31,473 nucleotides of DNA, taken from IMG/VR virus record IMGVR_UViG_3300031227_000251, positions 1 to 31,473 of that record; one strand, 5' to 3'. Source of the DNA: a virus. How positions within the stretch are numbered: position 1 is the stretch's first letter; every line of letters begins with the position of its first letter. A program made the translations under genes and the position numbers. Shown in pieces: positions 1 through 31,473 of this stretch. Below the pieces are notes generated by a model, which saw nothing but the letters and a program-made list of their open reading frames with translations, did not search any database and had not been told where the DNA came from.

Positions 1-405
1 ATAAATATTTTGCTGATCATCTTATTTGGAAACAATGTATCAGCATCAAACACAATCACAGAAATTCCTGTTGTAGAGGTTTATCAGTCTAGAAACCCTA
101 TGACCATCGATAATGACTGGTGTACTGGGCTAGTGAGGTATTACAGGGGAGATGTAGATATTACAGGAAATGCCAATACTTGGTATCGCCAGGCGATACA
201 TCTTGGATATGAAGTAGGATCTGATCCTAGAAGAGAAGCAATCCTTGTAGAATTTGGAGGAGAATTTGGACACGTTTCATACGTTACGGATATTTATGAA
301 AACTCTTTTAGGGTTATAGAACAAAATGTTCTAGGAAAAGGAGTAGTTTCTACAAGAACTCTCCAAGATACTGGCTATATGCATTTTATCTACTTCAAAC
401 AGTAA
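1..405 (+). CDS. CHAP-domain cell-wall hydrolase, 5' partial
   Basis: Likely endolysin-type amidase or peptidase that cuts peptidoglycan peptides. The reading frame is open to the first base of the window, so the true start lies upstream; a TTG at position 10 is only an internal possibility. The visible N-terminus (LLIILFG, then NNVSAS) looks like the end of a signal peptide, implying export. The CHAP signature is a catalytic Cys in DWCTGLVRYY followed by a His in FGHVSYV and an Asn/Glu-rich strand (VIEQNV), in the order expected for the Cys-His-Asn/Glu triad. The domain is about 110 residues, normal for CHAP, with no separate wall-binding domain visible. It ends in TAA and is followed by a holin-like gene, consistent with a lysis cassette. 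The fold call is confident; the exact bond cleaved is not. Confidence 0.75.
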   Translation: MNILLIILFGNNVSASNTITEIPVVEVYQSRNPMTIDNDWCTGLVRYYRGDVDITGNANTWYRQAIHLGYEVGSDPRREAILVEFGGEFGHVSYVTDIYENSFRVIEQNVLGKGVVSTRTLQDTGYMHFIYFKQ

Positions 406-412
406 AAACTGC

Positions 413-444
413 TTCACACAATCGTCACTAGTGCATTTAAAAAA
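413..444 (+). repeat. Intergenic repeat TTCACAC...GTGCATT, copy 1
   Basis: This stretch matches 7306-7336 at about 24 of 31 positions without gaps: TTCACAC, then a variable core ending in CAC, then GTGCATT, then an A-run. The core here contains the palindrome CACTAGTG. A shorter related piece (TTCACACAAGTCGACT) begins at 501. Both full copies lie just after a stop codon and upstream of another gene. Function is unknown; an operator or transcription signal is possible. Confidence 0.4.
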
Positions 445-450
445 CAAAGC

Positions 451-469
451 TGACTAGATACTCTAGTCA
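451..469. other. 8-bp inverted repeat
   Basis: TGACTAGA (451-458) and TCTAGTCA (462-469) are perfect complements around a three-base spacer. It sits between the CHAP gene and the holin-like gene. No T-run follows, so an intrinsic terminator is unlikely; a protein-binding site or an mRNA hairpin is possible. Confidence 0.35.
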
Positions 470-555
470 CACTAAGTTGTTTATTACAAGTCATCATGTG
501 TTCACACAAGTCGACTGATGGCAATACTTAACTAAAATTACAAATTAACAAAAAT

Positions 556-777
556 ATGACAAAAATATTAGCATTTTTGAAGAAGTTTTTCCTCTCAAAT
601 AAGTTCAAAACATTTTGCTGGCTAACATTAGAAGGATTTTTAACATTAGTCATTACAGAATTGTCAGGATTAGAATGGGCATATGCTCCACTCTTGATGG
701 CAGTCATAGCAAACATTATTAAATTTATAAATCAAAGATACTTGCAAAGAATCGGTTTTATGGCAAAATACGTTTAA
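556..777 (+). CDS. Small membrane protein, holin-like
   Basis: A 73-residue protein with a basic N-terminus (several Lys in the first 20 residues) and two hydrophobic stretches, about residues 20-36 (CWLTLEGFLTLVITEL) and 43-58 (YAPLLMAVIANIIKFI), followed by a short basic tail. Size and two-helix topology fit small holins, and the gene follows a secreted CHAP hydrolase, so a role in releasing or activating the endolysin is a reasonable inference. No family-specific motif was recognised. The leader is A-rich (ACAAAAAT before ATG) with no Shine-Dalgarno. A strong terminator lies directly downstream, so this appears to be the last gene of its transcript. Confidence 0.55.
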   Translation: MTKILAFLKKFFLSNKFKTFCWLTLEGFLTLVITELSGLEWAYAPLLMAVIANIIKFINQRYLQRIGFMAKYV

Positions 778-790
778 TCAAATAAATTAT

Positions 791-823
791 AGGGGATCGG
801 TACAAATTACGATCCCCTTTTTT
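791..823 (+). terminator. Rho-independent terminator
   Basis: AGGGGATCG (791-799) pairs perfectly with CGATCCCCT (810-818) around a 10-base loop and runs into a six-T tract. It ends the transcript carrying the CHAP and holin-like genes. It is one of only two classic terminators seen in the window. Confidence 0.9.
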
Positions 824-843
824 ATTATCCTAAGTTTATCCAC

Positions 844-889
844 TTTACATATGTCAAATGATATGTAAAAATAGAATTACACTTGTAAT
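844..889. promoter_or_regulatory. Paired dyads, candidate operator upstream of the HTH-HNH gene
   Basis: Two inverted repeats lie in tandem in the gap before the gene at 898: TTTACATAT (844-852) with ATATGTAAA (861-869), a perfect 9-bp dyad with an 8-base spacer, and ATTAC (876-880) with GTAAT (885-889). Their place between a terminator and an HTH-containing gene suggests an operator. The regulator is not known, and autoregulation by the downstream HTH protein is only a guess. Confidence 0.35.
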
Positions 890-897
890 ACATCGCT

Positions 898-1425
898 ATG
901 GTACAATATTCACGAAGAAGAGAAAAGATGATCAAGTTAAAATCAAATAGGTATACCTACGAACAAATAGGAAATCTTTTCGGTTTAACTAGGCAGAGGG
1001 TGCATCAGATTGTTAGTGGAAAGACAAGATTGTCGATGGAGGAAAGAAGAGAGACTGCTAGAAAAAAAAGCAACAAGTATTATGCAGAGCTTTTATTTCC
1101 TGGACAAGATATTGAATCTCTCGGAGATATAATTATTGATCCTGAATTACAAGGAAGAGAGAGAACTAGGGAGTTGGTCAGGATCAGAGATCACCATACT
1201 TGTCAGCTTTGTGGTAAGGTATGGGAAAATGGCAATAGAAGATTTGACGTTCATTTTATTGATTCTAGTGGTAAAGAATCTAGGAAATATTACAGGGTAA
1301 AAGATATACCCAAGTTAATAACACTTTGTCATAAATGTAATACTAATCGACCAGAACATATTAAAACGATGGAAGATGCTTCACACAGTAAGATAAGATT
1401 GCCTGTGGATAAAACAGACAGCTAA
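898..1425 (+). CDS. HNH endonuclease-like protein with N-terminal helix-turn-helix
   Basis: Residues about 19-40 (YTYEQIGNLFGLTRQRVHQI) form a helix-turn-helix of the type seen in sigma-factor region 4 and small DNA-binding proteins. The C-terminal half is an HNH-like zinc nuclease: Cys102 and Cys105 (CQLC), the ββα-metal strand DVHFID (117-122), and a second Cys pair in LCHKC (Cys144, Cys147). The expected final His of the classic HNH triad is not obvious (CNTNRPEH follows), so catalysis is uncertain. Free-standing HNH proteins in phages are often homing endonucleases or take part in packaging or recombination; its distance from the terminase argues against a packaging role. An internal ATG at 928 has a better purine-rich leader (GAAGAAGAGAAAAG), so the protein may start there, still keeping the HTH. 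Confidence 0.7.
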   Translation: MVQYSRRREKMIKLKSNRYTYEQIGNLFGLTRQRVHQIVSGKTRLSMEERRETARKKSNKYYAELLFPGQDIESLGDIIIDPELQGRERTRELVRIRDHHTCQLCGKVWENGNRRFDVHFIDSSGKESRKYYRVKDIPKLITLCHKCNTNRPEHIKTMEDASHSKIRLPVDKTDS

Positions 1426-1428
1426 CAC

Positions 1429-1457
1429 TTGACATCTTGTTTCAGGTATGCTAACAT
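1429..1457 (+). promoter_or_regulatory. Sigma-70-type promoter
   Basis: TTGACA (1429-1434), a 17-base spacer, and TAACAT (1452-1457). It lies just past the HNH gene stop and about 30 bases before the next start, so it could drive the small gene at 1489 and the lytic transglycosylase region. The -35 is a perfect consensus and the -10 matches four of six bases. Confidence 0.6.
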
Positions 1458-1488
1458 TGATTTAGGATTAAGTTGTTTCTAAAACAAT

Positions 1489-1668
1489 ATGAAAGACAAG
1501 ATCGAAGTTAAGAGGTCAGAGCATAATCTTAATAAGGTTACTATTAAAAGGAATCGATTAAGGTTAAAGGTCGTCTATGACCTATTGAAGCAGGCTAAGT
1601 ATCATTACAAAGAGGGAGGTAAGTATATTACAGAGGCTAACAGAATATTGGCCCTGTCTAAAAAGTAA
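1489..1668 (+). CDS. Small basic protein, unknown
   Basis: A 59-residue frame starting at ATG 1489 and ending in TAA. It is strongly basic, rich in Lys and Arg (for example VTIKRNRLRLKVVYDLLKQA), and predicted mainly helical, with LLKQAKYHYKEGGKYITEAN reading as a helical hairpin. The gene sits about 30 bases after a good promoter and 26 bases before the lytic transglycosylase. No family recognised; the charge suggests nucleic-acid binding, but this is inference. Confidence 0.6.
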   Translation: MKDKIEVKRSEHNLNKVTIKRNRLRLKVVYDLLKQAKYHYKEGGKYITEANRILALSKK

Positions 1669-1694
1669 TTAATTAGAGGTATAATTATAAAATC

Positions 1695-2279
1695 ATGCAA
1701 AAAACAAATATAACAAAGAAGTGGCTTGTAGGATTCATAACTTTTGTCACCATGACAGCATTGTTCACTTGGGGAATTTCAAGGATTGATAACAAATTTA
1801 ACACTGTTGAAGTAATAGAAGAGGTTTCTCCTGTCATTATAGATGACTATAAATATTTAGCAGACAATGATGAGGTCTGGACAATGATACTAGACAATTA
1901 TGGTATCAAAAAAACAGACGACACATACGCAACATTTAAGGAAATCGAGGATGCCGAACGCAAGTTGGGCATTTTTAATTGTGATCTGCTCGGCATAGCA
2001 TTAAAGGAAAGTAGGCTAAATCAGTTTGCTAAAGGAGATAGCGGAAGTTCATGGGGAGTATTTCAGATCAACAGCTATTATCATGATGTTAGTCAGCGAA
2101 CAGCTTTCATGGTCGATTCAGCTGCTACGTGGACTTACAATAATCTGTTAGAGAATGGATATAATGATAGTAGGGTTTATGCTATTGCCAGACATAATGG
2201 CAGTATAAATCTTCAAGTAGTCCAAGCATATGCTTTCAAGGTCATGCTTGCGGCAGAACGTATTTGTAACTTAAAATAA
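1695..2279 (+). CDS. Membrane-anchored lytic transglycosylase (SLT/lysozyme-like)
   Basis: Cuts the glycan strand of peptidoglycan at MurNAc-GlcNAc bonds. A short basic N-terminus precedes one membrane helix (about residues 10-28, WLVGFITFVTMTALFTWGI), then a linker and a goose-type/SLT fold. The catalytic Glu is in ALKESRLN (Glu105), followed by the GVFQIN motif (121-126) and the substrate-binding ARHNG motif (165-169), in the standard order. Length (194 residues) suits a single-domain enzyme with anchor. It could act in lysis, as a signal-anchor endolysin, or in local wall opening at infection. The membrane anchor and the promoter upstream suggest it is expressed separately from the CHAP gene. 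The start ATG is preceded by AGAGG at some distance. Confidence 0.8.
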   Translation: MQKTNITKKWLVGFITFVTMTALFTWGISRIDNKFNTVEVIEEVSPVIIDDYKYLADNDEVWTMILDNYGIKKTDDTYATFKEIEDAERKLGIFNCDLLGIALKESRLNQFAKGDSGSSWGVFQINSYYHDVSQRTAFMVDSAATWTYNNLLENGYNDSRVYAIARHNGSINLQVVQAYAFKVMLAAERICNLK

Positions 2280-2292
2280 CTAATTTAATAAC

Positions 2293-2472
2293 ATGGAAAT
2301 ATTACTAATAATCGTTTGGATCGGATTAGGTTTCTGGGGCGCACATATTGCTGGAAATAGAAATAGAAACAAAACTGCTTGGGGAATCCTTTGTGCGATG
2401 TTTGGAATCTTCGCAGTTCTCTTGGTGGCATTACTTCCTGTAGTAGAAAACAAAGGAGAAATTAAAAAGTAA
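2293..2472 (+). CDS. Small two-helix membrane protein
   Basis: A 59-residue frame, ATG 2293 to TAA 2472. Two hydrophobic segments (LLIIVWIGLGFWGAHI near residues 4-19, and WGILCAMFGIFAVLLVALLP near 30-49) flank a short basic, Asn-rich turn (AGNRNRNK). The C-terminus is charged. The layout, with a Trp-Gly start to the second helix and a Leu-Pro-rich end, is common among small membrane proteins of unknown role. Its position next to the lytic transglycosylase makes a holin or spanin-like helper possible, but nothing diagnostic is present. Confidence 0.6.
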   Translation: MEILLIIVWIGLGFWGAHIAGNRNRNKTAWGILCAMFGIFAVLLVALLPVVENKGEIKK

Positions 2473-2484
2473 CTTAAAATAACC

Positions 2485-2769
2485 ATGTCAATAATACATT
2501 GCAAATACTGTGATATGATTGTCGACACAGACTTCTGTGTAGAACACGAGGATGAATGTGAGTTTAACCCAAACAATGATATATGTGAGAAAGTGGCATT
2601 AACATACATTGCGATTGATGGCATGTCTGCTATCTTAATAGATGAGGACAGAAACCTTGAGTTTGACGCAGAAACATTAGGAGACTTACAGGTAGTCAGA
2701 ACAAAACTAGACAAGATAATAGAAAAATATAAGCTGTTAAACAAAAAACCATGCCAGATAAAAAAGTAA
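2485..2769 (+). CDS. Small acidic protein with N-terminal Cys/His motif
   Basis: A 94-residue protein. The N-terminus has a zinc-finger-like pattern, CKYC at residues 6-9 followed by FCVEHEDEC, so four Cys and a His could bind zinc. The rest is acidic and predicted helical (LVVRTK-type segments, KLDKIIEKYKLL near the end). No family recognised. The 3' end overlaps the start of the ERF gene by 19 bases, which indicates translational coupling and suggests a shared role in recombination. Confidence 0.65.
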   Translation: MSIIHCKYCDMIVDTDFCVEHEDECEFNPNNDICEKVALTYIAIDGMSAILIDEDRNLEFDAETLGDLQVVRTKLDKIIEKYKLLNKKPCQIKK

Positions 2770-3437
2770 TTAAACTAAAAACACTTTTAGAGAAATTAGG
2801 AGCAATACAATCTGAATTGAAAGCTCCAAAGAATCAACACAATGGATTTGGAAACTATAACTACAGGAGTTGCGAAGACATACTAGAGGCGGTGAAGCCA
2901 CTAATACAAAAACATGGATGTACCTTATTTATTACCGATAGAATTGTTCGTAAAGGAGATAGATATTATGTAGAAGCCAATGCTTCACTTCAAGAGGATG
3001 GCAACATTATCGATACCTATGGTTATGCTAGAGAAGCTGTTAGTAAAAAAGGAATGGATGAGAGTCAAATCACAGGTGCTGCATCTAGCTATGCTAGAAA
3101 GTATGCCCTTAATGGTTTATTCCTTATAGACGATACAAAGGATGCTGACACCAAGGACAACACAGACAGTGTTCCAGCAACTGCCACAAACTACAAGACC
3201 ACTAAATCAGGATCAGGATCAGTAGGTGATCCAATAGAAACTGGTGTATGTTCTGAATGCAGGGCAGAGGTCAGCAAAAAAGTTATGGACTTTAGTCTCA
3301 AGAAACATGGAAAGGTTATTTGTTATGACTGTCAGGAGAAACTCAAGGACATGGAAAAGACAGTTAAGCCAACAAAGGAAGTTGATGTCGAAGAACTTCC
3401 TGAGCAAGATGGAGAGGGAGAAGCGATCCCATGGTAA
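2751..3437 (+). CDS. erf: ERF-family single-strand annealing protein with zinc-finger tail
   Basis: Pairs complementary single strands during phage recombination and genome circularisation. The N-terminal ~130 residues show the ERF pattern: a helix (LLEKLGAIQSEL), the conserved FGNYNYRSCEDILEAVKP block, β-strands (GCTLFITD, YYVEANASL), and the signature block SQITGAASSYARKYALNGLF. After an Asp/Thr/Ser-rich linker there is a four-Cys finger (Cys167, Cys170, Cys191, Cys194). The tail is acidic and ends GEGEAIPW, which resembles the acidic C-terminal tip of bacterial SSB (DDDIPF type). It overlaps its neighbours on both sides (19 and 7 bases), forming a coupled operon. The family call is strong; the tip function is inference. 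Confidence 0.85.
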   Translation: MPDKKVIKLKTLLEKLGAIQSELKAPKNQHNGFGNYNYRSCEDILEAVKPLIQKHGCTLFITDRIVRKGDRYYVEANASLQEDGNIIDTYGYAREAVSKKGMDESQITGAASSYARKYALNGLFLIDDTKDADTKDNTDSVPATATNYKTTKSGSGSVGDPIETGVCSECRAEVSKKVMDFSLKKHGKVICYDCQEKLKDMEKTVKPTKEVDVEELPEQDGEGEAIPW

Positions 3438-3811
3438 ATATGGAAAAGATAATATCGCTGCCATCTCTTATATGGGACAAAGGAATTACCGGTGACGGAG
3501 GTCGCAGGATGTGGGTTACCACCAATGAATTGAATGATGAACAGAGTGCGTCAGTCATGAAAGTAGGAGACAACAAAACGTTCGGCTGGTTCTTATTCAA
3601 GAAGTCTGAGATAGAAATGCAAGACACACTCGATCTTCCTGAGATAAAGATGGAATTTAAGGATGACAAGAGTCCAGCAAAGAGACTGAGATCAACTATA
3701 TTTGTCTATTGGAAAAAGAAGTTTGACGAAGGATTAATGAAATGTGACTTCGATACCTATTACAAAAAAACGGTGGAACACTTCATTGATAAAGTTAAGG
3801 AGATGATCTAA
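3431..3811 (+). CDS. Hypothetical protein coupled to the ERF gene
   Basis: A 126-residue soluble protein of mixed charge. It starts at ATG 3431, inside the last codons of the ERF gene, with a second ATG at 3440 just after the ERF stop that could be used instead. Visible features are a Gly-rich turn (KGITGDGGRRMWV), an aromatic strand (KTFGWFLFKKSEI), and a helical Lys-rich C-terminal half (TIFVYWKKKFDEGLMK, HFIDKVKEMI). No family recognised. Tight coupling to the annealing protein suggests a function in the same recombination or replication step. Confidence 0.65.
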   Translation: MVNMEKIISLPSLIWDKGITGDGGRRMWVTTNELNDEQSASVMKVGDNKTFGWFLFKKSEIEMQDTLDLPEIKMEFKDDKSPAKRLRSTIFVYWKKKFDEGLMKCDFDTYYKKTVEHFIDKVKEMI

Positions 3812-3821
3812 GTGTTTTGCT

Positions 3822-3984
3822 CCCCTGCTCGCCAGATGCAACGTGCAACCCTACTACTGGGCCATGCAGCGCATCAATGCGGCAGGGGTGCCTAACAATC
3901 TCTTACAATGTTCTTCTGTGGGTTATTTTGTCCTTATTCCGCATGGTGATATTGGCAAATACCTCCTTTCCCACAGAAGGACAT
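3822..3984 (+). ncRNA. Candidate structured RNA: two long hairpins
   Basis: The gap between 3811 and 4020 is richer in G+C than its surroundings and folds into two hairpins. The first nests CCCCTGC (3822-3828)/GCAGGGG (3882-3888), GATGC (3835-3839)/GCATC (3871-3875), TGCA (3844-3847)/TGCA (3865-3868) and CCC/GGG around TACTACT. The second pairs ATGTTCTTCTGTGGG (3908-3922) with CCCACAGAAGGACAT (3970-3984), 15 bp with one G·T, across a 47-base loop. Short open frames run through it, but they overlap the hairpin arms and use unusual codons. It could be a small RNA, an RNA-processing site or the 5' leader of the next gene. Confidence 0.45.
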
Positions 3985-4019
3985 CGTAAGGAATTGTTTA
4001 ACAAATATTTACAACCGAT

Positions 4020-4709
4020 ATGAAATGGTTTCAACATTCATCAGATTCATATACCGACTTCAAGCACCAGTCCTTGATTGACAATTTTGGTATGGAGGGT
4101 TATGGTTTCTTCTGGTTATGTTGTGAAATAGTTGCTCAACAAGGTAAGAATTATCGCTTAAAAGATGTGAAAATGTGGAAAAGTGCCTTGAAAAGAATTT
4201 CTTTGCTCCCTGAAGAAAAAATCACAAGTTTATTATTTGAATTAGGGGAATTAAAACTGATTAGCGGAAAGTCGCTACAGTCAGGCGTTCTATACATACC
4301 AAAGATGGGTGATTACTCTGACGACTATACGAAGCGTGTTCGGAGAGTGTCCGAACATAGTTCGGAGAGTGTTCGGCAAGATAAGAAGAGAGTAGATAAG
4401 ATAAGAATAGAAGAGAATAAGAAAGAAAAACCACCAACTACTAAAAATGAATTAACACCAAAAGAACAAGCAGAGAAGTTTTTTACTGATCCTGTTTACT
4501 ACCAGAAACTCGCAAGACATTTTATAGACGAAAAACATTATCCAAGGGTATTCATAGACAGAGAGTTTAAGAAGTTCCACACCTATTGGACAGAGAAAAA
4601 TGGAGCAGGAACTAAGCAGAAGTGGCAACCACCATTTCAAAAAACATTTGAGATACAAAAAAGACTTAATACGTGGATTATAAGATCACAAGATGGCTTC
4701 AAAAAATAA
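4020..4709 (+). CDS. Replisome-organizer-like protein (Lin1244/Lin1753-type N-terminal domain, DUF4373)
   Basis: Likely replication initiation or helicase-loading protein. The first ~100 residues match the phage replisome-organizer N-terminal winged-helix pattern: an aromatic start (MKWFQHSSDSYTDFKHQSL), the hallmark FGMEGYGFFWLCCEIV, then a helix-turn-helix-like stretch with KISLLPEEK-type spacing. A basic, Lys/Glu-rich linker follows (about residues 105-150). The C-terminal part (YYQKLARHFIDEKHYPRVF, FHTYWTEKNG, FQKTFEIQKRLNTWI) looks like the small helical domain found at the end of such proteins. It follows the recombination genes and precedes the methyltransferase and SSB, the usual setting. 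The 3' end overlaps the next gene by 17 bases. Confidence 0.7.
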   Translation: MKWFQHSSDSYTDFKHQSLIDNFGMEGYGFFWLCCEIVAQQGKNYRLKDVKMWKSALKRISLLPEEKITSLLFELGELKLISGKSLQSGVLYIPKMGDYSDDYTKRVRRVSEHSSESVRQDKKRVDKIRIEENKKEKPPTTKNELTPKEQAEKFFTDPVYYQKLARHFIDEKHYPRVFIDREFKKFHTYWTEKNGAGTKQKWQPPFQKTFEIQKRLNTWIIRSQDGFKK

Positions 4710-4902
4710 GACAATATATTGCGTGGCATACATTAAGCTTGGTGATTGGGATAGCCCTGAAGATAAGATTATGCCTATCTTAGAGGAAAACACAGAGATC
4801 AAAACTTTTGACGATGAGGAAGATGCTATAGGATATGCCACTATGTGGTCTTATGAAACAGAGCTTAAGGTAATCGTCTTTAAGTCAATAGATTTAACTT
4901 AA
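4693..4902 (+). CDS. Small acidic protein, unknown
   Basis: A 69-residue protein starting inside the end of the replication gene. It alternates strand-like segments (TIYCVAYIKLGDW, ELKVIVFKSIDL) with an acidic middle (KTFDDEEDAIGYATMWSYE), suggesting a compact α/β fold. No motif recognised. The overlap suggests coupled translation with the replication protein. Confidence 0.55.
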   Translation: MASKNKTIYCVAYIKLGDWDSPEDKIMPILEENTEIKTFDDEEDAIGYATMWSYETELKVIVFKSIDLT

Positions 4903-4924
4903 TTATTTAATATGTTATTAGTCC

Positions 4925-4943
4925 TAGTAAATTAACTTAGTAA
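4925..4943 (+). repeat. Intergenic repeat TAGTAAATTAACTTAGTAA, copy a
   Basis: A 19-base element placed three bases before the ATG of the methyltransferase. It contains two TAGTAA halves separated by seven bases. Near-identical copies lie at 5900-5918, 8291-8309 and 8551-8569, with a shorter relative at 8114-8124. Confidence 0.7.
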
Positions 4944-4945
4944 AT

Positions 4946-5902
4946 ATGATACTCCAAGGAGACGCATTAGAACAGTTAAAAACACTGCCAGACGAGAGCG
5001 TAGATATGTGCATGACATCACCGCCCTACTGGGCTTTGCGAGATTATGGCGTTGACGGACAGCTTGGATTAGAGCCAACCTTTCAGGAGTACATCAATAA
5101 GCTATGCGATATATTCGATGAGGTTAAGCGAGTTCTTAAAAAGGCAGGTACTTGCTGGGTTAATATAGGAGATACTTACATGGGTAATTCAAGCTATTCA
5201 GAGAAAGGAAGACAGGGGTATGGAAAGGATAAAATCGGAATGATAAACAAAGAGAAGTGGCAAGACCCAAAATATAAAGCTGCAGGAAATTCAAGATTAA
5301 GAGCGAGAGAACATGTGAAAAGTGGACAGGTGAAATCAAAGTCGCTTTGTCAAATACCAAATAGGTTCGCAATAGAAATGACTAATCGTGGGTGGATATT
5401 AAGGAATGAAATTATCTGGCACAAGCCTAACTGCATGCCAAGTTCAGCTAAGGATAGATTTACGGTAGATTTCGAAAAGCTATTCTTCTTTACTAAGAAC
5501 AAGAAGTATTGGTTTGAAACGCAAACAGATACAGCATTAACAAAAGGTAGTAAAAGTGGAACTTTGAAAGAAAATGCTAGTGAACCAACTGGGAAAATAT
5601 CTGGATACAACCATAGTGGTAAAGATTTTATAACTGGTGATACTAGAAACAAACGAGCAGTCTGGACTATAAACACCAAACCATACAAAGAAGCTCACTT
5701 TGCTACCTATCCAGAGAAGCTATGCGCAACACCAATCAAAGCTGGTTGTCCTGAGAATGGAATAGTCTTAGACCCATTCTTCGGAGCAGGCACAACAGGA
5801 TTGGTAGCAAGGAACTTAAACAGAGACTATATAGGAATAGAGCTGAACGAGGAATATATTAAGATAGCTGAGAAAAGGTTATCACAACAAAAGCTAATTT
5901 AG
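4946..5902 (+). CDS. DNA methyltransferase (N4-cytosine or N6-adenine, β-class order)
   Basis: Transfers a methyl group from SAM to an exocyclic amino group in DNA. The catalytic motif TSPPYW is at residues 24-29, near the N-terminus, and the SAM-binding motif DPFFGAGTTG is at about 276-285, followed by the YIGIELNEEYIKIAEKRL helix-strand pair. Catalytic motif first and SAM motif last is the β-class order. The Ser in TSPPY favours N4-cytosine, but some TSPPY enzymes methylate adenine. Between them lies a variable stretch (about 70-190) likely to recognise the target. No restriction partner is nearby, so it is an orphan enzyme, probably protecting phage DNA or shaping host regulation. Length is normal. 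Confidence 0.88.
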   Translation: MILQGDALEQLKTLPDESVDMCMTSPPYWALRDYGVDGQLGLEPTFQEYINKLCDIFDEVKRVLKKAGTCWVNIGDTYMGNSSYSEKGRQGYGKDKIGMINKEKWQDPKYKAAGNSRLRAREHVKSGQVKSKSLCQIPNRFAIEMTNRGWILRNEIIWHKPNCMPSSAKDRFTVDFEKLFFFTKNKKYWFETQTDTALTKGSKSGTLKENASEPTGKISGYNHSGKDFITGDTRNKRAVWTINTKPYKEAHFATYPEKLCATPIKAGCPENGIVLDPFFGAGTTGLVARNLNRDYIGIELNEEYIKIAEKRLSQQKLI

Positions 5903-5918
5903 TAAATTAACTTAATAA
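5900..5918 (+). repeat. Intergenic repeat TAGTAAATTAACTTAATAA, copy b
   Basis: One base different from copy a. Its first TAG is the stop codon of the methyltransferase, and the SSB start follows 10 bases after the element. Confidence 0.65.
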
Positions 5919-5928
5919 GTATAAAATT

Positions 5929-6276
5929 ATGGACATAAATTTAGCACAAGTCTGTGGAAGATTAACAAAAGATCCTGAGCTTAAGACAACTCAGTCAGGA
6001 ACACAGGTTCTATCTATTGGTGTTGCAAGTAATAGAACATACAAAGACAAGGATGGCAACAAGGTAAAAGAAACAGAATTTCACAATGTAACTGCTTTCG
6101 GAAATACTGCGATTAATATCGATCAATACTTCAACAAGGGAGACGAGATATATGTTATGGGTAGGCTAAAAACAAGCTCATGGGAAAAGGATGGAGCTAA
6201 GAAATACAGGACAGATGTTATAGTTGATAAGTTTGAGTTTGGTCAAAAAGCAAAGGCTAACATGGGAGGAGTATAA
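5929..6276 (+). CDS. ssb: Single-stranded DNA-binding protein
   Basis: Coats single-stranded DNA during replication and recombination. The 115 residues are a single OB fold: LAQVCGRLTKDPEL at the start, the strand VLSIGVASNRTYKD, the EFHNVTAFGNTA segment, the KGDEIYVMGRLKTSSW signature, and the final strand YRTDVIVDKFEFG. It is shorter than bacterial SSBs (about 150-180) because the disordered tail and acidic tip are missing; it ends AKANMGGV. The adjacent recombination gene (ERF) carries an SSB-like acidic tip instead. It is preceded by the 19-base intergenic repeat and an A/T-rich leader without a Shine-Dalgarno. Confidence 0.9.
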   Translation: MDINLAQVCGRLTKDPELKTTQSGTQVLSIGVASNRTYKDKDGNKVKETEFHNVTAFGNTAINIDQYFNKGDEIYVMGRLKTSSWEKDGAKKYRTDVIVDKFEFGQKAKANMGGV

Positions 6277-6301
6277 GCATAATAAACACAAATAAATTAA
6301 T

Positions 6302-6466
6302 ATGAAAAAATATAGAGAAATATATAACCCACTAGTAGAACAGAAATTAAACAAGCGCGTTCCAGCGATACTATTCTTGATTAGTGCAATTGTTTTTATA
6401 GTGTCTATCGCATTAATAGTATTTTCTATTTCTGAGTTGGCCAGAGCAATTAGCTATGGGGCTTAG
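6302..6466 (+). CDS. Small single-helix membrane protein
   Basis: A 54-residue protein, ATG 6302 to TAG 6466. A basic N-terminus (about 20 residues, KKYREIYNPLVEQKLNKRV) precedes one strong hydrophobic helix (AILFLISAIVFIVSIALIVF), then a short tail. The 3' end overlaps the next start by 11 bases. No family recognised; a membrane-tethered helper for the neighbouring zinc protein or a toxin-like holin are both conceivable. Confidence 0.6.
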   Translation: MKKYREIYNPLVEQKLNKRVPAILFLISAIVFIVSIALIVFSISELARAISYGA

Positions 6467-6878
6467 ATATAGATTCCCAGAATCACACAAAGCAGAATGG
6501 ATGTTCTGGTATCACTGTTTTGTGTGTAATACAAATGGATGGGATGCATTACACCACTTAATCTCTCCAACAGTCAGATACCACAAAGAGGGTTCGTTCA
6601 ATAAGAGCATTCTAAATAGTTGCCCTATTCATAACGAGGGATGTCATCTATACAACGAAGCGGTGATTCACGACGATGAGTGGATTACGGAGACACTCAA
6701 GAGGGTTCTTTATACGCTGGTTGAGTGTCAGGGCTACAAGCTAAAGAAAATAGACGAAGAATTTTTACTTGTATACAAAGACTTATATGTCAGAACAAAA
6801 AAGAGCAAAGAGAGCCAAAAGGATAAAGGATACAAAGAAAAAGATGAGGATAATTCGCATGCAAGCAAAGGAAGTTAG
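6456..6878 (+). CDS. HNH-like zinc protein, possible recombination nuclease
   Basis: A 140-residue protein with a compact Cys/His core: CFVC (Cys21, Cys24), DALHHLISP (His33, His34), an Asn-containing segment (FNKSILNSC) and CPIHNEGCHLYN (Cys56, Cys63, His64). The order CxxC, HH, N, C-H resembles HNH/treble-clef nucleases of the NinG or Rap type found in phage recombination regions; this is a family-level guess. The last ~45 residues are very Lys-rich (KKSKESQKDKGYKEK), fitting DNA contact. It overlaps the membrane-protein gene before it by 11 bases. Confidence 0.6.
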   Translation: MGLRYRFPESHKAEWMFWYHCFVCNTNGWDALHHLISPTVRYHKEGSFNKSILNSCPIHNEGCHLYNEAVIHDDEWITETLKRVLYTLVECQGYKLKKIDEEFLLVYKDLYVRTKKSKESQKDKGYKEKDEDNSHASKGS

Positions 6879-6880
6879 TA

Positions 6881-6964
6881 ATGGAACAATCAAAGGCCCA
6901 AGCGTGGAGATGCCTAAGAAGAGAAAGATATGAACACTTTATCAACATTGACTTTTTGATTTAG
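6881..6964 (+). CDS. Possible 27-residue peptide
   Basis: A short frame starting two bases after the previous stop, with GGAAG as a reasonable ribosome-binding site 5 bases upstream. The peptide is basic in its first half (AWRCLRRERYEHF). The end overlaps the promoter at 6948. Too short to identify, and coding is doubtful. Confidence 0.25.
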   Translation: MEQSKAQAWRCLRRERYEHFINIDFLI

Positions 6965-6975
6965 TGCTATATAAT
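6948..6975 (+). promoter_or_regulatory. Sigma-70-type promoter
   Basis: TTGACT (6948-6953), a 16-base spacer and a perfect TATAAT (6970-6975), followed by AAGAGGT. It would transcribe the block of small genes from 7001 onward. The sequence TTGACTTTTT also occurs at 9384, before the gene at 9410, without a clear -10 there. Confidence 0.7.
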
Positions 6976-7000
6976 TAAGAGGTAACAATAATTTAATTGT

Positions 7001-7054
7001 ATGACTCAATTAAGGTCACTATCAAAATCATCAATCATTTGGATGTCTTTTTAG
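7001..7054 (+). CDS. Possible 17-residue leader peptide
   Basis: Frame MTQLRSLSKSSIIWMSF plus TAG, about 20 bases after a strong promoter and with AAGAGGT upstream at a somewhat long distance. It is Ser-rich. A T-run (seven T) directly precedes the next ATG at 7074, and a weak dyad (CTCAAT near 7005, ATTGAG before the T-run) could form around it, so translation of this peptide might affect readthrough. Speculative. Confidence 0.25.
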   Translation: MTQLRSLSKSSIIWMSF

Positions 7055-7073
7055 TATCTATTGAGCTTTTTTT

Positions 7074-7298
7074 ATGCCTGAAATAGAAACATATAAATAC
7101 GAGATAGAATTTAGCGAGACTGATCTTTCAATTAACATGAACAAGAAATCTGTTCTAGAATGTTCAATCAACGATGCATATAGGATATATAAGCTATTAC
7201 AGGGAGTACTAAAGAACAGAATAGAGATAGGGCTTAAGCCACGTAAGATAGATGGCTCTCATGTTAAACTTTCTGACTTAAACATCAAACATACTTAA
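7074..7298 (+). CDS. Small protein, unknown
   Basis: A 74-residue protein, acidic at its start (PEIETYKYEIEFSETDLS) and basic later (GLKPRKIDGSHVKL). A central helix (INDAYRIYKLLQGVLKNRIE) is clear. The ATG follows a run of seven T, an odd leader with no ribosome-binding site. It is the first substantial gene after the promoter at 6948. No family recognised. Confidence 0.55.
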   Translation: MPEIETYKYEIEFSETDLSINMNKKSVLECSINDAYRIYKLLQGVLKNRIEIGLKPRKIDGSHVKLSDLNIKHT

Positions 7299-7305
7299 AT
7301 TAGTG

Positions 7306-7336
7306 TTCACACGATGCCCACACGTGCATTCAAAAA
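7306..7336 (+). repeat. Intergenic repeat TTCACAC...GTGCATT, copy 2
   Basis: Matches copy 1 (413-444) at about 24 of 31 bases. Here the core holds CACGTG in place of CACTAGTG, so the palindromic character is kept while the bases change. It lies immediately upstream of the zinc-protein gene at 7343. Confidence 0.4.
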
Positions 7337-7342
7337 TCAATC

Positions 7343-7498
7343 ATGAGTAACGATCCTACTAATAAACCTCGCAAAACCAAGAGAATCAAGAGAATCTGTC
7401 CTGTTTGCGATAAAGAAGTAACGATAGGCAAAGGAGTTAGTTGTCACTTCTCTGCAGAAGATAAACATTGGTATCATACTAAATGTTATTATAAATAA
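7343..7498 (+). CDS. Small zinc-finger-like protein
   Basis: A 51-residue protein: a basic N-terminus (NKPRKTKRIKR), then CPVC, a CHF strand, and HWYHTKC, giving a Cys/His arrangement that could hold one zinc ion in a treble-clef-like fold. The gene is followed two bases later by another start, so it is part of a tight small-gene cluster. Function unknown; nucleic-acid or protein binding is likely. Confidence 0.6.
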   Translation: MSNDPTNKPRKTKRIKRICPVCDKEVTIGKGVSCHFSAEDKHWYHTKCYYK

Positions 7499-7500
7499 AC

Positions 7501-7563
7501 ATGATCACAAAATACTTAGAGAGAAAATTTGAGAAGAATGATAGCATAGAAAAAGATGACTAA
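7501..7563 (+). CDS. Possible 20-residue peptide
   Basis: A charged helical peptide (MITKYLERKFEKNDSIEKDD) starting two bases after the previous stop, with its own stop overlapping the next start (ATGACTAA). This could be a real small protein or a translational bridge that carries ribosomes from 7498 to 7556. Confidence 0.3.
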   Translation: MITKYLERKFEKNDSIEKDD

Positions 7564-7885
7564 ACAAGACCATAATACTAAAATATCACCACTTATCTGC
7601 AAAAAATGCAGTGTTCAAGTAGAGGACTACGACACTGACTCTCATTTTAGATGCCCTAAATGTAATGAGGTATTATTCCAAGACGATGGAAGTGGAGAGT
7701 TGGAGGTAGAAGAGATGACAAAAGAAGACATGTTAAGGGCTTGTAGAGTACCCAAGAAAGAGTGGAAACGATATACAAATGTTAGGCTTGAGAATGGAGA
7801 GGTATTGGCTAATTATCAGCTTAGCAAGAAAGGAGCAGAGGAATTCAAGAAGGTATATGGTAGCACTGGAGATGGATTGGGTTAG
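7556..7885 (+). CDS. Zinc-ribbon protein, unknown
   Basis: A 109-residue protein. The N-terminal half carries a zinc ribbon, CKKC (near residues 15-18) and CPKC (near 33-36). After an acidic linker (DDGSGELEVEEMTKEDM), the C-terminal half is basic and mixed α/β (VPKKEWKRYTNVRL, NYQLSKKGAEEFKKVYG). Ribbon plus basic domain suggests nucleic-acid binding, for example a transcription or replication accessory factor; no specific family recognised. The gene is followed by the first tRNA-Leu-like element. Confidence 0.6.
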   Translation: MTKQDHNTKISPLICKKCSVQVEDYDTDSHFRCPKCNEVLFQDDGSGELEVEEMTKEDMLRACRVPKKEWKRYTNVRLENGEVLANYQLSKKGAEEFKKVYGSTGDGLG

Positions 7886-7896
7886 TTTATTACTTA

Positions 7897-8109
7897 GTGG
7901 GGTGGCGGAATAGTAGACGCATGATTAGGGTGCCGAGCAACGGAACCATTTACTTGGATAACAGAATTGCTTACGGACAGGTTGATTGCCTTAGTCCAGC
8001 CCCATGCAAGGTGACTATACGAGTAACAAAAAACAGGGCGAGAATCGACCCGCAATTCGATTTACCCAGTTTTGAAGCTAACTGGTACTCGTCAAATCCT
8101 TGCCCCCAC
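7897..8109 (+). ncRNA. tRNA-Leu-like RNA element 1, with insertions
   Basis: The 5' end GTGGGG (7897-7902) pairs with CCCCAC (8104-8109). It is followed by TGGCGGAATAGTAGACGC, which matches the D-arm of bacterial tRNA-Leu almost exactly. A T-arm-like stem GCAAGG (8006-8011)/CCTTGC (8098-8103) abuts the acceptor strand, but its loop reads TG...CAAAT split by a 79-base insert (8014-8092) that is itself closed by ACGAGTA/TACTCGT and holds hairpins AATCGA/TCGATT and CCAGTT/AACTGG. Between D-arm and T-stem, 85 bases replace the usual ~33; they contain hairpin GGT-CCG-AGCAA-CGG-ACC, whose loop can pair with TTGCT (7967-7971), and GGAC/GTCC. No clear anticodon arm. A decayed or unusual tRNA, or a tRNA-mimicking RNA. 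Confidence 0.5.
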
Positions 8110-8132
8110 CAAATAGTAAATTAAACACAATT

Positions 8133-8306
8133 ATGACTAAACAAGACGAAATAATTAAAAAATGTGGAGAACCAGCTGAGTTTTGCTTTGATTACATAAA
8201 CGGAGCTTCTCTTGCAAGCGATATAAGACGAATGAGAAAGTGGGTTAAGTGTTCTTACGATGTAGCTACAAAGTTTAACAAGAAAGTTAATAGTAAATTA
8301 ACTTAG
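8133..8306 (+). CDS. Small protein, unknown
   Basis: A 57-residue soluble protein with two Cys (KKCGEPAEFCF), then a helical basic stretch (SDIRRMRKWVKCSYDVATKF). The frame is open further upstream, but that part lies in the tRNA-like element and lacks a good start; ATG 8133 follows the shortened intergenic repeat (TAGTAAATTAA, 8114-8124), matching the local pattern. The stop TAG is inside the next repeat copy. No family recognised. Confidence 0.55.
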   Translation: MTKQDEIIKKCGEPAEFCFDYINGASLASDIRRMRKWVKCSYDVATKFNKKVNSKLT

Positions 8307-8309
8307 TAA
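8291..8309 (+). repeat. Intergenic repeat TAGTAAATTAACTTAGTAA, copy d
   Basis: Identical to copy a. It overlaps the last codons of the gene ending at 8306, whose stop is the second TAG of the element, and the next ATG follows one base after the element. Confidence 0.7.
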
Positions 8310-8310
8310 T

Positions 8311-8553
8311 ATGAAAAAGAAAATATACCTATTAGACCATAAGCTCAAATGGAAGGTATTTAAAACCTTACATGATAAAACTGTTAAAGACTCTGGTCCA
8401 ACACCAGCACAAATGGATAAGACTCTTTGGGAAATGTTGAGAGATAAACAAATCTATTGCTGGTATGACGATGAACACCCAAACGACATGGGAGTAGGGC
8501 TGAAACTTCCGAAGAACAGAGACATAGAAATGATTACCAATCCTACTAAATAG
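8311..8553 (+). CDS. Small protein, unknown
   Basis: An 80-residue protein with a basic start (KKKIYLLDHKLKWKVF), a helical middle (TPAQMDKTLWEMLRDKQI) and an acidic aromatic turn (YCWYDDEHPNDMG). It lies between two copies of the intergenic repeat, one base after the first and with its stop TAG forming the start of the second. No family recognised. Being just upstream of the terminase, it may belong to the late or packaging block. Confidence 0.55.
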   Translation: MKKKIYLLDHKLKWKVFKTLHDKTVKDSGPTPAQMDKTLWEMLRDKQIYCWYDDEHPNDMGVGLKLPKNRDIEMITNPTK

Positions 8554-8569
8554 TAAATTAACTTAGTAA
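8551..8569 (+). repeat. Intergenic repeat TAGTAAATTAACTTAGTAA, copy e
   Basis: Identical to copy a. The TAG at 8551-8553 is the stop of the preceding gene; the terminase small subunit starts 7 bases after the element (TACAATT then ATG). Confidence 0.7.
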
Positions 8570-8576
8570 TACAATT

Positions 8577-9002
8577 ATGACTAAACACGCAGGAGGAAGA
8601 CCCTCGGAATACAAGAAAGAATACATCACTAAAGTTGATGAATACTTAGAGTCCAGACAAGATGAAGTATTTGAATTTCATAAGACTAGAGGAGTAAAGT
8701 CTGATGGATATGATAGAAAGGTAAATGTTAAGTTACCAACGATAGAAGGATTCGCTATATTTATTAATGTTTCAAAGAAAACTTTATATAATTGGAGAGA
8801 TGAAAACCCAAAGTTTTTACACGCGTTAGAGAAGATTGAAGTAGAACAGAAGAGAAGATTGCTAGATAGTGGGCTTTCTGGAGACTATAATTCAACTATT
8901 GCTAAATTGATATTAAGCTCTAATCATGGAATGACAGAAAAGACTGATATAACTACAGGAGGAGAGCCAATGGGAGTTGTTATGCTACCGACAAAGAAAT
9001 GA
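8577..9002 (+). CDS. terS: Terminase small subunit (DNA-recognition)
   Basis: Recognises the packaging start site on phage DNA and hands it to the large subunit. The 141-residue protein starts with the typical AGGRPSEYKKEY block, then has a helix-turn-helix (LPTIEGFAIFINVSKKTLYN, about residues 54-73) followed by WRDENPKFLHALEKIE. The oligomerisation helices include RRLLDSGLSGDYNSTIAKLI, and the end carries HGMTEKTDI, a block common in this family. The order TerS, small genes, TerL, portal supports the call. The stop TGA overlaps the start of a tiny membrane peptide (ATGA). Confidence 0.85.
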   Translation: MTKHAGGRPSEYKKEYITKVDEYLESRQDEVFEFHKTRGVKSDGYDRKVNVKLPTIEGFAIFINVSKKTLYNWRDENPKFLHALEKIEVEQKRRLLDSGLSGDYNSTIAKLILSSNHGMTEKTDITTGGEPMGVVMLPTKK

Positions 9003-9082
9003 TTAATGTTCCAATCATATTCATTTTGTTGTTAATAGTTTGGATCACTTTAGAGAATAGTACATATAATAGGAGAAGATAA
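8999..9082 (+). CDS. Possible 27-residue membrane peptide
   Basis: Starts in an ATGA overlap with the terminase small subunit stop. The peptide is one hydrophobic helix (VPIIFILLLIVWITL) with a basic end (TYNRRR). The coupling and amphipathic layout make coding plausible, but the size is close to chance. Confidence 0.4.
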   Translation: MINVPIIFILLLIVWITLENSTYNRRR

Positions 9083-9129
9083 CTTATATTTCATCCTCGG
9101 GGTGTGAATCTTTCTTGCCATTAGGCTAG

Positions 9130-9150
9130 CCCTCAGATTATATCTGGGGG
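9130..9150. other. Strong hairpin downstream of terS
   Basis: CCCTCAGAT (9130-9138) pairs with ATCTGGGGG (9142-9150) across a three-base loop, nine pairs with one T·G. No T-run follows directly, so it is not a classic terminator. It lies about 35 bases upstream of the second tRNA-like element and may be a processing site or a transcription pause. The rest of 9083-9185 shows no gene. Confidence 0.5.
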
Positions 9151-9185
9151 ATGGAATATGATTTTTAATAGTAGAGACTTGCTAT

Positions 9186-9336
9186 GTGCGAGGTGGCGGA
9201 ATAGGTAGACGCAGATAGTTGTGGATAGAATAGGCTTCCTGTCGGGCGAAGCTCGGAGGATGATGAATGGTTCAAACCCTTGTCTGCGACCCACAACTAA
9301 ATCCTCTATGCAGGGTGCAAATCCCTGCCCTCGCAC
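9186..9336 (+). ncRNA. tRNA-Leu-like RNA element 2, with pseudoknotted insert
   Basis: GTGCGAGG (9186-9193) pairs with CCTCGCAC (9329-9336). The next 19 bases, TGGCGGAATAGGTAGACGC, are a near-perfect tRNA-Leu D-arm. A T-arm GCAGGG (9310-9315), loop TGCAAAT, CCCTGC (9323-9328) directly abuts the acceptor strand. The 97 bases between, where an anticodon arm and variable arm of about 33 bases should be, hold two helices: CGCAGAT (9210-9216)/GTCTGCG (9282-9288), and TAGTTGTGG (9216-9224)/CCACAACTA (9291-9299). They interleave (A-B-A'-B'), so they form a pseudoknot or two alternative folds; the first competes with the D-stem. A second T-loop-like motif GGTTCAAACC is at 9269-9278. No encoded CCA. 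No ordinary anticodon loop seen. Confidence 0.55.
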
Positions 9337-9409
9337 AACACCCATATAATCAATATCGGTTACAGAAAACACGAGGGTTTGTGTTGACTTTTTAGATAAA
9401 CAATGACAC

Positions 9410-9727
9410 ATGTTATCATATAAACTAGCTAAACAACTCAAAGAAGCAGGCTTTCCGTTCAGAAACACCTATGCGGCTGACTTAGATATGTGGTCAGATG
9501 ATTTATCTATGGAGATAGATGGAACTACATATTTTATCCCAACCCTAGAAGAGCTTATTGAATGGTGTCGGGAGAAATGCTTCGGTGGAATGATTCATCT
9601 TAATGTTATGTCAGATGGAATATGGGGTGCTATCGGTGAGTTGCCTCATGACGGAATATTAACTGAAATGGGCAAAACCCCATCGAAATCGATGGCTTTA
9701 CTAGGACTTAAATTACATGAACTATAA
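9410..9727 (+). CDS. Hypothetical protein of a widespread phage type
   Basis: A 105-residue protein. It starts MLSYKLAKQLKEAGFPF and has a PTLEELIEWCREKCFG block, a combination I associate with uncharacterised phage proteins that carry a Lys-Gln-Leu-x-x-Ala-Gly-Phe-Pro start and a Pro-Thr-Leu-x-x-Leu-Ile motif; the role is unknown. The C-terminal part (SMALLGLKLHEL) looks helical. The gene follows the second tRNA-like element and a TTGACTTTTT sequence at 9384. It overlaps the next gene by 11 bases. Confidence 0.6.
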   Translation: MLSYKLAKQLKEAGFPFRNTYAADLDMWSDDLSMEIDGTTYFIPTLEELIEWCREKCFGGMIHLNVMSDGIWGAIGELPHDGILTEMGKTPSKSMALLGLKLHEL

Positions 9728-9872
9728 GAAATTAGATCTCATATTAACATTTATAGGGAACATCTCGTTGTTTACGATTATTTCGTATGCAGTATTTGTT
9801 CTGGGCTATTCAGGGTTTTGGTTCTTATTTATAATGTGTTTTCATTTTACAGAAAGTAAAAATGGCAAGTAA
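9717..9872 (+). CDS. Small membrane protein upstream of terL
   Basis: A 51-residue protein overlapping the gene before it by 11 bases and terL by 11 bases, so it is translationally coupled on both sides. After a basic start (NYKKLD), nearly the whole chain is hydrophobic (LILTFIGNISLFTIISYAVF and GYSGFWFLFIMCFHF), giving two membrane helices. Such a protein embedded in the packaging cluster is unusual. A holin or membrane-modifying role is possible but not shown. Confidence 0.5.
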   Translation: MNYKKLDLILTFIGNISLFTIISYAVFVLGYSGFWFLFIMCFHFTESKNGK

Positions 9873-11235
9873 TGATTGGATACCACACGCTAAACAGAAG
9901 ACAGCTCTAGAACGATCAGAGTTTGAAATACTATTCGGCGGTGCTAGGGGAGGAGGAAAGACTGATGCCGGTCAAGCTTGGTTACTATATGACAAGGACA
10001 ATCCTTTATACAAAGCATTGGTTATTAGAAGAAATGCTGATGATCTCTCTGATTGGATAGCAAGGGCAAGAGTTATGTATACTAGATGCGGAGGTATAGT
10101 ATCAGGAAACCCACCAATCATTAAGTTCCCATCTGGAGCATTTATTAAAACAGGTCACTTAAAAGATGAGAATGCTTATGAAAAGTATCAGGGACACGAG
10201 TACCAGAAGATGCTTATAGAAGAATTGACTCAGATTCCAAGAGAAATACATTACTTAAAACTAATCTCATCGTGTAGAAGTACAGTTGAAGAGATAAGGC
10301 CACAAGTATTCGCAACTACCAATCCTGGTAATGCTGGTCATAAATGGGTTAGGAGTCGCTTTGTAGATGTCGGACCACCAGAAACAACGTTCTTAGATCC
10401 GATCACAGGGCGTAGTAGAATCTTCATTCCTGCTAAAGTAGACGATAACCCTAGCTTAATGGAGAAAGACCCTGACTATGTTCACTTCTTAGATGGGCTA
10501 CCTGATGGCTTACGCGAAGCTTGGAGAGATGGAAGTTGGGATGATATTGAAGTTGAGGGTGCTTATTATGTTAAACAATTGACTCAAGTTAGGAGTGAGA
10601 ATAGGATATCTACTGGATTATATGATCCTGCTCTTAAGGTTAATACCGCTTGGGATCTTGGTATCGGTGATGCTACATCTATTTGGTTCTTCCAACAGCA
10701 TGGCTTTGAGGTTAGGCTTATTGAATACTATGAGACACAAGGAGAAGGATTACCTTTTTATGCTAAATTACTACAAGATAAACCTTACATTTATGGGTAT
10801 CATCTAGCACCTCATGATATAGAGGTCAGAGAGCTTGGCTCAGGGCTTACAAGGCTAGAGGTTGCTCGCAAGCTAGGCATTCCTTTTACAGTCGTTCCCA
10901 AGCTACCAATTGAAGAGGGAATTGACACAGTTAGGAGAATGTTTAATAAGTGTTATTTCGATAAGGATAAATGCGAGGATGGGATTAATGCTTTGTCTCA
11001 ATATCGCAAGGAGTTCGATGAGAAGAAGAATGAGTTCAAGAACAAGCCACTACATGATTGGTCAAGTCATGCAGCTGATGCATTTAGATATCTTGCTCTA
11101 GGCAGAAAAGAGAAGCACACTCGTTCATTTGACCACATTAAAGACCCTGAGATTGAAGAGATGGAAGCAATTAGGAGATACAACGATTCAAGCAACGATC
11201 CCATTAGATCTATTGATCCATTTCCACCATTATAA
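9862..11235 (+). CDS. terL: Terminase large subunit
   Basis: ATP-driven motor and nuclease that pumps DNA into the procapsid and cuts it. The N-terminal ATPase shows Walker A GGARGGGKT (residues 26-34), Walker B MLIEE (117-121) and the coupling motif ATTNPG (151-156). The C-terminal RNase H-like nuclease shows its acidic residues in TAWDLGIGD (Asp265), APHDIE (Asp319) and HDWSSHAADAFRY (398-410). At 457 residues it is full length. It overlaps a membrane-protein gene at its start; the leader AGAAAG before ATG is a fair ribosome-binding site. The portal gene follows after 20 bases. Confidence 0.97.
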   Translation: MASNDWIPHAKQKTALERSEFEILFGGARGGGKTDAGQAWLLYDKDNPLYKALVIRRNADDLSDWIARARVMYTRCGGIVSGNPPIIKFPSGAFIKTGHLKDENAYEKYQGHEYQKMLIEELTQIPREIHYLKLISSCRSTVEEIRPQVFATTNPGNAGHKWVRSRFVDVGPPETTFLDPITGRSRIFIPAKVDDNPSLMEKDPDYVHFLDGLPDGLREAWRDGSWDDIEVEGAYYVKQLTQVRSENRISTGLYDPALKVNTAWDLGIGDATSIWFFQQHGFEVRLIEYYETQGEGLPFYAKLLQDKPYIYGYHLAPHDIEVRELGSGLTRLEVARKLGIPFTVVPKLPIEEGIDTVRRMFNKCYFDKDKCEDGINALSQYRKEFDEKKNEFKNKPLHDWSSHAADAFRYLALGRKEKHTRSFDHIKDPEIEEMEAIRRYNDSSNDPIRSIDPFPPL

Positions 11236-11255
11236 TTAATTAATCGACTTACATT

Positions 11256-13238
11256 ATGGCAAAACAAGACAAATTGGCTAAGAACAGTCTTATGAAGAGT
11301 TCTGCTCTCAACGAAGATAAGCAAGACGTTAGAGAGAAGCCCAAATACAAAGAAGAAGAAGATAAATATCTAGCCAACTTGCAGACTAGACTAACAGCAT
11401 CACAAACTAACAAAGATGCTACTCTTATTGAGTTTGATGGGCTTAGTTACCCTCAGTATTATGCTGCTAACGAGAGGATAGCTAACACTATTCTTACTAA
11501 CAAGCTAAACAAGGGTGATACTAAGTTCCAAAGTGGAACAGTCAGGACCAAGTTAATGGCTATCTTGGCTCATTTTGAGTCTATAAACCTAGAACAAGAC
11601 ATTAATGCTTATGATCAGAACGATAATCTTATTCAATCTCTCGGTGATGGAATGGAAACAATCATTCTTAAAACAGAAGAACTTGAGTTAGACGAAGAGA
11701 AGCGGTCAATGAGACAGTATGAGTTAGTTAAACAAGGTTCTGTTTTCTTAGAAGAAAAATGGGTAGAACAATGGAGAGTTAACAAGAAGCTTACATCTGG
11801 CCAGTTTGGTCAAGTCAAGGGAGTTGCTTGGTCATCTGAGAAGAAGAAAGACTTTGGGAGACCTGAAAGGGAAATTATATCTGGCTTATCAGTCTATTTG
11901 GGTGATATGCGCCAGTATTTTATAGAAAAACAACCCTATATATTTACAGTTAAGAGAATGCCTTATGCTGAAGCGGAAACCATCTTCGGTGACTGGGAAA
12001 GATGGGTCAATGTACCTGAGACAGTCACAAAGTTTAATGGTTCACTGACTGATGCCACGTGGGTACTATCAAACAAGTTAGACGAGAAAGAAGTTGAGGT
12101 AGTTGTTTACCAAGATAAACCTAATAATGAAATTCAAGTTATTTTGAATGGTGTATTGATGTTACCTATTGGATATCCTTTATCTGATGTTACTGGTGAT
12201 GGTGAGTATACAATCGTTCAACAGAACTTAAGTGATGGCATTGTTAGGCACGACTTCGCATATTCTCGTTCTTTTATTTTCAATAACAAAAACCTTGCTG
12301 CGGTATTAGATAGAATGATGGAGTTAGCAGTGCTTAAGACTCACAAGAGTTATGCTCCACCCTATCTCAACCTATCAGAAAGGGTGCTTTCTAGAGATGT
12401 ATTCAACCCTGGAAAGATTACAAGAGGTGTTGGCGCTGGTGAATTAGTTCCTATTAACGACAAAGAGACTCAGGGAGTCACTCAATCAGAGTTTAATATG
12501 ATTTCAGAGGTTAAGAATTTCATTGATCAAAAGACAGTATCACAAACATTCTCAGGACAAAAAGAGAAAGGAAACGTTACAGCTACTCAAATCGTTCAAT
12601 TACAGCAACAAGCCCAAATGATGATGGCAATGATTAGTCTTGGTGCTAGATTACTAGAGAAGAAGCTTACAAAGAGACGACTTGTCTTATTGCTTGCTTT
12701 CTGGTTCTTACCAATGGATGGAGCAGTAGATGAGACTAGGAAGATGATAAAGCAGAAGTTTCGTTCTATTAATATGATGACTGACATTGGAAACAAGGGA
12801 CAAGGGCTAAGAGTAGTCAAAGCCACAAACAAGGTTCCATCGTCTAGAGTTATTAAGGCAATGGAAGATGACTATTACGATACAACAGGGATGCCAATGC
12901 AAATCATTTACCTTAATTCAAAAATGTTAAGGACAATAAGTCTATGTTGGGAAATAGTCATTGTTCCTAAACAAAAGAGAAGTAGTGCATTAAAGCAAAT
13001 GCTATTCAATGACAACATGACAATGTTAGTCAATCTCGGTCTTATTCCTAACAGGGAATGGGCAGAGGCTAGGGCCGCTCAAGTTATGGAAGAAGATCCC
13101 TCTAAGATGTTTGCCAAGACTCAGAGTGGTCAAGTGCCACTAGGGGAAGAACAATCGCAACCTGGGCAGACAGGGGCGCCGCAACAGCCAGGAATGGATG
13201 CTAATCCGCTACAAGGAGCGCAACCTAGCACAAAATGA
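11256..13238 (+). CDS. Portal protein
   Basis: Forms the dodecameric ring at the head vertex through which DNA enters and leaves. Identified by position directly after terL, by size (660 residues), and by the typical layout: a charged N-terminus, helical stem-like and wing-like segments (ILAHFESINLEQDINAYDQN, KRSMRQYELVKQGSVFLEEK), a long helix around VLDRMMELAVLKTHKSY, and a Gln/Met-rich helix (TATQIVQLQQQAQMMMAMIS) as found in portal crowns. The C-terminus is disordered and rich in Gln, Pro and Gly. The large size suits portals of podovirus-like phages. The TGA stop overlaps the next start (ATGATG). Confidence 0.85.
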   Translation: MAKQDKLAKNSLMKSSALNEDKQDVREKPKYKEEEDKYLANLQTRLTASQTNKDATLIEFDGLSYPQYYAANERIANTILTNKLNKGDTKFQSGTVRTKLMAILAHFESINLEQDINAYDQNDNLIQSLGDGMETIILKTEELELDEEKRSMRQYELVKQGSVFLEEKWVEQWRVNKKLTSGQFGQVKGVAWSSEKKKDFGRPEREIISGLSVYLGDMRQYFIEKQPYIFTVKRMPYAEAETIFGDWERWVNVPETVTKFNGSLTDATWVLSNKLDEKEVEVVVYQDKPNNEIQVILNGVLMLPIGYPLSDVTGDGEYTIVQQNLSDGIVRHDFAYSRSFIFNNKNLAAVLDRMMELAVLKTHKSYAPPYLNLSERVLSRDVFNPGKITRGVGAGELVPINDKETQGVTQSEFNMISEVKNFIDQKTVSQTFSGQKEKGNVTATQIVQLQQQAQMMMAMISLGARLLEKKLTKRRLVLLLAFWFLPMDGAVDETRKMIKQKFRSINMMTDIGNKGQGLRVVKATNKVPSSRVIKAMEDDYYDTTGMPMQIIYLNSKMLRTISLCWEIVIVPKQKRSSALKQMLFNDNMTMLVNLGLIPNREWAEARAAQVMEEDPSKMFAKTQSGQVPLGEEQSQPGQTGAPQQPGMDANPLQGAQPSTK

Positions 13239-13600
13239 TGGAAGATTCAAAATCAACATTACTAATACGAAAAGAGTTAGCGACTATAGACATGTCTGAA
13301 CTTATTGATTCAAGGTTAGACTTAGAAGAAAGCAAGGCCCAGGCATTGCCACACGATACAAGAAGTTACTATCTAACATACTTTGAGAGAATATTGCTTC
13401 GGCACATAGACTCTCAAATGAAGTTTCAGGCTACAGTTGTTAACGATATGGAGCAGTTACAGTTCTCTAAGGGAACTATTAATGGATTATTTGTAATTAG
13501 AGATTGGTTCAGACTGCAATCAGATATAGCTAAAGATAGAATGACAAAAGAAAAGCCAACTGACCCATCTGATCCACTGCCAACATTAAGTTCATTATAA
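13235..13600 (+). CDS. Hypothetical head-region protein
   Basis: A 121-residue mostly helical acidic protein overlapping the portal stop by 4 bases, with a second possible ATG at 13238. Segments such as STLLIRKELATIDMSELIDS and YLTYFERILLRHIDSQMKFQ suggest a helical bundle; a Pro/Asp-rich tail (DPSDPLPTLSSL) ends it. It sits between portal and scaffold, where small connector or accessory proteins are often found. No family recognised. Confidence 0.6.
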   Translation: MMEDSKSTLLIRKELATIDMSELIDSRLDLEESKAQALPHDTRSYYLTYFERILLRHIDSQMKFQATVVNDMEQLQFSKGTINGLFVIRDWFRLQSDIAKDRMTKEKPTDPSDPLPTLSSL

Positions 13601-13667
13601 AGGTCGACCTGTGGTTACCGCTCTCCACTTAAACAAAAGAGCTGTTAAAGGTCATTAATAAAAATTT

Positions 13668-14291
13668 ATGCCAATTTATAAAGACGAAGATGGGAACGAA
13701 GTAGACGCTATTCCTGTTAGTGAAGTAGAAGAACAATTAAATACAGCCAAAGAAGAGGCTATTGAGGAGTTAACTACTAAACACGACGAAGAAGTGGCTA
13801 CTTTTCAAGCTAAACTAGACGCACAAGAAGAAGAAATGGATTCTATGTCTAGCAAGGACAAGAACTGGAAAGCTGTCAGGGAGTCTAACAAGGCTCTCCA
13901 AGACAAGTTAAATGAGACAGACAGGAAGTTTGATGAGAAAATTAAGGAATACGTTGAACCTCTTAAGAGTCAGATTGTTAATAACAATTTAGAGTCTAGT
14001 ATTAAGAAGTTCTCAGGTGGAGACGAAGAGATGGCTAAGAAGATTAGATTACACTATGATAGCTTCTCAGGAGAACCAAAAGATGAAGAGGCTAAACAAG
14101 AGAGGATTAAGAATGCATCCTTATTAGCTGGTGTTGCTCCAATGAAATCAGGAGCAGGAAACGCATCATTTTCATCTACTGGTGGAAGTCCAGGTATAGC
14201 TGCGAGCAACGAAAACATATCTCCAGCTGTTAAAGATATGGGCAAGAAGCTATTTGGTCTTGCAGACGACGACTTTACTAACACTAAATAA
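13668..14291 (+). CDS. Scaffolding protein (predicted)
   Basis: Would guide capsid assembly and leave before the head matures. The 207 residues are acidic, almost all coiled-coil in the first two thirds (SEVEEQLNTAKEEAIEELTT, KALQDKLNETDRKFDEKIKE), with a Gly/Ser-rich linker (GAGNASFSSTGGSPGIAASN) and a short helical C-terminus (VKDMGKKLFGLADDDF), a common layout for siphovirus and podovirus scaffolds. The position between portal and capsid supports it. A 10-base palindrome AGGTCGACCT (13601-13610) lies in the gap before it. Confidence 0.75.
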   Translation: MPIYKDEDGNEVDAIPVSEVEEQLNTAKEEAIEELTTKHDEEVATFQAKLDAQEEEMDSMSSKDKNWKAVRESNKALQDKLNETDRKFDEKIKEYVEPLKSQIVNNNLESSIKKFSGGDEEMAKKIRLHYDSFSGEPKDEEAKQERIKNASLLAGVAPMKSGAGNASFSSTGGSPGIAASNENISPAVKDMGKKLFGLADDDFTNTK

Positions 14292-14296
14292 AAACA

Positions 14297-14785
14297 ATGC
14301 CAGAGAAAAAAACATTACCAAAGGTAGAAGTATCAACAGAGCCAGGGATGATTACTATCTCAAAGGATGAATTGGCTCGTTTACAGGACAGTATCTCAGA
14401 AGTAGGAGAGCTTAAGGCTATGCTTCTGGAGGTTGCTGATAAAAAGCAACTTAGCAGATACTACTCAAAAGGTGGAAAGAAAGCACCAACGCTAGTTAAG
14501 ATACGACACATAGCAGGTAAGATTGTTGTAGGATGGGGTATGGTCACTGATGAAGTATGGAAGAATGAGAATGGTAAATGGGTTGAGGATCAAAAGGTTA
14601 AGATTGTATTTGAAGATGGATCTGCCAAAGAGATGTCTTTAAGACAATGGACTAAATCGTATCAATTCTATCCTTGTGAAAGACTTAGTGTTATTACAGA
14701 TGAGGGTGGAGATAGCACAAAGTTCAAGCTTAAGTGCCTAGAGAACAACAAGGAATACGAATTTGATGTTAAATACATAAACTAA
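14297..14785 (+). CDS. Hypothetical head-region protein
   Basis: A 162-residue protein. A helical N-terminal part (ISKDELARLQDSISEVGELK, AMLLEVADKK) is followed by a β-rich domain (KIVVGWGMVTDEVW, WVEDQKVKIVFEDGSAKEMS, FKLKCLENNKEYEFDVKY) that reads like a small barrel. Its last base is the first base of the next ATG (TAATG overlap), so translation is coupled. It lies between scaffold and capsid genes; an assembly cofactor or minor head protein is possible. No family recognised. Confidence 0.6.
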   Translation: MPEKKTLPKVEVSTEPGMITISKDELARLQDSISEVGELKAMLLEVADKKQLSRYYSKGGKKAPTLVKIRHIAGKIVVGWGMVTDEVWKNENGKWVEDQKVKIVFEDGSAKEMSLRQWTKSYQFYPCERLSVITDEGGDSTKFKLKCLENNKEYEFDVKYIN

Positions 14786-15207
14786 TGAAACATATAGACA
14801 AATACTATGGCCCATTGAAGATAGTTAAGTCGACCAAATCCAAAGAGAAATCTTATCTTGGTAAAGACAAGATGGAGGTCGAGTTCTCTAATGGAGACAT
14901 TAAAACAATACCATTAGAAATTCTAGAGAGCGGACTCACTAGCAAGATCAGCGATCTTACAGCGTTAAGAGAGGCTATCACTACGGATACCGTATTGAAG
15001 ATCATTACATTGTTATTAGAAACAGAGCTACCTCTTGAGGATGTAGAATATATGTACTCACAGAGAGTACCATTGTCTATAAACGATTCATTAAAGAGGG
15101 CTAGTGAGAAGCTTTGGAATAAAGACATGAGCAAAAGAACTCTAATGGATGTAGAAAGGATACTAGTAGATGGCAAATCAAAGCAAAAAAGTACTAGCAA
15201 GGTGTAG
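14785..15207 (+). CDS. Hypothetical head-region protein
   Basis: A 140-residue protein. The first third is β-rich and again includes EVEFSNGDIKTIPLEIL, similar in style to the previous gene's VKIVFEDGSAKEMSLRQW, which hints that the two may share a domain. The remainder is helical (ALREAITTDTVLKIITLLLE, INDSLKRASEKLWNKDMS) and ends in a basic tail. It overlaps the next gene by 38 bases. No family recognised. Confidence 0.6.
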   Translation: MKHIDKYYGPLKIVKSTKSKEKSYLGKDKMEVEFSNGDIKTIPLEILESGLTSKISDLTALREAITTDTVLKIITLLLETELPLEDVEYMYSQRVPLSINDSLKRASEKLWNKDMSKRTLMDVERILVDGKSKQKSTSKV

Positions 15208-15373
15208 AGAGCTAGATGAAAACTTAGTAATTGAGCTAGACATTAAGGACTTTCGGCTCTTAAAGAAAATAAGAGAAGATTATCCTTTCGCCGAATTAAA
15301 CATTAAAACACAGAACGGTTACCCTGTTATGATCGAGAGAGTCGTCATAAAGGATAGCCTGACTGATAAATAA
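15170..15373 (+). CDS. Small protein, unknown
   Basis: A 67-residue protein starting 38 bases before the previous gene ends. Strand-helix pattern with a basic N-terminus (NQSKKVLARCRELDENLVIE, FRLLKKIREDYPFAELNIKT). The long overlap makes the start less certain, but the frame reads like a real protein. It is followed by the next start after one base. Confidence 0.5.
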   Translation: MANQSKKVLARCRELDENLVIELDIKDFRLLKKIREDYPFAELNIKTQNGYPVMIERVVIKDSLTDK

Positions 15374-15374
15374 C

Positions 15375-15779
15375 ATGACAGATAAATCGCCAGCAGTAGC
15401 ATCTAATCCTAGTGGTATCGAAATATCCCTAGCATTAGTACCACAACTTATTAAAAAGAAAGGCAAGGATACCATCGTTAAGAATGAGGATGGTAATACA
15501 GTCTATAGAAGAAGCGATGCTCATGTGTTATATGGCTTACTTAAAAAGCTAAATACAAAATTGCATCCAACAAGAGACTGGGTTTACTGGCCAAAGATAG
15601 AAAGGAAGTTAGAAGAAGCTTTCTACACAGAAAGCACTACTATAACACTAACAATAGGAGAGTCTGCATTCTTAAAGGGTTATCTGGTGAGCCTACCAGA
15701 GAAAGAAGGCAAGGATATGCAGTTTTCTGGTCAAGAAGTAGAAACAATGGAGACTGTAAAGGCACAACTACCTGAATAG
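15375..15779 (+). CDS. Hypothetical head-region protein
   Basis: A 134-residue protein starting one base after the previous stop. Visible features: a helix (GIEISLALVPQLIKKKGKDT), a basic turn (YRRSDAHVLYGLLKKLNTKL), and β-strands near the end (TTITLTIGESAFLKGYLVSL). It closes the block of coupled genes between scaffold and the decoration-like protein; a long structured gap follows. No family recognised. Confidence 0.55.
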   Translation: MTDKSPAVASNPSGIEISLALVPQLIKKKGKDTIVKNEDGNTVYRRSDAHVLYGLLKKLNTKLHPTRDWVYWPKIERKLEEAFYTESTTITLTIGESAFLKGYLVSLPEKEGKDMQFSGQEVETMETVKAQLPE

Positions 15780-15803
15780 TCACAGTTTATCAACAGGTTG
15801 CTA

Positions 15804-15831
15804 TTGCAATTTGTAGATTGGGTGATATAAT
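15804..15831 (+). promoter_or_regulatory. Promoter with extended -10
   Basis: TTGCAA (15804-15809), a 16-base spacer and TATAAT (15826-15831), with TG at 15823-15824 making an extended -10 (TGATATAAT). It lies in the gap before the decoration/capsid genes and would be well placed to boost their expression. Confidence 0.6.
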
Positions 15832-15870
15832 ATATATACAACTTAATAATCTTTGCTGATTGGAAACACC

Positions 15871-15911
15871 AAAGGCAAAAACTCTGAACTAAAAGGGTTT
15901 TTGCCTTTTTT
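15871..15911 (+). terminator. Intrinsic terminator just downstream of the promoter
   Basis: AAAGGCAAAAAC (15871-15882) pairs with GTTTTTGCCTTT (15897-15908) across 14 bases, and the stem runs into a six-T tract. It lies about 40 bases after the -10 at 15831, so a transcript from that promoter would be only about 70 nt unless it reads through. It may also end the upstream head-gene transcript. Confidence 0.8.
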
Positions 15912-16193
15912 GCAACGAGTTCAAGTGGCGATTTAAATATGCAGGGTTCACAACAGAGGAATGAATGTGTGAGGATACACATTGCTCTCTAAAGCAGGGA
16001 AGAACCCAATGCACAGCCATTAAATCCCTGCTTGAGTTCGCTACGCAGTTCACCCTAAGCGCTCTGCAGTAATAAAAGTGCGTCTATTTTCATCAGTGAA
16101 GATTATAACTCAATAGATAACAGGGAAAAGAATATCGAATTAGGTCGAAGTATTCTGGATAATATTAGTGTTATTACGAATTAGGTTACAAAT
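15912..16193 (+). other. Structured leader upstream of the decoration/capsid genes
   Basis: About 280 bases without a gene. Hairpin AATGTGT (15964-15970)/ACACATT (15977-15983) and stem AAGCAGGGA (15992-16000)/TCCCTGCTT (16025-16033) are perfect. GGGTTC (15944-15949) can pair with GAACCC (16002-16007), inside the loop of that stem, which gives an interleaved A-B-A'-B' pseudoknot. GCAGGGTTCA at 15941 and AAATCCCTGC ending at 16031 also resemble the two halves of a tRNA T-arm (GCAGGG, TTCAAAT, CCCTGC) pushed apart. From 16060 to 16193 it is A/T-rich with no clear structure. Confidence 0.45.
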
Positions 16194-16646
16194 ATGCAAA
16201 ACTTTAGACCTTTCAGAGGAAAGTGGGTTATCAAAGAACACACTCTAAAAATTTCTGCTGGTGCTGTTGAACCTGGTGATTTTATTATGATCACTAGTGG
16301 TGGAATTACAGTTGAATTAGCAACTAACGCTGCAACTGCCTTAATTGGCATTTCAGTCGAATCTCTTGCTACTAGCGCTGCCACTCAAAGCATTAGAGTC
16401 TTAGAACCTGTATACAGAATGAGTACTTTTGTCGGTCCAGTTACTGACGGTGCTATTGCTGTTGGGGATACAGACTCAGGTAGAACTACTGATTTTGAAG
16501 ATCACGAAGGTATCGATACAGATACTGACACTCACCACCACGTAATCATTGTCAAGGGTCGCGTTGCGACTGCTGATGGTGCTACGACAGCTGGTGAAGG
16601 TGAATTCAGATTGGCTCAAGGCATGGAAAACCTTAATTCATTCTAA
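16194..16646 (+). CDS. Head decoration or stabilising protein (predicted)
   Basis: A 150-residue β-rich protein with a short basic N-terminus (MQNFRPFRGKW) and repeated strand-turn units (GDFIMITSGGITVELA, ALIGISVESLATS, VIIVKGRVATADG). Size, composition and place directly before the major capsid gene match small capsid-associated proteins that coat or stabilise heads (DUF2190-like style), but no signature is certain. The gap to the capsid gene is 7 bases (ATTAATTC). High-level expression would be expected from the structured leader upstream. Confidence 0.6.
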   Translation: MQNFRPFRGKWVIKEHTLKISAGAVEPGDFIMITSGGITVELATNAATALIGISVESLATSAATQSIRVLEPVYRMSTFVGPVTDGAIAVGDTDSGRTTDFEDHEGIDTDTDTHHHVIIVKGRVATADGATTAGEGEFRLAQGMENLNSF

Positions 16647-16653
16647 TTAATTC

Positions 16654-17661
16654 ATGGAATTTACAACAATTGAATTTGGCGATTTCGTCAAATTAGCCAA
16701 CGTCATTTGGACAAAAGGTGCTATGAGCGTTAAGAACTACATGGTTGATTCTGGAATGGTTAAGGTCATGAACATTGACCAACACACAGGAAATACTAGA
16801 GAGTTCTCCGAAATAGATACAGATGAGTATCTCACTTATAAAGCCGAAGGTGATCAAGCTGCAAGAGGTCGTATCCAACAAGGGTACACCAACACGATGA
16901 CTTCTTATCGTGTGGCAGAGAATATTGGAGTTACTTATGAAATGCGAACGCAGAATAAGTATCAACAAGTCTCAACGTCATTGCTTTCAGCTGGCGCAAA
17001 AGGATATAAGAGAATTGATTTAGATCTATCTCACAGATTGTCATTTGGAACAGCCACAACTTATACAGATAGGGATGGCCGAACAATTGCAATCGACACA
17101 GGTGATGATCTTCAACTGTTCTATTCAGCTCACACACTCAAAGGATCAAGCACAACGTTCCGAAATCGTCTTGCCAATAACCCTCGCCTTTCAAAGGGCG
17201 CTTTAGAGGGAATGGAAAGATTGATTGTAGAGGAAACCTATAACCAGTTTGGAGAAAAGAAAACAGCAAGTTTTGACATTCTCTGGACATCAGACGACCC
17301 AAATACAGTTAATACTGCACGAGAATATCTCCGCTCAACAGCTGAGATCTCTGCAACTAACTCAGGTGTCGTTAATGTCTACAATGGCAAATACAAGCAC
17401 GTTATTCTACCTCGTATTGCTACTACAGCAGCTGGCGCACCAGATTCAGATAAGAGATATTATTGGGGCATCGCTTGCTCAGAATTATCTTCATTCTATC
17501 TCGGTCAATGGGAATCTCCTCACATGATCTCTCCTGCAGCTTCTGCAAATTCAGAAGATGTACAGACAGATGATTGGGAATTCCGAAACAGAGCTGGCTA
17601 TGGTATTACTATAGTCGGTGCTAGCTGGATTAAAATGTCCAGTGGTGACGGTGATGCTTAA
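16654..17661 (+). CDS. Major capsid protein
   Basis: Builds the icosahedral shell. The 335-residue length, position after scaffold and decoration-like genes, and balanced α/β composition fit an HK97-fold capsid protein. Supporting stretches are the N-terminal arm followed by the elongated-loop region (GNTREFSEIDTDEYLTYKAE), a long spine-like helix (LLSAGAKGYKRIDLDLSHRL), the GALEGMERLIVEE helix and the A-domain-like strands (YKHVILPRIATT, GYGITIVGASWIKM). There is no protease nearby and no obvious delta domain, in line with a separate scaffold. Codon choice here is more G/C-leaning than in the fiber genes, as expected for a highly expressed gene. Confidence 0.8.
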   Translation: MEFTTIEFGDFVKLANVIWTKGAMSVKNYMVDSGMVKVMNIDQHTGNTREFSEIDTDEYLTYKAEGDQAARGRIQQGYTNTMTSYRVAENIGVTYEMRTQNKYQQVSTSLLSAGAKGYKRIDLDLSHRLSFGTATTYTDRDGRTIAIDTGDDLQLFYSAHTLKGSSTTFRNRLANNPRLSKGALEGMERLIVEETYNQFGEKKTASFDILWTSDDPNTVNTAREYLRSTAEISATNSGVVNVYNGKYKHVILPRIATTAAGAPDSDKRYYWGIACSELSSFYLGQWESPHMISPAASANSEDVQTDDWEFRNRAGYGITIVGASWIKMSSGDGDA

Positions 17662-17709
17662 TCTTTCACTTCTTGCGAATACATATTATTTATTTATGTG
17701 TTAGTGAAT

Positions 17710-17783
17710 AACCGATACAGTCGAATCGGTTTGAAAACTATTTCTCTCCCCTACCTACTTATGTAGACTAGGGGAGGGATAGT
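17710..17783 (+). other. Two hairpins downstream of the capsid gene
   Basis: AACCGAT (17710-17716)/ATCGGTT (17725-17731) and a longer nested stem: ACTAT (17737-17741)/ATAGT (17779-17783), CTCCCCTA (17746-17753)/TAGGGGAG (17769-17776), CTAC (17755-17758)/GTAG (17763-17766). No T-run follows, so these may stabilise or process the capsid mRNA rather than terminate it. The remainder of the gap to 17866 has AGGGA as a ribosome-binding site for the next gene. Confidence 0.55.
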
Positions 17784-17866
17784 CGACTACTTAATTAATT
17801 TATCTTTTAAGGCTATAACGTATGACTTATGCGTTTAGGTAGTGCGGTGGGCCTTAGGGAATAAAA

Positions 17867-18886
17867 ATGAATTGGAATAAGAATTCAGGATATGGACAAA
17901 GTCTAGTGACTTTTGCTAGAAACGTTTGTCCTACATTCGGAAACATTTTGGTAGTTATGAACTCGGCTAATTCAGACGAGGCTAACTATCATCACATGCA
18001 AGAGGTATATACACCTGACGTAGATGGTCTAGTTAGGTTTTATACAGACCTCGAATCTGCTTACGGTGCTGCAGAAAGCAACAACAATGATATTATTTTG
18101 CTAGATGCCAATAGTTCTCATGCTTTAACTTCAATGCTAACAGTCTCTAAGAGCAGAGTTCATTTCGTTGGAATGGATGGCGGTGGAAGATTAAAAGCTC
18201 AAGGTGCTAAAATTAGTATGGGTGTTACAACTGATACTGATGATATCGCAGTAATCTTAAATACAGGTACAAGAAACTCATTCAGAAACATTAAGATATA
18301 TTCAAGCAATACGCTTGATGAACATCTATCTTGTTTTATTGATAATGCAGAAGGTACTTATATTGAAAACTGTAATATCGCTGCTATAAGTAAAGCAGAT
18401 GCAGATGCCTGTGATTTATGGTGTTGTTCTGATAGTTTCACTTATAGAGAAGTTACTTTCGGAGCAGATAATGTTATCAACACACTAGCTTTCTATAATA
18501 TAAAATTTGATGGAAAGACTGGTGGTGGCTCATTACATGCAAAATGTGGTACTTTTATTGATTGCATTTTTGATATGCAATGTGCATCAGCAGCGGCAGC
18601 AACATCTTGCTTTATGAAAGTTACAGACAAAGATGCTATACAGCATAATATCTTAGTTAAAGATTGTGTTTTTCAGAATTTTATTAATGCAGCAGGTGGA
18701 GTTATCTTAACTGATGCTTTCTTAGGAGCATCTACTACTACTAATGGAGATATAAATCTTGTTAACCCAACTATCTTCGGTGCTACTGGAGTTGGTGGAG
18801 GTTCAGGATATGGATTCAATATTGCTGCTGGTGGAGTAGCCCCAGATGCTAATGGAGGATTAGCAACACCATTAACAGATTCGTAA
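17867..18886 (+). CDS. Virion protein with right-handed β-helix features
   Basis: A 339-residue protein. After an N-terminal part containing YTPDVDGLVRFYTDLESAYG, typical of a parallel β-helix lead-in (setting up an index over a coordinate), the chain has repeating short strands with Asn/Cys ladders: NDIILLDANSSHALTSM, SRVHFVGMDGGGRL, NSFRNIKIYSSNT, GTYIENCNIAAISK, FIDCIFDMQCAS, NILVKDCVFQNFIN. This pattern is that of pectate-lyase-like right-handed β-helices used in phage tailspikes and some head fibers. Its place right after the capsid gene favours a head-associated fiber or decoration. A good ribosome-binding site (AGGGA, 8 bases before ATG) suggests strong expression. Confidence 0.65.
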   Translation: MNWNKNSGYGQSLVTFARNVCPTFGNILVVMNSANSDEANYHHMQEVYTPDVDGLVRFYTDLESAYGAAESNNNDIILLDANSSHALTSMLTVSKSRVHFVGMDGGGRLKAQGAKISMGVTTDTDDIAVILNTGTRNSFRNIKIYSSNTLDEHLSCFIDNAEGTYIENCNIAAISKADADACDLWCCSDSFTYREVTFGADNVINTLAFYNIKFDGKTGGGSLHAKCGTFIDCIFDMQCASAAAATSCFMKVTDKDAIQHNILVKDCVFQNFINAAGGVILTDAFLGASTTTNGDINLVNPTIFGATGVGGGSGYGFNIAAGGVAPDANGGLATPLTDS

Positions 18887-18910
18887 ACATAAAATTAATT
18901 CTATAAATTT

Positions 18911-19054
18911 ATGAGTAAGAAAAGAAAAGACAGTGTGATAGAAAAAGCACCTGTCAAGGAATTAGATATTAAACAAGAAGTAGTTATTATTGATGGCGAA
19001 GATAAGTTAAAAACTACTTATTCCGATGGCACTGTAGAATATCAAATTCTGTAA
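18911..19054 (+). CDS. Small charged protein, unknown
   Basis: A 47-residue protein, ATG 18911 to TAA 19054. Very basic start (SKKRKDSVIEKAPVK) then acidic/strand-like end (QEVVIIDGEDKLKTTYSDG). The frame has a natural protein composition and sits between two virion genes. No family recognised. Confidence 0.5.
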   Translation: MSKKRKDSVIEKAPVKELDIKQEVVIIDGEDKLKTTYSDGTVEYQIL

Positions 19055-19067
19055 AATAGGCTTGGAA

Positions 19068-19174
19068 CTGGGGGTAGGGAAACCTACCCTCAGTATAAAA
19101 ACGCACAAAGTGAATGTGCTTAAATAACTTATTTGACCTATTTAGACGAGTTGGGGGCAAGCTTTGCTTAACTC
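19068..19174 (+). other. Three hairpins in the leader of the 19201 gene
   Basis: CTGGGGGTAGG (19068-19078) pairs with CCTACCCTCAG (19083-19093), 11 pairs with one G·T and a GAAA (GNRA-type) loop. Next come GCACA (19103-19107)/TGTGC (19115-19119) and GAGTT (19148-19152)/AACTC (19170-19174) enclosing AAGC/GCTT. No T-run follows the first stem, so a transcript-stabilising or processing role is more likely than termination. Confidence 0.55.
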
Positions 19175-19200
19175 CTCTGTAATGGGAAAAACATAAAACT

Positions 19201-20853
19201 ATGTCAAACTCAGGATTAATGAAGAGTCAAAATGACGTTTCTTTACAACGAGGACTACCAGTTGAAATCGTATCTGATAGTCAACATGTAGAATCTGTGT
19301 CAGCCGATACAGTTACGTTGTATTACTATACAAACGCCTACTTAACTTGTGCCACAGCAGGAAGTACCACCTATGGTGATTACACTGCATTAACTGATAC
19401 AGGTTATTTTTATATCGAATTAAATGGAAAAAAGTATCTAATTAACCCAGACTTTACAAGTGATGGCTCAATGGCTAACGTAGCCACGTCAATTCAAACA
19501 GCATTGGCTGCTTCTTTGACTGGAGCAACTTGTACTTGGTCAACAGATCACTTTATAATCACAACTGCCCAAGCTTCTGGATCAAATACCATTTCTAAAA
19601 TGGAGCCTTATATAGTAGCGCTTGGCGTTGACTTAACTTCTAGCTCATGGATGAATGGTGGCTCTAACGCTACTGTTACAGACCCAGTTTACACTGCTGA
19701 TGCAGGACAAGCTGCTGGCGTAGCAGTCGTTGCTAAACTTTCTCAAGGTGGAATCCTAGATGAAGTTGCTGGAAAGATTGGAACATACCTAAACACATCA
19801 TTTGCTTTCGTAACTGGAACTGTTTTAACTACAGAAGTTGAATTCTCTTGGGATGATGCAGAACGGGGTGACGAAGCAAAGGGTGAAGGACAATTAGCTA
19901 CAATAGTTAAAGGCTTTAGTAGCGGAGAATTTTGTATTGATTATAGAAATGGAATAGTTTATGGACTTAAAGCTACAACAGATACATCTGATACTGCTAA
20001 TTACAAGATAGCTATGGCCACTTCTGGTGGGGGTACTGTAGTCTCAAGTAAAATTGATATCACAAAAGTTGGAGGAACTGCTACATTAATTCAGAACTCT
20101 GCATTTGGAACTATCACTCCAGGACTGCCTGTTTTCGGTAGATATGATGCTACTCCAATAACTTATGATGACGGAGACGCTGCTCCAATCTTATTAGACG
20201 CACAAGGAAGAATTACGTTATCTTCTGATATTCAAATTGGATCAGTTGAAATTAAAGATGGAACTTCAGATGCTAGACAAGCAGTTAAGGTAGACAATGC
20301 TACAGCAGGCGCTACTCCAACAGTAGCTCTAACTGGTGGTATTTATAAGAATGCTTTAGATACTTATGCAGATAATGATGCAGCTCCTATTCCAGTAACT
20401 GCTAATGGTATACCAATTATGGCTATTACAAGTGGAGCAGCTTTAACTCCCATCTTTGATACTGCTGGACATAAAGGATTTGTACAAGTAACAAACGGAA
20501 CTTATGATTTAGCTTTAGATTCATCTGGTTATACAACTACTAATATTAATGGAACAGTAACAGTAGCAGAAGCTACTCCATCAACATTAACTGGAGGAAG
20601 CAAAACAGTAACTACAGCTGGGACTGCCGAGGCTTTAGGAACAACACTTACTACTAAATCAATATACATTAGAGCAAATGCTGCTAACACATCATTTATA
20701 TGTGTTGGAGATTCTGCTGTAGATGAATCAACTAACCAACAAGTAGTATTATATGCTAATGATGCAATTTCTCTTGACATCGCTGATAGAGCTACTGTCT
20801 ATTTAGACGCAGATGTAGATGGAGAAGGAGTAGGATACTTAGCAAGTTCGTAA
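19201..20853 (+). CDS. Virion structural protein, probable tail or fiber base
   Basis: A 550-residue protein rich in Thr, Ala, Gly and Ser. The first part is β-rich, and the chain includes AGQAAGVAVVAKLSQGGILD and repeated strand-turn units with Asp-Asp-Gly-Asp-Ala-Ala-Pro-type turns (YDDGDAAPILLDAQGRITL, YADNDAAPIPVTANGIPIM), i.e. an internal duplication. The C-terminal module (GGSKTVTTAGTAEALGTTLT, SIYIRANAANTSFICVGDS, DLDA-like calcium-style turn in YLDADVDGEGVGYL) resembles small β-sandwich modules found at the end of phage structural proteins. Exact position in the particle unknown. Confidence 0.6.
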   Translation: MSNSGLMKSQNDVSLQRGLPVEIVSDSQHVESVSADTVTLYYYTNAYLTCATAGSTTYGDYTALTDTGYFYIELNGKKYLINPDFTSDGSMANVATSIQTALAASLTGATCTWSTDHFIITTAQASGSNTISKMEPYIVALGVDLTSSSWMNGGSNATVTDPVYTADAGQAAGVAVVAKLSQGGILDEVAGKIGTYLNTSFAFVTGTVLTTEVEFSWDDAERGDEAKGEGQLATIVKGFSSGEFCIDYRNGIVYGLKATTDTSDTANYKIAMATSGGGTVVSSKIDITKVGGTATLIQNSAFGTITPGLPVFGRYDATPITYDDGDAAPILLDAQGRITLSSDIQIGSVEIKDGTSDARQAVKVDNATAGATPTVALTGGIYKNALDTYADNDAAPIPVTANGIPIMAITSGAALTPIFDTAGHKGFVQVTNGTYDLALDSSGYTTTNINGTVTVAEATPSTLTGGSKTVTTAGTAEALGTTLTTKSIYIRANAANTSFICVGDSAVDESTNQQVVLYANDAISLDIADRATVYLDADVDGEGVGYLASS

Positions 20854-20902
20854 TTAATTTGGACATTTATACGGTAACCATTCCGTTTATAATAAAAATT
20901 AC

Positions 20903-23731
20903 ATGTCAATAAACCCAATAATATGGCCACCATTCAAAAGGAGTGGGACCACAATAACACCAAGAACAAGTGGCGATGAAATGACTATTAATTCATTAAC
21001 CGCTACTAACACACTAAAACTAGGAACAAGTCCTACTACAGGAGCTTTTGAAGAAGGTAAAATCTACTATGATTCTACTAATAAAACTGTTTCTGCGATG
21101 ATTGACACTGATGTTACTTTACAAATAGGTCAAGAAGACCTAATGATTTGTAAAAATGCTTCTGGTGTTGATATAGCTAATGGAGATGCTGTATATATGG
21201 CAAGTGCTGATTCTGGCTTTCCTACTATTGCACTTGCTCAGGCTGATTCTTTTTCTACTTCAATTGTTACAGCAGTCGCCACTCAGGCCATAGCAAATGG
21301 AGCTACTGGACTAGTAACTCGCAGAGGTAGAGTAAATGATCTAGACACTAATGTAGCCGAAGGATGGTCAGCAGGGGATATCTTATATTTATCAACTACT
21401 GTTGCAGGTGGATTAACAAATGTAAATCCAGGATCTGTTGGTGAAATAGAATCTCGTGTAGCTAGAGTAGTAACGGTTGATGATACAGTCGGAGTGATTT
21501 ATGTAGATTTGTTTAGAACAACAAGACTAACAGACTTATCTGATGCAAATATAGCAACAACACCATCTGTTGACGATGTATTAAAATATAATGGTAGTGA
21601 ATGGGTAAATGGTACTGGAACTACAGTATCTAGCTCAAGTGGAATTACATTTTATCCAACTCATACTGAGATACTTCCAGAGGATTCAGAAAATGATTAT
21701 GACGTTCAATCACTATTACAAACACCATCAGGTGATTCAGAAGAAGTTGATACAATGTCCTGTGCAACTAATACAGTAATGGGAGATGCTTTTCTTTATA
21801 ACACTGCATTAGGAAGAACTTCAATAAATGCAGGAGAATGGATATTTAATATCTATGCATCTGTTTCATCAGTAAGAGGTGGTAGAGAATCTTATATTAC
21901 AGGAAATATTTATCACGTAGTTACAGAATCAGCTACAATAACAACTACAGGCTCAGGAACAACAAGAACAGCTACAGCTTCTGGTGGAACACCTTTTGCT
22001 AATGATGATGATAATGCAGATATAACTTTATGTGGGTATATTCAAACACCTAAAGGATTATATCCTATTGCTGCTTATACCTCAGGAACAGTAGTAACTA
22101 TTACAGTACCATCTGGATATGGAAATGAATCTACACAAGCATTCTTTACTTGGAAGAGAAAGTTTGGAGCAGTTACACCAACAATAACAGCAACTGGAAC
22201 AGATTATACATTGATTAATCTTTCAACTGTTCAATCGGCTATTACAATAGCAGCAACAGATAAAATTGCTGGAATAATCTTTGGGACAGCCAACAATACA
22301 ACAGATATTTATTTTGCTCACGATGGTACAGAGCATTATTCTAACTTCTTAGCACCTCTAACAACATTACATAATGACTTAGCAGGGTTAAATGGTGGAA
22401 CAGCAGGCGAGTATTATCACTTGACTTCAGCAGCATATACAATCGCAACTCAAGCAGCCACTACTTCTCTTAGTGGATATTTAACAGATACTGATTGGGA
22501 TACATTTAACAATAAGGGATCGGGAGATATGTTGCTCGGAACAGCTCAAAGTGTAACAGAGACAAAAACATTCTCTAAAGGTAAGCTTTTAGTTAAAGGA
22601 ACTTCAACAGGAACAACAGATATAACAACAGCTAATGCAAGTGGAACATCTTATACTGCAACATTACAAGCAGCTGATGGAACAATAGCTTATTCAGCTG
22701 ATATAACTGGTACTAATAGTGGAACAAATACAGGAGATGAAGTAGTAGCTACTGGTGCAGAATTAGATACTGCATCAGATGAAACTAAATATGCTAGTGC
22801 AAAAGCAATTAAAGACTCACACAATGTTCCTAGTGTATTACCTAGCACAGCAGGGAATGTTCTTACTTCAAATGGAACAGATTGGACAAGTGCAGCAGGT
22901 ACTGCAGGAACCGTAACTTCTGTTGCAGCCCTAACTCTTGGAACAACAGGAACAGATGTATCGTCTACTGTTGCTACAGGAACATCTACCCCAGTAATAA
23001 CACTTCAGATACCAACAGCTTCAACCTCAAATCGTGGAGCATTAAGCTCAACAGATTGGGATACATTTAACGGCAAGGCATCTCTCACTGCACCAACCTT
23101 TGCCACTTCAATTACAGGATCATATCTAACAGCTTCTGAAATACTAATAACAGATGGAGACAAGAAGATAGTATCAGCAGCAGTAGCAACATATCCTAGT
23201 TTAACTGAACTTGCCTATGTAAAAGGAGTATCTAGTGATATTCAAACACAAATAGGAAATAAGGCAGCTAAAGGTGCTAATAGTGATATAACATCAATTA
23301 CAGGGCTTACAACAGCTCTTACGATAGCTCAAGGTGGAATTGGTGCTACAAGTTTAGCAAGTGCAAGTATTCCAACTTATACAAGTACAAATACATTCAC
23401 AAACAAGAGAATTACTCAAAGAGTTGTAACAACAACAGATGACTCTACGGCAGCAATAGATACAGATGTAACCGATCTTTATGATTTAAGTGCTGTCGCA
23501 AATGCTACAACATTTACTCTCACAGGAACTCCAACAGATGGTCAGAAACTAATGATAAGATTTAAGGATGCTGGTACTACTAAAGGACTTACTTGGACTG
23601 GATTTACAGCAATAGGAGTAACACTTCCAACCGATACAACAGCTAGTAAACAACATTATGTCGGATGTGTATATAATGGAACAACTGGAACACCTCGTTG
23701 GGAAGTAATAGCAGTCGGAGTTGAAGCTTAA
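20903..23731 (+). CDS. Tail fiber protein
   Basis: A 942-residue long, low-charge, Thr/Ser/Gly/Ala-rich protein of the trimeric fiber type, probably contacting the host surface. The N-terminal region (LGTSPTTGAFEEGKIYYDST, then GDILYLSTTVAGGLTNVNPG) forms a capping β-domain seen in many environmental phage fibers, followed by LTDLSDANIATTPSVDDVLK, a linker motif of fibers. Two copies of the module (S/T)-D-W-D-T-F-N-x-K lie near residues 530 and 715 (DTDWDTFNNKG and STDWDTFNGKA), and TLGTTGTDVSSTVATGTSTP is a further repeat-like unit. The end is a β-rich tip. A hairpin follows the stop. Confidence 0.8.
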   Translation: MSINPIIWPPFKRSGTTITPRTSGDEMTINSLTATNTLKLGTSPTTGAFEEGKIYYDSTNKTVSAMIDTDVTLQIGQEDLMICKNASGVDIANGDAVYMASADSGFPTIALAQADSFSTSIVTAVATQAIANGATGLVTRRGRVNDLDTNVAEGWSAGDILYLSTTVAGGLTNVNPGSVGEIESRVARVVTVDDTVGVIYVDLFRTTRLTDLSDANIATTPSVDDVLKYNGSEWVNGTGTTVSSSSGITFYPTHTEILPEDSENDYDVQSLLQTPSGDSEEVDTMSCATNTVMGDAFLYNTALGRTSINAGEWIFNIYASVSSVRGGRESYITGNIYHVVTESATITTTGSGTTRTATASGGTPFANDDDNADITLCGYIQTPKGLYPIAAYTSGTVVTITVPSGYGNESTQAFFTWKRKFGAVTPTITATGTDYTLINLSTVQSAITIAATDKIAGIIFGTANNTTDIYFAHDGTEHYSNFLAPLTTLHNDLAGLNGGTAGEYYHLTSAAYTIATQAATTSLSGYLTDTDWDTFNNKGSGDMLLGTAQSVTETKTFSKGKLLVKGTSTGTTDITTANASGTSYTATLQAADGTIAYSADITGTNSGTNTGDEVVATGAELDTASDETKYASAKAIKDSHNVPSVLPSTAGNVLTSNGTDWTSAAGTAGTVTSVAALTLGTTGTDVSSTVATGTSTPVITLQIPTASTSNRGALSSTDWDTFNGKASLTAPTFATSITGSYLTASEILITDGDKKIVSAAVATYPSLTELAYVKGVSSDIQTQIGNKAAKGANSDITSITGLTTALTIAQGGIGATSLASASIPTYTSTNTFTNKRITQRVVTTTDDSTAAIDTDVTDLYDLSAVANATTFTLTGTPTDGQKLMIRFKDAGTTKGLTWTGFTAIGVTLPTDTTASKQHYVGCVYNGTTGTPRWEVIAVGVEA

Positions 23732-23748
23732 TAAATAACTAACATAAA

Positions 23749-23774
23749 ATAGCCCATCAATGATGGTGGGCTAT
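23749..23774 (+). other. Hairpin at the end of the tail fiber gene
   Basis: ATAGC-CCATC pairs with GATGG-(TGG)-GCTAT around an AAT loop, ten pairs with one three-base bulge. It lies shortly after the fiber stop and overlaps an early ATG (23760) of the next frame; no T-run follows. It may separate the two cistrons and argues for a later start of the next gene. Confidence 0.5.
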
Positions 23775-23786
23775 AAATTAAAATAT

Positions 23787-25079
23787 ATGGTATTAGCTCT
23801 AAAAAAAATGGTAGCAAAACTCATTGATAAAATTACTTTATTTATACATAGCATATTAAGTGTTTTTTGTAATGAAAAATTTCTGTTAAAATGGAAGCCA
23901 ATTCATCTTTGTTGGTGGTTTAAAAAATATGGTTGTAAAATACCGAAGTATTTTATCGGTGCTGCTGGAGATATAACTTATGGTTCTGAATATACTTTTA
24001 ATGAAGGAACTGTTGATTTTTCAAGTTCTAATTGGTTAGACTCTACACACGTTGTTGTAGCTTTTGAAGATTCTGGTGATTCTAGTAATGGTAAAGCAAT
24101 AATAGGAACTTTATCTGCTGGTACAATAACTTATGGTAGTGAATATCAATTTGATACAAGTATTGATAATGAAATTTCTGTTAAGAAAATAGACGCTACA
24201 CATTTTGTCGTGGCTTATTATGATGGTAATAATGGAATGGCAGTTATAGGAACAGTAGCATCTGGGAATGAGATATCTTATGGTACTCTTTATCAATTTA
24301 ATGCTGGTAGTACAAAATATACTCGTGTTGGTGTTTTAGATTCTACTCATATTATAATAACTTATAGTGATAATGCTAATTCAGATTATGGAGCTGCAAC
24401 TATTGGTGTAATTACCAGTACAGATACAATAACATTTGGTTCAGAATATAATTTTAATGAAGCAGCATCTGATTATAATAGTCTAGCAGTTTTAGACTCT
24501 ACTCATTTTGTAGTAGCATATAGAGATATATCTACTCACGGAGAAGCAGTAGTAGGTGTTGTATCAAGTGGTGATGAAATTGCTTATGGAACATTATATG
24601 AATATAATGCTGCTAATTTATATTATCTTGATGCTGATGCCATAAGTTCTACAAGTTTTGTTTTAGTGTATAGAGATGTAGGAAATAGTAATAAAGGAAC
24701 ATCTATTATTGGAATTGTATCATCAGGAGATGAAATAACTTTTGGAGATAAAGATATATATTTAGCTGCTAACCATTCTGCTGATGGTATAGTTGTATTA
24801 GATTCAACAACAGTTGTTGTTTCATATTATAATTATTCTTCTGTTTATACTGTGTCTGGAACAATAGCTAATGATGATGAACTTTCATATGGAACTGCTA
24901 GTGAACTATATGCAGGAGAATATGATCGTATTTCTATGTCTAAACAAGATGCTACTAATTTTCTTGTTATATATAGAGATCATTCTGCTGGTGGAGATAA
25001 TTATGGAGAATCAGTAATAGGAACATCTGCCGCACCAGAGCCAGCAGCAAACACAGGAGCATTTTTTCAACTGTTCTAA
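23787..25079 (+). CDS. Seven-repeat β-propeller virion protein
   Basis: The chain from about the codon at 23970 onward contains exactly seven ~50-residue repeats of the form [DE]I-x-[YF]-G-[ST]-x-Y-x-[FY], Asp-Ser-Thr-His-[FV]-V-[VI]-x-Y, and Gly-x-x-[VI]-I-G-x-[VI], the count expected for a closed seven-bladed propeller. The segment before the repeats is basic and partly hydrophobic (KITLFIHSILSVFC, LCWWFKKYGCKIPKYFIG) and may be an anchor. An ATG at 23760 is in frame but lies in a hairpin; 23787 follows an A/T leader like its neighbours. Probably an adhesin. Codons are richer in T than in the flanking fiber genes, suggesting separate acquisition. Confidence 0.7.
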   Translation: MVLALKKMVAKLIDKITLFIHSILSVFCNEKFLLKWKPIHLCWWFKKYGCKIPKYFIGAAGDITYGSEYTFNEGTVDFSSSNWLDSTHVVVAFEDSGDSSNGKAIIGTLSAGTITYGSEYQFDTSIDNEISVKKIDATHFVVAYYDGNNGMAVIGTVASGNEISYGTLYQFNAGSTKYTRVGVLDSTHIIITYSDNANSDYGAATIGVITSTDTITFGSEYNFNEAASDYNSLAVLDSTHFVVAYRDISTHGEAVVGVVSSGDEIAYGTLYEYNAANLYYLDADAISSTSFVLVYRDVGNSNKGTSIIGIVSSGDEITFGDKDIYLAANHSADGIVVLDSTTVVVSYYNYSSVYTVSGTIANDDELSYGTASELYAGEYDRISMSKQDATNFLVIYRDHSAGGDNYGESVIGTSAAPEPAANTGAFFQLF

Positions 25080-25158
25080 TATGCTACTACACACATTAAT
25101 TCTAACAAAATGTAGATAACGCTGTATTCTTTGGAATGAATTTTTAATTAACTAAATT

Positions 25159-26613
25159 ATGGCAAAAGACAAAGATTGGACAATTACAATAAATCCACCT
25201 GGTGGTTTCGCTCCATCATGGTTTTCTAATTCATGGACAGGAAAGGGAAATAAAGATCAATCTTCTGACATGACCAATGTTGATCTTACTGATCCTAACG
25301 TTATGACTCAAGGACCAGGCATGACAGATCTTACTGGCGGAACCCAAGATGGAGAACTTGGTTCAGTTTTAATAACATCAATTGCCAAGAGCGCACTATC
25401 TGATGGAGTTACTTATGCTGCTGGAGCAAATAAGGTTTTCAGAATCACGAACGTAGCAGTTACCAATGGTAATTTTCCAAAAACAATCACAGCAGGTACA
25501 GCTAATGTCGCAGAAAGCGTGCTTATTTATCAGGGCAAGACTTTTGTTTTCTGGAATGATACTGGCGTAGACGGAGATATTGGACTATTAACCAGTGATA
25601 CTGTTTGGGATGATAACTGGGGCAGTACAGTGGCAACAGGGGCTGCACAGCTCGAAGATGCACCTCATTATGGAATAGTAGGTGGAGACGATATTGCTTA
25701 TGTTACTAATGGTAAATATATTGCCACAATAAATGGTACAACTCTCAATACTGCTGGCTTAGATTTTCATGATGATGCAGAAACTTCTTCTATTACGTGG
25801 AATGGAAATAGGGCTATTGTATCTGTTAATAGACCAAACATATCAGGATCTAACTTCAATCAATCTGCTATCTATAAATGGAATGGCACTTCAAGCTCAT
25901 GGGAAGGAGACCCAATAGAAGTTAATGGACAGATTGGTGCTTTATATACTAAAAATGGAACTACATTTGTTTGGCACAAAGATTCAACTGATGATGGAGG
26001 ATATTGGCTTGGCAGAATAAATGGATCAAACCTTGAAATGCTTAAGAGATACAAGGGATCATTGCCAAACCAAGAACAAGTAGGTGAATACAAGGGACAC
26101 ATCCAATGGGTAAGTGATAACAAGGTTTTCATGTTTGGCGCTGCAGATACTTCTCTTGGAGTTAAGTTATTTCAATACTGTTCAGGTAAGCATGCGACAA
26201 TAGGAGCGATTGCATCCCCATTTGGCGATCTTCTAGTTTCGTCTTATGCGACCACAAGCTTCAGTCTTTCAAAAGCTACTGGCTACACAGTATCGTCTAC
26301 ATGGAAAAGCATAGCATTCGATGTTAATGGAGTAGAGAACAAATCACAGATAGATTTAATAATGGTACAGACAGAAGAAATGTCTACTGGTGCAAAAGTT
26401 GACTTCAATCTTGTATATGACAAAGGAAAGACCACTAAGGCATTAACTCAGATAGCCTACGCATCAACAAAACCAACCAGACATAAAATACTAAATAGAG
26501 GGCCACAGGTAGAAGATTTTAGGATTGATACAAGCTTTGTTAATGGATCTGCCACAAACCCAGTCAAAATTCGTTCAATTTTAATCAAGGGACATTATGT
26601 AACCCAAAACTAA
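25159..26613 (+). CDS. Tail protein, probable propeller-like stabilisation/hub protein
   Basis: A 484-residue protein starting with WTITINPPGGFAPSWFSNSW, a Pro/Gly/Trp-rich arm, followed by NVDLTDPNVMTQGPGMTDLT, a motif that recurs at the start of short-tail hub proteins in environmental phages. The rest is β-rich with regularly spaced strands (ESVLIYQGKTFVFWNDTG, DDIAYVTNGKYIATINGT, SAIYKWNGTSSSWEG, GHIQWVSDNKVFMFGAAD), suggesting a β-propeller like the P22 gp10 type of tail-tube stabiliser; this is inference from pattern and context. The next gene starts one base after the stop, so the two are a pair, as in podovirus adaptor clusters. Confidence 0.55.
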   Translation: MAKDKDWTITINPPGGFAPSWFSNSWTGKGNKDQSSDMTNVDLTDPNVMTQGPGMTDLTGGTQDGELGSVLITSIAKSALSDGVTYAAGANKVFRITNVAVTNGNFPKTITAGTANVAESVLIYQGKTFVFWNDTGVDGDIGLLTSDTVWDDNWGSTVATGAAQLEDAPHYGIVGGDDIAYVTNGKYIATINGTTLNTAGLDFHDDAETSSITWNGNRAIVSVNRPNISGSNFNQSAIYKWNGTSSSWEGDPIEVNGQIGALYTKNGTTFVWHKDSTDDGGYWLGRINGSNLEMLKRYKGSLPNQEQVGEYKGHIQWVSDNKVFMFGAADTSLGVKLFQYCSGKHATIGAIASPFGDLLVSSYATTSFSLSKATGYTVSSTWKSIAFDVNGVENKSQIDLIMVQTEEMSTGAKVDFNLVYDKGKTTKALTQIAYASTKPTRHKILNRGPQVEDFRIDTSFVNGSATNPVKIRSILIKGHYVTQN

Positions 26614-26614
26614 T

Positions 26615-27823
26615 ATGGCAACACCAATATATACTCAGGCACTTTTACAAGCAGCTATATCTTCTAAGGTTAGCGGAGATATTTCTTCTGCAGATTATCT
26701 TGTTATAATGAATGAGGCTGTTAGGCAGGTTCTTTCTGAAACAGACATGAAGTCACATATCAGGAAAGCCGCACTATCTCCAAATCTTTTTGATGAGGTA
26801 TATAGATATTCTGCACCATCAGACCTAAAGTCAGATCGTATTATTGATATTCAACCACAAGAAACCAGAGGAAGATTAGATTACTGGAAACTTGTGACAC
26901 AAGAAGAGTTCGATAGAACAAAGCAAGATGCAGGTATCAATAGTTATGGAGAATCATACGTACTTCTGGGATCAGAATACTTGGGACAAAATATTGTTGC
27001 GATAGAAAGAGACGACCTCGCTGACATGCTATTATTATCAACAGTAATAGATGATAAAGAAACGATAATTGATGGACTTGATACTGTTGGTGACTGGACA
27101 GCATTTGGCGATGGAACAAATCTAGTTGCAGACACAGATAACCATATTAAAGGAAATGCATCTATAAATTGGGACATTAATGCGGATGGAGGGACTACTG
27201 CTGGAATAACTAACGCAGCTCTTACAGAGTTTGACGTAGAGCCATATAAGGGCGTTGGATCTGCTTTTGTTTGGGCATACATAAACTCAGCTACTAATCT
27301 TACTAATTACATTTTAAGAATTGGGAATGATTCTTCTAATTATTACTCAATTACAATTACTACCAATAATGAGGGAAACGCATTCGAAGCAGGATGGAAC
27401 TTGCTTAGGTTTGACTTTGAAGATAAAACAACTACTGGAACACCAGACGATGATGCTTGCGATTATGTTGCTTTATACATGACTAAGGATGGAGCAAAGA
27501 TATCTGAAACAGATTACAGATTTGACAATTTAGTGTTAAAACTTGGAAAGCATTATAACTTAAAATATTACACTAGATATGGATGGGAAAGTTCAGCTGG
27601 TGCAAGGATAGAAAACTCAACAGGAGCTACAGATTACCTGATCTCAAATACAGAAGAATACAATATCATTATTAGAAAAGGCGCAGAACTTGGAGAGGAA
27701 CATCTTAAAAACTATAGCCAAGCAGATAGACACAGGAAGTTATATAAAGAGGAGAGGGCGAGATACGTGTTCGATCATCCAAGCCAATCATTACTTCTTA
27801 TTCAAGATTACTACACCATTTAA
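26615..27823 (+). CDS. Head-tail adaptor or tail-tubular-A-like protein with inserted β-sandwich
   Basis: The N-terminal ~130 residues are helical and then β (YTQALLQAAISSKVSGDISS, YLVIMNEAVRQVLSETDMKS, RYSAPSDLKSDRIIDIQPQE), a pattern shared by podovirus tail adaptors that bind the portal ring. The last ~90 residues (YYTRYGWESSAGARIENSTG, DYLISNTEEYNIIIRKGAEL, EEHLKNYSQADRHRKLYKEE) continue that domain. Between about residues 150 and 310 is a β-sandwich resembling carbohydrate-binding modules (GDWTAFGDGTNLVADTDNH, GNASINWDINADGGTTAG, GWNLLRFDFEDKTTTGTPDD, ISETDYRFDNLVLKLG). The last base overlaps the next ATG. Assignment is by pattern and context. Confidence 0.55.
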   Translation: MATPIYTQALLQAAISSKVSGDISSADYLVIMNEAVRQVLSETDMKSHIRKAALSPNLFDEVYRYSAPSDLKSDRIIDIQPQETRGRLDYWKLVTQEEFDRTKQDAGINSYGESYVLLGSEYLGQNIVAIERDDLADMLLLSTVIDDKETIIDGLDTVGDWTAFGDGTNLVADTDNHIKGNASINWDINADGGTTAGITNAALTEFDVEPYKGVGSAFVWAYINSATNLTNYILRIGNDSSNYYSITITTNNEGNAFEAGWNLLRFDFEDKTTTGTPDDDACDYVALYMTKDGAKISETDYRFDNLVLKLGKHYNLKYYTRYGWESSAGARIENSTGATDYLISNTEEYNIIIRKGAELGEEHLKNYSQADRHRKLYKEERARYVFDHPSQSLLLIQDYYTI

Positions 27824-30282
27824 TGGAACTATTCACAGACCAAATTGTTGCCACATTAACCATCAATGACTTGTATCTTCAGGGAGATATTAGCGATGGC
27901 AGTATTTATACGCCAACAAGCGGAGAAACTATTACTTCTCCAGACATAGTTGGTGGAACAATAACTGGCACTTCTTATCGTTCTAATATAAATGGTGCAA
28001 GGTTTGAAATATTCCCTACATGGGACCCAACCATAGCTCAGATAGTTTATAATTCTGCTGGAACACAAACGTTCAAGATTGAGATTGATGGCACTAATAC
28101 TGGAGACATAACACTAGGTGATTATGCTGGAGGACAGGGGGTTTTGTGGGATAATTCAGCAAATACTTTTAGTATTTCAGGTTCTTTAGTCGCTGGATCT
28201 ATACACATCCCAGACCAAGACACAACAGCTAATAGTTATCATGTAGATACAGATGGTTCTGGGTGGGTTGGTGCAACAACAACAAACAGAGCAACTGCTC
28301 CAATGAAATGGACAGCAGCTGGAGCATTGACTGCTACAAGTGCAACTATTACAGGGGCAATTACAATATCTAGTGGATCTGGTATCGCAAATTTAACTGA
28401 TGCTGGAGGGTTAGCAACTGCCGATACTGCAGATTTTGATACAGAAGTTAGTGGAACTGAAAAACCAGAAGATAATGCCACTCTTGGAGCTGATTGGAGC
28501 GTTGACCTTTCAAATATTCCAGCTACATTAGGTACGCCTAGTGCTGATGGATTATATCTTTCATCTACATATTTAGGATATTACAAAAGTAGTGCATGGA
28601 CTTCATACATAAGAGACAATGGTGACTTCTATTTCGCTGGTGATGCAGGAAGTTCGATCGATTGGAATGTAACTACTGCATCAACTTTGACTATTAAAGG
28701 AAAAATAAATGCTGGTACTGGTTCTGTGGTTAGTGGAACATATTTAACAAATGGAACAGTAACTTCTGCAAAGGTTAAGCCATCAATGAGAGGTTCTTCT
28801 CACGACTTAGTATTTTCTGCCACTGACGCAAATACAGTCGCTTGGGCTTCTGGAACAATAACCCTATCAGATGGAACTTCTTACAGCATAGACGCTGGAG
28901 AAACCGATGCTGCGCTAACAGCGGCAAGCAAGACAAGTCCAATGGCGTCTAGGACTTATATATATTTAGACATTGATGCTTCAGAAACAGTCCTACAAGC
29001 ATCAGATACATTCTCAGATGCAGTTGGTGAAAGCAAAATACTTATTGCATCAGCAGAAGATGGAACAGGAGAAGCAACCTTTAGTGTTATCGGTGGAATT
29101 GGTGGAATTAACATTGACGCTAATAGCATAATTGTCACCAATCTCGCTGCAATTAAGGCAGACTTAGGAACAATTACTGCTGGCAATATAACACTAGATA
29201 GTTCTGGTTTTTTAAGAACATCTGGCAAGGACAATTATGCAGATACAACTGCTGGCATATTTTTAGGATATGATACAGATGCTCATAAGTTGAATATAGG
29301 AGATGCTACTCATTACATGAAATGGTCTGGTTCTTCGCTATCTGTGCTTGGTGGAACAATAACAGGTGGGATATTTCAAACAGCAGCAACAGGACAAAGA
29401 GTAAGAATTATATCTGATGCTGGTTCAACGCCAACTCAAGCAGCCAATTCAATAGGGTTCATAGATGCAAGCAATAATCTAATTGTTGGAATAGGAACAG
29501 GGGCTGGAAGTGCAATGTCTGTTGCATCTGTGACTGACCAAATTGGACTTCTCGTGAGTACAACGGCAGCTACCACTTACTCATCTTTTGGCGTTAATCA
29601 CCAGCTTGTTACATCAGATTCAACTGCTGCAATAGTAACAAACGCTGGATTAAATACAGCTATTAACATAACAAATACTAACGCCTCAAACACCAGCGCC
29701 GTTATTAATATGTTTCAACAGGCATATACTGATACAGATTACAGGCGATATTTCGCTCTCCAAGGTGCTGACGCTGGAGAGACGATAAATGTCTATGTTG
29801 GTGATGCAATTACTCCTAATGGCAATCTAACTGGAGCAGAGGGAGATGTCTGTTTCAATGGCGACAGTGGGAAAATATACTATTGCACAGGAACAACTAA
29901 CTGGACAACTGGTGGACCTACTTATAAAAACGGAACAACAACTTACGATGTATCAACCGCAGACGCTACACAAACTATCGCTCATGGACTAGGAGTTATA
30001 CCAAAAAAAATACGATTAACTTTCCTTGGCCCAACGTCATCTGACAAATTTCCAACTCATTGTAGTTTTTCGTACAATGGAACAACTGGTGCAGGAATAG
30101 CTACTGGTTATGATAATGCAACACAAAGAACATTTAACGGAACAACTGCAAGGGTTTATTCTGCAACAACCAGCACCTACACAACTGGAACGGTAACATT
30201 TGATGCTACAAACATAAGTATTGCCTGGGTTAAAACAAATAGCCCTACTGGCACAACGCTAATATTGTGGGAAGCAGAATAA
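27823..30282 (+). CDS. Large tail fiber or tail tip protein
   Basis: An 819-residue protein rich in Thr, Ser, Gly, Ala and Asp. It starts with a helical-β lead (ATLTINDLYLQGDISDGSIY) and a segment DIVGGTITGTSYRSNINGAR, as in host-specificity proteins. A central stretch (IDANSIIVTNLAAIKADLG, TITAGNITLDSSGFLRTSG) forms the coiled/β region typical of tail-tip and central-fiber proteins. The C-terminal part has a distinct β-domain (AHGLGVIPKKIRLTFLGPTS, SFSYNGTTGAGIATG) that likely forms the receptor-binding knob. It starts at the last base of the adaptor gene. Likely the main receptor-binding or base protein. Confidence 0.65.
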   Translation: MELFTDQIVATLTINDLYLQGDISDGSIYTPTSGETITSPDIVGGTITGTSYRSNINGARFEIFPTWDPTIAQIVYNSAGTQTFKIEIDGTNTGDITLGDYAGGQGVLWDNSANTFSISGSLVAGSIHIPDQDTTANSYHVDTDGSGWVGATTTNRATAPMKWTAAGALTATSATITGAITISSGSGIANLTDAGGLATADTADFDTEVSGTEKPEDNATLGADWSVDLSNIPATLGTPSADGLYLSSTYLGYYKSSAWTSYIRDNGDFYFAGDAGSSIDWNVTTASTLTIKGKINAGTGSVVSGTYLTNGTVTSAKVKPSMRGSSHDLVFSATDANTVAWASGTITLSDGTSYSIDAGETDAALTAASKTSPMASRTYIYLDIDASETVLQASDTFSDAVGESKILIASAEDGTGEATFSVIGGIGGINIDANSIIVTNLAAIKADLGTITAGNITLDSSGFLRTSGKDNYADTTAGIFLGYDTDAHKLNIGDATHYMKWSGSSLSVLGGTITGGIFQTAATGQRVRIISDAGSTPTQAANSIGFIDASNNLIVGIGTGAGSAMSVASVTDQIGLLVSTTAATTYSSFGVNHQLVTSDSTAAIVTNAGLNTAINITNTNASNTSAVINMFQQAYTDTDYRRYFALQGADAGETINVYVGDAITPNGNLTGAEGDVCFNGDSGKIYYCTGTTNWTTGGPTYKNGTTTYDVSTADATQTIAHGLGVIPKKIRLTFLGPTSSDKFPTHCSFSYNGTTGAGIATGYDNATQRTFNGTTARVYSATTSTYTTGTVTFDATNISIAWVKTNSPTGTTLILWEAE

Positions 30283-30465
30283 ATGAACAAAATTAAAACA
30301 ACTTTACTAATAATGATAGGCGTAGACCTAGCTTGGCACATTTGCGAGTATTTTAATTATCATCCATATACATTTCCAACATACCACATTTATCAAACAT
30401 TCTGGGTAAGTTACTGGGGCATTGCTTTTATACTAATATGCTTACTAAAACCGTTTAAAAACTAA
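30283..30465 (+). CDS. Small two-helix membrane protein, holin candidate
   Basis: A 60-residue protein that begins directly after the fiber stop. A short basic start (NKIKTTLL) leads to a first hydrophobic helix (LLIMIGVDLAWHICEYF), an aromatic loop (NYHPYTFPTYHIYQTFW) and a second helix (VSYWGIAFILICLLKPF). Two helices with charged ends fit a holin, and many podoviruses place holins after the fiber genes. The window also holds a holin-like gene at 556, so the true holin is unresolved. Confidence 0.6.
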   Translation: MNKIKTTLLIMIGVDLAWHICEYFNYHPYTFPTYHIYQTFWVSYWGIAFILICLLKPFKN

Positions 30466-30474
30466 TTTACATAT

Positions 30475-31473
30475 ATGGCAAACTATTCAAACCTAATAAA
30501 TGTTGGTGGAGAGATAAGAACTACATCTGGGAAAAAGTTCAGCAGTGAATCTGAGTTAGCAACTTCTTTAGGTATTCAGCCTCACCAAATTGACTGGTCA
30601 CAGATAACAAGCCAGTCATCTACGCCTACGCCCACACCAACTCCCACTCCAACACAGACACAACCCAACACATGGGATGTAGGGTATGTTGGACAGACAG
30701 CTGAGCAACAGGCTAATAACCAACAGGCTAACAACCAACAGCAACCAACTATTCAGGAGGGAACACAGTCTGGTGAGCAAATATATAGCAATGGACAATG
30801 GACAGCTTATGATAGACTACCAGAAGCCCTACAAAATAAATCTCGTGTTGACAGTGGTCAATTATCTAGTGTAAGTGTCGCATATACTTCACAAAATAAA
30901 CAACAATTTATTGATGCTGGTTTTATTATTGTTGGAAATCAAGCAATATATACGAAACCAGCGCTACAAGAACAAGCACAACAAGAATCAGAACAGCAAC
31001 AGGCACAAGCAGCAGGAGTCGCACAGGGAGGTCAAGTAAATATAGGGACTGCACAAGCACCTCTTATGGTACCAGAAGGAAGTCCTGCTCACATAAATTG
31101 GCAAAACCAACAAGGTGGCGCTACAGGAACTGATACACAAGGAGGAGGATCAGGTCCCAATGGAGAGTGGACCTTAGAAGACTCTTGGAAACCTGGCTAT
31201 CCTGGCAGTGCTAATATTGCCACACCAACTACAGGTACAGGAAAAGCAACAACACAATATATTCCAAAGACAGGCAAAGAAAAGTATACAGACTTGGTTA
31301 ATAAAGATGGCACGATTTACAATAAGGTTACTGGTGAGGGATATTCTGACCCAACTGCATTAGCTAGTTTTCTTGGAATTAAACCTAATGAAATAAGTTG
31401 GGAAAACATTGCAGAAGGAGAGGCACCAACACAGACAACAGAATCAGCAGATATTACTAAAACCTTAGAAGAA
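30475..31473 (+). CDS. Gln-rich low-complexity virion protein, 3' partial
   Basis: The frame is open from ATG 30475 to the window end (333 codons, no stop), so the C-terminus is missing. Residues 6-44 form a ~40-residue module ending GIQPHQIDWSQI, and residues 273-312 repeat it (DLVNKDGTIYNKVTGEGYSD ... GIKPNEISWENI). Between them are a Thr-Pro repeat (about residues 50-64), Ala/Asn/Gln-rich runs and Gln/Gly-rich linkers. Repeat modules and flexible linkers suggest a virion or ejected protein, possibly an internal virion protein; no known family recognised. It may be much larger beyond the edge. Confidence 0.65.
   Translation, partial: MANYSNLINVGGEIRTTSGKKFSSESELATSLGIQPHQIDWSQITSQSSTPTPTPTPTPTQTQPNTWDVGYVGQTAEQQANNQQANNQQQPTIQEGTQSGEQIYSNGQWTAYDRLPEALQNKSRVDSGQLSSVSVAYTSQNKQQFIDAGFIIVGNQAIYTKPALQEQAQQESEQQQAQAAGVAQGGQVNIGTAQAPLMVPEGSPAHINWQNQQGGATGTDTQGGGSGPNGEWTLEDSWKPGYPGSANIATPTTGTGKATTQYIPKTGKEKYTDLVNKDGTIYNKVTGEGYSDPTALASFLGIKPNEISWENIAEGEAPTQTTESADITKTLEE

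What the first reader, a model, noticed from the sequence alone, without database searches (positions are those of the whole stretch)
7897..8109. tRNA-Leu-like element 1: a T-arm split by a 79-base insert
Seen: an almost exact tRNA-Leu D-arm (TGGCGGAATAGTAGACGC), paired ends GTGGGG/CCCCAC and an abutting stem GCAAGG/CCTTGC whose loop reads TG...CAAAT interrupted by a self-closed insert (ACGAGTA/TACTCGT). Removing 8014-8092 restores TG-CAAAT, the same seven-base loop seen intact in element 2. The anticodon region is replaced by a hairpin whose loop AGCAA can pair with TTGCT downstream. Inference: a tRNA-mimicking regulatory RNA, a tRNA broken by insertions, or a new small intron type. Group I introns interrupt tRNA-Leu in the anticodon loop, not the T-loop.
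Basis: partly seen in the sequence, partly recalled or inferred. Interest (0 to 1): 0.8.

Follow-up and report, generated by a model that had tools for sequence, protein, structure and literature searches.

The report
Widespread tRNA-mimicking phage RNA family
The strange "broken tRNA" is one of a large, apparently undescribed family of virus-encoded RNAs that keep the outer end and the elbow of a tRNA but replace the decoding arm with an exchangeable knot-like fold; the family also occurs in textbook phages such as SPP1, where it went unnoticed.

Summary
Element 1 (7896-8110) has a tRNA-Leu D-arm, a 7-bp acceptor-like helix and a 6-bp T-stem whose loop is split by exactly 79 nt (8014-8092). 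It is not a broken tRNA. Element 2 (9187-9335) and more than 150 other loci share the same plan: near-invariant D-arm TGGCGGAATAGGTAGACGC, T-loop TGCAAAT, freely covarying acceptor and T-stems, and a hypervariable middle instead of an anticodon arm. The middle often forms an H-type pseudoknot whose last strand ends 2-3 nt before the T-stem. Element 1 is the type of class B: about 50-70 loci carry a T-loop insert at the same point (TG|CAAAT) with conserved ends ACTATACGAGTA...CTCG(T/G) and a variable inside. They are carried by phages and prophages, non-coding, and unmatched in Rfam, including YrlA. Class A occurs in SPP1, phi3T, and Listeria and Enterococcus phages, annotated as nothing or "hypothetical protein". 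Middles are swapped between phages at one locus and shared by unrelated phages of one host. Best reading: a tRNA-mimicking RNA whose conserved elbow docks on host tRNA machinery and whose pseudoknot is an exchangeable effector. The RNA family is near certain; the function is inferred.

The parts
7896..8110 (+). Element 1, class-B tRNA-like RNA (core, acceptor to acceptor)
   Evidence: covariation in relatives
7886..7895 (+). 5' strand of outward extension of the acceptor stem (UUUAUUA.UU)
   Evidence: RNAfold; long terminal stems are typical of class B. In element 1 the 3' partner overlaps a repeated gene leader, so this part is less certain
8111..8120 (+). 3' strand of outward extension (AA.UAGUAAA)
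   Evidence: overlaps repeats D2/D4
7896..7902 (+). Acceptor-like helix, 5' strand (six pairs; A7896-C8110 mismatched)
8104..8110 (+). Acceptor-like helix, 3' strand
7903..7920 (+). tRNA-Leu-type D-arm (TG GCG GAATAGTAGA CGC)
7921..8005 (+). Hypervariable middle in place of the anticodon arm; contains the CCG-AGCAA-CGG hairpin (7933-7943) whose loop can pair with TTGCT (7967-7971); ends in the conserved YAT
   Evidence: pseudoknot topology shown in relatives, not in this copy
8006..8011 (+). T-stem 5' strand GCAAGG
8014..8092 (+). T-loop insert (79 nt) between TG and CAAAT; conserved ends ACTATACGAGTA...CTCGT
8093..8097 (+). Second half of the T-loop, CAAAT
8098..8103 (+). T-stem 3' strand CCTTGC
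9187..9335 (+). Element 2, class-A tRNA-like RNA with intact T-loop TGCAAAT
   Evidence: model R1 58.6 bits, E 5e-14; RNAfold MFE gives exactly the acceptor, D-arm and T-arm
9213..9309 (+). Element 2 hypervariable middle; candidate H-type pseudoknot: stem 1 9216-9224/9291-9299, stem 2 9256-9261/9301-9306
   Evidence: sequence; stem 1 also in RNAfold; topology supported in relatives

Best explanation
Element 1 is a non-coding RNA gene of a large phage-borne family of tRNA mimics. SHOWN by sequence comparison: (i) a tRNA-like frame of acceptor-type helix, D-arm and T-arm in tRNA order; (ii) a hypervariable segment, often an H-type pseudoknot, in place of the anticodon arm; (iii) in class B, to which element 1 belongs, a second variable domain inserted in the T-loop between positions 55 and 56, plus a long outer stem; (iv) it is carried by phages, intergenic, non-coding, co-directional with tRNAs and often upstream of terminase genes; (v) middles are exchanged as cassettes. 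INFERRED: the RNA is cut out of longer phage transcripts by the host's tRNA-processing enzymes; the near-invariant elbow (D-loop plus T-loop) is the docking surface for a common host tRNA-binding factor; the pseudoknot, and in class B the T-loop domain, is the exchangeable effector or decoy part, selected by the host, most likely to occupy or divert a host RNA-binding activity (a tRNA-directed defence or toxin enzyme, or another tRNA-handling enzyme) during infection.
For: Structure: (covariation). Pseudoknot: the 3' arm ends exactly 2 nt before the T-stem in 52 of 141 middles (background about 11); compensatory changes in both pseudoknot stems, and phi3T versus SBSphiJ7 ATGGT/ACCAT to ATGGA/TCCAT. 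Class-B insert at one fixed point with conserved ends. Class-A acceptor helix stops at 7-8 bp as in tRNA. Neighbouring tRNAs within 1.5 kb lie on the same strand in all 29 elements that have one. No own promoter, and terminator-like sites in few, so processing from longer transcripts would be needed. Phage-borne: found in only 4 of 199 Bacillota and 2 of 198 Bacteroidota genomes, each sample including the genome it was centred on. Cassette exchange: Nitunavirus SPG24/BSP10 versus SBSphiJ7; Listeria vB_LmoS_188 versus FHC193-PLM9, element absent from A118 and vB_LmoS_293. Unrelated phages of one host share a middle: SPP1 with SPG24, phi3T with BSP14, VEsP-1 with EFDG1. No protein family travels with it, which suggests a host partner.
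Against: No expression, processing or binding data were available. No encoded CCA and a mixed discriminator base, so a 3' end processed like a tRNA's is not assured. The long outer stem of class B is unlike a tRNA end. Sharing of middles within a host could be plain recombination without selection. The location upstream of terminase genes (23 downstream against 1 upstream within 3 kb) also fits a cis role in the late transcript. For element 1 itself no homolog of its own middle was found, so its private pseudoknot is untested.
Confidence: 0.45

Rival explanations
1. Cis-acting processing or stability element: the tRNA-like fold is an RNase P/RNase Z-type signal or a 5'-exonuclease block that separates or protects segments of the phage late mRNA; the middle is free to vary because it is not used.
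For: Intergenic, mostly co-directional with neighbours, upstream of terminase genes, between genes 9 and 11 of SPP1, no own promoter; the elbow and acceptor are what RNase P reads in general (own knowledge).
Against: The middle is structured (conserved position of stem 2 and compensatory changes) and whole middles are shared between unrelated phages of one host, which a free spacer would not need. In large phages it sits in tRNA clusters with no single downstream gene.
Confidence: 0.3
2. The T-loop insert of class B is a small intron; the middle is a separate matter.
For: Insert always at TG|CAAAT, its removal always gives the class-A loop; conserved ends.
Against: Insert 23-113 nt with hypervariable inside, no Rfam group I/II intron in the window, no bulge-helix-bulge geometry in the sequence, and class B also differs from class A outside the insert (long outer stem), so it looks like a stable structural class.
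Confidence: 0.08
3. Bacterial/phage Y RNA (YrlA-like) partner of Ro60.
For: Y RNAs also mimic tRNA and have a long end stem, as class B does (Chen et al. 2014, known to me from memory and as cited in PMC12282133; the paper itself is not held).
Against: Rfam YrlA model RF02553 does not match the elements; no TROVE/Ro60 protein in 22 phage records.
Confidence: 0.04
4. Packaging or other virion-assembly RNA (works like phi29 pRNA).
For: Terminase genes downstream on the same strand in most loci where they were recognised.
Against: In Herelleviridae, phi3T and SPP1 it is not next to terminase genes; optional in Listeria phages of the same kind.
Confidence: 0.05

Closest known systems
tRNA-Leu (Rfam RF00005)
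   Same: D-arm nearly letter for letter, acceptor/D/T order, T-loop closed by G-C, U54 and A58 kept
   Different: No anticodon arm; 6-bp T-stem (7+6 helix); position 55 is G instead of U; no encoded CCA; arbitrary discriminator; ARAGORN and Rfam do not call it
Bacterial Y RNA YrlA (RF02553)
   Same: tRNA-mimicking domain, reported from bacteria and phages; long terminal stem resembles class B
   Different: No covariance-model match, no Ro60/TROVE gene in the phages tested, middle replaced by a hypervariable pseudoknot
T4 stable RNAs rnaC and rnaD (species 1 and 2)
   Same: Unexplained stable RNAs in a phage tRNA cluster; the rnaC 3' end has a T-arm (GGGTTCGAATCCC)
   Different: No D-arm match in T4 at up to 3 mismatches, R1 does not match
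tmRNA / plant-virus tRNA-like structures
   Same: tRNA-like end combined with pseudoknots (own knowledge)
   Different: No tag ORF, no Ala identity, pseudoknot between D- and T-arm, DNA phages
rliG (RF02415), Listeria prophage sRNA
   Same: Lies immediately upstream of the element in Listeria phage vB_LmoS_188
   Different: Separate RNA: A118 has the rliG part without the element

Membership tests
tRNA | 7-bp acceptor, D-arm and T-arm in cloverleaf order | tested here: met
tRNA | Anticodon arm of 5 bp with 7-nt loop | tested here: not met
   middle of 7-191 nt, often a pseudoknot, instead; ARAGORN overlaps only 1 of 159 elements
tRNA | U55/C56 in the T-loop | tested here: not met
   G55 in 104 of 105 class-A loops; split at 55/56 in class B
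tRNA | Score above Rfam gathering cut-off | tested here: not met
   14.8 bits against 29 for element 2, nothing for element 1
Y RNA / YrlA | Match to RF02553 | tested here: not met
Y RNA / YrlA | Linked Ro60 (TROVE) gene | tested here: not met
   0 of 22 phage records, a control genome rings; a host Ro60 was not tested
Group I/II intron in tRNA | Conserved intron core | tested here: not met
   no Rfam intron on the window; insert 23-113 nt
Archaeal tRNA intron in T-loop | Bulge-helix-bulge at the junctions | tested here: not met
   the two sides between T-stem and CGAG/CTCG stem give no 3-4-3 geometry (read from the sequence)
tmRNA | Resume codon/tag ORF, G3-U70 | tested here: not met
   no conserved open frame; acceptor pairs arbitrary; no Rfam or ARAGORN tmRNA
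phi29-type packaging RNA | Needed for the packaging motor | not testable with these tools
   needs a mutant

The most novel reading that the evidence does not exclude
A universal phage tRNA-mimic platform: the conserved tRNA elbow gives every phage the same grip on host tRNA machinery, while a swappable pseudoknot, and in class B a second domain grafted into the T-loop, is a host-specific effector exchanged between unrelated phages, for example as an RNA decoy against tRNA-directed or RNA-gated defence.
Probability: 0.3. Interest if true: 0.92.

Novelty: new variant of a known kind. Interest (0 to 1): 0.8.

Why it matters
A structured RNA gene in well over a hundred phage loci, including SPP1 and phi3T, appears to have been overlooked or annotated as a hypothetical protein. 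It would add a tRNA mimic with a pseudoknot in place of the anticodon arm, and T-loop insertion is, to my knowledge, not known for bacterial tRNA-like RNAs. Because SPP1, phi3T and the Listeria and Enterococcus phages are tractable and carry natural allele swaps and absences, function can be tested directly.

Tried and rejected
Coding: frames closed and lengths not multiples of three in homologs. Ordinary or decayed tRNA: ARAGORN and Rfam negative, stems covary. Y RNA: YrlA model and TROVE negative. tmRNA, group I intron: no Rfam match. Element as part of rliG: A118 carries rliG without it. Expression in Listeria P100-type phages (PMC12282133 reports strong unannotated transcripts near its tRNA genes and suggests Y RNAs): P100 has no D-arm match, so that evidence does not transfer. 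A dedicated partner protein: none recurs except a terminase small-subunit and an integrase-like cluster. Own promoter: no excess; terminator-like sites downstream in 10 of 93 class-A and 2 of 52 class-B elements. Class B in INPHARED and PLSDB: no relatives found with element 1 as query. Host of the window phage: nearest terminase hits are groundwater and Pelagibacter phages at low coverage, not decisive. Literature: no paper prints the D-arm sequence and keyword searches gave no description; only open-licence papers were searchable, and a computational survey of viral structured RNAs that I recall (Fremin and colleagues) could not be opened.

Full report
WHAT WAS CHECKED. The window is a 31.5-kb IMG/VR virus record with terminase genes downstream of element 1 (small subunit 8577-9002, large subunit 9862-11235). 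ARAGORN calls nothing and Rfam 15 has no match to element 1 even at E 10; element 2 (9187-9335) reaches 14.8 bits for tRNA, cut-off 29. Folded alone without constraints, element 2 gives exactly a 7-bp acceptor, 3-bp D-stem and 6-bp T-stem.

A FAMILY. They share T-loop TGCAAAT (100 of 105 class-A elements), the D-arm TGGCGGAATAGGTAGACGC, and YAT just before the T-stem (142 of 161 elements of both classes), while the 7-191 nt between D- and T-arm have almost nothing in common: only 28 pairs among 191 middles are alike. A narrower pattern gives 52 class-A loci, 12 of them seen before.

CLASS B, THE TYPE OF ELEMENT 1. A 16-nt stretch across its T-stem and insert start, GGTGACTATACGAGTA, occurs exactly in 84 viral loci. 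Most prove to be T-arms of the same plan: T-stem, TG, insert beginning ACTATACGAGTA and ending CTCG(T/G), CAAAT, T-stem. The insert is 23-113 nt (median 62); its CGAG/CTCG stem never varies, so it carries no covariation information. Removing it would always restore TGCAAAT. Class B also has an outer stem that runs on beyond 7 bp (extension pair +8 still 61% Watson-Crick against 27% shuffled), whereas class A stops at 7-8 bp like a tRNA. Element 1 follows with an interrupted extension, although its 3' half overlaps a leader repeated before nearby genes.

PROOF OF STRUCTURE. Elements selected without reference to pairing: acceptor fully paired in 74 of 100 class A and 27 of 28 class B, against partner-shuffle means of 6.6 and 1.4. 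Class A alignment: 99.0% cells paired (shuffled 77.4), 113 double changes (shuffled 30.0). Class B: 99.6% (80.3) and 173 (45.7). The D-stem covaries too (C-G to U-A). The class-B alignment was drawn from elements picked partly by pairing, so the pairing-blind set is the cleaner test.

THE MIDDLE IS OFTEN A PSEUDOKNOT. Searching each middle for its best H-type pseudoknot gave a 3' arm of stem 2 ending exactly 2 nt before the T-stem in 45 cases, far above any other position. Independently, the 5 nt that end 2 or 3 nt before the T-stem have an exact complement upstream in 52 and 51 of 141 middles against about 11 elsewhere and in shuffles. Four related middles show compensatory changes in both interleaved stems. 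phi3T and SBSphiJ7 do as well. Not every middle shows it. Element 2 fits this topology by sequence.

WHERE IT OCCURS. Class A, or partial matches to it, occurs in phages of Bacillus, Listeria, Enterococcus, Lactobacillus-group, Paenibacillus and Brochothrix hosts and others, in SPP1 between genes 9 and 11, in phi3T, and inside Herelleviridae tRNA clusters. Under the matches that are not true tRNA-Leu genes the records show nothing or a hypothetical protein. In SPP1 a 55-codon ORF runs through it; it may be the gp10 named in the re-annotated genome (PMC6316719), which I could not verify. It is rare in bacterial genomes (4 of 199 Bacillota, 2 of 198 Bacteroidota). Recognised terminase small subunit genes lie downstream on the same strand within 3 kb in 23 elements and upstream in 1. 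tRNAs lie within 1.5 kb of 29 elements, with at least one on the same strand every time (random placement mean 16.7, maximum 23).

CASSETTE EXCHANGE. At one locus with near-identical flanks, Nitunavirus SPG24 and BSP10 carry the SPP1-type middle, SBSphiJ7 the phi3T-type middle. Listeria vB_LmoS_188 and FHC193-PLM9 differ in the same way, and A118 and vB_LmoS_293 lack the element. Enterococcus VEsP-1 (a smaller 39-kb phage) and EFDG1 (Herelleviridae) share an identical 150-nt stretch of middle; phiFL2A has lost it.

MECHANISM. Shown: an RNA-level structure, conserved elbow, variable knot, phage-borne, accessory, exchangeable. Inferred: processing from longer transcripts by host tRNA enzymes (few own promoter or terminator signals), docking through the elbow on a host factor (no linked protein), and an effector or decoy role of the knot. 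A cis role in late mRNA processing is the main rival. Either way it is not a tRNA: no anticodon arm, G55, arbitrary discriminator, no CCA.

RELATION TO KNOWN RNAS. It is not a member of tRNA, YrlA, tmRNA or group I/II introns by the tests listed. It works most like a tRNA mimic, a known kind, with a new architecture. The searchable literature contains no description, but coverage is limited to open-licence papers.

Noticed in passing
L258 1538-1585 (SPP1): Directly downstream of the SPP1 element is a second, smaller tRNA-like hairpin without D-arm: ACGGAC...GCGGGTTCAATTCCCGG...GTCCGT. A similar D-less element follows the one in L002.
   Followed up: no
L010, L098, L111, L114, L214 and window 9271-9280: Some middles contain an extra T-arm-like hairpin (e.g. 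GCGGTTCAAATCCGC), as if pieces of other tRNAs had been captured.
   Followed up: no
L264 245-1153 and L224 2560-3680: About 1 kb of conserved, mostly unannotated DNA in Nitunavirus and Grisebachstrassevirus around the element, with several further conserved hairpin-rich stretches, may hold more unknown RNAs.
   Followed up: no
window 8105-8124, 8289-8311, 8542-8571: A repeated leader AATAGTAAATTAACTTAGTAATA stands before several small genes, perhaps a phage promoter or translation signal.
   Followed up: no
window 18968-19057 (-): Sub-threshold match to Streptococcus sRNA SpF01 (37.6 bits, cut-off 55), probably chance.
   Followed up: no
L259 1249-1396: Listeria sRNA rliG homolog lies immediately upstream of the element, between the sigma-like gene and the late genes of Listeria phages.
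   Followed up: partly
window 7896-8110 and 9187-9335; L126: One class-A and one class-B element occur together in the same phage.
   Followed up: partly
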